From Flavobacteriales bacterium (GTDB taxonomy: Bacteria > Bacteroidota > Bacteroidia > Flavobacteriales_C > GCA-002722245), in the NCBI GenBank assembly GCA_029251005.1, contig JAQXEE010000006.1, forward strand, positions 1-44,627: 44,627 nucleotides of DNA, in the 5' to 3' direction. Below the pieces are notes generated by a model, which was not told the DNA's origin, ran no database searches, and saw nothing but the letters and a program-made list of their open reading frames with translations. Below, piece after piece: positions 1-44,627 of the stretch; within the stretch, counting starts at the first letter, position 1; each line of letters starts with the position of its first letter. The translations under genes and the position numbers were made by a program.

Positions 1-1
1 G

Positions 2-90
2 CGGTGGAAGAGGGATTCGAACCCCCGGTACAAATTTCTTCGTACGTCAGTTTAGCAAACTGGTGGTTTAAGCCACTCACCCATTCCACC
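2..90 (-). tRNA. tRNA-Ser (anticodon GCT)
   Basis: Read on the minus strand, this is a class II tRNA with a long variable arm. The 7-bp acceptor is GGTGGAA paired with TTCCACC, followed by discriminator G. The anticodon loop is TTGCTAA with anticodon GCT, which reads AGC/AGU serine codons. A variable stem built on GTAC repeats and a T arm with loop TTCGAAT complete the cloverleaf. The window begins one base after the discriminator, so it cannot be seen whether the CCA end is encoded. Confidence 0.93.
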
Positions 91-580
91 AAAAAAAGAA
101 CTCCTTTTTAAAAAGGGTTCCACAAATCTATACAATTGATTTGATTTTAACAATTCTAAATATTAATTCTTCTAATATTAATTTCAACTATTTGTAAATC
201 AATCTGAAAAGCTCTAATTAAACCTAAAATATCAAGTCTACATATTCAATCCAAGCTCAAAATATAAGTACACATACCAAGTTCACTTCCCCTAAAAGAG
301 AAATATCTACAATCACAAAAAATAGACTTTAATTATGATATTCTCTGATACTTTAAAACAAATATAGGTTTGCTTAATGGTTAAATCATAGAGTCCAAAT
401 TGAAAATAAAACTATTAATTAGTTAATTCGGTAGCTTCTAAATTATTTAGAGTGAAACCAGAAAAAATAATTATTATATTCAATTGAGAGCTGAATAATA
501 TGAATACGATACTTTTATCTTACTAAAAAGCGAGACAAGATTTAAAGTTATTTTAATTAGACTTTAAAAGAAGAGTTTAA
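91..580. other. Intergenic stretch, no gene seen
   Basis: About 490 very AT-rich bases lie between the tRNA-Ser gene and the 3' end of the next minus-strand gene. I see no convincing open frame, no strong GC hairpin followed by a T tract and no direct repeat. It would contain the 3' untranslated end of the 479-residue gene and the tRNA promoter. Confidence 0.5.
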
Positions 581-2020
581 CTAAACCAATGTCTTTAACC
601 AACTCGTATAATTAATTAATTCTTCATCATTACCTTCAACTAAACAAAAAGCATTTAATCTAAATTTGAGTGATTTATCGATTAAGACTCGTTTTTTATT
701 TAAATCTCTTAAAAGATTTATAAACTCTAAATCTCGCTTGTTTTCTGGTGTATTTACTTCTTCTCTATAATCTGCTAACAATTCTATTAGTTTTAATTCA
801 AACTTAGCTTGATCATTTAACTTAAATCGAACAATCAACGCTCCAATAGCCCACTTAAACTTTAAACTTGACGCTGTGTTTTCATAGTGTTCTTGTAATT
901 TAAGCACTTGGAAATTTCGAAGAGATTTTTTGTAATTACACTTATCAAACCAGTTTAGTGCTAAGTTTATGTAGACGAATATTCCTAAATACGGATCTGT
1001 CTTCATCCACTTACTAGCTTTTATATCTTCCAAAATGGCAATACTTTTATCTTTATCAATTACATTATAGTTATTAACCAAAGCGTTATAATAATAAAAT
1101 TGATATTTAGATTTTAGAACTCCCTTATACTCCTCCATTGCAACTTTCAAATCATTTGCCCATTTCAAGGAATCCTTTATTTTATTATTTTTAAACAAAG
1201 TATTTACGAGATAAGTTAGCATTTGAAGCTTAGTTTCATGATTCGTTTTGAAAAATAATTTCTCTTTTAAGAACTGATCATATGTTTCAACTAAATATTT
1301 TTCAAGAGAAACGTAGTCTTTCTTCGATAGAAGCACTTGAGAAACAGCTCGAAAAACTCGCGTTTTAAATTTTAAAGTAAGTAATGATTTATCTTGAACT
1401 AATTCAGAAACCAAGTCTTCTAGATAAGAAACAATACCCATTTTTTTAGAAATGAAATTTTGAGTAGTTTTTAATCTATAATTTAAAACTGAAATTGCGT
1501 CCTCAAGCGTTCTAAGTTTCCCTAAACGATCAGCGTTAACCAGTCTTTTATCAATATATTCTTGAGGGTCAATAGTAATAATTTCCTGACTTGCTTTTAT
1601 AAAATCCGAATAAACAATCTCTAACAACTCATATTGTTCAATCTCCAATGCTTTAAACTCTGCTTTTTTAAGACATTGAAGCATCAATTTAAATGATCTT
1701 TTTTTATAAAATAAGTTTGATAATCCAAGTAGATGATGAATAAACGAAACATCATTATCATCAAAATGATGAACGGATAAGCTTTTGAGCAAATTGTTTG
1801 TTAATCGATGTTTGAGACGATAAAATGAATTTTTACTCCCTACTCCATATAATAACTCAGCAGTTTTGTTTTCTTGGTATTCATTTCCTCCCTTTTTTAT
1901 CGCATCAAAGAGTAAAACATCTTTTCTTTTTTGACCCGCATTTTTTCTCAAAGTAAATAGCTTGTAAGCTTGAATTTCTTCCTTATTCATTGATGCAACT
2001 AAATCACTCAAAACATCCAT
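581..2020 (-). CDS. Hypothetical cytoplasmic all-helical protein (479 aa)
   Basis: I do not recognise this protein. It has 479 residues, begins MDVLSDLVAS and has no signal peptide and no membrane segment. It is rich in Leu, Lys, Asn and Phe with regularly spaced hydrophobic positions. Most of its length (about residues 100-450) reads as paired amphipathic helices, as in TPR-like solenoids; for example, residues 110-135 and 330-375 have the alternating small/aromatic pattern of such repeats. No catalytic motif is visible. It stands alone: tRNA-Ser lies downstream and a divergently transcribed secreted protein upstream (86 bp between start codons). A scaffold or protein-interaction role is an inference from the fold only. 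Low-similarity proteins of this kind are common in Bacteroidota. Confidence 0.8.
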   Translation of the reverse strand: MDVLSDLVASMNKEEIQAYKLFTLRKNAGQKRKDVLLFDAIKKGGNEYQENKTAELLYGVGSKNSFYRLKHRLTNNLLKSLSVHHFDDNDVSFIHHLLGLSNLFYKKRSFKLMLQCLKKAEFKALEIEQYELLEIVYSDFIKASQEIITIDPQEYIDKRLVNADRLGKLRTLEDAISVLNYRLKTTQNFISKKMGIVSYLEDLVSELVQDKSLLTLKFKTRVFRAVSQVLLSKKDYVSLEKYLVETYDQFLKEKLFFKTNHETKLQMLTYLVNTLFKNNKIKDSLKWANDLKVAMEEYKGVLKSKYQFYYYNALVNNYNVIDKDKSIAILEDIKASKWMKTDPYLGIFVYINLALNWFDKCNYKKSLRNFQVLKLQEHYENTASSLKFKWAIGALIVRFKLNDQAKFELKLIELLADYREEVNTPENKRDLEFINLLRDLNKKRVLIDKSLKFRLNAFCLVEGNDEELINYTSWLKTLV

Positions 2021-2106
2021 AAAAAAATCTGATTAAGTAAGAAAGTTAACAATTTAAAGCAGCACTCTCACCATTATTACGTTATATTTAAAAATCAAAC
2101 AATACT

Positions 2107-2772
2107 ATGAAAAATTTAATCCTGACTAGTTTAATATTCTTTGCAAGCTTATCTATAGCACAAGACACTTTATTTATTGCTTCTTCTCAATTCGACTTTA
2201 ACCCTGATATTACTTTTAATTTTAACGACACCCTTAATCTAGACTACAATACTAGTTATGAAGGAATGTCAGAAACTATAAATATAAAAACTAAAATCAA
2301 TGTTTTTAATTCGGCAGGTTGGAATAACAATGTTGAAGATAAAGTATTAATTAGTTCAGATACATCACAACTAAGTCAGCTAGCAGAACAAAATATACAA
2401 TCCTCTATGGTAATAACTCCGGAAGTTTTCAAAAACGGAAACAACACAGTTGTTATTTGGCCAGAAAAAATCAATGGACTGGGAAAAACTATAGATTCTT
2501 TGAAATTTAATATTTCTATAATAGGGTTTTTAGAATCTCGCCAAAACGATAAATTAATTAGTAGGCTTCAAGTTATCGAACAATCTTTAACACTATCTAA
2601 TAGCACAAATAAAGAACAATTAATTACCATAAATAATATTAATGGTCAAACAATTAAAGAGTTTCATATGCAGCCAAATGAAACATATAACACTTTTCTG
2701 CCCAAAGGATTTTTCTTTTTAAATGCTTATCAAAAAAATAAAAAGCAATCCATTAATTTTTTGGTGAAGTAA
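2107..2772 (+). CDS. Secreted protein with type IX-like C-terminal sorting domain
   Basis: A 221-residue secreted protein. The N-terminus is a Sec signal peptide (MKNLILTSLIFFASLSIAQ, cleavage likely after residue 18). The middle (about 25-150) is a beta-rich domain with many Asn, Asp and Thr residues and no recognised motif. The last 50 residues resemble the type A sorting domain used by the Bacteroidota type IX secretion system: an NINGQTIKEF strand, a turn, then KGFFFLNAYQKNKKQSINFL and a terminal VK. In known substrates this domain is removed at the cell surface. The gene stands alone and divergent from the 479-residue protein. A near-match TAnnTTTG box lies just upstream. Export by type IX is inferred from the tail; the cargo function is unknown. 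Confidence 0.8.
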   Translation: MKNLILTSLIFFASLSIAQDTLFIASSQFDFNPDITFNFNDTLNLDYNTSYEGMSETINIKTKINVFNSAGWNNNVEDKVLISSDTSQLSQLAEQNIQSSMVITPEVFKNGNNTVVIWPEKINGLGKTIDSLKFNISIIGFLESRQNDKLISRLQVIEQSLTLSNSTNKEQLITINNINGQTIKEFHMQPNETYNTFLPKGFFFLNAYQKNKKQSINFLVK

Positions 2773-3110
2773 GGAATATATCATATCGAAACTTGATGCA
2801 TTAATTGGCCTTATCCCAAGCCTTTCTTAATAAACAACTATATTATTACATGATTTTTCTGCTTTGCTTACGTGAAGAAATCCCTACTGTTTTCCTTTTT
2901 AAAGTTTGTCCGTTCCTTAGGTTCAATTTAGGGAGATACCCACTCTATCATTACTTATATAAAGGATATTAATGAGAAATATATGATATTTCTCCAGCTA
3001 TCCAAACCTCAATAAAAACTCTATTTATTAAGCATTTATGTATTACCTCTTAAGAATGTTTCGATAAAACCTCAATAGGTTTAAATTCAAAACACTACTA
3101 CCTACCAAAT
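2773..3110. other. Intergenic stretch with a perfect 9-bp inverted repeat
   Basis: This non-coding stretch follows the secreted-protein gene. Positions 2974-2994 form a perfect 9-bp inverted repeat (GAGAAATAT, three bases, ATATTTCTC) without a T tract, so it is more likely an operator or RNA hairpin than a terminator. Short stop-interrupted frames run on the minus strand around 2830-2960, but nothing recognisable can be read from them. Confidence 0.4.
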
Positions 3111-3143
3111 AGAAAAAAAGCAAAACCTGATTGGCTTTGCTTT
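3111..3143 (-). terminator. Rho-independent terminator of the small lipoprotein gene
   Basis: On the minus strand AAAGCAAAGCC and GGTTTTGCTTT pair around a five-base loop (3118-3143), followed by a run of seven T. The only non-Watson-Crick pair is G:U in minus-strand RNA; in plus-strand RNA it would be an A:C mismatch. This orientation fits the lipoprotein gene ending 119 bp upstream. Confidence 0.7.
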
Positions 3144-3262
3144 TAACATGTATTTATTGTTCTATCTCAACAAAATAATAAAGTTATCCATTTACTTATT
3201 CTGAGATAAAACAGTTATCATTAAAAATGAATTAGAACACCTATCCAAACTGTCTACAGTAT

Positions 3263-3640
3263 TTAATATTTAAGAGAGTCAAGTACCCCACATTCATTGC
3301 CGTATTTCTCAATCCAAACAGAATCACAGACTACTTTTTGGATAACTTTATAGGTTGTATAACATGGAACAAAAGAACAATAATTGATATTAGTATCTTT
3401 TTCACCTACAAAACCTAAAGTGTCAGTGCCCTGTTGAGATGAATCGCAAATTAATACTTCAATGGAATCATAAACAGTTTTACAAGAGTAATCCCAATAA
3501 CCGAAGTATTCAATTTTGATTTCGCTAGTATCACTTGTATTATTTTCAAAATTCTCTTCATTTTCAGGTGCAAACTCGTCTTCACATGAAACAAGAAATA
3601 AAGAAGAGATAATAGTTAAACTTAATAAGATTTTTTTCAT
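3263..3640 (-). CDS. Small cysteine-rich lipoprotein (125 aa)
   Basis: A 125-residue lipoprotein with signal peptide MKKILLSLTIISSLFLVSC. The lipobox LVSC puts the lipidated cysteine at residue 19. An acidic linker (about 20-42, rich in Glu, Asn and Asp) follows, then a compact domain with six further cysteines (YSCKT, LICDS, NYCSF, VPCYT, VVCDS, NECGV) that could form three disulfides. No enzymatic motif is visible and I do not recognise the family. It is flanked by its own terminator and stands apart from its neighbours. The acidic residues just after the lipid cysteine could act as a surface-export signal of the kind described for Bacteroidota lipoproteins; that is inference. Confidence 0.75.
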   Translation of the reverse strand: MKKILLSLTIISSLFLVSCEDEFAPENEENFENNTSDTSEIKIEYFGYWDYSCKTVYDSIEVLICDSSQQGTDTLGFVGEKDTNINYCSFVPCYTTYKVIQKVVCDSVWIEKYGNECGVLDSLKY

Positions 3641-3737
3641 AATATAAGATTTATTTGTTTGAGTAAAACTAATTTAAAAGCTAGGATGAAATTCAATATG
3701 AAAGCCAACACCTTACTCGACCAAATAAATAAAAACA

Positions 3738-3762
3738 AAAAAAAATCAATAAATGATTATTT
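3738..3762 (-). terminator. Weak terminator-like hairpin after the metallophosphoesterase
   Basis: On the minus strand AATCA, loop TTTAT and TGATT are followed by a run of T. The stem is only five AT-rich pairs, so termination here is plausible but weak. Confidence 0.3.
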
Positions 3763-3809
3763 AATTAAAATAACAACATACTCAACCAAAAAATTATTAA
3801 CGTCTAAAT

Positions 3810-5057
3810 TTAAGCTGTTAATTCAAATACAGTAATCTCTGGGCTTATCCCAACACGTCCTGGATAACCTACGAAGCCTAGACCTCGGTTAACGTATATT
3901 TTTTGACTCCCCTCTTTGTACAATCCTGCCCATTGCTTATACTTCCATTGTACCGGACTGAACTTAATACCAAAAGCCTCGATACCAAATTGCATTCCAT
4001 GGGTGTGTCCCGCAAACATAACATCAATATCCGGATATTCTTTTCTTACTTGCAAATCCCAATGACTTGGATCGTGCGATAGTAATAATTTAACATCAGC
4101 ATCTTCGACACCTTTATAAGCTTTGGCCAAATCACCATACTTTGAAAAGCTCCCACCCCAATTTTCAATTCCTAATATGGCCAACTTCTTTCCGTTTCGT
4201 TCGATGACTCTATTTTCATTTAATAATAGTTCGAAATCCATTTTATTTTGAACCTCTTTCATTAAATCAAAATTATGTTGTCTTGATTTTAAATCTTGTC
4301 TATCATAAAAATATTCAGGGTAATCATGATTCCCCATAACACTGTAAACTTTATGCTTAATACCTTTAAAAACATCAATAAAATCTATAGCTTCTTCTGC
4401 TCGATCGTTTACTAAATCTCCTGTGAAAAATAACATCTCGATATCCTGATCATTTATAAGTTTAACAGCCTCTTTCATTGGTTCTAAACTCAAAAAACTA
4501 CCAACATGTAAATCTGATATTTGTCCTATTTTCATTCCAACAAACTCCTTTGGTAAATTTGGAATACGTATTTTTTGTTTGCGTACAGTGTAGTTGTAAC
4601 CTCCTTTAATGACTCCATAAGTTAAGGAAGACAGCAAAACACCAAACGATCCTAATGCTGTTACTTGTAAGAATCGCAACCTACTAATGCCAATTCCTTT
4701 TGAAACACTTTCTGTTTGAGAAGTCTTATAAATAAATTGAAAAAGCCAACGAATTAATCTAATTAAATCATCTAAAATTAAAAAAGAGGACGCTAATACT
4801 TTGGGTAGAAATAAAAGAAAGAATAAAGTTTGACCTAACATTTTTGGAAATCTTGAGGCTTCAACTCCAGAAAAAGTTGTTATTATTGTAATAATAGCAT
4901 AGCAGTAATAAGCTATACTAATACTCCAGTAACCATTCCTAAAATAATTTGAATATTTCCCCGAATTGAAAACACTTTTGGTTCCGTTGTAAAAATATAA
5001 ATCAAACAAAAGCCCAATTATGGTAAGAATAGAAAGAAAAAAAGCAAATCTTGTCAT
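3810..5057 (-). CDS. Membrane-anchored metallophosphoesterase
   Basis: A 415-residue calcineurin-like phosphoesterase behind a membrane-spanning N-terminal part. Likely membrane segments are at about 4-23, 43-64, 74-97 and 129-150. The catalytic domain (about 172-415) has the full set of two-metal ligands: D182 and H184 (SDLHVG), G213-D214 (GDLVND), G242-N-H-D245, H328 (SHDP) and G350-H-T-H353. The family includes YkuE-type enzymes, some acting on lipid pyrophosphates or UDP-linked substrates; the substrate here is unknown. The start is an ATG in front of the first membrane helix. It lies 89 bp downstream of the dipeptide epimerase gene on the same strand, so cotranscription is possible. Confidence 0.88.
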   Translation of the reverse strand: MTRFAFFLSILTIIGLLFDLYFYNGTKSVFNSGKYSNYFRNGYWSISIAYYCYAIITIITTFSGVEASRFPKMLGQTLFFLLFLPKVLASSFLILDDLIRLIRWLFQFIYKTSQTESVSKGIGISRLRFLQVTALGSFGVLLSSLTYGVIKGGYNYTVRKQKIRIPNLPKEFVGMKIGQISDLHVGSFLSLEPMKEAVKLINDQDIEMLFFTGDLVNDRAEEAIDFIDVFKGIKHKVYSVMGNHDYPEYFYDRQDLKSRQHNFDLMKEVQNKMDFELLLNENRVIERNGKKLAILGIENWGGSFSKYGDLAKAYKGVEDADVKLLLSHDPSHWDLQVRKEYPDIDVMFAGHTHGMQFGIEAFGIKFSPVQWKYKQWAGLYKEGSQKIYVNRGLGFVGYPGRVGISPEITVFELTA

Positions 5058-5146
5058 GATATAAAAATACGATGAGAAATCTTAATTAAGATAATTAAAA
5101 TGGTAATTGAAAAATATGAGTTGTAAACGGTTAATTTCTAGTTTAG

Positions 5147-6112
5147 CTACAACCAATCTTTATACTCTCCTGTTTGAAAAGGGTCATTTTTAATCAAGAA
5201 TTTCCCGTCTAAATCAACAAAATCAGCAAGTGAGGACAATGTTGATGCTGCATTAATAGAAACTGTTGAACCTGACATACAACCTAAAATTGTTATCAAG
5301 TTTTTAGCTTTTGCTTTATAGAGTGCAGCGCGAGATTCAAGTAAACCGCCACTCTTAATAATTTTCACATTAATCCCGTCAAAAGCCTGTTCAACCTCAT
5401 CTAAGTCCTCAACTTTCTGAAAAGATTCATCTGCTATAATTGGTATTTGCACAACAGACTTTAACCATGCATGAGAAGAAAAGTCATCTTTATCAAAAGG
5501 TTGCTCAAAATATTGAACTCCCATTGCATGTAATTTTTCTGCCCATTCTTTCGCTTTTTCTTTTGAGGTGAAGCCTTGATTGGCGTCTACAACAAATGGC
5601 TTATTCGTTTGAGATGTATAATGCAAAACTATTCTCTCAATTTCAGCTTCGTTTACTTTTAGCTTAAAATAAGTTGCTTCTGGTGATTCATTTATTCGCG
5701 CTGTAATTTCAGTATTAGAACAAATACCGATGGTAAAAGATGTTGGCTTTTCAGCCTTTTTAAGCATTAACAAATCTTCTAAAGTCTGACTCGTTTTACT
5801 TGCATACCAATTCATTAAGCATACCTGAACTGCACATGCAAAAGCAGGATTTTTTTTTAATACTAAAGCATTTCTAGATAACAGATCGAAAAAGGTTTCC
5901 TGCAATTCAATAACCCAATAGACTTCTTTTAATAAAGCTTGAGATGTTTCATTATTTTCATTTAAATATGGAGGAAAAACAGCTTCTCCCCAACCTTCAG
6001 CACCTTCGTTTTCTAGATATAAATAAAGATTATCTGTACCTGTTCTTTCAGCAGATGATAACTTAAACGTATGTTTAAACTTTAAATGAAAAGGAAAATT
6101 CTTTTTTATCAA
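5147..6112 (-). CDS. Dipeptide epimerase (L-Ala-D/L-Glu type), enolase superfamily
   Basis: A 321-residue member of the muconate-lactonizing subgroup of the enolase superfamily. The capping domain (about 1-110) contains GWGEAVFPPY. The barrel carries the KxK motif (K150, K152), metal ligands D176 (VDANQG), E203 (EQPFDK) and D228 (IADES), and the opposing catalytic lysine K253 (NVKIIKSGG). This set fits L-Ala-D/L-Glu epimerases, which recycle murein dipeptides, although related dipeptide epimerases share it, so specificity is not fixed. The start is TTG at 6110-6112; there is no in-frame ATG until residue 100, and the family's first strand needs the TTG start. It is separated from valS by a strong terminator and may be cotranscribed with the phosphoesterase. 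Confidence 0.85.
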   Translation of the reverse strand: MIKKNFPFHLKFKHTFKLSSAERTGTDNLYLYLENEGAEGWGEAVFPPYLNENNETSQALLKEVYWVIELQETFFDLLSRNALVLKKNPAFACAVQVCLMNWYASKTSQTLEDLLMLKKAEKPTSFTIGICSNTEITARINESPEATYFKLKVNEAEIERIVLHYTSQTNKPFVVDANQGFTSKEKAKEWAEKLHAMGVQYFEQPFDKDDFSSHAWLKSVVQIPIIADESFQKVEDLDEVEQAFDGINVKIIKSGGLLESRAALYKAKAKNLITILGCMSGSTVSINAASTLSSLADFVDLDGKFLIKNDPFQTGEYKDWL

Positions 6113-6227
6113 AACATAAATATTTTTAGTAAAAATAAGATTTAATTGAATTGGTTATCATTTCAACATTAATCGGTTTTGGAATGCATGTTAAACAACT
6201 ATGCAGATACTTTTTTTACAATAATAC

Positions 6228-6276
6228 TTTTCAACACAAAAAAAGCTCGTCTCCGAGCCTTTTTTTGTGTTGAAAA
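6228..6276. terminator. Strong bidirectional terminator between valS and the epimerase gene
   Basis: A 22-bp stem with one bulged C: TTTTCAACAC plus seven A and GCTCG pairs with CGAGC, seven T and GTGTTGAAAA around a four-base loop. Both strands give a T run. It sits six bases beyond the valS stop codon and mainly serves valS on the minus strand. Confidence 0.85.
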
Positions 6277-6282
6277 TTTATT

Positions 6283-8904
6283 TTATCCTAATTCAGCCAA
6301 CGATTTTTCTAAAATCACAATCCTTGCTTCAGCATCAGCTTGCTTTTTCTTCTCTGATGAAACGACTGCCTCAGGTGCATTTGCTACGAAACGTTCGTTT
6401 CCAAGTTTTTTAGCAACTCCAATTAAGAATCCTTTTTGACGTTTTAACTCTGCTTGCATTTCCTCTTTCTCTTTCTCCACATCAATTGCTACAGGAACAA
6501 AGATCTCATCAGTCCCAATAATAAACGACTTTGCTCCAGAAACAGTTTCGGTTGTATAAGATAAGTTTGAAATATTAGCTAGCTTTTTAATTAAACCTGC
6601 GTTCTCATCGTACCCATTATCCTTTGAAGCAATAAACACTTCAACAGATTCTTTTGGACTCATTCCGATTGAACTTCTGATGTTTCTAATTCCAGAAACT
6701 AATCCTTGCATTTTTTCTCCGAAAGCTATTAAGTCTTTATCCTGTCCGTCATCACTTGGCCAAGTGGCAGTCATAATACTTTCACCATCTTTTCTTTTCT
6801 TAACTGTTTGCCAAACCTCTTCCGTAATAAACGGCATCATTGGATGTAATAAAACAGTAATTTCTTCAAAGAAGTTCATTGTAGCATCGTAAATCTCACG
6901 AGAGATTGGTTGCTCAAACCCAGGCTTGATCATTTCTAAATACCATGAACAGAAATCATCCCAAACCAATTTATATAACTCCATTGCTGCTTCCGACAAT
7001 CTGTACTTACTATACGATTCGTTTACTTTTGCAATAGATGATCGTAGCTTGGCATCAAACCATTGAATTGCAGGTAATAATTCTGGCTGTTTTAAATCCT
7101 CATCAACAACCCATCCATCGACTAGTCGTAAAGCATTCCAAACCTTGTTGGCAAAATTTCTTCCTTGCTCACTCAATTCATGTTTATACAATAAATCATT
7201 TCCGGCCGGAGCACATAATAAAACGCCTAATCGAACTCCATCAGCAGAGTATTTCTCAAACGTTTCAAACAAGTCTGGAGAATTTCCCAAACTCTTACTC
7301 ATTTTACGACGTTTTTCGTCGCGTACTAACCCCGTGAAGTAAACATCTTTAAATGGAAATTGATCCTTATATTCTAGACCAGCCATAATCATTCTTGCAA
7401 TCCAGAAAAAGATAATATCCTGTCCTGTAACAACAACATTAGTTGGGTAGTAGTAATTAATCTCTTCATTATCTGGCTCTAACACTCCATTAAATACAGA
7501 CATAGGCCATAACCAAGATGAAAACCAAGTATCAACTACATCAGTTTCTTGTCGTAAGTCTTCAGCCTTCAAATCAGTATTTCTAGTTGCTTCTTGCGCT
7601 AGTTTTAAAGCCTCTTCAATTGATTCAGCAACAACAAAATCGTTTTGACCTTTTCCGTAGAAATAAGCAGGAATTTGTTGTCCCCACCATAACTGACGAG
7701 AGATACACCAGTCGTTAATGTTCTCCAACCAATGTTTGTAAGTATTTACAGCGTTCTTAGGAAAAAACTCAATCGTGCTATCTAAAACCTGATCCAATGC
7801 TGGCTTCGCAATATCCTCCATTTTACAAAACCACTGTGTAGAAAGCTTAGGCTCAATAACAACCTTACTTCTTTCTGATCGAGCAACTTTGTTACGGATA
7901 TCTTCAATCTTATCCATCTGACCTTTTGCTTCAAGATCTTTTGCTATTTTCTTTCTCGCCTCAAAACGATCTACACCAACATATAATTCCGCGTTCTCAT
8001 TTAAAGTTCCATCATCATTTAAAATCTCAATCGATTCTAAACCATGTTTAGCTCCTAAATTGTAATCGTTAATATCATGGGCTGGAGTTACTTTTAAAGC
8101 TCCAGTTCCAAAATCCATATCAACATACTCATCAAAAATTATTGGGATTTCCCTGTTTACTAAAGGAACAATTGCCTTAGATCCTTTTAAGTGCGTATAT
8201 CTTTCATCATTTGGATTTAAACAAATTGCAGTATCTCCAAGTAATGTTTCAGGACGTGTTGTTGCAATGGTTAAAAACTCATCCGATCCTAAAATTTGAT
8301 ACTTAATATGGAATAATCTTGAATTCTCTTCAGTATGGTAAACCTCTTCATCCGATAAAGCTGTTTGCCGCATCGGATCCCAGTTAACCATTCTTGCTCC
8401 ACGGTAGATATATCCTTTTTTATGAAGATCAACAAAAGTTTTTATTACAGAATCATGTAGTTTTTCATCCATTGTAAAGGCTGTACGGTCCCAATCACAT
8501 GAAGCTCCTAATTTTCTTAATTGCTTTAAAATAATTCCTCCGTACTTATCAGTCCAATCCCAAGCGTGTTTTAAAAATTCTTCTCTCGTTAGATCTTCCT
8601 TTTTAATTCCTTGTTCAGCTAATAACTCTAAAACTTTGTTTTCGGTAGCAATCGATGCGTGATCTGTTCCAGGAACCCAACAAGCATTCTTACCTTCCAA
8701 ACGAGCTTTTCTAATTAAAGCATCTTGCAAAGTATTGTTTAATGTATGTCCTAAGTGTAATTGCCCCGTAACATTTGGTGGAGGAATTACAATTGTATAA
8801 GCTTCTCTATCATCAGGTTTACTACTGAATAAATCATTCTTCATCCAGTAGTCGTACCACTTCTCTTCTACTATTGACGGATCATATGTTTTAGCTAAAC
8901 TCAT
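6283..8904 (-). CDS. valS: Valine-tRNA ligase
   Basis: An 873-residue class I aminoacyl-tRNA synthetase that charges tRNA-Val and edits misactivated threonine. The HIGH-type signature HLGH is at 50-53 (PPPNVTGQLHLGH). The editing-domain motif TTRPET is at 215-220, WWGQQIP lies near 406-412 and the KMSKS loop is exact at 534-538. The C-terminal 60-70 residues are charged and helical, as expected for the valyl coiled-coil arm that holds the tRNA. Length and order of domains match the bacterial family. It is a single-gene unit with a TATATTTG promoter box 20 bp ahead of its ATG and a strong terminator directly behind it. Confidence 0.98.
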   Translation of the reverse strand: MSLAKTYDPSIVEEKWYDYWMKNDLFSSKPDDREAYTIVIPPPNVTGQLHLGHTLNNTLQDALIRKARLEGKNACWVPGTDHASIATENKVLELLAEQGIKKEDLTREEFLKHAWDWTDKYGGIILKQLRKLGASCDWDRTAFTMDEKLHDSVIKTFVDLHKKGYIYRGARMVNWDPMRQTALSDEEVYHTEENSRLFHIKYQILGSDEFLTIATTRPETLLGDTAICLNPNDERYTHLKGSKAIVPLVNREIPIIFDEYVDMDFGTGALKVTPAHDINDYNLGAKHGLESIEILNDDGTLNENAELYVGVDRFEARKKIAKDLEAKGQMDKIEDIRNKVARSERSKVVIEPKLSTQWFCKMEDIAKPALDQVLDSTIEFFPKNAVNTYKHWLENINDWCISRQLWWGQQIPAYFYGKGQNDFVVAESIEEALKLAQEATRNTDLKAEDLRQETDVVDTWFSSWLWPMSVFNGVLEPDNEEINYYYPTNVVVTGQDIIFFWIARMIMAGLEYKDQFPFKDVYFTGLVRDEKRRKMSKSLGNSPDLFETFEKYSADGVRLGVLLCAPAGNDLLYKHELSEQGRNFANKVWNALRLVDGWVVDEDLKQPELLPAIQWFDAKLRSSIAKVNESYSKYRLSEAAMELYKLVWDDFCSWYLEMIKPGFEQPISREIYDATMNFFEEITVLLHPMMPFITEEVWQTVKKRKDGESIMTATWPSDDGQDKDLIAFGEKMQGLVSGIRNIRSSIGMSPKESVEVFIASKDNGYDENAGLIKKLANISNLSYTTETVSGAKSFIIGTDEIFVPVAIDVEKEKEEMQAELKRQKGFLIGVAKKLGNERFVANAPEAVVSSEKKKQADAEARIVILEKSLAELG

Positions 8905-8924
8905 TTACTCAAATTTTGGGACTA

Positions 8925-8932
8925 CAAATATA
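8925..8932 (-). promoter_or_regulatory. valS promoter -7 box (TATATTTG)
   Basis: Minus-strand TATATTTG matches the flavobacterial TAnnTTTG consensus exactly, 20 bp upstream of the valS ATG. No clear TTTG element is found at the usual spacing further upstream. Confidence 0.55.
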
Positions 8933-8978
8933 TAAAAGCCTGCAGTGAAAAGCGACTAGCAAAGAGAAAATAAGCCAT

Positions 8979-9003
8979 AAAAAATCGCCTCGTATAAGCG
9001 GTT
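8979..9003 (-). terminator. Terminator of the rluE-like gene
   Basis: On the minus strand CGCTT, loop ATACG and AGGCG form a short stem, followed by A and a run of six T. It lies about 85 bp beyond the stop codon of the pseudouridine synthase gene and insulates the valS promoter from it. Confidence 0.55.
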
Positions 9004-9088
9004 AATTAAATTATTTAGTATTTCAGTGGCTATAAAAACCATTATCAAAATACATACAATTTAAAAAGACAGAGATTTTTAAAAAAAA

Positions 9089-9658
9089 TTAAGTTTTAAA
9101 GAAATCCAACACTTTTACTTCCCCAGATTTCAAACTACCTAACATAATATCACCTATTCTAATTCTTACTAAGCGTAAAGTACCATTACCAACAGCACCA
9201 GTCATTTTTCTTACTTGTCGGAATTTGCCTTCCTTTATAATTATTGAGACCCAAGATGTTGGTCCGTGATGTTCACCTCTTATTTTTTTTACTGGTGGGT
9301 CAAAACCTGGATCTTCAGTTAACTTTCTCACCTTACAAGGTTTCGTCATATAGCGCACTCCTTTTATACCGATCTCAACGCCTTCCTGCATTTGTTGGAT
9401 AGAAGCTTCGGAAATATCGCCATCAACTTGTGCGTAATATTCTTTTTCTACTCCTCCAGTAGAAATGCGATTGCTTTCTTTTCCGTTAGTAGTTAACAAT
9501 AGTAACCCTTCCGAATTTTCATCCAATCTCCCAACTGCCATAGTTCCTGCAGGAAAATCGTATAAATCTCCCAGCATTCTTTTTTTTCCTTTTTGAAAAC
9601 GAATGAATTGAGAGATGACCTTTTGAGGTTTATTTAAAGCGAAATAATGATGTTCCAT
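9089..9658 (-). CDS. rluE: 23S rRNA pseudouridine synthase, RluE-like (RsuA/RluB/E/F family)
   Basis: A 189-residue pseudouridine synthase of the RsuA family without an S4 domain, which is the RluE arrangement. The fold begins at once (HYFALNKPQKVISQF). Motif GRLD at 43-46 supplies the catalytic aspartate D46, followed by ENSEGLLLLTTNG. Later conserved segments are KEYYAQVDG, the PTSWVSIIIKEGKFRQVRKM signature of this branch and TLRLVRIRIG. RluE of E. coli isomerises U2457 in 23S rRNA; the same target is inferred here. It is a single gene with a perfect TATTTTTG box only five bases from the ATG, so its transcript may have almost no leader. Confidence 0.85.
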   Translation of the reverse strand: MEHHYFALNKPQKVISQFIRFQKGKKRMLGDLYDFPAGTMAVGRLDENSEGLLLLTTNGKESNRISTGGVEKEYYAQVDGDISEASIQQMQEGVEIGIKGVRYMTKPCKVRKLTEDPGFDPPVKKIRGEHHGPTSWVSIIIKEGKFRQVRKMTGAVGNGTLRLVRIRIGDIMLGSLKSGEVKVLDFFKT

Positions 9659-9663
9659 CGCTG

Positions 9664-9671
9664 CAAAAATA
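9664..9671 (-). promoter_or_regulatory. Promoter -7 box of the rluE-like gene (TATTTTTG)
   Basis: Minus-strand TATTTTTG matches TAnnTTTG exactly and ends five bases before the ATG. Transcription would then begin at or within a few bases of the start codon. Confidence 0.5.
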
Positions 9672-9764
9672 AGTAATTAACAATCATAACATATATAAAA
9701 CTTATTAGTTAAACTTTCTTAAATGATAGCATTACTATTATAATTGCATTAATAACAAACAACC

Positions 9765-10439
9765 ATGAATAGATTTCAAAACAAGATAACTCTTAACATA
9801 TGTGAAATGGTCTTTATTAAAGACCCAAACTCCAGTGAATTAGGTCGGAATATTTTAAAAGGTAGTATTGACTTAATAGATGAATTAGGTTTTGAAGATT
9901 TCACCTTGAAAAAACTATCCAAAGGAATTTCTTCAACAGAGGCATCAATTTATAGATATTTCGAAAGTAAACATCATTTACTTTCTTATTTAATCCTTTG
10001 GTATTGGGGTTGGCAAGAGTATAGAATGATTCTTAGCATTACCAATATTGACAATTCAAAAGAACAACTTAAAAGAGTAGTTAAAATTTTAACTGAAGAA
10101 ATAAAGGAGGACTCTAATTTTGCAGAAATTAATGAAGTAAAACTAAACAGAATTGTAATTGCAGAAGCCTCAAAAATTTATCTGAAAAAGCAAGTTGATC
10201 ATGACAACTCTCTGGGTTTTTTTAAAAAATACAAAGAAGTTGTTCAAATGGTTTCTGAAATAATCACCTCAATTAATAGCACATATAAATATCCTCACAT
10301 GCTCGTCTCTACAATTATAGAAGGGGCACATCATCAAAGATATTTCGCCCAACACCTACCAAGCCTTACCGATGTTATAGATAATGAAGATTCGATTACA
10401 ACATTTTACCAAAAACTAGCACTAAAGGAAATACAATAA
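9765..10439 (+). CDS. TetR-family transcriptional regulator
   Basis: A 224-residue regulator. The N-terminal DNA-binding domain has the TetR pattern: helix ILKGSIDLIDELGFEDFTLK, then the helix-turn-helix at about 45-69 (LKKLSKGISSTEASIYRYF) ending in the family hallmark YRYFESKHHLLSYL. The rest (about 85-224) is the variable helical ligand and dimerisation domain. It is the first gene of a four-gene unit; its stop overlaps the ATG of the ABC exporter gene by one base (TAATG). By family precedent it should sense a ligand and repress or activate this transport operon. A weak TATAATTG box lies 18 bp upstream. The start could instead be Met15, since the first 14 residues lie outside the family core. 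Confidence 0.88.
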   Translation: MNRFQNKITLNICEMVFIKDPNSSELGRNILKGSIDLIDELGFEDFTLKKLSKGISSTEASIYRYFESKHHLLSYLILWYWGWQEYRMILSITNIDNSKEQLKRVVKILTEEIKEDSNFAEINEVKLNRIVIAEASKIYLKKQVDHDNSLGFFKKYKEVVQMVSEIITSINSTYKYPHMLVSTIIEGAHHQRYFAQHLPSLTDVIDNEDSITTFYQKLALKEIQ

Positions 10440-12115
10440 TGGATACTGAAAAAAAACTATCTCCTTTAAAAAGGTTCTTCTTGTTAATAAAGCCAGATGA
10501 AAAAGAAATTAGGAATGTTTACGTATACGCAGTTTTTTATGGTTTAGTAAATCTATCTTTACCTATAGGCATACAAGCAATAATTAACTTAATTCAAGGT
10601 GGGCAGTTTAGTACTTCATGGGTTATCCTTGTTTTTTTTGTAATACTTGGTGTTGCTATTACTGGAGTTTTACAAGTTTTTCAATTAAAAATCACAGAGC
10701 ATCTACAACAGAAAATTTTTACTAGAGCTGCTTTTGAATTCACATATCGAATTCCTAGAATTAAACTAGAGGAGTTATATAATAAATATGCTCCTGAATT
10801 AATGAATCGATTTTTTGATATTATTTCAATTCAAAAAGGTCTATCAAAAGTTTTAATCGATTTTTCAAGTGCGTCAATTCAAACAATTTTCGGGTTACTC
10901 CTACTCTCACTCTATCATCCTTTCTTTATAGTTTTTAGTTTAATTCTTGTGATATTAGTTTATTCCATTTTTAAACTAACTGCGCAAAGAGGTTTAGAAA
11001 CAAGTTTACTTGAATCAAAAAGTAAATATAATATGGCATCTTGGTTAGAAGAATTAGCAAGAACTGCAGTTACATTTAAACTTGCCGGAGTTACGAAACT
11101 ACCCATGGAACGCACAAACGAAGGAACAAGAGAGTATGTTGACGCTAGAGAAGAACATTTTAAAGTTTTAAAATTCCAATACATTCTCTTAATTGTTTTC
11201 AAAGTTTTGGTAGCATCTGGACTTCTAATTGTAGGGTCCATACTTGTTATTGATCAAAAAATGAATATTGGGCAATTCGTTGCTGCAGAGATTATAATTC
11301 TTTTGGTAATTGGCTCGGTTGAGAAAATTATTTTAAGCTTAGAGAGTATTTATGACATTCTCACTTCTTTAGAAAAAGTTGGACAGGTAACTGATTTAGA
11401 ATTAGAACTAGACGAAGGAATGAATATCTGTACAATTATGAAGGAAAAACCACTTGATATTGAAATGCAGCATGTCTATTTTAAATATCCAGGTAACACA
11501 AAATACATTTTAAAAAATGCTTCTTTAAATATCGAAGCTGGAAGTTCAACACTTATTAAAGGAGACGGAGAATCTGGTAAAACAACACTTCTTTATCTTT
11601 TATCTGGATTATATAAAATTGAGTCTGGGAGTTTATCCATTAATAGGATTCCATTTGGAAACATCAATCCTTACTTATTAAGATCTACGATTGGTGATTG
11701 TTTAATGGATGAATTACTATTTGAAGGAACTTTATTAGAAAACATAACAATGGGTAGAGAAAAAGCTACTTTCGAAAATGTTCAATGGGCTTTTAATTGC
11801 GTTGGATTAACTTCTCTTGCTCAATCTCTTCCTTTAGGTTTTGACACTCAAGTTAAACCAGAAGGAAAACAATTCTCGAAAGGAATTGTAGAAAAGTTAA
11901 TTCTCGCAAGAAGTATCGCTGACAAGCCTAAACTCTTATTAATTAAAGATTTATTTACCTCCCTAACTAATATAGAAAGGGAAAATATATTTAAGTTTTT
12001 AGTTAAAAAAGATAACCCATGGACACTGGTTATCATATCTAGAGATCCATTTGTTAAAAATATAGTTGACAAAACTATTTTAATTGAGGACTGCACTATC
12101 AAAGAATTAAATTAA
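10439..12115 (+). CDS. ABC exporter half-transporter with degenerate ATPase domain
   Basis: A 558-residue half-transporter of the type I secretion/multidrug class. The membrane domain (about 20-310) has roughly six helices and no C39 peptidase domain in front. The nucleotide-binding domain (about 335-558) keeps an aromatic A-loop (YFKYPG) and an intact Walker A, GDGESGKT at 375-382. The rest is altered: the Q-loop glutamine position reads M423 (IGDCLMDELLF), the signature is FSKGI at 479-483 instead of LSGGQ, the Walker B region is LLLIKD at 499-504 instead of LLLLDE, the D-loop SALD reads TSLT, and the switch histidine is R535 (ISRDP). The frame is open throughout. It probably binds nucleotide but hydrolyses poorly or not at all, or pairs with another subunit. 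The HlyD gene starts 6 bp on. Confidence 0.88.
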   Translation: MDTEKKLSPLKRFFLLIKPDEKEIRNVYVYAVFYGLVNLSLPIGIQAIINLIQGGQFSTSWVILVFFVILGVAITGVLQVFQLKITEHLQQKIFTRAAFEFTYRIPRIKLEELYNKYAPELMNRFFDIISIQKGLSKVLIDFSSASIQTIFGLLLLSLYHPFFIVFSLILVILVYSIFKLTAQRGLETSLLESKSKYNMASWLEELARTAVTFKLAGVTKLPMERTNEGTREYVDAREEHFKVLKFQYILLIVFKVLVASGLLIVGSILVIDQKMNIGQFVAAEIIILLVIGSVEKIILSLESIYDILTSLEKVGQVTDLELELDEGMNICTIMKEKPLDIEMQHVYFKYPGNTKYILKNASLNIEAGSSTLIKGDGESGKTTLLYLLSGLYKIESGSLSINRIPFGNINPYLLRSTIGDCLMDELLFEGTLLENITMGREKATFENVQWAFNCVGLTSLAQSLPLGFDTQVKPEGKQFSKGIVEKLILARSIADKPKLLLIKDLFTSLTNIERENIFKFLVKKDNPWTLVIISRDPFVKNIVDKTILIEDCTIKELN

Positions 12116-12121
12116 ATAACA

Positions 12122-13474
12122 ATGCTAAATATTTCTAAAAATAAAATTTCTAAAAAAATACTTGAAAAGCGCTACTCTACTGTTGAAATGGTAGAAGCTA
12201 AAATATCAAGTGAAGTTTTACGACGTGGGATTTACGCTATTTTAATTTGTGGACTTGTAACACTTTTACTCCCATGGACACAAAACATCCGTTCAAATGG
12301 CTATGTTTCAGTTTTAAAACCAAATCAAAAACCTCAAACTATAAATTCTATAATCGGAGGAAGAATCGAAAAATGGTATACTAAAGAAGGAGATTATGTA
12401 AAAGCTGGGGACACTATTTTACAAATTTCAGAAATTATGGACAAATACTTCGATACCGATTTATTAAAAAGGACAAAAGAACAGATTGAATTTAAAAAAC
12501 AAAGTGTAAAAACTTATAGTAATAAAATAAGTGTTCAAGAGCGTCAAATATCATCACTAAATAATCAGTTAAACCAAAAGCTAAACCAAGCTTCAAATAA
12601 ATTAATTCAAGCTGCATTAAAGGTACAGATTGATAGTAACGCCTATGTAGCAGCAGGTACAGATAATGAAATTGCAATTGTCCAATTAAAACGTACAGAC
12701 AGTCTCTATAAAAGTGGGCTAAAGTCATTAACTGATTTTGAAAAGAAAAAGCTAAACCAACAAAAGGTAAAAGCTAAATTTTTAGCCTTTAAAAATAAGT
12801 GGCTAACAGCTCAAAACAACATGATGAATTCAAAGATTGAAATTGAACAAATTAAATCTAAATTCAACTTAGACTTGAATGAACTACAATCAAAGATGCT
12901 CTCTACTGTTTCACAAAAGTTAGATACTGAGAATAGCTTAATTAAACTTGAAAACCAATATGTGAATTATCAAATTAGAAATGGTTTCTATTTTATAACT
13001 GCACCGATAAATGGATACATTACAAAAACCAAAGTAAATGGTATTGGAGAAACAATTAAAGCAGGGCAACAAATTTTAACGATGATGCCTAACGAATATC
13101 AAATGGCAGTAGAAACCTATATCGACCCTATTGATTTACCATTAGTAAGTAAAAATGAAAATGTTAGAATTCAATTTGACGGTTGGCCTGCAATTGTTTT
13201 TTCTGGATGGCCAAACGCAAGTCATGGAACATACGATGGAAAGATATATGCGATTGATCAGTTTATAAGTTCAAATGGAAAGTATAGAGTTTTAATTGCA
13301 CCAGACACTACGAAGTATGCTTGGCCTAAAGCTCTAAGAGTAGGCGCAGGAGCTTCTTCCATGATCTTGTTAAATGATGTGTCTATATTTTATGAACTTT
13401 GGAGAAATATTAATGGCTTCCCTCCTGATTTTTATTCTACAGCTGAACAAAAAGAATTAAAGAATAAAAAATGA
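12122..13474 (+). CDS. HlyD-family periplasmic adaptor (membrane fusion protein)
   Basis: A 450-residue adaptor bridging the inner-membrane ABC exporter and an outer-membrane TolC channel. A cytoplasmic N-terminus is followed by one membrane helix (about 36-52, AILICGLVTLLLPW). The first lipoyl half (about 72-105, NSIIGGRIEKWYTKEGDYVK) is followed by a long alpha-helical hairpin with coiled-coil character (about 110-280). The second lipoyl half (about 290-330, FITAPINGYITKTKVNGIGE) and a beta-barrel domain come last. This order is standard for type I secretion and multidrug adaptors. It lies 6 bp behind the exporter gene, and its stop overlaps the TolC start (ATGA), so expression of all four genes is coupled. 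Confidence 0.9.
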   Translation: MLNISKNKISKKILEKRYSTVEMVEAKISSEVLRRGIYAILICGLVTLLLPWTQNIRSNGYVSVLKPNQKPQTINSIIGGRIEKWYTKEGDYVKAGDTILQISEIMDKYFDTDLLKRTKEQIEFKKQSVKTYSNKISVQERQISSLNNQLNQKLNQASNKLIQAALKVQIDSNAYVAAGTDNEIAIVQLKRTDSLYKSGLKSLTDFEKKKLNQQKVKAKFLAFKNKWLTAQNNMMNSKIEIEQIKSKFNLDLNELQSKMLSTVSQKLDTENSLIKLENQYVNYQIRNGFYFITAPINGYITKTKVNGIGETIKAGQQILTMMPNEYQMAVETYIDPIDLPLVSKNENVRIQFDGWPAIVFSGWPNASHGTYDGKIYAIDQFISSNGKYRVLIAPDTTKYAWPKALRVGAGASSMILLNDVSIFYELWRNINGFPPDFYSTAEQKELKNKK

Positions 13475-14856
13475 TGAAAATAATCTCAATCATATCATTA
13501 ATACTCTTTTCTCAAGTAGGCATAGGCCAAGATTCTGTTTTGGCTTTTGATGAGTTTTTGAGTAAAGTTGTTAACCACCACCCCTTATCTTTATCAGCTT
13601 CGTATAAAGTTAAAATTGGGGACGGAAAACTATTAAAAGCAAGGGGTAGTTTTGACCCTAAGTTAAGTAGTAATCTAACGCAAAAAAGATATAGAAACAA
13701 GGATTACTTTACAAATTTAGATGCTGGGTTTAAAATACCTACTTGGTATGGGATAAACATTAAAGGAGGTTATGAAAATACTAAAGGACTTTATCTAAAT
13801 CCAGAAAGCAATACGCCCAATAATGGATTATGGAATTTAGGAGGGAGTATTAATTTAGGAAAAGGACTTTTGATTGATCAAAGAAGAGCTATTTTAAAAG
13901 AAGCAAAATTAATTTCCGAAAACTCCATTTTAGAGCAAAAACTAGTAATTAATCAATTAATGCTAGAAGCAAGTGTGAACTATTGGAATTGGTTTAAAGC
14001 TTACAATAACCAATTGATTTATAAAAAGGCGTTAACTGTTGCTGAGGAGAGGTTTAAAAACATAAAAACTTCCGCTGAATTTGGAGATAAACCATTTGTT
14101 GATACTTTAAAAAGTTTTATCACTTTACAAGAACGAAAATTAAGCCTCGAACAAAGCAGCCTTTTTTTACAAAACAAACAACGATCATTAGAGGTTTATC
14201 TATGGCATGAAGGCAATATTCCTTTACAAATTGATGGATTAAACCCTGCTATTTATGAGGGAATTACTTTCCCACAACCTCAAAAAGAAATGTCTGCACA
14301 AATTGATAATTGGACTGCTTCTCACCCAGAAATTCTATTAATAAAAAACAATTTGGAAATTTCTAGAATTGATTTAAAGTTGAAAAGAGAAAATATAAAG
14401 CCTACGGTTCAAATAAGATACAATAGCCTAAGTCCTGAAATTGAAGATATTAACTTTAATAATTATGATATAGATAATTACAAATGGGGCGCAAAAGTCT
14501 CTGTCCCTCTATTTCTAAGAAAAGAAAGAGGGGAACTAAGAATCAGTAACTACAAACTAAAAGACTTAGAAGCAAAAACTATTTTAAAGATTGAAAAAAC
14601 TAAGTTTGAAATTGAAAAAAGTTTAAATAACTGGGAAAGTTTTAATAATCAAATAAAACTTCAAATAAAAAATTTAAACGCTTATAAAGATCTATATCTT
14701 GCTGAAAAAAAATTATTTAAACTAGGAGAAAGCTCTTTGTTTTTACTAAACTTTAGAGACAATGAGAGAATAAATGCTCAGATAAAATACATCAAAGTTT
14801 TAACAGATGGTTTAATGGAAAAGGCTGTTTTTGATTATCAAACCTTTAGATATTAG
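13471..14856 (+). CDS. TolC-family outer membrane channel protein
   Basis: A 461-residue outer membrane efflux protein with a Sec signal peptide (MMKIISIISLILFSQVGIGQ). The mature part has the two-repeat TolC pattern: long helices separated by predicted outer-membrane strands, with many Asn, Lys and Gln residues. The segment LMLEASVNYWNWFKAYNNQL (about 170-190) is the usual conserved helix. LKLKRENIKPTVQIRYNSLSP and KWGAKVSVPLFLRKERGELR are the second-repeat helix, strand and helix. It forms the outer channel for the exporter and adaptor upstream; the start overlaps the adaptor stop by four bases. It is the last gene of the operon; no convincing terminator is visible in the next 190 bp. Confidence 0.9.
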   Translation: MMKIISIISLILFSQVGIGQDSVLAFDEFLSKVVNHHPLSLSASYKVKIGDGKLLKARGSFDPKLSSNLTQKRYRNKDYFTNLDAGFKIPTWYGINIKGGYENTKGLYLNPESNTPNNGLWNLGGSINLGKGLLIDQRRAILKEAKLISENSILEQKLVINQLMLEASVNYWNWFKAYNNQLIYKKALTVAEERFKNIKTSAEFGDKPFVDTLKSFITLQERKLSLEQSSLFLQNKQRSLEVYLWHEGNIPLQIDGLNPAIYEGITFPQPQKEMSAQIDNWTASHPEILLIKNNLEISRIDLKLKRENIKPTVQIRYNSLSPEIEDINFNNYDIDNYKWGAKVSVPLFLRKERGELRISNYKLKDLEAKTILKIEKTKFEIEKSLNNWESFNNQIKLQIKNLNAYKDLYLAEKKLFKLGESSLFLLNFRDNERINAQIKYIKVLTDGLMEKAVFDYQTFRY

Positions 14857-15019
14857 TATGTTTAAAACAAATACCGGCTAAAAGACAAAATCACATTTAG
14901 AATTTATAAACGGAAAATTAAAAGACAATTATGGTGTTTTTTTTATGTGCTAAGATTATTAATTGTTAGAGCGTTAAAAACTTTAAGAACTATTAACAAT
15001 ATCTTCTCAATTGAATGGT

Positions 15020-15027
15020 TATCTTTG
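15020..15027 (+). promoter_or_regulatory. Promoter -7 box of the YcxB-like/FKBP operon (TATCTTTG)
   Basis: TATCTTTG fits TAnnTTTG exactly and ends 19 bp before the ATG of the YcxB-like gene. It would drive both that gene and the overlapping FKBP gene. Confidence 0.55.
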
Positions 15028-15046
15028 CGCCACAAATTTTTAGTTA

Positions 15047-15523
15047 ATGAAAGTTACAACCAAGAAGTACGAATTAAAAAAGAATAAGTATATATCTATT
15101 GCTACAAAGGCTTTGGTAAAAAAAGAATGGCTTTACGGAGTTCCTTGTGCTGTTCTTTTAATTTTGAGTTTCATATTTCATAGTTGGTTTTGGACACTTT
15201 TTTTAGTTGGCTTGTTAGTACCTGCACTATACATCGGTTTTTGGATGATTCAATTTGCAGGTTTTACTCAACATGAAATGGGGAAAATGTTTTTTTACAA
15301 AATGAACTATGAAATTGATGGAAAGCAATTCCTATTAAAAATTGATGCAAAGCATGGTATGCCAGTTGAATGGAAAAGCTTTAAAAGTGCTTATAAAATT
15401 AAAGATGGATACGTATTAACAATGAGTAAAGCTCAATTCATATTTTTACCGTTTTCTGTATTCAAAAAAGAAGGTGACAGAAGACTTACCGAAACAATAT
15501 TAAAAAGAAAAAATCTACTGTAA
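15047..15523 (+). CDS. YcxB-like membrane protein
   Basis: A 158-residue membrane protein. A short basic N-terminus precedes two helices (about 30-47, GVPCAVLLILSFIFHSW, and 50-70, TLFLVGLLVPALYIGFWMI). A cytoplasmic C-terminal domain (about 85-158) resembles the YcxB-like family: YEIDGKQFLLKID, MPVEWKSFKSAYKIKDGYVLTM, then IFLPFSVFK. The molecular role of that family is not known to me. The stop codon shares one base with the FKBP start (TAATG), and a good promoter box lies upstream, so the two form a two-gene unit. Confidence 0.75.
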   Translation: MKVTTKKYELKKNKYISIATKALVKKEWLYGVPCAVLLILSFIFHSWFWTLFLVGLLVPALYIGFWMIQFAGFTQHEMGKMFFYKMNYEIDGKQFLLKIDAKHGMPVEWKSFKSAYKIKDGYVLTMSKAQFIFLPFSVFKKEGDRRLTETILKRKNLL

Positions 15524-16455
15524 TGAAAATTAAATTTTTACCAATCATCGCATTGTCAATTGGTTTAGCTAGCTGTGGAAACGCAACTGAAGAATCAAAT
15601 ATTGAAGAAAACAACGAGGACGTTGTATCTAATGAATCTACTGATTTAAAATCAAATAAAATATCTGAAAACACTACAGCTGATTTAGATGTTGTATCGT
15701 TTGTACACGGTGTGTCATTTGCGAGTCAATTAAAGCAACAACAATTAACATTCTTAAACCCTGATAACTTAATAAAGTCATTTGCGGATTATAGAGTAAA
15801 TGGATTGGGTGACTTTAATCCAAAAACAGCGGTTACAAAATTAAGAGAAATCGCTGGTCGAACTGAAAACTTTAAAACTGTTGCTGGTGAGGATCTATTA
15901 AAAGTTCAAAACATTTTCTCAAAATTATTCTTCTCTGACATCAAAACTTCTCCTCTTGCAAATCATATGAATTCTTCAAAATTTGAAGAAGGAATGTTAG
16001 ACTTTTGGACAAACGAAACAATGCCTTCTGAAGATTCTATTAAAGTTTATTCTGAATTCGTTTCAAACATCCAATCAAAAGAAGGAAGAGTCTTTTTAGC
16101 GGAAAACGGAAAAAAAGAAGGAATCATTACCACTGCCTCAGGATTACAATATGAAATTATTACTGAAGGATCTGGTGCAAAACCAACTGACACAAGCACT
16201 GTAATAGCTCATTATGAAGGTTCTTTATTGAACGGTAATGTTTTTGATTCATCATACAAAAGAGGTGAACCATCTGAATTCCCTTTAAACAGAGTTATTC
16301 CAGGTTGGACAGAAGGGTTACAATTAATGTCACCAGGCTCAAAGTTTAAATTTTACATTCCTTTTGAATTAGGATACGGTGAAAGAGGTGCAGGTCAAGA
16401 CATTCCACCTTTTGCAGCGTTAATTTTTGTTGTAGAATTGGTTGGGGTAAAGTAA
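15523..16455 (+). CDS. FKBP-type peptidyl-prolyl isomerase lipoprotein
   Basis: A 310-residue lipoprotein isomerase that helps envelope proteins fold by cis/trans proline isomerisation. The signal peptide MKIKFLPIIALSIGLASC ends in lipobox LASC, with Cys18 lipidated. An acidic linker (about 22-50) and a helical FKBP N-terminal dimerisation-like domain (about 53-195, starting VVSFVHGVSFASQL) follow. The catalytic FKBP domain (about 200-310) carries GLQYEIITEGSG, AHYEGSLLNGNVFDSSY, VIPGWTEGLQLM with the core tryptophan, and IPFELGYGERG. This is the Mip/FkpA layout. It overlaps the YcxB-like gene by one base and is followed by a textbook terminator. Confidence 0.93.
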   Translation: MKIKFLPIIALSIGLASCGNATEESNIEENNEDVVSNESTDLKSNKISENTTADLDVVSFVHGVSFASQLKQQQLTFLNPDNLIKSFADYRVNGLGDFNPKTAVTKLREIAGRTENFKTVAGEDLLKVQNIFSKLFFSDIKTSPLANHMNSSKFEEGMLDFWTNETMPSEDSIKVYSEFVSNIQSKEGRVFLAENGKKEGIITTASGLQYEIITEGSGAKPTDTSTVIAHYEGSLLNGNVFDSSYKRGEPSEFPLNRVIPGWTEGLQLMSPGSKFKFYIPFELGYGERGAGQDIPPFAALIFVVELVGVK

Positions 16456-16473
16456 TTAATTTATCACAAATTT

Positions 16474-16507
16474 AAAGCCCGTCATTTAATTAATGACGGG
16501 CTTTTTT
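16474..16507 (+). terminator. Terminator after the FKBP gene
   Basis: AAAGCCCGTCAT pairs with ATGACGGGCTTT around a seven-base AT loop, followed by a run of T. It is symmetric enough to serve both strands and lies between the FKBP gene and the convergent end of the importer operon. Confidence 0.9.
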
Positions 16508-16547
16508 ATTAGGAATAATTTTAGAACTTCTACTGAAATTAATTTCT

Positions 16548-17111
16548 TCAGAACCTTAGAGTTTCTGTCTGAATTTTTTCGGAAAAATGTAAATCATGAG
16601 TCGAACAAAAAATCAAACAAGACGATTTTAATTCATTCAATATTTCTGATAAATTAAGCTTGCTTTTTATATCGAGGTAAACAGTTGGCTCATCCAAAAA
16701 TAAAATAGTTGGTTTTTTGAGTAATTGTCTAATTAAACAAAGTTTTCTGAATTGCCCATCACTAATTTCATCTAAGAAACAATTAAAAGCTAAGGTCAAA
16801 TTAAACTTTGATAACCAAAACTCTTTTTCTTCATGACTTGAGTCTAAGCCAAAACTTAAGAAATCCATAACTGACAAGTATGTTCCTTTAGAAATACTTG
16901 AATCAACCCAACCAATAATAGCATCTTCTCGAAAGACCTCACCCGAAACAGGATTATGTAAACCAGACAACGTTTTTAAAAATGTTGACTTCCCTACTCC
17001 ATTGTCTCCAAGTAAAACAACAACAGAACCAATTTTCCACTCTTTAGTCAAGGATTTCTTAAATAAAGGCACCTCATTATATCCAATATGTAGCTTATTA
17101 ACCTTTAACAA
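16548..17111 (-). CDS. Short ABC importer ATPase (iron-chelate/cobalamin class)
   Basis: A 187-residue ATPase that would power the importer made with the two preceding genes. Walker A is GDNGVGKST (35-43), the signature is ISDGQ, Walker B is ILFLDEPT and the switch motif is STHD, so the catalytic set is complete. The Q-loop glutamine seems replaced (IGWVDSS where GYVPQ is usual). FecE/BtuD-type proteins are usually about 250 residues, so it lacks some 60, mainly at the C-terminus. The start is TTG, placed by the LKVNKLHIGY strand that opens this fold. It overlaps the permease gene by 14 bases, which implies coupled translation. It is the last gene of the seven-gene operon; the substrate is not readable from the ATPase. 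Confidence 0.85.
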   Translation of the reverse strand: MLKVNKLHIGYNEVPLFKKSLTKEWKIGSVVVLLGDNGVGKSTFLKTLSGLHNPVSGEVFREDAIIGWVDSSISKGTYLSVMDFLSFGLDSSHEEKEFWLSKFNLTLAFNCFLDEISDGQFRKLCLIRQLLKKPTILFLDEPTVYLDIKSKLNLSEILNELKSSCLIFCSTHDLHFSEKIQTETLRF

Positions 17112-18081
17112 AACTCATTTTTTTAAAGATGAAATATATAATTACAGGAACACCTAATACACTTAACACCGCATTTATAGGCAATAACACTCCGCCAAAA
17201 GCACCTCTTGATATCAAATCAGCTAGCAAGACAAGGATTGCTCCTAAAAATAAACTTAGTGGTAAAAGCCGATTAATATCTGATGTTTTTAAAATTAATT
17301 TTAAAACATTTGGAACTACAATTCCTACAAATGCAATTGGACCAACAACGCTTGTTATAGCACCAATCCAAACACCAAAAACAATTAACAATAATCTCTT
17401 ATTAAAACCAATTGATTTATTCGAAACGAGTTTTAACTCTTGTTCTCCCAAATTATAAACGTTTAACCAATTAGCTTGTTTTTTGAGAACGATAACTCCT
17501 AAAATTGAAATTAAAGCAAGTCCAATAATAGATTCTAATTGCCCTTTATTCAAACTACCCATTCCCCAAAAAATATAGTTTTTCATTCCTGTCGAATCAC
17601 TTAGTTGTAATAGTACTTCCAACACAGCATAACTTCCGTAACTCAACAATAAACCAACAATTAAAACAAAAGTTAAGTTAAAGGATTTTCCAGCTATTGA
17701 AATCAACAATAACAAAAAAGAAATAGCTCCTAAAATAGCAAACACACCTAAACCTAAAGTTGAGAATTGCACTGCGAATCCAGGTATTAAATAATATATA
17801 CCTACCCCTAAACTAGCTCCTGAATTAACACCTAAAGTAGTTGGGCCTGCTAATGGGTTTTTAAAAATGGTTTGAATTCCTAAACCTGATAGTGCGCTTG
17901 CTATACCTACTATAATGCCCAAAACTGTTCTGTTTATTCGAGTAACCAAAATATCATTTGCTATGGAATTTGAGTTTTCAATTGCATCAAGTATTGAAAT
18001 TTCAACAGAGCCTAACATTAGCTCAATAAAAACAAGAGCAATCAAGAGCAAAATTAATATGTAACTCAATTTATTTTTCAA
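17098..18081 (-). CDS. FecCD/BtuC-type ABC importer permease
   Basis: A 327-residue permease with about ten membrane helices. Family landmarks are RINRTVLGIIVGIASALSGL, the FKNPLAGPTTLGVNSGASLG segment that follows helix 2 in BtuC/FecD/FhuB, and VGPIAFVGIVVPNVLKLIL in the ATPase-contacting region. The family imports cobalamin, heme or ferric siderophores across the inner membrane. The start is TTG, overlapping the binding-protein stop by 11 bases, and the downstream ATPase overlaps its end, so all three importer genes are translationally coupled. Lying behind arsenosugar genes is unusual; see findings. Confidence 0.92.
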   Translation of the reverse strand: MKNKLSYILILLLIALVFIELMLGSVEISILDAIENSNSIANDILVTRINRTVLGIIVGIASALSGLGIQTIFKNPLAGPTTLGVNSGASLGVGIYYLIPGFAVQFSTLGLGVFAILGAISFLLLLISIAGKSFNLTFVLIVGLLLSYGSYAVLEVLLQLSDSTGMKNYIFWGMGSLNKGQLESIIGLALISILGVIVLKKQANWLNVYNLGEQELKLVSNKSIGFNKRLLLIVFGVWIGAITSVVGPIAFVGIVVPNVLKLILKTSDINRLLPLSLFLGAILVLLADLISRGAFGGVLLPINAVLSVLGVPVIIYFIFKKMSFVKG

Positions 18082-19039
18082 GATTTATGATTTTAAAAAA
18101 CTCTCCTTCTTCTTTTGTTTTTACTACTTTGTTTAAATCTTTAATTATTTCACCAGGCATTAAAATACTTTTCTGAAAAAAATCGCTTTGATGAGTATTA
18201 CAGTAAATTATTTGCAAATTACTCTTTGACAACCTTCTAGACTCTGTTAATCGATCACTCAGCCCTTCTTCCATTTTTTCCCAATCAAAAAACAATAAAT
18301 AATCTATGTTATTTATTGCTACAAGCGCTTCTTCTTGAGATAAAACTACACTAGTTTTTCTTCTGTCTACGCAGTTCATTTGTAACCCTGCATCTTTAAC
18401 CAAGTTTGCCAAATAAGTTTCGCAGCCCGGTTGATACCAAACACCTCCAAAATTATTTAATTGTCCAATCGAATAATTTAAAAATTTTGGTTTCACATAG
18501 GATTTTACTATTGAATCAAATATTGATTTAGACTTAGTCCTTTCTCTAAAAACAGCCCCAAATAATTTAATAACAGAAGCCTTACGAAGTGGGCTTGATT
18601 CATTAAAATCATCAACAAGAAACTTGTCAGCCCGTATCGATTCTAAAGCTTCTAATTGATAAGAATTACAAATTATCAAATCAGGATTTAGACTAATAAT
18701 TTGCTCAATATCAATTTCACTTCCTTCACCTACAGACATAATAGAATCAGAAATATTACCAATTCTACTTTTATTAAACAAGCCCACCACTTTATTTTCA
18801 GCACCTAACTTCTCGACGTAAGCGTAAAATGGTGTGGATAACAAAACAACTTTCCTAAAAGAAGATAACCGTAGTGATGATAAAGTTTCATGATTCAAAG
18901 TATAAGTAAAAACGGAATCTTTTTTAACTTCAAATAAATCAGATTCGAAATTCGAAACTGCATTTAAACTTTTCTTTTTGGGTGACTGAGAGCAACTCAA
19001 TAAAAAACTAAGAACAATTAAAAAGCCCCATTTAAACAT
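18071..19039 (-). CDS. Periplasmic substrate-binding lipoprotein of the FecCD-type importer
   Basis: A 322-residue BtuF/FecB-class binding protein. The signal peptide MFKWGFLIVLSFLLSC ends in lipobox LLSC, with Cys16 lipidated. The domain pattern is typical: RKVVLLSTPFYAYVEKLGAE, VGEGSEIDIEQIISLNPDLI (a family hallmark), the long backbone helix near 150-185 and VWYQPGCETYLANLVKDAG opening the second lobe. The ligand could be a cobalamin, heme or siderophore compound; the binding residues cannot be assigned by eye. The start lies 47 bp behind the ArsM gene, and the stop overlaps the permease start, so it links the arsenosugar genes to the importer. Confidence 0.9.
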   Translation of the reverse strand: MFKWGFLIVLSFLLSCSQSPKKKSLNAVSNFESDLFEVKKDSVFTYTLNHETLSSLRLSSFRKVVLLSTPFYAYVEKLGAENKVVGLFNKSRIGNISDSIMSVGEGSEIDIEQIISLNPDLIICNSYQLEALESIRADKFLVDDFNESSPLRKASVIKLFGAVFRERTKSKSIFDSIVKSYVKPKFLNYSIGQLNNFGGVWYQPGCETYLANLVKDAGLQMNCVDRRKTSVVLSQEEALVAINNIDYLLFFDWEKMEEGLSDRLTESRRLSKSNLQIIYCNTHQSDFFQKSILMPGEIIKDLNKVVKTKEEGEFFKIINLEK

Positions 19040-19086
19040 AGGGCTAAATTAGTTATTTTTAATTATTTATGCTTTATTTAAAGTCA

Positions 19087-20055
19087 TTAACAACACCCTC
19101 CCCCATCATAAAAAAATGTAGAATCTGATATATTAATATCGTCTCGATTCAACTCAACCAAAGCTTCTGCAGTTTTATCACAAATGGCTAATGGTTGATT
19201 TAATAATAAAGTGTGTCCTTTTGTATCATCAAAGAACTCTTCTGATCCGTAATAGATAGCTGATTTTCCGGTAAATACACAAGGACCATCTTCTGGCATT
19301 GGATCTTTAATTGCGCAAACCTCTACGCTTTCGATAAAAATTAATTCGTTTGTATTATAATGTTCTGGAGACAAAACTCGATAAGGTCTTTTAGCTCTGA
19401 TTTCTACAGTCCCAAACCCAACATCAGTAATCATTTTAATATATTCCTTAAGCGGTAAAGATCCGGAAAGACAAAGGGCTCTTAAAGTTTCATCAACTTT
19501 TAATTGCTCAGGCATTTTTTCAGCAACAGGGTCGCTCAGAACTAATCGCCCGTGTGGCTTTAAAACCCTATACATTTCTTTTAAGGCCTTTTTTAAGTCA
19601 GCATGAGAAAATATATTAAACAAACAGTTTTGAGCTGCAACGTCAATAGAATTATCTTCAACAGGAAGGCATAACGCATCTCCTTTTCTAACATTAATAA
19701 AACTTTTATCAAACCATGCGTTTTCCTTTTCAGCATCCTGCATATTCTCATTACATGCATTAATCATTTCATCAACTACATCCAATCCGATAACACCACC
19801 TTTTCTTCTACTGAAATAAGAAAACTGAAGCAATTCCATTCCACCGCCAACTCCGACGTATAGAATTGTTGGGTTATTTATTAAATCTCGAGGATGAACT
19901 GTGCTTCCACATCCATAATTCATCTGAAGCATCTTAGTTGGAATACTCAACTCTGGTAATTGCCAAACTGGTGTAGTTGTACAACACAATCCAACGTCAG
20001 GAGTTAACGCTGCCTCCTTGTAAACATTCTTGGTAGTTTCTAAATATGTTTTCAT
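19087..20055 (-). CDS. arsM: Arsenosugar biosynthesis arsenite methyltransferase ArsM
   Basis: A 322-residue SAM-dependent methyltransferase that transfers methyl groups to trivalent arsenic. The SAM fold shows ILYVGVGGGMELL (motif I), GVIGLDVVDEM, then KGDALCLPVEDNSIDVAAQN and YRVLKPHGRLVLSD. Likely arsenic-binding cysteines include C24-C25 (GLCCTTTP), the cysteine of NYGCGSTV, ALCLSG and the terminal GGGCC. This wording, especially MKTYLETTKNVYKEAALTPDVG and the FFYDGGGCC tail, is what I know from the ArsM branch that accompanies ArsS rather than from stand-alone detoxifying ArsM. It lies 2 bp behind the DUF2064 transferase gene and 47 bp before the importer genes. Confidence 0.93.
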   Translation of the reverse strand: MKTYLETTKNVYKEAALTPDVGLCCTTTPVWQLPELSIPTKMLQMNYGCGSTVHPRDLINNPTILYVGVGGGMELLQFSYFSRRKGGVIGLDVVDEMINACNENMQDAEKENAWFDKSFINVRKGDALCLPVEDNSIDVAAQNCLFNIFSHADLKKALKEMYRVLKPHGRLVLSDPVAEKMPEQLKVDETLRALCLSGSLPLKEYIKMITDVGFGTVEIRAKRPYRVLSPEHYNTNELIFIESVEVCAIKDPMPEDGPCVFTGKSAIYYGSEEFFDDTKGHTLLLNQPLAICDKTAEALVELNRDDINISDSTFFYDGGGCC

Positions 20056-20057
20056 CT

Positions 20058-20648
20058 CTAAAATCGATAATCTTTAGGCAAATCGTTAATATAATCTATA
20101 TCCGATAAAACCTCTAATAATTTATAACTTATACCATTTACAGTTAGCACCATTTGAGTTTTATTTAGCAAATTAGACTTACTCCATGGCATTTTATCAA
20201 ATATTTGGCAATGTATTTTTTTTTGACCCAATAGGTAATAGCCTCCATCTTTAGCGGGACCTATTACAACATCGCTCTCAGCTAAACTTTCAAATGCATT
20301 GTTAATATGAGCTTCAGTTATTTCAAAACAATCACTTCCTATTAAACAAACTTCCTGATATCCGTCTAGTATAACTTGATTTATTGCGTCAGACATTTTA
20401 GCTCCTAAATCCCCTTCTGCCTGAACTCTATTCTCAAAAATATTTTTATTCCATAAATTATGATTTATTAAAGTCGGAAAATGAAAAACAAATACTTTAT
20501 CAGCTAATGTTTTTAGTGAAACATTTTTTGTGTGGGCTAGCAAGTCTTTGTAAATAGCTAACGCTTTTTGGTCACCAATATCTTGTGCTAATCGGGTTTT
20601 AACTTTTCCTAAATCTGGATTTTTAATAAAAATTATTAGTGCTCTCAT
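20058..20648 (-). CDS. DUF2064 glycosyltransferase-like protein (arsenosugar cluster)
   Basis: A 196-residue protein of the DUF2064 group (rSAM-associated transferase 1 family), related to GT-A nucleotide-sugar transferases. It opens MRALIIFIKNPDLGKVKTRLAQDIG, the nucleotide-binding strand and KTRL loop. It carries EVCLIGSDCFEIT and VIGPAKDGGYYLLG, the family's metal and sugar binding segments. Such genes travel with ArsS/ArsM and are thought to add a sugar to the arsenical nucleoside; that role is known for the cluster by context, not proven here. The ArsS stop overlaps its ATG by one base (TAATG), and ArsM starts 2 bp after its stop. Confidence 0.88.
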   Translation of the reverse strand: MRALIIFIKNPDLGKVKTRLAQDIGDQKALAIYKDLLAHTKNVSLKTLADKVFVFHFPTLINHNLWNKNIFENRVQAEGDLGAKMSDAINQVILDGYQEVCLIGSDCFEITEAHINNAFESLAESDVVIGPAKDGGYYLLGQKKIHCQIFDKMPWSKSNLLNKTQMVLTVNGISYKLLEVLSDIDYINDLPKDYRF

Positions 20649-21694
20649 TAATTAAGTGAACCTTGGCAACTTGAACCGGCACCGGCAGTACAACCGAAAC
20701 AATGGTTTCCTAGAACAATTTTTCTATTGAGTAATATATCATTATCAAAGTCTGAAATGTTTCCAATGGAATTACTAATCTTTAACTGCAGCATTTGATT
20801 GAAATCACAATCATAAAGATTCCCTTCCCAATCAACGGATAGGGTATTGATACACATAATATTCTTTAAAGTTTCAGGGTTGAAGTTATCATGTAATTTT
20901 TTCATATAATCTTCATATTTACCAAGAACTAATAAATAATCCAAAAATCTAGAAACAGGCAAATTAGTTATGGTAAACAAACTGTTGAATTCAATATCAA
21001 ACTCTTTTTTCAACTCTCTTTTGTAATCTAATTCTAATGCGGATTGGTTTGGGGGTAAACCAGGTCCTCCTGGATTAAAAACTAAATTCAGTTCTAAACC
21101 TGAATCTTCTTTCCCGTACCCTAACCCATTAAGTACTTTTAAGGCCTGCAATGATTTATTAAAAGTTCCTTTTCCTCTTTGCTTATCTGTATTATCCTCA
21201 GTGTAACAAGGTAATGATGCAATCACAACTACTTTATTGTCTTTTAAAAACTGAGGGAATTTTTTATATTTTTTATTTGAAACTAAAATTGTTAAATTAC
21301 TTCTAACAATTGTCCTAATATTTCTTTTAGATAACTCTTCAACAAACCAAATAAAGTAAGGATTCATTTCTGGGGCACCACCAGTTAAATCAACCGTATT
21401 AACAGTTGATTTATCAATAGCTAAAAGGCAAGCGTGCAAAACAGACTTTGTCATTATCTCTTTTCGATCTGGGCCAGCATCAACGTGACAATGCTCACAG
21501 GTCATATTACACATATATCCTAAGTTTATCTGAAGAATCTCAAGTTTATCGGGTGTCAAATGTTTTAATTGACTCGTTGCTAATTTTTGAACAAAAGAGT
21601 CAACTCCAGGAATACTTCTAGCTAAAAAAGAAACTTGTCTCTTGGATTCTGAAAGTGGACTTTTTCTATTTTTTAAAGACTTTAATTTTGCCAT
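20648..21694 (-). CDS. arsS: Arsenosugar biosynthesis radical SAM protein ArsS
   Basis: A 348-residue radical SAM enzyme. The iron-sulfur cluster motif C62xxxC66xxC69 (YMCNMTCEHCHVD) binds a 4Fe-4S cluster. A GGAPEMN segment in DLTGGAPEMN is the usual SAM-methionine contact. The C-terminal Cys-rich domain contains CDFNQML and HCFGCTAGAGSSCQG, the family hallmark. ArsS joins the 5'-deoxyadenosyl group of SAM to dimethylated arsenic, the key step to arsenosugars. Some relatives have selenocysteine in the C-terminal motif; all these positions are cysteine here. The ATG start lies 9 bp after the DUF547 gene. Confidence 0.93.
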   Translation of the reverse strand: MAKLKSLKNRKSPLSESKRQVSFLARSIPGVDSFVQKLATSQLKHLTPDKLEILQINLGYMCNMTCEHCHVDAGPDRKEIMTKSVLHACLLAIDKSTVNTVDLTGGAPEMNPYFIWFVEELSKRNIRTIVRSNLTILVSNKKYKKFPQFLKDNKVVVIASLPCYTEDNTDKQRGKGTFNKSLQALKVLNGLGYGKEDSGLELNLVFNPGGPGLPPNQSALELDYKRELKKEFDIEFNSLFTITNLPVSRFLDYLLVLGKYEDYMKKLHDNFNPETLKNIMCINTLSVDWEGNLYDCDFNQMLQLKISNSIGNISDFDNDILLNRKIVLGNHCFGCTAGAGSSCQGSLN

Positions 21695-21703
21695 TTATTT
21701 CCT

Positions 21704-22447
21704 TTATTTGTTATTTAAGCTCCAGTTGTATTCTAAATAATCAATATTGGCATTTGAATTTATTGAAGTGTCTGAATATTTATTCAAATACTTAATCAGA
21801 TCACCCGAGCTTGTAAAATCACTTTTAAACCAATTAAATAATTTAGATATTTTTATTGAATTTGCTTCTATTAAATTTCGATTTGTATCATTAACAAACG
21901 TTTTAGCTTGATTGTTTAATTGATCTTTTAGCCTGATAGCTGAATAAGCTGCATTTAATAGTTTAGGACAAGAATAAGATGCGCAAACAATAGCGAAGTG
22001 AATTTCGGGAGTTCCCATTTTTCTTAATATATCATGTTCTATGGTGTTTAAGTCGTACTCCAATCCACCAATTTTAAAAAATTTAGTTTTCCATGGTGAA
22101 GAAATATCACGTATACTTTTTACAGGCCAATTGTTATTAATTAACTTAATAGTGAAGGCATTATAAGCGTTTATCCAAAATGCTATTTTTTCATCTTTAC
22201 TCCAATTTGAGTTTATGGGTTGGGAGTCAGAAATCAACTTTAGATAAGCTTCGAAATTTAAATTAGACTGAAATCCTTGATAATTAACTTTACCACTTGA
22301 AGAAACGTATTTAATTAAAAGCTTATCAAACAATAAATGGTCCACCTTCTCCGCATCATCTATCAATGAAACTTTTGGCATTAAAACAGAAGTTAGTCCA
22401 AACACAATAAGAGTGAATAACAATGGAAGACTTGTTAACTTTTTCAT
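21704..22447 (-). CDS. DUF547 secreted protein (arsenosugar cluster)
   Basis: A 247-residue DUF547 protein with a Sec signal peptide (MKKLTSLPLLFTLIVFGL). Conserved blocks are KIAFWINAYNAFTIKLI, the IEHDILRK region and IHFAIVCASYSCPKL with its paired cysteines. The function of the family is unknown. The start at 22447 is ATG and opens the signal peptide; a longer frame from a TTG at 22480 would add 11 residues in front of it and is less likely. It is first in a seven-gene minus-strand run with ArsS 9 bp downstream, so a periplasmic role tied to arsenosugar handling or export is a fair inference. Only near-match promoter boxes (such as TATATTTA at 22468-22475) are visible. Confidence 0.88.
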   Translation of the reverse strand: MKKLTSLPLLFTLIVFGLTSVLMPKVSLIDDAEKVDHLLFDKLLIKYVSSSGKVNYQGFQSNLNFEAYLKLISDSQPINSNWSKDEKIAFWINAYNAFTIKLINNNWPVKSIRDISSPWKTKFFKIGGLEYDLNTIEHDILRKMGTPEIHFAIVCASYSCPKLLNAAYSAIRLKDQLNNQAKTFVNDTNRNLIEANSIKISKLFNWFKSDFTSSGDLIKYLNKYSDTSINSNANIDYLEYNWSLNNK

Positions 22448-23004
22448 GGCACAGTAATTTAGCAAATTAAATATAATCAAACTGAATATCCTGTCACGAA
22501 TTAGACATTAACGATTTATGATAAACTCTAGTTTTTATTTCAAAACTAGTTTTATTATTGGTTTTGATGTAAACCATACTACTAATATTCAGTCAACAAA
22601 TCTTGAAAAAAAAATCTAAAGAAGAGAAGAATTATATTGAAATGCCTTTACCAATTTAACATTTGAAATTTAAAGAATTAAGCCACTAAAATATATGATG
22701 AAATAACTTTTGGTTAGAATGTCTTTATTTTGTTAAATCGTAACTCTGTCGATAATATCCGAAATATACAATTATTCCTGAAAGATAATTCCTCGTAAAA
22801 ATAATAATCTTAAACTTTTAAAACCTTTCAGGTTCTCAGTAAAGGTTATTTTTAATGCAATTAATATTTAAACTACTTTGAAGATATATTAATTCTAGAC
22901 TATTTGATTTTTGTTTTTGAAATCATGGTATTAAACTTTTTCATGAAATGTAGTCTTAAACTTAAGCCTGAAACAACAAAATCACAAAAAGGTATAGAAA
23001 CAAG
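22448..23004. other. Intergenic stretch between the DUF547 gene and tRNA-His
   Basis: This non-coding stretch should hold the promoter of the arsenosugar-importer operon. A hairpin of 8 bp (CTAGTTTT / AAAACTAG, 22528-22549) followed by TTTTATTATT looks like a plus-strand terminator, but no plus-strand gene precedes it; on the minus strand it lies about 80 bp ahead of the operon's first start codon. A second weak plus-strand hairpin (AACCTTT / AAAGGTT, about 22820-22850) is also followed by T residues. No coding frame is convincing. Confidence 0.4.
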
Positions 23005-23030
23005 AAAGCCCCAGTAAAAACTGAGGCTTT
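23005..23030 (-). terminator. Terminator of the tRNA-His transcript
   Basis: On the minus strand AAAGCCTCAGT pairs with ACTGGGGCTTT around a short T loop, with one U:G pair that would be a mismatch in plus-strand RNA. A moderately T-rich tail follows. It lies 6 bp beyond the tRNA-His 3' end. Confidence 0.7.
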
Positions 23031-23036
23031 ATCTTG

Positions 23037-23111
23037 GGCGAAGTACCGGATTCGAACCGGCGACCCTCGGTACCACAAACCGATGCTCTAACCAACTGAG
23101 CTAACCTCGCC
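23037..23111 (-). tRNA. tRNA-His (anticodon GTG)
   Basis: The minus-strand cloverleaf has an anticodon stem TCGGT/ACCGA and loop TTGTGGT with anticodon GTG. The 5' end has the extra G(-1) typical of tRNA-His, opposite discriminator C73, ahead of the 7-bp acceptor GCGAGGT/ACTTCGC. The genome continues CAA after the discriminator, so CCA is not encoded. It is a single tRNA gene with its own terminator. Confidence 0.94.
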
Positions 23112-23187
23112 ATAATCACTGCAAAGATAGTAAAAAAACTTAATTTCAAACAAATTTACTGCAATACTTATCCTTAACTTTAATGTT

Positions 23188-25284
23188 ATGAAGAAAAACC
23201 CAAAACATACGTTGAAAATTGATGGGATGACTTGTACTAATTGTTCTTTCTCTGTAGAACGCGCAATTAAAAAGTTAGGTGGTCAAGAAATCAACGTTAA
23301 TTTTAGCACTGGAGAAGCTTCTTTTACTGGAGATATTGATATTAAGAAAGTTAAGTCATCAATAAGTCTTAGCGGGTTCACGATTATAAAAGATGAGAAT
23401 GAAAAAAATATTTCAACTGTTAAATACGTATTCTTAGTATCCTGTATTTTCACAATTCCTTTAATGCTGCACATGGTTGTAGAAAAAGAATCTATATTAA
23501 ATAACCCTATTTTACAATTAGTCCTAACGCTTCCTGTCATCCTATCTGGTGGAATCTATTTTTTAAAAAGTGCATATTTTGGAATTAAAACAAGAGTTCT
23601 TAACATGAACGTTTTAGTTTCGATGGGATTCTTATCTGCTTTTTTTTACAGTCTATATGGTGCGTTTGTAATCAAAGTAAATATTCATGATTACCTGTTT
23701 TTTGAAACCACTGCAGCAATTATCACTTTAGTGCTTTTGGGAAATTTACTGGAAGAAAATGCCATAAAAAAAACAACCTCTGCCCTTTCTGATCTAGAAG
23801 AACTTCGTCCTAGAATAGCTAGGCGTGTTTCAAACGGGAAACAAATAGAAAGAGTTAATGTTGAAGAATTAAAAGTTGATGATTTTATCCGAATAAATAA
23901 TGGAGATAAGCTTCCTGTGGACGGAATCATAGCCTCTGGTAAACTAGAATTAGATGAGAAATTAATTACAGGAGAAAGTATTCCTGTTTTTAAAAATACA
24001 TTAACGGATGTCGTTAGTGGTACTACTGTAATTTCCGGGTCAGCTTTAGTTAGAGTTACAAAAGGATTTGGTGAATCTACAATAGATCAAATTATTGACC
24101 TTGTAAAAAATGCCCAAATACAAAAGCCGAAAATTCAAAAACTTGGTGATAAAATTAGCGCTATTTTTGTACCTACTGTTATTGGGGCATCATTCTTAGC
24201 TTTCTTTCTAAATATATTTGTGTTCGAATACAGTTTACAAACTGCAATAATGAATTCAATCGCAGTTCTTGTTATAAGTTGTCCGTGCGCAATGGGTCTT
24301 GCTGCTCCAACAGCAATAATGGTCGGTATTGGTAAATTAGCTAAAAATGGAGTCCTAATAAAAGGAGGTGCAACATTAGAGAAATTAGCAAGTGCAGATT
24401 TAATTGTTTTTGATAAAACAGGTACACTCACAACAGGAGAATTTATTCTTAATAAATTAAATTGCTACAAAGAGTCAGAAGAGAAAATCAAGCAAGTCAT
24501 ACTATCACTTGAACAACAGAGTAATCATCCTATTGCAGAGTCGCTTGTGAAGGCATTAAATAAAAAAGTTGGTCCTATTTATTTACAAGATGTAATTGAG
24601 ATTAGAGGAAAAGGAATTAAAGGTACTGATACTGAAGGAAATTTATATCAACTGGTATCTAATCAATATTCTAAAACGTTGACATCTCGAGAACTTACTT
24701 CAGATTTAGTTTTATTTAACGGCACATCTGTGGTTGCAGAACTATGGATTAAAGATCAAGCAAAAATTGATGCTGAAGAGACTATTAGTTGGCTTAAATC
24801 AAATGGATATAGAACAATGTTATTATCTGGTGATAGGAGAAAAAACTGTGATGAAATAGCCAGAGAATTATATTTAGACGATTTCTATTATGAAAAATCA
24901 CCTGAAGAAAAATTAAAAATAATTGAAAAACTAAATAAAAATCATAATGTAATTATGGTTGGTGATGGAATAAATGATGCTCCCTCTTTAGCACTAGCTC
25001 ATGTTGGAGTTTCATTTGGTTCGGCAACAGATATTGCGATTAATAGTTCTGAAGTTATTTTAGTCGATAAAGAATTAGACTCCTTGAAAACAGCTTTACT
25101 TGTTGGAAAACAAACGTATCGAACTATTCAACAAAACTTCTTTTGGGCTTTCTTTTACAATATTATAGCTATTCCAATCGCAGCTTTAGGATTTTTAAAA
25201 CCTATGATTGCAGCTTTGGCAATGGCACTTTCGGATGTTGTAGTAATTGGAAATTCACTACTACTAAAAATAAAAAGAAACTAA
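23188..25284 (+). CDS. copA: Copper-translocating P-type ATPase (CopA-like)
   Basis: A 698-residue P1B-type ATPase that pumps Cu(I) out of the cytoplasm. One N-terminal metal-binding domain has GMTC16TNC19. Membrane helices flank the actuator domain with ITGES, the helix-6 metal site C365-P-C367 (SCPCAMGLAAP) and the phosphorylation site D409 (DKTGTLTTG). The nucleotide domain has the P1B-specific HP dipeptide (SNHPIAES) and ends in GDGINDAPSLALAHVG. The last helix reads MALSDVVVIGNS, where CopA proteins usually have MxxSS, so one of the expected helix-8 contacts is an aspartate. That makes Cu(I) likely but not certain. A near-match TAACTTTA box lies just upstream. No chaperone or regulator gene is adjacent. 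Confidence 0.92.
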   Translation: MKKNPKHTLKIDGMTCTNCSFSVERAIKKLGGQEINVNFSTGEASFTGDIDIKKVKSSISLSGFTIIKDENEKNISTVKYVFLVSCIFTIPLMLHMVVEKESILNNPILQLVLTLPVILSGGIYFLKSAYFGIKTRVLNMNVLVSMGFLSAFFYSLYGAFVIKVNIHDYLFFETTAAIITLVLLGNLLEENAIKKTTSALSDLEELRPRIARRVSNGKQIERVNVEELKVDDFIRINNGDKLPVDGIIASGKLELDEKLITGESIPVFKNTLTDVVSGTTVISGSALVRVTKGFGESTIDQIIDLVKNAQIQKPKIQKLGDKISAIFVPTVIGASFLAFFLNIFVFEYSLQTAIMNSIAVLVISCPCAMGLAAPTAIMVGIGKLAKNGVLIKGGATLEKLASADLIVFDKTGTLTTGEFILNKLNCYKESEEKIKQVILSLEQQSNHPIAESLVKALNKKVGPIYLQDVIEIRGKGIKGTDTEGNLYQLVSNQYSKTLTSRELTSDLVLFNGTSVVAELWIKDQAKIDAEETISWLKSNGYRTMLLSGDRRKNCDEIARELYLDDFYYEKSPEEKLKIIEKLNKNHNVIMVGDGINDAPSLALAHVGVSFGSATDIAINSSEVILVDKELDSLKTALLVGKQTYRTIQQNFFWAFFYNIIAIPIAALGFLKPMIAALAMALSDVVVIGNSLLLKIKRN

Positions 25285-25300
25285 TACCTTTTGTTTAGTC

Positions 25301-25534
25301 TCATTTCTTACAACGCTTTGGAAAGTTAAAATTCTTATGAGCCATTTCCATCTCTAACTCTAAATACGCAAAACTTGTGCTGTAATATTCATACACATCA
25401 TCCAAAGCTATCTGCTTTAATATTAAATAAAAACACTGAGAGCGAATATATAAGTGGTAAACAATCAGTAATTCACGTTTAATTTCACTAACATTAATCC
25501 AAGTTAAATTTCGATAAAGGCATAGAAACCAAAA
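25301..25534 (-). pseudogene. Open frame without start codon, possible gene remnant
   Basis: On the minus strand 77 codons run open from just after a TAG (at 25535-25537) to TGA. The only methionines are near the C-terminal end. The last part, IALDDVYEYYSTSFAYLELE then EMAHKNFNFPKRCKK, has protein-like composition (acidic and aromatic, then a basic tail), unlike the low-complexity translations of nearby AT-rich DNA. I do not recognise it. It could be the 3' end of a decayed gene or chance. Confidence 0.25.
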
Positions 25535-25636
25535 CTATACCTTGATCCTAAAGCATAGATATTTATTAAATAAAAACATATTGATAATTGTAATCTAGAG
25601 ATCACTACATAATCATTCGTAATCACAAAATAACAG

Positions 25637-25672
25637 AAACAAAAAAAGCCTCTTTCGAAGCTTTTTTGTTTT
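25637..25672 (-). terminator. dapB terminator
   Basis: AAACAAAAAAAGC pairs with GCTTTTTTGTTT across an imperfect inner stem and loop. On the minus strand it begins about 13 bp beyond the dapB stop, and the A/T runs supply the T tract. Confidence 0.75.
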
Positions 25673-25684
25673 AAAATTGTTTTT

Positions 25685-26398
25685 CTATAGCCCTAAAAGA
25701 TCTGACATACCATAGAATCCAGACTTTCCATTCATAAACTCTGATGCTAAAACGGCACCTAAGGCAAATCCCTTACGATTATGAGCAGTATGTTTTATAT
25801 AAATTTCATCTATTTCATTCTCGTAAGTAACAACGTGGGTTCCTGGGACCTTGTCGATTCTTTTAGAGATAATCCCTAATTTATCAACAGATTCTGTTGG
25901 CTCATTTACCCAAGATTTTTTAGTTGTGTTTTTCTCAAAAATTCCTTCAGCAAGTGTTATTGCAGTTCCACTAGGAGCGTCTAACTTTTCGGTGTGATGA
26001 ATTTCTTCCATCTCAACCTTGTAGCCATCATGCGGACTCATAAGTTCTGCCAGTTTTTTATTTAACTCAAAAAAAACATTTACACCAACACTAAAATTAG
26101 AAGCATAAAACAATCCCGCTCCCGCTTTAGTCTGATTAACACAATCGTCCATTTTATCCAACCATCCAGTAGTACCTACAACTACAGGCACATTAGATTT
26201 AAAACAAAGTTGAATATTTAAATAAGCTGTATCAGGAGTACTAAACTCGATAGCAACATCAGCTTTTGATAAATTTTCTTGTGTTAAATCGTCTAAATTA
26301 TCAGCTCCAATTTTTAAAACAATTTCATTACCTCTGGAAACAGCGATCTTTTCAATCTCTTTACCCATTTTCCCGTATCCTAATAATGCTATTTTCAT
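25685..26398 (-). CDS. dapB: 4-hydroxy-tetrahydrodipicolinate reductase
   Basis: A 237-residue NAD(P)H-dependent reductase of the lysine/diaminopimelate pathway, needed for peptidoglycan and lysine. The Rossmann nucleotide-binding motif is LGYGKMG at 6-12. VVVGTTGW near 72-79 and ASNFSVGVNVFF near 99-110 are conserved. The active-site signature EIHHTEKLDAPSGTA spans about 132-146, with catalytic H134-H135, K138 and the substrate loop D140-A. Length is slightly short of the E. coli enzyme (273), as is normal in Bacteroidota. It is monocistronic with a perfect TATATTTG box 20 bp upstream and a terminator directly downstream. Confidence 0.96.
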   Translation of the reverse strand: MKIALLGYGKMGKEIEKIAVSRGNEIVLKIGADNLDDLTQENLSKADVAIEFSTPDTAYLNIQLCFKSNVPVVVGTTGWLDKMDDCVNQTKAGAGLFYASNFSVGVNVFFELNKKLAELMSPHDGYKVEMEEIHHTEKLDAPSGTAITLAEGIFEKNTTKKSWVNEPTESVDKLGIISKRIDKVPGTHVVTYENEIDEIYIKHTAHNRKGFALGAVLASEFMNGKSGFYGMSDLLGL

Positions 26399-26418
26399 TT
26401 TAATATAATTTGATAGTG

Positions 26419-26426
26419 CAAATATA
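26419..26426 (-). promoter_or_regulatory. dapB promoter -7 box (TATATTTG)
   Basis: Minus-strand TATATTTG fits TAnnTTTG exactly and ends 20 bp before the dapB ATG. Confidence 0.55.
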
Positions 26427-26450
26427 AGTCACAAACTTATTCTAAGAAGA

Positions 26451-26473
26451 AAAAGGAGAATTACGCTCCTTTT
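26451..26473 (-). terminator. Terminator of the TlpA-like gene
   Basis: AAAAGGAG and CTCCTTTT pair around a seven-base loop. On the minus strand it begins 16 bp beyond the thioredoxin-family stop codon and ends in a T run, separating that gene from the dapB promoter. Confidence 0.75.
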
Positions 26474-26489
26474 CCCACAATCACATTAC

Positions 26490-27908
26490 TTATTTTTTTT
26501 TATTATCCTCAAAAACCTGCTTTAAAAAGTCATCTATAGCAGCAGGATCAATCCTCTTCCCTATTATTTTCCGCTCTTTATCAAGAACGAAAGCAACAGG
26601 AGTTGAATAGATATCGTAATAATCTCTAAACTTACTTAAATGCGCTGTATCCTGTACGTTAATCCAAGTATACTCATGCTCTCTTAAATAATTTAAATAT
26701 CCTTCCGTCTCTTGCTCAATATTAATTGCATATACTTCTAAACTCTCTCCCTGATCTTTATATTTTTTATACATATCCCAAAGAACTGGAGTTTGCTTTT
26801 TACAATGTCCACAGTCAGAATCCCAAAACCACATAATAACATAGTCAGCGGGAGTTTCATACAATCCGTGTCTAACTTTGTTCGTGTCCTCTAATCCAAT
26901 TGGTCCATAATTCTCATTTTGATAGGTCATTTGAAGTGGCACAGCAGGCTCATTACATAAACAATATTTCAAATCTTGAACTCTTGTTCTGATCTTAGCT
27001 AACTGACCATCTTCTGTCCATGTTGCCTGAACTGGTTCAGATGTGTAGTAACTTCTAGCCATATGGTAAAATACTTTATCCCAACACATTCTTTTTTCCT
27101 TCCCACTTTCCCATTTAAAAGTTAAATAGTTAACAACGTATTTAAACACCTCTTCGTTTACTCTCGTCTTTTCAATTAAATTATCCGCATAAAAAGGAAT
27201 AGAATCAAAATGCTGAGGAACCCATTTATCAAAATAACGTTGAAGCTTCCCATGAAAGACAGGTGTTCTTAATAAACAATTACTGCTAAAGTCAATTTTA
27301 TCCCAATAATGATTTAAGTAATAATAGTACTTATCTCTATCCGCATCATCACCAGTAAGATTTTTAATAGAATCGGGGAAATCAACATCTTCCTGAACTG
27401 CAAATGCGACAGCCATAGGATTGGCGGGATGATTTTTCACAAATTCCTTTTTATAAGCTTGAACTTCTTCTCCTATTTTGATCTTCTCTTCTTTCGTTAA
27501 GGTTGAATCTGACATCAACTTCCCTTTCTTTCCAGAAAACTTAAAGTAATCGTAAAGTAATTCGTTATCTGGTGAATTTTTAAAAGTAGTTTTATTTATA
27601 AAATCAATAGTATCAGAAAAAACAGAGAATTCTTGATTAGTAATTACAAACTCGAAATAAGCGTTTCGTTTTTCACGTACTATTAAATAAATTCCACAAT
27701 CCAACTCTTCATCTCCTTCTATTGTGAACTTTTCCTTCCCGTCTACAACTATAGTATCTTTAATGTATTTATTATCCCCAAAGTATCTAGCAAGATAAAC
27801 TATACTATCGTTAAGATTCTTAATGTTAAATTTAATCTTATGTCCCTGTGCAGTAGCTCCTGCAATGGACAATAACATTATAATGATTAGAGAATATATT
27901 TTTTTCAT
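26490..27908 (-). CDS. TlpA-like periplasmic thioredoxin with DUF4369/DUF5106-like regions
   Basis: A 472-residue exported thiol-disulfide protein. The signal peptide is MKKIYSLIIIMLLSIAGATAQ. The N-terminal beta-rich domain (about 23-115) resembles DUF4369. The middle helical region (about 125-310) resembles DUF5106, a pairing common in Bacteroidota. The C-terminal thioredoxin fold (about 325-470) has the redox motif C366-G-H-C369 in WFWDSDCGHCKKQTP and the cis-proline strand YSTPVAFVLDKE. The CGHC active site suggests a reductase or isomerase in the periplasm; partners are unknown. It is monocistronic between terminators. Confidence 0.88.
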   Translation of the reverse strand: MKKIYSLIIIMLLSIAGATAQGHKIKFNIKNLNDSIVYLARYFGDNKYIKDTIVVDGKEKFTIEGDEELDCGIYLIVREKRNAYFEFVITNQEFSVFSDTIDFINKTTFKNSPDNELLYDYFKFSGKKGKLMSDSTLTKEEKIKIGEEVQAYKKEFVKNHPANPMAVAFAVQEDVDFPDSIKNLTGDDADRDKYYYYLNHYWDKIDFSSNCLLRTPVFHGKLQRYFDKWVPQHFDSIPFYADNLIEKTRVNEEVFKYVVNYLTFKWESGKEKRMCWDKVFYHMARSYYTSEPVQATWTEDGQLAKIRTRVQDLKYCLCNEPAVPLQMTYQNENYGPIGLEDTNKVRHGLYETPADYVIMWFWDSDCGHCKKQTPVLWDMYKKYKDQGESLEVYAINIEQETEGYLNYLREHEYTWINVQDTAHLSKFRDYYDIYSTPVAFVLDKERKIIGKRIDPAAIDDFLKQVFEDNKKK

Positions 27909-28018
27909 GGTATATTTTTTACTTTGTAAAAATAAGTGTTTTGTTTCTTTTTATTACACCTTTAACATCAATTTAACAATGACTAAATTCTTCACGAGCA
28001 ATATAAATGCCAAAAAAC

Positions 28019-28048
28019 AAAAAACCACTGGCCAATGACCAGTGGTTT
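28019..28048 (-). terminator. sucC terminator
   Basis: AAAACCACTGG pairs with CCAGTGGTTTT around a six-base loop. On the minus strand it lies 22 bp beyond the sucC stop and is followed by T residues. Confidence 0.85.
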
Positions 28049-28069
28049 TATTATAATTTCGAAAATTAA

Positions 28070-29284
28070 TTAAACTGCTAAAACTTCCGCAACCTTATCT
28101 GCCGCTTCTTGGAGTAATGTTACAGAATGTACACTTAATCCAGAATCTTCTATTAATTTCTTAGCTTCAATAGCGTTTGTACCTTGCAATCTAACGATGA
28201 TAGGAACATTTATATCTCCAATATTGTTGTATGCATCAACAATACCTTGAGCAACTCTATCACATCTTACGATACCTCCAAAAATGTTAACTAAAAGAGC
28301 TTTAACATTTTTATCTTTCAAGATAAGTCTGAAAGCTTTTTCAACTCTTTCAGCATTAGCTGTACCTCCAACATCTAGAAAGTTAGCTGGCTCACCACCT
28401 GAAAACTTGATGATGTCCATAGTTGCCATTGCTAATCCAGCTCCGTTAACCATACAACCAACGTTTCCGTCTAATTTTACGTAATTTAATTCATCAGCTT
28501 TAGCCTCAACTTCAGTCGGATCTTCTTCAGAGATGTCTCTCATTGCAGCGTAATCCTTATGACGGTATAATGCATTCTCGTCTAATGTAACCTTAGCATC
28601 AACAGCGATAACTTTATCATCAGAAGTTTTTAATACTGGGTTAATTTCAAACATCGAAGCATCACATCCAACATAAGCGTTGTATAATGAATTAACAAAT
28701 TTTGCCATCGCTTTGAAAGCAGCACCTGACAAACCTAGTTTGAAAGCAATTTTTCTTGCTTGGAATCCTTGTAAGCCTAAAGCAGGATCAATAGCTTCCT
28801 TATAAATTAATTCTGGTGTTTTTTCAGCTACAGTTTCAATGTCCATTCCACCTTCTGTAGAATATACAATAACATTCTGCCCTGACTCTCTATCTAAAAG
28901 TACAGACATGTAAATCTCGGAAATTTCACTCTCTCCAGGATAATATACATCTTGTGCAATTAATACCTTACCTACTTTTTTAGCTTTCCCGTTTGTTTGA
29001 GCAGTTTCTAAGTGTCCACCTAGAATACCGTTGACAACTTCAGGAATCTTATCAATTCCTTTCGCTAAAACTACACCGTGAGAACCCGTCTCTTCAACTG
29101 TACCTTTACCTCTACCTCCAGCATGGATTTGAGCTTTAACAACGTACCATTCAGTTCCAGTTTCTTCGGTTAGTTTTTTTGCTGCGTCAGTTGCCTGATC
29201 TGCAGAATCAATAACAACCCCTTCTTGGATTCCTACTCCGTAACTCTTTAGGATTGATTTTCCTTGATATTCGTGAAGATTCAT
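28070..29284 (-). CDS. sucC: Succinyl-CoA synthetase beta subunit (ADP-forming)
   Basis: A 404-residue ATP-grasp subunit of the TCA-cycle succinate-CoA ligase. The N-terminus MNLHEYQGKSILKSYGV is the family opening. KAQIHAGGRGKG (about 50-61) is the nucleotide-binding segment. MFEINPV and VDAKVTLDENALYRH are the metal and ATP contacts. LVNIFGGIVRCDRVAQGI is the phosphate power-helix region of the C-terminal domain. The partner sucD is not in this window, so the subunits are encoded apart or beyond it. A perfect TAAATTTG box lies 24 bp ahead of the ATG. Confidence 0.96.
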   Translation of the reverse strand: MNLHEYQGKSILKSYGVGIQEGVVIDSADQATDAAKKLTEETGTEWYVVKAQIHAGGRGKGTVEETGSHGVVLAKGIDKIPEVVNGILGGHLETAQTNGKAKKVGKVLIAQDVYYPGESEISEIYMSVLLDRESGQNVIVYSTEGGMDIETVAEKTPELIYKEAIDPALGLQGFQARKIAFKLGLSGAAFKAMAKFVNSLYNAYVGCDASMFEINPVLKTSDDKVIAVDAKVTLDENALYRHKDYAAMRDISEEDPTEVEAKADELNYVKLDGNVGCMVNGAGLAMATMDIIKFSGGEPANFLDVGGTANAERVEKAFRLILKDKNVKALLVNIFGGIVRCDRVAQGIVDAYNNIGDINVPIIVRLQGTNAIEAKKLIEDSGLSVHSVTLLQEAADKVAEVLAV

Positions 29285-29308
29285 ATTTTTTTAATTTTCA
29301 AAGTGACC

Positions 29309-29316
29309 CAAATTTA
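29309..29316 (-). promoter_or_regulatory. sucC promoter -7 box (TAAATTTG)
   Basis: Minus-strand TAAATTTG matches TAnnTTTG and ends 24 bp before the sucC ATG. Confidence 0.55.
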
Positions 29317-29848
29317 ATGTATTCTTTTCAACCTACAGAGCTATTTTTAAAAAAAAAGAGACCGTCTGAAAAAGAACAGCTTAACCTGACCTAACTTTGT
29401 GACAAAATTGCCATGATAGATACTTTTAGAAAGTTCTGATTTACTATTTATTATTATTCAATTAGATGGATTTAAACGCTTTATCTATTTTTTATCTTAT
29501 TATTTTTTTCAGTAGTCACTGTTTTGTAGACCATCAGTATTAAATTCACAAAATCGATTCTCCTTTTTAATTCTGTTCTCGAAAAAAATTATAACACGAA
29601 AAAAAATTCGATTACATTTATATTTTTTTAAAGTAAACAATAAGACTTTATGTTTTAGAACTTACTATCTAAGAATCCTAAAACTATTTTCGTTCCTTTT
29701 GTGGACTTCATCATTAGTAAGTATAGGTCAAAGAACAAACGCTACATTGCTATGAAATTGTCGTTAAAAGTTCTATTAACATTAAAAATGTTAATTAATA
29801 GTGAACAAAAGTACAGTACTGACCTAGTAGATTCAAATTTTGGTTAAT
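29317..29848. other. Intergenic stretch between sucC and the mutL operon
   Basis: This long AT-rich stretch contains a partly palindromic GAGACCGTCTGAAAAAG at about 29359, which resembles the end style of some Bacteroidota insertion sequences but has no partner. A perfect 9-bp AT hairpin (ATTAACATT / AATGTTAAT, 29775-29795) and a plus-strand open frame without an upstream start (29659-29847) are also present. That frame follows ATG TTT TAG and reads on for 62 codons to TAA. None of this amounts to a recognisable gene. Confidence 0.35.
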
Positions 29849-29856
29849 TAACTTTG
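29849..29856 (+). promoter_or_regulatory. Promoter -7 box of the mutL operon (TAACTTTG)
   Basis: TAACTTTG fits TAnnTTTG exactly and ends five bases before the ATG of the 94-residue gene. The mRNA would start at or next to the start codon. Confidence 0.5.
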
Positions 29857-29861
29857 AATTA

Positions 29862-30146
29862 ATGTTTTCATTTTTTCAAGCAAGAAAGCCAAGGCGATAT
29901 AAGCACAAGGCTCAATATCAAAAAAACACTTCTGAAAATAAAGAAGCTAATGAAAGAAGGATTTCTTTTACTCAAAAAAAAATCACAAATGAAATGTACG
30001 ATCGGTATGATCGAATTCCATTTAGCGACATCAAAAAGGCTGGAAGAAATAGAATTATGACTAAAGCAATAATCCTAGCTGTAATATTGAGCCTGTTGAT
30101 TATTTACTTTGAGAAACTTGAAGACTTATTAAGTAAACTAGAATAA
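29862..30146 (+). CDS. Small basic protein with C-terminal membrane anchor
   Basis: A 94-residue protein of unknown function. The N-terminal two thirds are strongly basic and Gln/Lys-rich (ARKPRRYKHKAQYQKN) and probably stay in the cytoplasm. One membrane helix (about 67-83, MTKAIILAVILSLLIIYF) is followed by a short acidic tail. It starts the mutL operon: its stop shares one base with the mutL ATG (TAATG). Small tail-anchored basic proteins in this place are, to my knowledge, common in Flavobacteriia, but I know no proven role. Confidence 0.75.
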   Translation: MFSFFQARKPRRYKHKAQYQKNTSENKEANERRISFTQKKITNEMYDRYDRIPFSDIKKAGRNRIMTKAIILAVILSLLIIYFEKLEDLLSKLE

Positions 30147-32017
30147 TGGAGAATGTAATAAACTTATTACCTGATGCAGTTGCAAATCAAATTGCAGCTG
30201 GTGAAGTAATTCAGAGACCTGCTAGTGCAGTTAAGGAATTAATGGAAAACTCCATAGACTCTGGGGCTGAAAAAATTCAGTTAATCATAAAAGATGCTGG
30301 AAAAACTTTAATCCAAGTAATTGATGATGGATGCGGAATGACGGAACAAGATGCTCGAATGAGTTTTGAACGTCACGCAACATCTAAAATTAACACGGCT
30401 CAAGATTTGTTTGCGCTATGCACAAAAGGTTTTAGAGGGGAAGCCTTGGCTTCGGTTTGTGCAGTTGCTCATATTGAAATGAAAACAAGAAGAGCAAAAG
30501 ATGAATTGGGTTTCCATTTGATTAATGAAGGAAGTAAAATAACAAAACAAGAAGCTATAACCACTCCTGTAGGCACTTCAGTTAGCGTTAAAAACTTATT
30601 TTACAACATACCTGCTAGAAGAAAATTTTTAAAATCTACATCTGTTGAAACACGACATATTATTGATGAGTTTCAACGTGTTGCCTTAATTCACCCAGAA
30701 ATAGCTTTTGAATTAATTAATAACGATACTGAGGTATATAATTTACCAAAAGGAAACTTTAGACAAAGAATTGTTTCTGTTTTTGGAAAAAGCTTTGACG
30801 AGAAATTGGTTCCAATTGAAGAAGACACAGATATTGTTGGTGTAGCTGGATTTTTTGGGAAACCAGAATTTGCAAAAAAGACAAGAGGAGAACAGTTCTT
30901 TTTTGTGAATAAACGTTTCATTAAAAACAGTTATTTAAACCATGCAATTGCTCAAGCTATGGATGATTTACTTCCTCCGAAAGCTTACCCAACATATTTT
31001 ATTCAGTTGGAAATTGATCCAGCTGAAGTTGACATTAATATTCACCCAACAAAAACTGAAGTTAAATTTGGGGATGAAAAATCTATTTACGCAATTCTAA
31101 GAGCTGCCACAAAAAGAAGTTTGAACCGATTTAAAGTTGCGCCCACTTTAGATTTTAATCAAGAAACTTCTTTTAATTCATATGACCCTGAATTTAACGG
31201 CCCTATTTCAGAACCTAAAGTTCAAGTTGACTCAAGCTTCAATCCATTTGAAAAACCAAAAGAGGCTAAAGCGAAAAGTTGGAGCTCTGGAAATTCGTTT
31301 AAAACAAGCTCTGCAAAGGGAAGTTTTGATTGGAAGAATCTTTACGAACAAGACAAAGATTTAAAAAATGAAAATTTCGACGACCTTTTAGGCGATATAG
31401 AATTTGAAGAAGAGCATGAGCAAACTAAACTAATCAAAGAAGATATTAATAAGTTTACTTTTGTAAAACAAATTTACAAGCAATATATTCAAACATTTTA
31501 CAAAGGAAATTTAATTTTTATTGATCAAAAAAGAGCACATGAAAGGGTTTTATATGAATACTTTCAAACTGCTCTAAAAGAGCAAAAAAAAACCTCTCAA
31601 CAATTATTATTTCCAGAGTCCATTTCTTTACAAGCGGCAGATGCTGAATTGCTTAAAAGCGTTTTACCTGATTTGCAGCAAATGGGTATTGACATTAATG
31701 AATTTGGCCCAACTGATTTCGTTGTAAACGGACTACCTTCTGATCTTCATGAATTAAACGCAAAACAACTTATCGAACAGTTGATTGAGCAGTTTAAATT
31801 AAATGGTGACGAAGTTAAAATTGATAAGCGAGAAGCTCTAACTAAGAGTATGAGCAGGAACATAGCTATTAAAAAAGGGCAGAAATTAGAAGTTGAAGAA
31901 ATGTCGGAGTTAGTAAATCAATTATTCGATTGTGAATCACCGTTTATCAACCCATATGGTAAAACAACATTTTTTAACTTTACGTTGGAAGAAATAAGTG
32001 ATAAATTAGATAAATGA
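30146..32017 (+). CDS. mutL: DNA mismatch repair protein MutL
   Basis: A 623-residue GHL ATPase that couples MutS mismatch recognition to strand removal. N-terminal ATPase motifs are ANQIAAGEVIQRPASAVKEL with the catalytic glutamate, DDGCGM, RHATSKI and GFRGEALASV; VDINIHPTKTEVKF closes that domain. A charged linker (about 340-430) leads to the C-terminal dimerisation domain. The endonuclease motif DQHA(x)2E(x)4E is altered to D460QKR-AH-E466-RVLY-E471, with Lys in place of His, and the C-terminal CPHGRP-like motif reads NPYGKT. Nicking activity is therefore doubtful. It overlaps the upstream gene by one base and the rhomboid gene by four. Confidence 0.96.
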   Translation: MENVINLLPDAVANQIAAGEVIQRPASAVKELMENSIDSGAEKIQLIIKDAGKTLIQVIDDGCGMTEQDARMSFERHATSKINTAQDLFALCTKGFRGEALASVCAVAHIEMKTRRAKDELGFHLINEGSKITKQEAITTPVGTSVSVKNLFYNIPARRKFLKSTSVETRHIIDEFQRVALIHPEIAFELINNDTEVYNLPKGNFRQRIVSVFGKSFDEKLVPIEEDTDIVGVAGFFGKPEFAKKTRGEQFFFVNKRFIKNSYLNHAIAQAMDDLLPPKAYPTYFIQLEIDPAEVDINIHPTKTEVKFGDEKSIYAILRAATKRSLNRFKVAPTLDFNQETSFNSYDPEFNGPISEPKVQVDSSFNPFEKPKEAKAKSWSSGNSFKTSSAKGSFDWKNLYEQDKDLKNENFDDLLGDIEFEEEHEQTKLIKEDINKFTFVKQIYKQYIQTFYKGNLIFIDQKRAHERVLYEYFQTALKEQKKTSQQLLFPESISLQAADAELLKSVLPDLQQMGIDINEFGPTDFVVNGLPSDLHELNAKQLIEQLIEQFKLNGDEVKIDKREALTKSMSRNIAIKKGQKLEVEEMSELVNQLFDCESPFINPYGKTTFFNFTLEEISDKLDK

Positions 32018-32688
32018 TCAATTTTCAAAACATACCACCTGTTACGAAGAATTTAATTATTTTAAACGTAGTTGTTTTTGTTTTGCAAAATTTCATACCT
32101 GATTTTACATTTAATTTTGCTTTACATTTTTTTAAATCTCCAGACTTTCAACCTTATCAATTAATAACGCATATGTTTATGCATGGAGGTTTTACTCACC
32201 TCTTATTTAATATGTTTGGTGTTTATATGTTTGGAAGTGCCATTGAATCCAAACTAGGCGACAAAAAATTCTTACTGTTTTATCTTATTACAGGGTTTGG
32301 AGCTGTCGTCCTTCACATGGGATCACAAATGCTTGAAAACCATGAAATGGTAAACCAACTTAACGTTTGGTACGCAGAAGCAAGAATTTCGGATCAACAA
32401 CTATCTAATGGATATTACAATACATTTAACATCACTGTTGGTGCCTCAGGAGCTCTTTTTGGGTTATTAACTGCATTTGGATTACTTTTCCCAAATCAAC
32501 AAATTTTCCTCATGTTTATACCAGTTCCAATAAAAGCAAAATATTTTGTTCTGCTTTATGCTGGATATGAATTATTCCAAGGTCTACAAGGTTCGCCTGG
32601 AGATAACATTGCACACTTCGCACACTTAGGTGGGGCATTGTTTGGCTTATTAATTATAAAAGAATGGAAAAAAAAGAACTTAATTTAA
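32014..32688 (+). CDS. Rhomboid intramembrane serine protease
   Basis: A 224-residue rhomboid with about six membrane helices. The catalytic serine is S145 in GASGALFG and the catalytic histidine is H204 in HFAHLGGALFG, so the dyad is complete. The HMFMHGGFTHLLFNMFGVY segment (about 50-70) is the family's oxyanion-region helix, with conserved His and Asn. It cleaves membrane-spanning substrates that are not identifiable from the sequence. The start overlaps the mutL stop (ATGA), and a second rhomboid begins directly after its stop. Confidence 0.92.
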   Translation: MINFQNIPPVTKNLIILNVVVFVLQNFIPDFTFNFALHFFKSPDFQPYQLITHMFMHGGFTHLLFNMFGVYMFGSAIESKLGDKKFLLFYLITGFGAVVLHMGSQMLENHEMVNQLNVWYAEARISDQQLSNGYYNTFNITVGASGALFGLLTAFGLLFPNQQIFLMFIPVPIKAKYFVLLYAGYELFQGLQGSPGDNIAHFAHLGGALFGLLIIKEWKKKNLI

Positions 32689-33591
32689 ATGAAAGATATA
32701 ATCCAAGATATAAAGCAAAATTTTAAAAATGGCGATGTTATTACAAGAATTATTTATGCCAATGCAGCCATTTTTTTAGGAATATCAGTTTTAGGTATCC
32801 TTTTCAGTCTTATTAGCGGAAATAACTTAGAATCAATAAAAAACAACATTTTAGATTGGTTAGCCTTACCCACAAATAACATCACAAGTTTACTCATCAA
32901 ACCGTATACATTTATCAGCCATATGTTTTTACATGTTGATTTTTTTCACATGTTATTTAATATGGTTTTACTGTATTTTCTTGGTAAATTATTCTTAAAT
33001 TATTTTAGCCAAAAACAATTATTCGGGGTTTATATCCTAGGTGGTTTACTAGGTGCTTTAATCTTAGTTCTGACAACAACACTTTCTCCTTTTTTTAAAA
33101 CCCCTGGCGTTGCTTATGGAGCCTCAGCTGCAGTTATGGCAATTGCAATTGGAATAACATCTTATACTCCAAATACAAAAGTGATGATTTTTGGAATGTT
33201 CCCTGTGAAACTAATGTGGATTGGAATTGCTTATGTTGGATCCGATTTAGTTTCTTTTTACGATTCCAATACGGGAGGACATATTGCCCATCTAACTGGT
33301 GCTGGAGTTGGTTATTGGTTTTCAGCGTCATTCAAACAAGGAAACGATATAACTATGGGAGTGAGTAAGACAATCACTAAACTTTCAAAGTTATTTTATT
33401 CAAAGCCTAAAATGAAGGTAGTATACAATCAGGAAAAAGTGAAAAAAATGTCCGATTATCAGTACAACACCCACAAAAAAGCTACTCAAAGTGAAATTGA
33501 TGCAATTTTAGATAAAATATCAAGTAGCGGTTACAGCTCTTTGTCAAAACTCGAAAAAGATATTTTATTTCAACATTCAAACAAAAAGTAA
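32689..33591 (+). CDS. Second rhomboid-family protein with DUF6576-like tail
   Basis: A 300-residue rhomboid-like protein that begins directly after the first rhomboid's stop. The membrane domain (about 20-215) contains HMFLHVDFFHMLFNMVLLYFL. The serine S146 lies in YGASAAVMAI, where alanine replaces the second glycine of the usual GxSG, and H201 in GGHIAHLTGAG completes the dyad. Protease activity is likely but less certain than for its neighbour. The C-terminal 50 residues (SEIDAILDKISSSGYSSLSK and EKDILFQHSNKK) are a soluble DUF6576-like helical tail. Tandem rhomboids behind mutL fit flavobacterial gene order. Confidence 0.88.
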   Translation: MKDIIQDIKQNFKNGDVITRIIYANAAIFLGISVLGILFSLISGNNLESIKNNILDWLALPTNNITSLLIKPYTFISHMFLHVDFFHMLFNMVLLYFLGKLFLNYFSQKQLFGVYILGGLLGALILVLTTTLSPFFKTPGVAYGASAAVMAIAIGITSYTPNTKVMIFGMFPVKLMWIGIAYVGSDLVSFYDSNTGGHIAHLTGAGVGYWFSASFKQGNDITMGVSKTITKLSKLFYSKPKMKVVYNQEKVKKMSDYQYNTHKKATQSEIDAILDKISSSGYSSLSKLEKDILFQHSNKK

Positions 33592-33592
33592 T

Positions 33593-34450
33593 TTGAAAAA
33601 GTATCTTAAATACGCTCCATTTTACTTGTTATCGATCTTGCCATTTTGGATTATTTATGGCTTTGCTTCTTTTGCTTTTTTCATTCTTTATCATGTTACT
33701 AGTTATAGGAAAGAGATAATTAATCAAAATCTAAAAAACTCATTCCCTGAAAAAAGTGAGCAAGAAATAAAAAAAATAGCGAAAAACTTTTATCATCATT
33801 TTTGTGAAACATTTTTGGAAGCCGTTAAGTTTTTAACCATTTCCAAAAAAGCGATTGTTAAACGTTATAAGTTTAAGAACTTAGATTTATTAGAGGATTT
33901 ATACAGCCAAAAACAAAGCGCGATACTTTATGCAGCACATTTTGGAAACTGGGAATGGATGTGCTCTCTTCCAATTAGTTCTGATTATAAACTAATTTCA
34001 TTTTACCAAGAACAATCAAACAATTACTTTAACGACTTCATGCTTTTATTACGAGAGCGCTTTGGTAATCAATGTGTTGAATCAAAATCTGGTTTTAAGG
34101 AAATAATTAAAAATGCTCGTGAAGGAAATACAACGTTAGCCTATGTAATCGGAGATCAATCCCCAATGAGTAAAAGTTCTATGCATTGGACTAACTTTTT
34201 AAATCAGGATACAGCTTTTCTAATAGGAGCTGATAGAATGGCAAAAAAATGCAATCAATTACTCATTTACCCGCATGTTACCAAACCTAAAAAAGGTTTT
34301 TATGAAATAGAATTAAAACTTATCCCAACAGAGAGTCAGGACAAAGTAGCTATTGAGTATTACGCTTCTTTTTTAGAAGCAAACATAAAAGCCCAACCTG
34401 AACTATGGCTTTGGTCACATAAACGCTGGAAGAGGAAAAAAAACGCTTAA
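33593..34450 (+). CDS. LpxL/HtrB-like lipid acyltransferase
   Basis: A 285-residue membrane-anchored acyltransferase of the lipid A late-acylation family. An N-terminal hydrophobic anchor (about 8-36, APFYLLSILPFWIIYGFASF) is followed by the catalytic HxxxxE motif, H116-FGNW-E121. IGDQSPMSKSSMHWTNFL is the second conserved block. It likely transfers an acyl chain to lipid A or a related amphiphile at the inner membrane. The start is TTG, one base after the preceding stop codon, and is the only start that keeps the whole anchor. It is the last gene of the mutL-rhomboid operon and ends one base from the convergent HExxH gene. Confidence 0.88.
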   Translation: MKKYLKYAPFYLLSILPFWIIYGFASFAFFILYHVTSYRKEIINQNLKNSFPEKSEQEIKKIAKNFYHHFCETFLEAVKFLTISKKAIVKRYKFKNLDLLEDLYSQKQSAILYAAHFGNWEWMCSLPISSDYKLISFYQEQSNNYFNDFMLLLRERFGNQCVESKSGFKEIIKNAREGNTTLAYVIGDQSPMSKSSMHWTNFLNQDTAFLIGADRMAKKCNQLLIYPHVTKPKKGFYEIELKLIPTESQDKVAIEYYASFLEANIKAQPELWLWSHKRWKRKKNA

Positions 34451-34451
34451 T

Positions 34452-35357
34452 TTAATCAGCTGATAATTTACTTTTTAAAACCTCAATTGCTTTCTCTTCT
34501 TTTTTAGGAAGACTCTCTAATGTATATAGGAATGTGTTTATAAACTTGTCTTTTTTAGCTACCTTTTTAAGTAAATCAAAATGCTCAGCGAAGTATTGGT
34601 TTTTCAGTAGGTAGGCGTTGTTAACAGGGTAAATAAATCGTTGCTGTATAAATGAGCCGCTATCCTTGAAGTCATTAAACAAATTGTTTTCTAATATTCT
34701 GTATAGCTTTTCGTTTAAATCTTCATCAGCGCCAATTCTTACAATCGTTTTATTTATTACCTCGTAAGATTTCTCTAAAATGTTATTTAGTTTCTTTACT
34801 TTTTTAAGGTCAACCGTGTCATTTATTTCTGCAAAAAACTGAGCTCCAAAAGTTCCAAAAACTTCACACGCACCTTCTTCCAAAAATAAATTCATTTTAC
34901 TTTTTTTGAAATGCTGATGAGCTGCTTCGTGAAAAATTAACAAAGCAACACTCTCATTGTCATAAGCTAATAAAGAATTTGTTACTGTAAAATCATGCGC
35001 TCCATCCCTGGTGTAAAGTAAAGTGTGATATCCTTTACCTAAATAATACTTTTGATTTTTAATCGCCATTTCCTTATTAGGACCGAAATATAAATAATCT
35101 TTAATTCCTTTTGGAGATTTTACTTGATGAGCTTCAGAAACGTATAAATAATAATGAGGAGACTCATCTGTTGACCATTTAGAAAAGAAATCATTTTTAA
35201 AATTTAGCTCCATATGCTCTTGAGCATAAACCTTTAAAGATCCTATTAAGTTTAGCTTTTGATTTGTCAAACTATCTTTACCAAACGTTATTTTTGGTAT
35301 CAAGCTTAACCCAACACTCGCCAAAAAAGACTTAAATAAAAACTCCTTTCGATTCAT
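34452..35357 (-). CDS. Exported protein with zinc-protease HExxH motif
   Basis: A 301-residue exported protein of unknown family. The N-terminus MNRKEFLFKSFLASVGLSLI is a signal peptide that resembles a Tat signal with Lys in place of the second Arg. The motif H143-EAA-H147 together with E161 in LFLEEGACE fits a gluzincin zinc site, where the third ligand follows the HExxH helix, as in the DUF1570/MA families. The region before it (TRDGAHDFTVTNSLL) is typical of such proteins, and the C-terminal half is helical. The substrate is unknown. It is convergent with the acyltransferase gene (one base apart) and divergent from the EamA gene 39 bp upstream. Confidence 0.72.
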   Translation of the reverse strand: MNRKEFLFKSFLASVGLSLIPKITFGKDSLTNQKLNLIGSLKVYAQEHMELNFKNDFFSKWSTDESPHYYLYVSEAHQVKSPKGIKDYLYFGPNKEMAIKNQKYYLGKGYHTLLYTRDGAHDFTVTNSLLAYDNESVALLIFHEAAHQHFKKSKMNLFLEEGACEVFGTFGAQFFAEINDTVDLKKVKKLNNILEKSYEVINKTIVRIGADEDLNEKLYRILENNLFNDFKDSGSFIQQRFIYPVNNAYLLKNQYFAEHFDLLKKVAKKDKFINTFLYTLESLPKKEEKAIEVLKSKLSAD

Positions 35358-35396
35358 AATTGCAAATTAATAAATATTTCAAAATATCTTAGTAAA

Positions 35397-36299
35397 ATGA
35401 TCGAAGCCACTAAAAACAAATCTAGTGCCGTTTTAATTGCTTTATGCGGTGCACTTTTGTTTTCAAGTAAAGCTGTGTTAATTAAATTCGCTTATCAATA
35501 TGATGTCGATAAATTATCATTGCTCGTTTTAAGGATGGGATTTGCTCTACCCTTTTACTTATTCTTCGCATTTAAATCAAACGCAAACCCAAAAGCTACT
35601 CCGATAAAAAAGAAGGATTGGATTTTATTAGTTTATCTAGGAATAATTGGATATTATTTTGCTAGTTTTTTAGATTTATGGGGGTTAGAGTTTATTTCAG
35701 CAGGAATGGAAAGACTAATCCTATTTATATATCCAACCATAACAACCATTTTAATAGCGATTACCTTTAAAAGGAAAATTTCCCGCAACACATGGATTGC
35801 TATACTTTTAACTTATGTAGGAATTAGTATTGCATTTTGGGAGAAAATTTCTTTGAACGACAATACTGATTTTTGGTTTGGAGCGCTCTTAATTTTTGGA
35901 AGCGCCCTAACCTTCTCTTTTTACCTAGTGGGAAGTGAAAAACTAATCCCAAAATTTGGATCAAAAAAATTCACCAGTTACTGCATGATTGTTTCCTGCA
36001 TAGGTGTATTAGTTCATTTTGGAATTCAAAATTCTATTGATATTACTAGTTTTCGTTGGGAAGTTTACTCAACAGCATTAGCTATAGCTTTTTTCAGCAC
36101 CGTCTTACCTTCTTTCATGATGAGCATGGCCATCAAGCAAATCGGAGCAAGCACTACCGCTATAATTTCGAGCGTTGGACCAATTTGGGTTTTAGTTCTA
36201 GCTTATTTTGTTTTAGGAGAAGAGTTTTATCTTCTCCAGATAAGTGGAACTGCAATTGTAATTTTGGGTATTCTTCTTATTTCAAAAGAGAAAGGTTAG
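35397..36299 (+). CDS. EamA/DMT-family transporter
   Basis: A 300-residue permease with about ten membrane helices in two EamA repeats (about 10-145 and 155-297). Landmarks are ALLFSSKAVLIKFAYQYDVD in helix 1, GIIGYYFASFLDLWGLEFIS, RLILFIYPTITTILIAITFK closing the first repeat and IISSVGPIWVLVLAYFVLGEE in the second. Members export amino acids, metabolites or drugs; the substrate cannot be told. A near-match TATCTTAG box lies just upstream. The stop codon directly abuts the stop codon of the convergent DinB-like gene, with no terminator between them. Confidence 0.88.
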   Translation: MIEATKNKSSAVLIALCGALLFSSKAVLIKFAYQYDVDKLSLLVLRMGFALPFYLFFAFKSNANPKATPIKKKDWILLVYLGIIGYYFASFLDLWGLEFISAGMERLILFIYPTITTILIAITFKRKISRNTWIAILLTYVGISIAFWEKISLNDNTDFWFGALLIFGSALTFSFYLVGSEKLIPKFGSKKFTSYCMIVSCIGVLVHFGIQNSIDITSFRWEVYSTALAIAFFSTVLPSFMMSMAIKQIGASTTAIISSVGPIWVLVLAYFVLGEEFYLLQISGTAIVILGILLISKEKG

Positions 36300-36749
36300 T
36301 TATTTAACCATCGCCAGTAAATAACCAAAATGTATTCCTTCATGAATGTTGTTGAAACTAATTGCTTCTTCGATACTTGTAAGCTTTAAACCAAAACTTG
36401 TTTCATAATCTGAGTAATTTGTAAACAAACCTTCATTATAGTCTTTCTGCAACTGATCTACAGCAGTAAATAATAAATCCTTTACCTTTCCAATTTCGAT
36501 AACAGAAGGAATACTATTGGTTGGTTTTGTTCCTTTTCTATACAAATCAACCAATTCATCATCAATAATCATATCATTACCACTCAATTTATAACACAAC
36601 AATTGTTGAGTTACAACACAGTGAGCAATATTCCAATATATACTATTATTATAACCTGTTGGAATATCAAATGCACGATCTTTATTTTTCTCTAAAAATG
36701 TTAACATATTCATTCTCGTCTGTCGCAATTGGTCAAACATAATTTTCAT
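36300..36749 (-). CDS. DinB-like metal-binding four-helix protein
   Basis: A 149-residue protein of the DinB/YfiT helical-bundle superfamily. It starts MKIMFDQLRQTRMNMLTFLEK. The expected metal-binding histidines are visible: one in NSIYWNIAHCVVTQQLL and two in NNIHEGIHFGYLLAM. Members include thiol S-transferases and stress-induced proteins of unknown function; no specific role can be assigned. It is followed upstream (27 bp) by the second EamA gene on the same strand, so the two may be cotranscribed. Confidence 0.82.
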   Translation of the reverse strand: MKIMFDQLRQTRMNMLTFLEKNKDRAFDIPTGYNNSIYWNIAHCVVTQQLLCYKLSGNDMIIDDELVDLYRKGTKPTNSIPSVIEIGKVKDLLFTAVDQLQKDYNEGLFTNYSDYETSFGLKLTSIEEAISFNNIHEGIHFGYLLAMVK

Positions 36750-36776
36750 ACACTTTTTTTTTCAAATTAAATTTAA

Positions 36777-37625
36777 TCAATAGTTTTTTAATTGTCTCTT
36801 CCAGCTAAACAAAACAACACCCATTAAAACTACCAAAGTCCCTATTCCTGACAAAATAGAAATTTGCTCACCAAAAAACAACCAACCGATTATAAACGCA
36901 TGTACAACACCCAAATACTTCAATACACTCACGTTTGCTGCTTTATCTGATTGTAATGCTTTTGTTAAAGCGATTTGTGCGACCTGAGTTAAAGTTCCTA
37001 AAACCAAAATAATCATCCAATCAAAAGCAGTTGGCCAAATCCATTTTCGGAATAACAATGTTAAAATGAGTGCTACCGGAGTTCCTATTAGTGGAAAATA
37101 TAAAACAACAACTAAAGGGTGGTCTGTTGTTCTACAAACTCTAACGCAATTATATGCTAAACCAGCTAAGCTTGATGCACCCAACCCTAAAAGCAATAAA
37201 TTAAATGTTAAACTTAATTCGCCTTTTTTAAGGATCAAAACACCCAGCACACAAATAAGCAAGTAAAACCATTGGATCGGTTTCACTTTTTCTTTCAACC
37301 AAAAAACAGCGATAAAAGCGGTAAATATTGGAGACAAATAGTTTAGCATTATCGCTGTTCCCAAAGGAACATTTTTTATCAAAACAAACCCCATTATCAA
37401 AGCAAGAACTCCTGCAACTCCTCTCAATATTAATACAGGTTTATTGTTCCCCCAAGGACTAATTTTTAAAATGTTAAGCTGGAAAACTGAAATAATTAAA
37501 GATATTACACATCTAAAAAAAACAAGTTGAAACTCGCTATAACCTTCAAAATATTTAATGATAGAATTTACAACTGCAAAAGCAACTGTGGATATTATCA
37601 TTAAAAAAACCGTTTTCCAATTCAT
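36777..37625 (-). CDS. EamA/DMT-family transporter
   Basis: A 282-residue drug/metabolite transporter with about ten membrane helices in two repeats. It opens MNWKTVFLMIISTVAFAVVN. LRGVAGVLALIMGFVLIKNV and TAIMLNYLSPIFTAFIAVFWLKE close the first repeat, and QIALTKALQSDKAANVSVLKYLG lies in the second. The residues resemble the RhaT/YijE-like EamA branch more than its neighbour at 35.4 kb. The start at 37625 is ATG; a longer frame from a TTG at 37643 is possible but would overlap the promoter region it shares with the divergent thiolase gene. The substrate is unknown. Confidence 0.88.
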   Translation of the reverse strand: MNWKTVFLMIISTVAFAVVNSIIKYFEGYSEFQLVFFRCVISLIISVFQLNILKISPWGNNKPVLILRGVAGVLALIMGFVLIKNVPLGTAIMLNYLSPIFTAFIAVFWLKEKVKPIQWFYLLICVLGVLILKKGELSLTFNLLLLGLGASSLAGLAYNCVRVCRTTDHPLVVVLYFPLIGTPVALILTLLFRKWIWPTAFDWMIILVLGTLTQVAQIALTKALQSDKAANVSVLKYLGVVHAFIIGWLFFGEQISILSGIGTLVVLMGVVLFSWKRQLKNY

Positions 37626-37674
37626 AGTTAAACCTTGCTGCAAATTTCACGTAATTATTTCCAAATATTCTATT

Positions 37675-38856
37675 ATGTTAAAAAAAGTTTACATAGTATC
37701 TGCAGTTCGTACACCGATTGGATCTTTTGGTGGAAAGCTCTCCAAAATACCAGCAACCCAACTTGGAAGTATTGCTATTGAGGGAGCGATTAAGCACGCT
37801 GGAATTAATCCTAGTGCTATAAATGAAGTTTTAATGGGAAATGTACTCCAAGCAAATACAGGCCAAGCTCCTGCGCGTCAAGCGGCGATGGGAGCCAATA
37901 TACCCAACACAGTTCCTGCAACTACAATTAACAAAGTGTGTTCCTCTGGAATGAAGTCGGTAATGTTTGCCGCGCAATCGATCATGCTAGGAGACAATGA
38001 CATTGTAGTTGCTGGAGGAATGGAGAACATGTCACAAGTACCTTACTACACAGACAAAATGAGATGGGGTTCAAAACTTGGAAATGTAAATATGATTGAC
38101 GGATTAGTAAAAGATGGCTTAACAGATGTATATAACGATTACCACATGGGAAATGCCGCTGAATTATGTGCTAAAGAACATAATATATCTAGGAAAGAAC
38201 AAGATGATTTTGCAATTGAATCTTACAAAAAAAGCGCAAAAGCATGGAATAATGGCGCATTTAAAAATGAAATAATTCCTGTTGAAATACCACAAAGAAA
38301 AGGTAATCCTTTGATAATGGATACGGATGAAGAATTCACAAACGTCAAACTGGAAAAAATACCCAACCTTCGACCTGTTTTTCAAAAAGACGGATCAGTA
38401 ACAGCAGCAAATGCTTCTACATTAAATGACGGAGCTGCTGCTTTAATTTTGGCAAGTGAAGAAAAAGTTAAAGAACTTAAGCTTACCCCAATTGCAGAAA
38501 TTATAAGTTACGCTGATGCCGCTACTGAACCTGAGCGATTTACAACAGCACCTTCTGAGTCTATTACAAAAGCATTAAATAAAGCAAATCTAACAACAAA
38601 CGAAATTGATGTTTTTGAATTAAATGAAGCTTTTAGCGTTGTTGGGCTGGCAAACATCAAAATTTTAAATCTATCACCAGATAAAATAAACATTAATGGA
38701 GGAGCTGTCTCTCTCGGGCATCCATTAGGTTGTTCAGGAGCCAGGATCCTTGTGACATTATCTAATATTTTAAAAAAAACTGGAGCAAAATATGGTGCAG
38801 CAGGAATTTGCAATGGTGGCGGTGGGGCTTCTGCCGTAATTATAAAAAAGGTTTAA
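37675..38856 (+). CDS. Acetyl-CoA acetyltransferase (thiolase II)
   Basis: A 393-residue thiolase that condenses two acetyl-CoA to acetoacetyl-CoA or runs the reverse reaction. It opens MLKKVYIVSAVRTPIGSFGG; an in-frame extension back to 37558 overlaps the divergent gene and lacks family character, so ATG 37675 is chosen. The catalytic triad is in the standard places: C89 (NKVCSSGM), H349 (GHPLGCSGAR) and C379 (GICNGGGG). VVAGGMENMSQVPYY and GSVTAANASTLNDGAAAL are the other signatures. It feeds fatty-acid, ketone or polyhydroxyalkanoate metabolism; no neighbouring gene of those pathways is present to decide between them. Confidence 0.95.
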   Translation: MLKKVYIVSAVRTPIGSFGGKLSKIPATQLGSIAIEGAIKHAGINPSAINEVLMGNVLQANTGQAPARQAAMGANIPNTVPATTINKVCSSGMKSVMFAAQSIMLGDNDIVVAGGMENMSQVPYYTDKMRWGSKLGNVNMIDGLVKDGLTDVYNDYHMGNAAELCAKEHNISRKEQDDFAIESYKKSAKAWNNGAFKNEIIPVEIPQRKGNPLIMDTDEEFTNVKLEKIPNLRPVFQKDGSVTAANASTLNDGAAALILASEEKVKELKLTPIAEIISYADAATEPERFTTAPSESITKALNKANLTTNEIDVFELNEAFSVVGLANIKILNLSPDKININGGAVSLGHPLGCSGARILVTLSNILKKTGAKYGAAGICNGGGGASAVIIKKV

Positions 38857-38864
38857 TACTTTTG
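38857..38864 (+). promoter_or_regulatory. Promoter -7 box of the META-like lipoprotein gene (TACTTTTG)
   Basis: TACTTTTG fits TAnnTTTG exactly, begins directly after the thiolase stop codon and ends five bases before the next ATG. This could start a separate, nearly leaderless transcript. Confidence 0.45.
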
Positions 38865-38869
38865 TATTT

Positions 38870-39274
38870 ATGAAAACACTTTTCTCAGTTGCTATAGCAA
38901 TTACTGCATTTGCTTGTTCGAAAAATAAGAATGCTCATTTAGAAAATAGCTGGGAATTGGAATCTTATGTTCAAAACAGAGGCGCACTCGTAACCAATAT
39001 TTTATTTACAAACTACACTTTGATAATTTACGACGATTCATTGTATACAATTCAAATGGATAAAAACAGCTTTAATGGTGCATTTACTAAAGTTTCAAAG
39101 AAAATTAATTTTCATTTACCGTTAACTTTTACAGAGCTTTGTTGTGACTCGACAGTTTCAACAGAAGCAAAAAATTTATTAATCGATAGTGTTTCCGTTT
39201 ACGAAATCAATGATAATTCGTTAAAACTATCAGGAGCCCACGGGACTTTTTTAAAATTTTCGCTTAAAAATTAA
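38870..39274 (+). CDS. Small lipoprotein, META/lipocalin-like
   Basis: A 134-residue lipoprotein. The signal peptide MKTLFSVAIAITAFAC has lipobox AFAC with Cys16 lipidated. The mature domain begins LENSWELESYVQNRGAL, the opening of META or lipocalin-like small barrels. It then shows alternating short strands (TLIIYDDSLYTIQMDKNSF, FTKVSKKINFHL) and a vicinal Cys-Cys (ELCCDS). The fold assignment is tentative and the function unknown. It lies 13 bp behind the thiolase gene but may have its own promoter. Confidence 0.72.
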   Translation: MKTLFSVAIAITAFACSKNKNAHLENSWELESYVQNRGALVTNILFTNYTLIIYDDSLYTIQMDKNSFNGAFTKVSKKINFHLPLTFTELCCDSTVSTEAKNLLIDSVSVYEINDNSLKLSGAHGTFLKFSLKN

Positions 39275-39326
39275 ACTTGATTTAAAAAGTTAAAAATAAT
39301 TAAATTCAAATTTTACGCTTTAAATA

Positions 39327-39356
39327 TTTGATAGTAAGGATATTTTTATATTTTTG
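39327..39356 (+). promoter_or_regulatory. Complete flavobacterial promoter of the repeat lipoprotein gene
   Basis: A TTTG element at 39327-39330 and an exact TATTTTTG at 39349-39356 are separated by 18 bp, matching both parts and the spacing of the Bacteroidota consensus. The ATG lies 37 bp downstream. This is the best promoter in the window and implies strong expression. Confidence 0.75.
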
Positions 39357-39393
39357 TTGCGTTGATTAACTTGAACGGTAAAAATTGATTATT

Positions 39394-39645
39394 ATGAAAA
39401 AGGTATTATTATCATTAGCTGTTGTAGCATTCATGGCTTCATGTGGTGGAACAGAAACTGCTGAACCATCTGTATTAGACGCTGTTAAAGGTGCTGCTGA
39501 ATCTGCTGCTGACTCATTAAAAGCAAACGCTCCAGAAATTGAAGTTGTTGTTGCTGCTGTAGATTCTACAGTTGAAACTATTGTTGAATCTGTTGATTCT
39601 ACAGTTGAAGCTGTTGTTGAATCTGTTGATTCCATAGCAAAGTAA
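39394..39645 (+). CDS. Very small lipoprotein with 11-residue repeats
   Basis: An 83-residue lipoprotein. The signal peptide MKKVLLSLAVVAFMASC has lipobox MASC with Cys17 lipidated. The mature part is almost only Ala, Val, Glu, Asp, Ser and Thr. AVKGAAESAADSLKANAPE is one amphipathic helix. From residue 56, two copies of an 11-residue unit (VDSTVETIVES, VDSTVEAVVES) and a partial third follow, a hendecad pattern suited to a long helix or coiled coil along the membrane or cell wall, somewhat like Lpp by analogy only. The start is ATG 39394, not the TTG nine bases before it. It has its own full promoter and a perfect terminator, so it is a single, probably highly expressed gene. Confidence 0.82.
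   Translation: MKKVLLSLAVVAFMASCGGTETAEPSVLDAVKGAAESAADSLKANAPEIEVVVAAVDSTVETIVESVDSTVEAVVESVDSIAK
39559..39642 (+). repeat. 33-bp coding tandem repeat (about 2.5 copies)
   Basis: Copies at 39559-39591 and 39592-39624 differ at three of 33 bases; a partial third copy runs to the end of the gene. Each encodes one 11-residue unit. The near identity suggests recent duplication, and copy number may vary between strains. Confidence 0.85.
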
Positions 39646-39685
39646 TTCACTAATGAATTAAAAAAAGATTTTTCTTTGAAAATTG

Positions 39686-39714
39686 CCTCACATTTAAATG
39701 TGAGGTTTTTTTTT
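39686..39714 (+). terminator. Terminator of the repeat lipoprotein gene
   Basis: A perfect 20-bp palindrome (CCTCACATTT / AAATGTGAGG) is followed by a run of nine T. It lies 40 bp after the stop codon. Confidence 0.9.
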
Positions 39715-39760
39715 GCTCTATTCTTTTGAAAAATCGCTTAATTATTACTGCTTTAATCAC

Positions 39761-40621
39761 CTACTTTTTTAGATCACAACCATGCTTCCAGCAATTTTGG
39801 GTAACGCAATCTGTTTGAGTCGTGCATCGCTCATCTGTTTTTTCAGCAGCTATACATTGACGATTCTGTATATAAGCTGATTTTAATTTAAACGAGATTG
39901 ATTGATCTTTCCATAAATCAGCATCAAAAGACTCTTCGGCAAAGTCTTCCAAATATTCAGGTAAATCGGCAAAAAAATTATACCCAACATACTTCTCTAC
40001 GCTATCAATTGACATAGAATACTGTTGTAAAGTATTCGCATTATTCGAATTTGGAATTATAAATCCAATAGCACCTAAATCTAAGCCATTTCGAACTAAT
40101 ACAACTTTAAAAAACTTATCGGGAACATTAACTCTCCCATCACCAATCATTTTAGGTTCCAATAAATCATAAATTGGTCCAGTAATCACAAAAACACTAT
40201 CAAAAACAACAGCCCATCCGGCAATCATATTATCCAAAATCCTCCAAGCTCCTTTTTTAAATGCCATATTCATGGGCACTACGTTTAACATATTATGAAC
40301 AGCGTTCATTTCATGAATAGAATTTCTTGCCGCACTACGAGGTTTTAACCTTCCCATCGCATAACTATATCCTATGTAATCTGATGGGGATGCACAATTC
40401 ACAATTGAATCGTCTTTATGAAAAAGTATCAAGGGTGATTGATTACCTCCAACATCTGCGCTCGTTATTGTGTAACCAATCCAATTACAAACTTTTCTTC
40501 CTTGATTATACGCATAAAAATATCCATCCTTCTTTAGTGCTAATTCATTTTTAGGGACAATATAATTTTGAGAAGTAACAATTTGAGAAATTAATAATAA
40601 AATAAATAAACCTATTTTCAT
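39761..40621 (-). CDS. DNA/RNA non-specific endonuclease-fold protein lacking the catalytic motif
   Basis: A 286-residue exported protein (signal peptide MKIGLFILLLISQIVTSQ). Its layout follows the NUC1-type nucleases: an N-terminal strand region, the central alpha-beta-metal segment (NAVHNMLNVVPMNMAFKKGAWRILDN region), VFVITGPIYD and VPDKFFKVVLVRN, then IGFIIPN. The active-site motif usually reading DRGHLAP is here AMGRLKP, so the general-base histidine is replaced by arginine. The metal-ligand asparagine of the FNRGxW motif is replaced by lysine (AFKKGAW). The last 35 residues add a six-cysteine tail not usual for the family. It is probably inactive as a nuclease and may bind nucleic acid or a partner in the periplasm or outside the cell. 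It is transcribed alone. Confidence 0.75.
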   Translation of the reverse strand: MKIGLFILLLISQIVTSQNYIVPKNELALKKDGYFYAYNQGRKVCNWIGYTITSADVGGNQSPLILFHKDDSIVNCASPSDYIGYSYAMGRLKPRSAARNSIHEMNAVHNMLNVVPMNMAFKKGAWRILDNMIAGWAVVFDSVFVITGPIYDLLEPKMIGDGRVNVPDKFFKVVLVRNGLDLGAIGFIIPNSNNANTLQQYSMSIDSVEKYVGYNFFADLPEYLEDFAEESFDADLWKDQSISFKLKSAYIQNRQCIAAEKTDERCTTQTDCVTQNCWKHGCDLKK

Positions 40622-40689
40622 TTTCTAAAAGTTACAAGTATTGTAGGCCTTAATTAATAGGAGTGCATATATTTTAAACTTTAGTGTGT

Positions 40690-40714
40690 AAAAAAGGCGA
40701 GATTTTTCTCGCCT
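40690..40714 (-). terminator. hisS terminator
   Basis: AGGCGAGA and TCTCGCCT pair around four bases; on the minus strand a T run follows. It lies about 70 bp beyond the hisS stop and before the start of the nuclease-fold gene. Confidence 0.8.
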
Positions 40715-40783
40715 AATGTAATTATTCACTAATTAACTTAACTTGCATTTTAAGTAACGTAACCATTTGAAAAAAGTTACTTT

Positions 40784-42133
40784 TTATTTTTTCATTATAT
40801 CCATGAATACATCAAACGTAATATCAGTTTGATCTCCAGACTCCATATTCTTAACTCTTATAAGTCCTGATTCAATCTCAGACTCTCCTACTAGAACAAC
40901 AAAACGAGCGTCTTTAGCATTTGCGTAAGACATTTGTTTCTTCATCTTAGCAGCTGAAGGATAAACTTCAACAGATACATTTTCTTTTCTTAACTCCGAA
41001 ACTAATGGCATTACAAAACGCTCCTCTTTCTCTCCAAAATTCACAAAAAACACATCTAATGCTTCTAATCCATTTTCAGGGAAAAGGTTATTATCTAATA
41101 ACACATCATAAATTCGATCTGCTCCAAACGAGACCCCAACTCCACTAACGCCTTTTAAACCAAAAAGATCAGTTAGACCATCGTAACGACCTCCACCGCA
41201 AATACTCCCTTTAAAGCCCTCGCAAGTAACTTCAAAAATAGCACCTGTATAGTAGTTTAAACCACGAGCAAGGGTCACATCCAATTCAAGTGAATGCGCA
41301 ACATTTAAGTTTGATGCATAATTGAAAATGAATTCCAATTCTTCAACACCTTTCATCCCTATTTGACTCTCTTTTAAAAAAGATTTTAAACTAGCAATCT
41401 TTCCATCTAAACTACCAGACAATTTAATAACTGGTCGAAGTTTGTTAATTGCGTCTTGTGAAACACCTTTGGCAATCATTTCTTCATTTACTTTATCTAA
41501 GCCTATTTTGTCTAATTTGTCGATGGCAACAGTGATATCAATAATTTTATCCGCTTCTCCTACAACTTCTGCAATGCCTGCCAAAATCTTCCTGTTATTT
41601 AACTTAATACTAAATCCAGGGATTTTTAAAGCTGTTAAAACTTCATTGAAAATTTGAATAAACTCAACTTCACATAATAAGGAATCTGTTCCAACAACAT
41701 CAACATCACATTGGTAAAACTCTCTGTATCTTCCTTTTTGAGGTCTATCAGCGCGCCAAACGGGTTGAATTTGATATCTTTTAAAAGGGAAAGTTAATTC
41801 ATTTCTGTTTTGAACTACGAAGCGCGCGAAAGGAACTGTTAAGTCATACTTCAAAGCTAATTCTGCAAAGTCCGACTCTTTCGAATGCTCACTTATTCCA
41901 TTAACAGCTTTTTTAAACTTATCTCCTCTATTTAAAAGTTTGAACATTAATTGATCCCCCTCATCTCCATACTTCCCAGTAAGGGTCTTGAGGTTCTCTA
42001 TCGCTGGAGTTTCAATTTGTTGAAATCCAAACTTTTTAAATACCGACTTAGCAGTATTGAAAATAAAGTTCCTTCCTGCCATCTCTTTAGGTATGAAGTC
42101 CCTTGTTCCTTTTGGTATACTAGGTTTGCTCAT
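40784..42133 (-). CDS. hisS: Histidine-tRNA ligase
   Basis: A 449-residue class II synthetase. Motif 1 region [11 protein letters not shown] and [12 protein letters not shown], the LTVPFARFV strand and motif 2 [14 protein letters not shown] are visible. The HisA motif reads [14 protein letters not shown], with Asn in the place usually Asp. [28 protein letters not shown] is HisB plus motif 3. The C-terminal anticodon-binding domain (about 355-449) has [12 protein letters not shown] and [17 protein letters not shown]. It charges tRNA-His, one copy of which lies at 23.0 kb. It lies 71 bp behind ettA on the same strand and ends at its own terminator. Confidence 0.96.
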
Positions 42134-42204
42134 AAAGTAAAATACATTTGAAAAATAAAACTACGTGTAGATCAATTATCTATTATCATCAAAGTTTCAC
42201 GCTT

Positions 42205-43890
42205 TTACTTTACCAGTTTCTTAAACTTAATTCTCTTGGGTCCTGTATCACCCATACGCTTCTTCCTATTTTCCTCATACTCAGTATAACCACCTTCAAA
42301 TGAGTAAATTTGAGAATCTCCCTCAAATGCGATAATATGCGTACAAACTCTATCTAAGAACCATCTATCGTGAGAAATAATTACTGCACAGCCTGCAAAA
42401 TTACTTAAACCTTCTTCTAATGCTCTTAGTGTATTCACATCAATATCATTCGTTGGCTCATCTAGTAATAATACATTACCCCCTTCTTTTAGAGCAAGCG
42501 CCAAATGCAATCTATTTCTTTCACCACCAGATAGTACACCACATTTTTTGTTTTGATCTGAACCTCCAAAGTTGAATCTTGAAACATAAGCCCTTGAATT
42601 CATCACTTTTCCTCCAAGATCTATATTTTCTAATCCATCAGAAACAACATCATAAACACTCTTCTCAGGATCTATAGCATCATGAGATTGGTCAACATAG
42701 GAAATTTTAACCGTTTCACCTACTTTGAATGTTCCTGAGTCGGGAGTTTCTTCGCCCATAATCATTTTAAACATTGTGGTTTTACCAGCACCGTTTGGTC
42801 CGATAATACCAACGATTCCTGCTGGTGGCAATTTAAAGTTTAGTCCTTCATATAATAGTCGGTCATCAAAACCTTTTGAAACATCAATAGCTTCTATAAC
42901 TTCGTTACCTAAACGAGGACCATTAGGAATGTACATTTCTAAACTCTCCAGCTTAGAATTACCGTCCTCACTCATCATTTTTTCATAATTTGCCAATCTG
43001 GCTTTAGATTTAGAACCTCTTCCTTTTACGCCTTGTCTAACCCAATCCAACTCCTCAGCTAAGGCTTTCTGACGTTTACTTTCAGTTTTTTCTTCTTGCG
43101 CTAATCGCTTTCCTTTTTGATCTAACCAAGTTGAGTAATTCCCTTTCCAAGGAATACCTTGACCTCTATCTAATTCTAAAATCCAACCAGCAACATTATC
43201 TAAGAAATATCTATCATGCGTTACGGCAATTACAGTTCCTTGATACTGAGATAAGAAAACCTCTAACCATTGAACAGATTCTGCATCTAAGTGGTTAGTC
43301 GGCTCATCTAGTAATAAAATATCTGGTTGCTTTAATAGCAATCTACATAATGCAACTCTTCTTCTTTCTCCCCCTGATAAATTCTTTACAGAAGCATCTC
43401 CGTCTGGACATCTTAATGCGTCCATTGCTCTTTCTAACTTATTATCAAGTTCCCAAGCATCTAAAAGATCTATCTTTTCTTGAGCTTTTGCTTGACGGTC
43501 AATTAACTTTTCCATCTTTTCTGGACTTTCCAAAATATCTGGATCCATAAAAAGATTATTAATTTCTTCAAATTCTTTTAAGACATCAACAGTTTCCTGT
43601 ACACCTTCTTCAATTATTTGTTTAACTGTTTTGGTTTCGTCTAACTCAGGTTCTTGCTGCAAATAGCCAACAGAGTACCCCGGAGAGAAACTAATATCTC
43701 CTTGGTAAGACTTATCAACGCCAGCAATTAACTTTAATAAAGTTGATTTTCCAGATCCATTCAATCCAAGGATTCCGATTTTAGCACCATAAAAAAAGGA
43801 TAAATGAATATTTTTCAAAATTTGTTTCCCTGATGGTAAAAGTTTTGAAACTCCTGACATCGAAAATATTACTTTCTTATCGTCTGACAT
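42205..43890 (-). CDS. ettA: Energy-dependent translational throttle protein EttA (ABC-F)
   Basis: A 561-residue ABC-F protein with two nucleotide-binding domains and no membrane part. Walker A motifs are GLNGSGKST (about 42-50) and GPNGAGKTT in the second half. Both signatures (NLSGGERRRVALCRLL and VLSGGERNRLHLALAL) and Walker B LLLDEPTNHLD / LLLDEPTNDID are intact. The linker (about 245-300, LDQKGKRLAQEEKTESKRQK and VRQGVKGRGSKSKARLANYE) is the P-site tRNA interaction motif, and the C-terminus FEGGYTEYEENRKKR matches EttA. It binds the ribosomal E site and gates the first elongation step according to the ATP/ADP ratio. The ATG start is clear. Confidence 0.95.
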   Translation of the reverse strand: MSDDKKVIFSMSGVSKLLPSGKQILKNIHLSFFYGAKIGILGLNGSGKSTLLKLIAGVDKSYQGDISFSPGYSVGYLQQEPELDETKTVKQIIEEGVQETVDVLKEFEEINNLFMDPDILESPEKMEKLIDRQAKAQEKIDLLDAWELDNKLERAMDALRCPDGDASVKNLSGGERRRVALCRLLLKQPDILLLDEPTNHLDAESVQWLEVFLSQYQGTVIAVTHDRYFLDNVAGWILELDRGQGIPWKGNYSTWLDQKGKRLAQEEKTESKRQKALAEELDWVRQGVKGRGSKSKARLANYEKMMSEDGNSKLESLEMYIPNGPRLGNEVIEAIDVSKGFDDRLLYEGLNFKLPPAGIVGIIGPNGAGKTTMFKMIMGEETPDSGTFKVGETVKISYVDQSHDAIDPEKSVYDVVSDGLENIDLGGKVMNSRAYVSRFNFGGSDQNKKCGVLSGGERNRLHLALALKEGGNVLLLDEPTNDIDVNTLRALEEGLSNFAGCAVIISHDRWFLDRVCTHIIAFEGDSQIYSFEGGYTEYEENRKKRMGDTGPKRIKFKKLVK

Positions 43891-44483
43891 ATCTATTTTT
43901 TTCTAAATTAGAAGGTAAAAATAAAACATCCATCGGAAGAAACAACTAATAAAGACGGAAGTTTTAAGTATTTATAAATTAACTGTAGACCGTGAATTTT
44001 TATTGACTACAAAAAGAAAAATCCGCAAGAATTCGCGGTTTGTAATGAAAAATATTATCACAATTTCACAAGCTTCTCATACAATCACAAAGTGTATAGC
44101 TTTACAAACTCGCTACAGGTCTTTAATTTTTACAACATGGATGGTTATATCTGTTCAAGGATGAGGCAATTTCGAGAATGCCACAAACACTAAAATTCGA
44201 CTAGATGGAATTATAATATTCGATTTCAAATAAAAGAAAATTATACTTAACACAAAAAAAATCTAAACTTCTGACCAAAAAAAATAATGTTAAATCCATT
44301 TAGCAGACTTTGGAAGAAATAGCATTTATGTACTTAAAGAAAACAGAAAATAAAGAGTTAGACTACAACATTTATATTGACATCAGTCAATGAGACTAGA
44401 TTTATTGAATGAATGATTTAAACTTTAACTTTGATACTTTAACAGAAGAAAAATGCAGCGTTCAAACAAACTAACCCTCTGAT
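43891..44483. other. Intergenic stretch, no gene seen
   Basis: About 590 AT-rich bases lie upstream of ettA. Apart from the minus-strand terminator at 44011-44041, only short frames below 30 codons are visible and none is recognisable. No perfect TAnnTTTG box lies close to the ettA ATG on the minus strand. Confidence 0.4.
44011..44041 (-). terminator. Orphan minus-strand terminator upstream of ettA
   Basis: In minus-strand RNA CCGCGA and UUGCGG form six pairs (one G:U) around tetraloop AUUC, followed by TTTTTCTTTTT. In plus-strand RNA one pair becomes an A:C mismatch and the tail is not T-rich. It must end a transcript entering from the right, but no gene lies within the remaining 586 bp. 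Confidence 0.65.
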
Positions 44484-44613
44484 ATATTAATTGGGCATTA
44501 ATTAAAAAAAAATTAGGAGTGATAGGTTTTATTGCTAAGAAATTTTAATTCCCGTCAACCTATTCAATAGAGATTAAATGATAATTTATTTTAGACTAAT
44601 GCCCAATTGATAT
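44484..44613. repeat. 17-bp inverted repeat enclosing 96 bp
   Basis: The left arm is 44484-44500 (ATATTAATTGGGCATTA). The right arm is 44597-44613 (TAATGCCCAATTGATAT), its reverse complement except at one position. The 96 bp between are AT-rich and non-coding. The arrangement fits a small non-autonomous mobile element, or a structured RNA with a long closing stem. No clear target-site duplication can be named, and the window ends 14 bp to the right. Confidence 0.6.
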
Positions 44614-44627
44614 AAAAAGGGGAGCAT

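Follow-up and report, generated by a model that had tools for sequence, protein, structure and literature searches.

ATP-binding cassette (ABC) exporters of the HlyB-LssB-PrtD type act in type I secretion together with HlyD and TolC. EmrAB-TolC-type efflux systems likewise join an inner-membrane pump to an HlyD-type adaptor and TolC, but this pump is driven by a gradient and has an MFS rather than an ABC fold. It is well established that heterodimeric exporters can have one degenerate site, as in TmrAB and TM287/288 (PMC8277102). In TmrAB, TM287/288, BmrCD, and TAP, the half carrying the degenerate nucleotide-binding domain (NBD) pairs with a canonical half; in such known pairs, one composite ATP site stays canonical. 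SbmA/BacA (SLiPT) proteins possess the membrane fold of an ABC exporter that works, or apparently works, without an NBD of its own, and they carry conserved acidic residues in the membrane. SbmA descends from a full-length ABC protein and has lost the coupling helices, and the glutamate ladder is incomplete in YddA, an ABC relative of SbmA (PMC13316013). SLiPTs import their substrates, carry an extra TM0, and have no HlyD or TolC partners. Both dead NBDs and ABC folds lacking an NBD are known, each on its own. For a family that resides in an HlyD-TolC export operon and ranges from catalytic-looking through pseudo-enzyme to NBD-less members, we found no description in the open-licence literature searched, outside which most subscription papers lie.

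The window analyzed here is a stretch of 44,627 nucleotides from a Flavobacteriales bacterium (contig JAQXEE010000006.1). On its forward strand, an open reading frame at positions 10439–12115 runs from ATG to stop and encodes 558 amino acids without internal stop codons. Pfam assigns ABC_membrane to residues 30–293 and ABC_tran to residues 358–502. The protein is an ABCB-like (type IV) exporter with an intact reading frame, and the open reading frame, Pfam, and structure prediction together define it as a degenerate half-exporter consisting of a transmembrane domain (TMD) and a pseudo-NBD. The TMD, which is the conserved part of the protein, comprises residues 8–325 (10460–11413, forward strand), and its linker is the point at which the TMD-only relatives end. 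The pseudo-NBD covers residues 340–556 (11456–12106, forward strand), and Pfam and the structure models predict that it keeps the ABC NBD fold.

The Walker A sequence GDGESGKTT (residues 375–383; 11561–11587, forward strand, as are all the following motifs) is retained, as is the A-loop Tyr350, which the original prediction had not mentioned. The Q-loop Gln is replaced by Met423 (11705–11707), the LSGGQ signature by FSKGI (residues 479–483; 11873–11887), the SALD D-loop by TSLT (residues 507–510; 11957–11968), and the switch His by Arg535 (12041–12043). In place of LLLLDE, the protein reads LLLIKD (11933–11950), in which the Walker B Asp is changed to Lys503 and the catalytic Glu to Asp504. 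The original prediction had listed the retained GDGESGKT and these five substitutions in an intact frame of 558 codons; the frame held, and every residue was confirmed. It had also proposed that a homodimer would contain two dead sites, and our results agree, since both sites would lack the catalytic Glu, the signature, and the switch His. A pairwise BLAST alignment that preserves the Walker B Asp by a one-residue gap was considered and rejected, because without a gap KPK and the D-loop are as far apart as in the catalytic relatives (KPKVLILDEAFGGME in L108). As a control, the same pipeline was applied to five canonical half-exporters from the window genome: all five keep the Gln, LSGGQ or LSVGQ, and the His, while the Walker B residues are DE in four and DD in one. 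With motifs kept in these controls and all 110 of the related NBDs showing the same losses, chance and alignment error are excluded. Also in this genome, the half-exporter L004 carries LSGGQ and the His together with DD instead of DE at Walker B; such a DD is common in one half of heterodimeric exporters.

The structure model of the window protein shows a complete exporter fold including the NBD (pLDDT 84.9), and its top Foldseek matches in the PDB are PCAT1 (TM-score up to 0.90) and HlyB (8dck; 0.89). An NBD-less relative was modeled with the exporter TMD fold (pLDDT 80.9). Neither model contains an extra transmembrane helix, and SbmA is absent from the best 50 matches in both structure searches. 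The best NCBIfam match is type_I_sec_LssB, at 162 bits against a cut-off of 693, and the other type I secretion ABC families also remain under their cut-offs (PrtD, 137 versus 510; HlyB, 127 versus 726). The protein thus resembles type I secretion exporters in operon composition, fold, and ABC_membrane plus ABC_tran architecture, but differs from them in scoring below the family cut-offs, in lacking the catalytic Glu, switch His, LSGGQ, and Q-loop Gln, in having a TetR gene in its operon, and in having one clade of relatives devoid of any NBD.

The operon begins with a gene for a TetR-family regulator (9765–10439), and the ABC gene is followed by genes for an HlyD-type periplasmic adaptor (12122–13474), which resembles type_I_hlyD but scores under the cut-off of that family, and a TolC-type outer membrane efflux protein with two OEP repeats (13471–14856), all on the forward strand. 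Neighboring genes in this TetR-ABC-HlyD-TolC series overlap or lie 6 bp apart. No terminator was found around the operon, and promoter matches there were near chance level. The operon had been described as conserved-looking, and this held, as the ABC-HlyD-TolC order is fixed across the relatives: HlyD directly follows the ABC gene in every family locus with room for it (L143 was counted from its annotation, since ORF calling misplaced its start), and TolC is present in every locus whose flank is long enough. TetR lies upstream in about two-thirds of the full-length members; by analogy only, it suggests that the exported substrate is a small compound that is hydrophobic or toxic. Among loci with flanks, no second ABC gene was detected in the operon or flanks, except for one weak match about 4 kb away in L042. 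No linked NBD gene was found in the flanks of the NBD-less members, nor a linked second pump in the annotated loci.

The window gene belongs to a large and apparently undescribed family of bacterial exporters. A scan of species-representative genomes yielded 66 loci, of which 63 are true relatives (L012–L074; 34–69% identity), nearly all from Bacteroidota. In a survey of the phylum by single-protein search, 53 of 198 genomes contained an orthologue at E below 1e-70, widely separated from generic ABC exporters, the strongest of which reached about 1e-38. Some relatives reside on large plasmids of Persicobacter, Aureibacter, and Riemerella. Four further genomes of the genus, including two incomplete ones, lack the window gene; copies from the same taxonomic family (G007–G009) are 44–46% identical to the window protein, and those of several Flavobacteriales MAGs about 67%. 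This distribution is patchy, and horizontal transfer is conceivable. Outside this set, a more distant sphingomonad version has a wholly eroded NBD: on Novosphingobium and Croceicoccus plasmids, L128, L130, and L143 form ABC-HlyD-TolC operons whose NBDs lack even Walker A, and they are annotated merely as "ABC transporter transmembrane domain-containing protein". The predatory, non-Bacteroidota Vampirovibrio chlorellavorus encodes a near-catalytic member (L067; LSRGQ, DE, and His) with HlyD and TolC. Members from Cytophagales and the sister group described below (L044, L046, L047, L050, L056, L057, L059–L061, L065, and L074; L107–L120) bear an N-terminal extension of about 130–250 residues, which has no Pfam match and, by visual inspection only, might be a diverged C39-like domain.

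A tree of the membrane domains was built with FastTree (LG) and rooted on canonical exporters, excluding four MAG-contig loci with short or broken frames (L026, L062, L063, and L071). The Bacteroidota family and its sister group are united with a support of 1.0, and the clade holding the window protein has a support of about 0.95. None of the 110 NBDs in this clade has the switch His, the SxGQ signature, or the combination of Asp-Glu and His, while the Walker A Lys is kept in 100 and the following Ser/Thr in 90. In the sister group of 15 sequences, 11 retain Asp-Glu and His, though these have lost the Q-loop Gln and mostly LSGGQ. That most of the sister group keeps Asp-Glu and His points to a loss of catalysis at the base of the window clade. 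By parsimony, the Q-loop and signature would have been lost before Walker B and the His, followed by Walker A several times and the NBD once. The exact number of catalysis losses remains uncertain (4–5 changes by parsimony), since the sister-group node is weakly supported (about 0.6) and the sphingomonad sequences are placed deep. In the near full-length Fluviicola-type members (L055, L058, L064, and L066), Walker A is wholly lost, and their NBDs barely match or miss Pfam ABC_tran.

The NBD-less members form a single clade of 32 loci in 30 genomes (support 1.0), encoding proteins of 332–369 residues that end at the TMD-NBD linker. Their stop codons lie 8–14 bp inside the following HlyD gene, and this overlap with the HlyD frame leaves no NBD remnant. 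Judged by open-frame length, about 25 cases in one family sample, 15 in another, and three Rudanella-type records lack the NBD, corresponding to about 43 genomes; the first two figures include the 32 loci of the tree. L179 runs off its contig end and was not counted as a second independent loss. The clade retains the membrane domain, HlyD, and, wherever the flank could be read, TolC. Since the same partners are retained, the family can persist without an NBD of its own.

Selection on the window copy was judged from its relatives, because its dS to the nearest of them is mostly saturated or nearly so and its own dN/dS is unreliable. In relative pairs with unsaturated dS, dN/dS is 0.02–0.16 for the NBD and 0.014–0.06 for the TMD; among Rudanella-type NBD-less members, the TMD value is 0.05–0.06 at a dS of about 2, which is near saturation. 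In these relatives, the dead NBD is under purifying selection that is weaker than that on the TMD. The NBD/TMD ratio of dN for the window protein, 1.8–2.3, lies within the range of the degenerate clade (1.1–3.5). Mean site entropy in the degenerate clade is 1.43 bits for the TMD and 2.27 bits for the NBD, the reverse of the pattern in canonical exporters (2.10 and 1.48 bits); as group sizes and divergences differ, only the direction of this comparison was used. The proposal that selection maintains the gene is supported by the losses common to its orthologues, the intact frames, the fixed operon order, and dN/dS far below 1 in both domains of the relatives. Of the tests suggested along with it, orthologues with the same substitutions under purifying selection were found, as the losses are fixed in the clade and dN/dS is low in relatives. 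The opposite outcome, canonical orthologues alongside relaxed selection in a decaying copy, was not met within the clade, and only the deeper sister group keeps catalytic residues.

Conservation in the membrane domain is strong in TM1, TM3, and above all TM6, and few parts are as well conserved as the cytosolic loop motifs. Glu284 in the predicted TM6 (11288–11290, forward strand), located by conservation and the structure model, is conserved at 99–100% in the degenerate and NBD-less clades and at 92–94% in the catalytic sister group, but not in canonical exporters, and we infer that it is a candidate coupling residue. Both Glu284 and Glu295 are near-invariant. Glu284, Glu295, and Lys296 also occur in the sister group that retains catalytic residues, so their appearance did not accompany the loss of the ATPase, and no newly gained charged membrane residue marking that loss was found. 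With respect to the SLiPT glutamate ladder, Glu284 and Glu295 are merely candidates, and proton coupling is an inference. The coupling-loop motifs (ELMNRFFD..QK and ESKxKY..A.WL) are conserved even in the NBD-less members.

The NBD of the window protein very likely hydrolyzes no ATP, although this is inferred from sequence without an ATPase assay. Transport uncoupled from ATP hydrolysis in cis is favored, because neither a homodimer nor a heterodimer would contain a canonical site and the NBD-less members persist. The best complete explanation is a tripartite exporter that is uncoupled from its own ATPase and driven by an ion gradient in the manner of SbmA/BacA, a reading that we consider as likely to be wrong as right. 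The window protein would be the inner-membrane part of an exporter made of an ABC-fold membrane domain, an HlyD adaptor, and a TolC duct, and would descend from a type-I-secretion-like ABC exporter that lost hydrolysis by its own NBD. In the window lineage, the NBD may persist as a folded module that has a structural or regulatory role and might bind nucleotide; the purifying selection that still acts on it shows that it has some function wherever it is retained. The membrane dimer would move its substrate by gradient-driven alternating access, with Glu284 and Glu295 as candidate residues, and the substrate would then exit through HlyD-TolC to the outside. The evidence is evenly poised on the ion gradient as the driving force, in the absence of a transport or ion-coupling assay. 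Gradient drive, as proposed here, would align the family with EmrAB-TolC. Unlike the SLiPTs, the family keeps its coupling loops, is tied to an export duct, and shows no extra TM in the models; moreover, an ABC-exporter TMD without an NBD is found only in the NBD-less clade, whereas the window protein has a degenerate NBD. The greatest puzzle is that, in contrast to SbmA, coupling loops are conserved even where the NBD is gone; no other observation speaks more strongly for a partner in the cytosol, which might be an ATPase.

Such a partner is the basis of the rival in which a motor acts in trans, with a canonical half-exporter forming a heterodimer, or a free NBD docking on the coupling loops, to supply ATP hydrolysis. 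In its favor are the conserved coupling-loop residues of the NBD-less members and the window genome itself, which encodes separate NBDs as well as five or more canonical half-exporters. Unlike the known heterodimeric exporters, however, the window protein has no detected linked partner and has lost both of its contributions to a site. Given known ABC geometry, we infer that pairing with a canonical half would restore no canonical site, because the signature and the Walker B/His are both gone, leaving zero fully canonical ATP sites. The NBD-less members, too, have no linked NBD gene, and the suggested second half-transporter with complementary motifs was not found linked, apart from the weak match in L042. 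The partner ATPase raised in the original prediction is thus weakened and unlikely, but not excluded. A ligand-gated channel, in which nucleotide bound at Walker A controls the opening of a passive pore through the membrane domain into HlyD-TolC, similar to CFTR gating but without a complete cycle, would account for the retention of Walker A after loss of the hydrolysis residues and for the low NBD dN/dS and predicted ABC NBD fold. Against it, CFTR keeps one hydrolytic site, and nucleotide gating cannot be general in view of several independent losses of Walker A and of a clade in which the operon survives deletion of the NBD. We regard the channel as improbable, although it also remains open. 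The third possibility raised, nucleotide binding only, is weakly supported by the Walker A kept in about 90 of 110 NBDs, but the same losses and the NBD-less clade show that nucleotide binding cannot be essential to the family.

Alternatively, the protein might not transport at all but hold HlyD-TolC in place as a scaffold, or work for a different pump or a sensor, as the conservation of its cytosolic loop motifs and the invariant adjacency of HlyD might suggest. This is very unlikely, since TM1, TM3, and above all TM6 are conserved beyond the apparent needs of a scaffold and the annotated loci contain no further linked pump. The absence of the gene from the four same-genus genomes indicates that it is probably dispensable and would fit a decaying pseudogene. 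That explanation was rejected and is all but excluded by the intact 558-codon frame and operon, the losses common to all orthologues, and the purifying selection in relatives.

Returning to the gradient-driven exporter, a bolder reading, against which we lean slightly, is that the family arose when an ABC exporter became a secondary transporter driven by a gradient, for the second time and independently, in this case as an exporter locked to HlyD-TolC. The intermediates would all be alive, mostly within Bacteroidota: members with catalytic residues present, with a pseudo-NBD retaining Walker A, with Walker A lost, and with the NBD deleted. ATP hydrolysis defines ABC exporters, and annotating members of this family as "ABC transporter ATP-binding protein" is misleading. 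A widespread family that keeps its membrane machine and envelope partners while losing, and once deleting, its motor provides a natural series for the passage from primary to secondary pump, which also bears on why a dead NBD is kept. This series is open to experiment, as NBD-less (Rudanella) and pseudo-NBD (Tenacibaculum and Crocinitomix) members occur in named, cultured strains.
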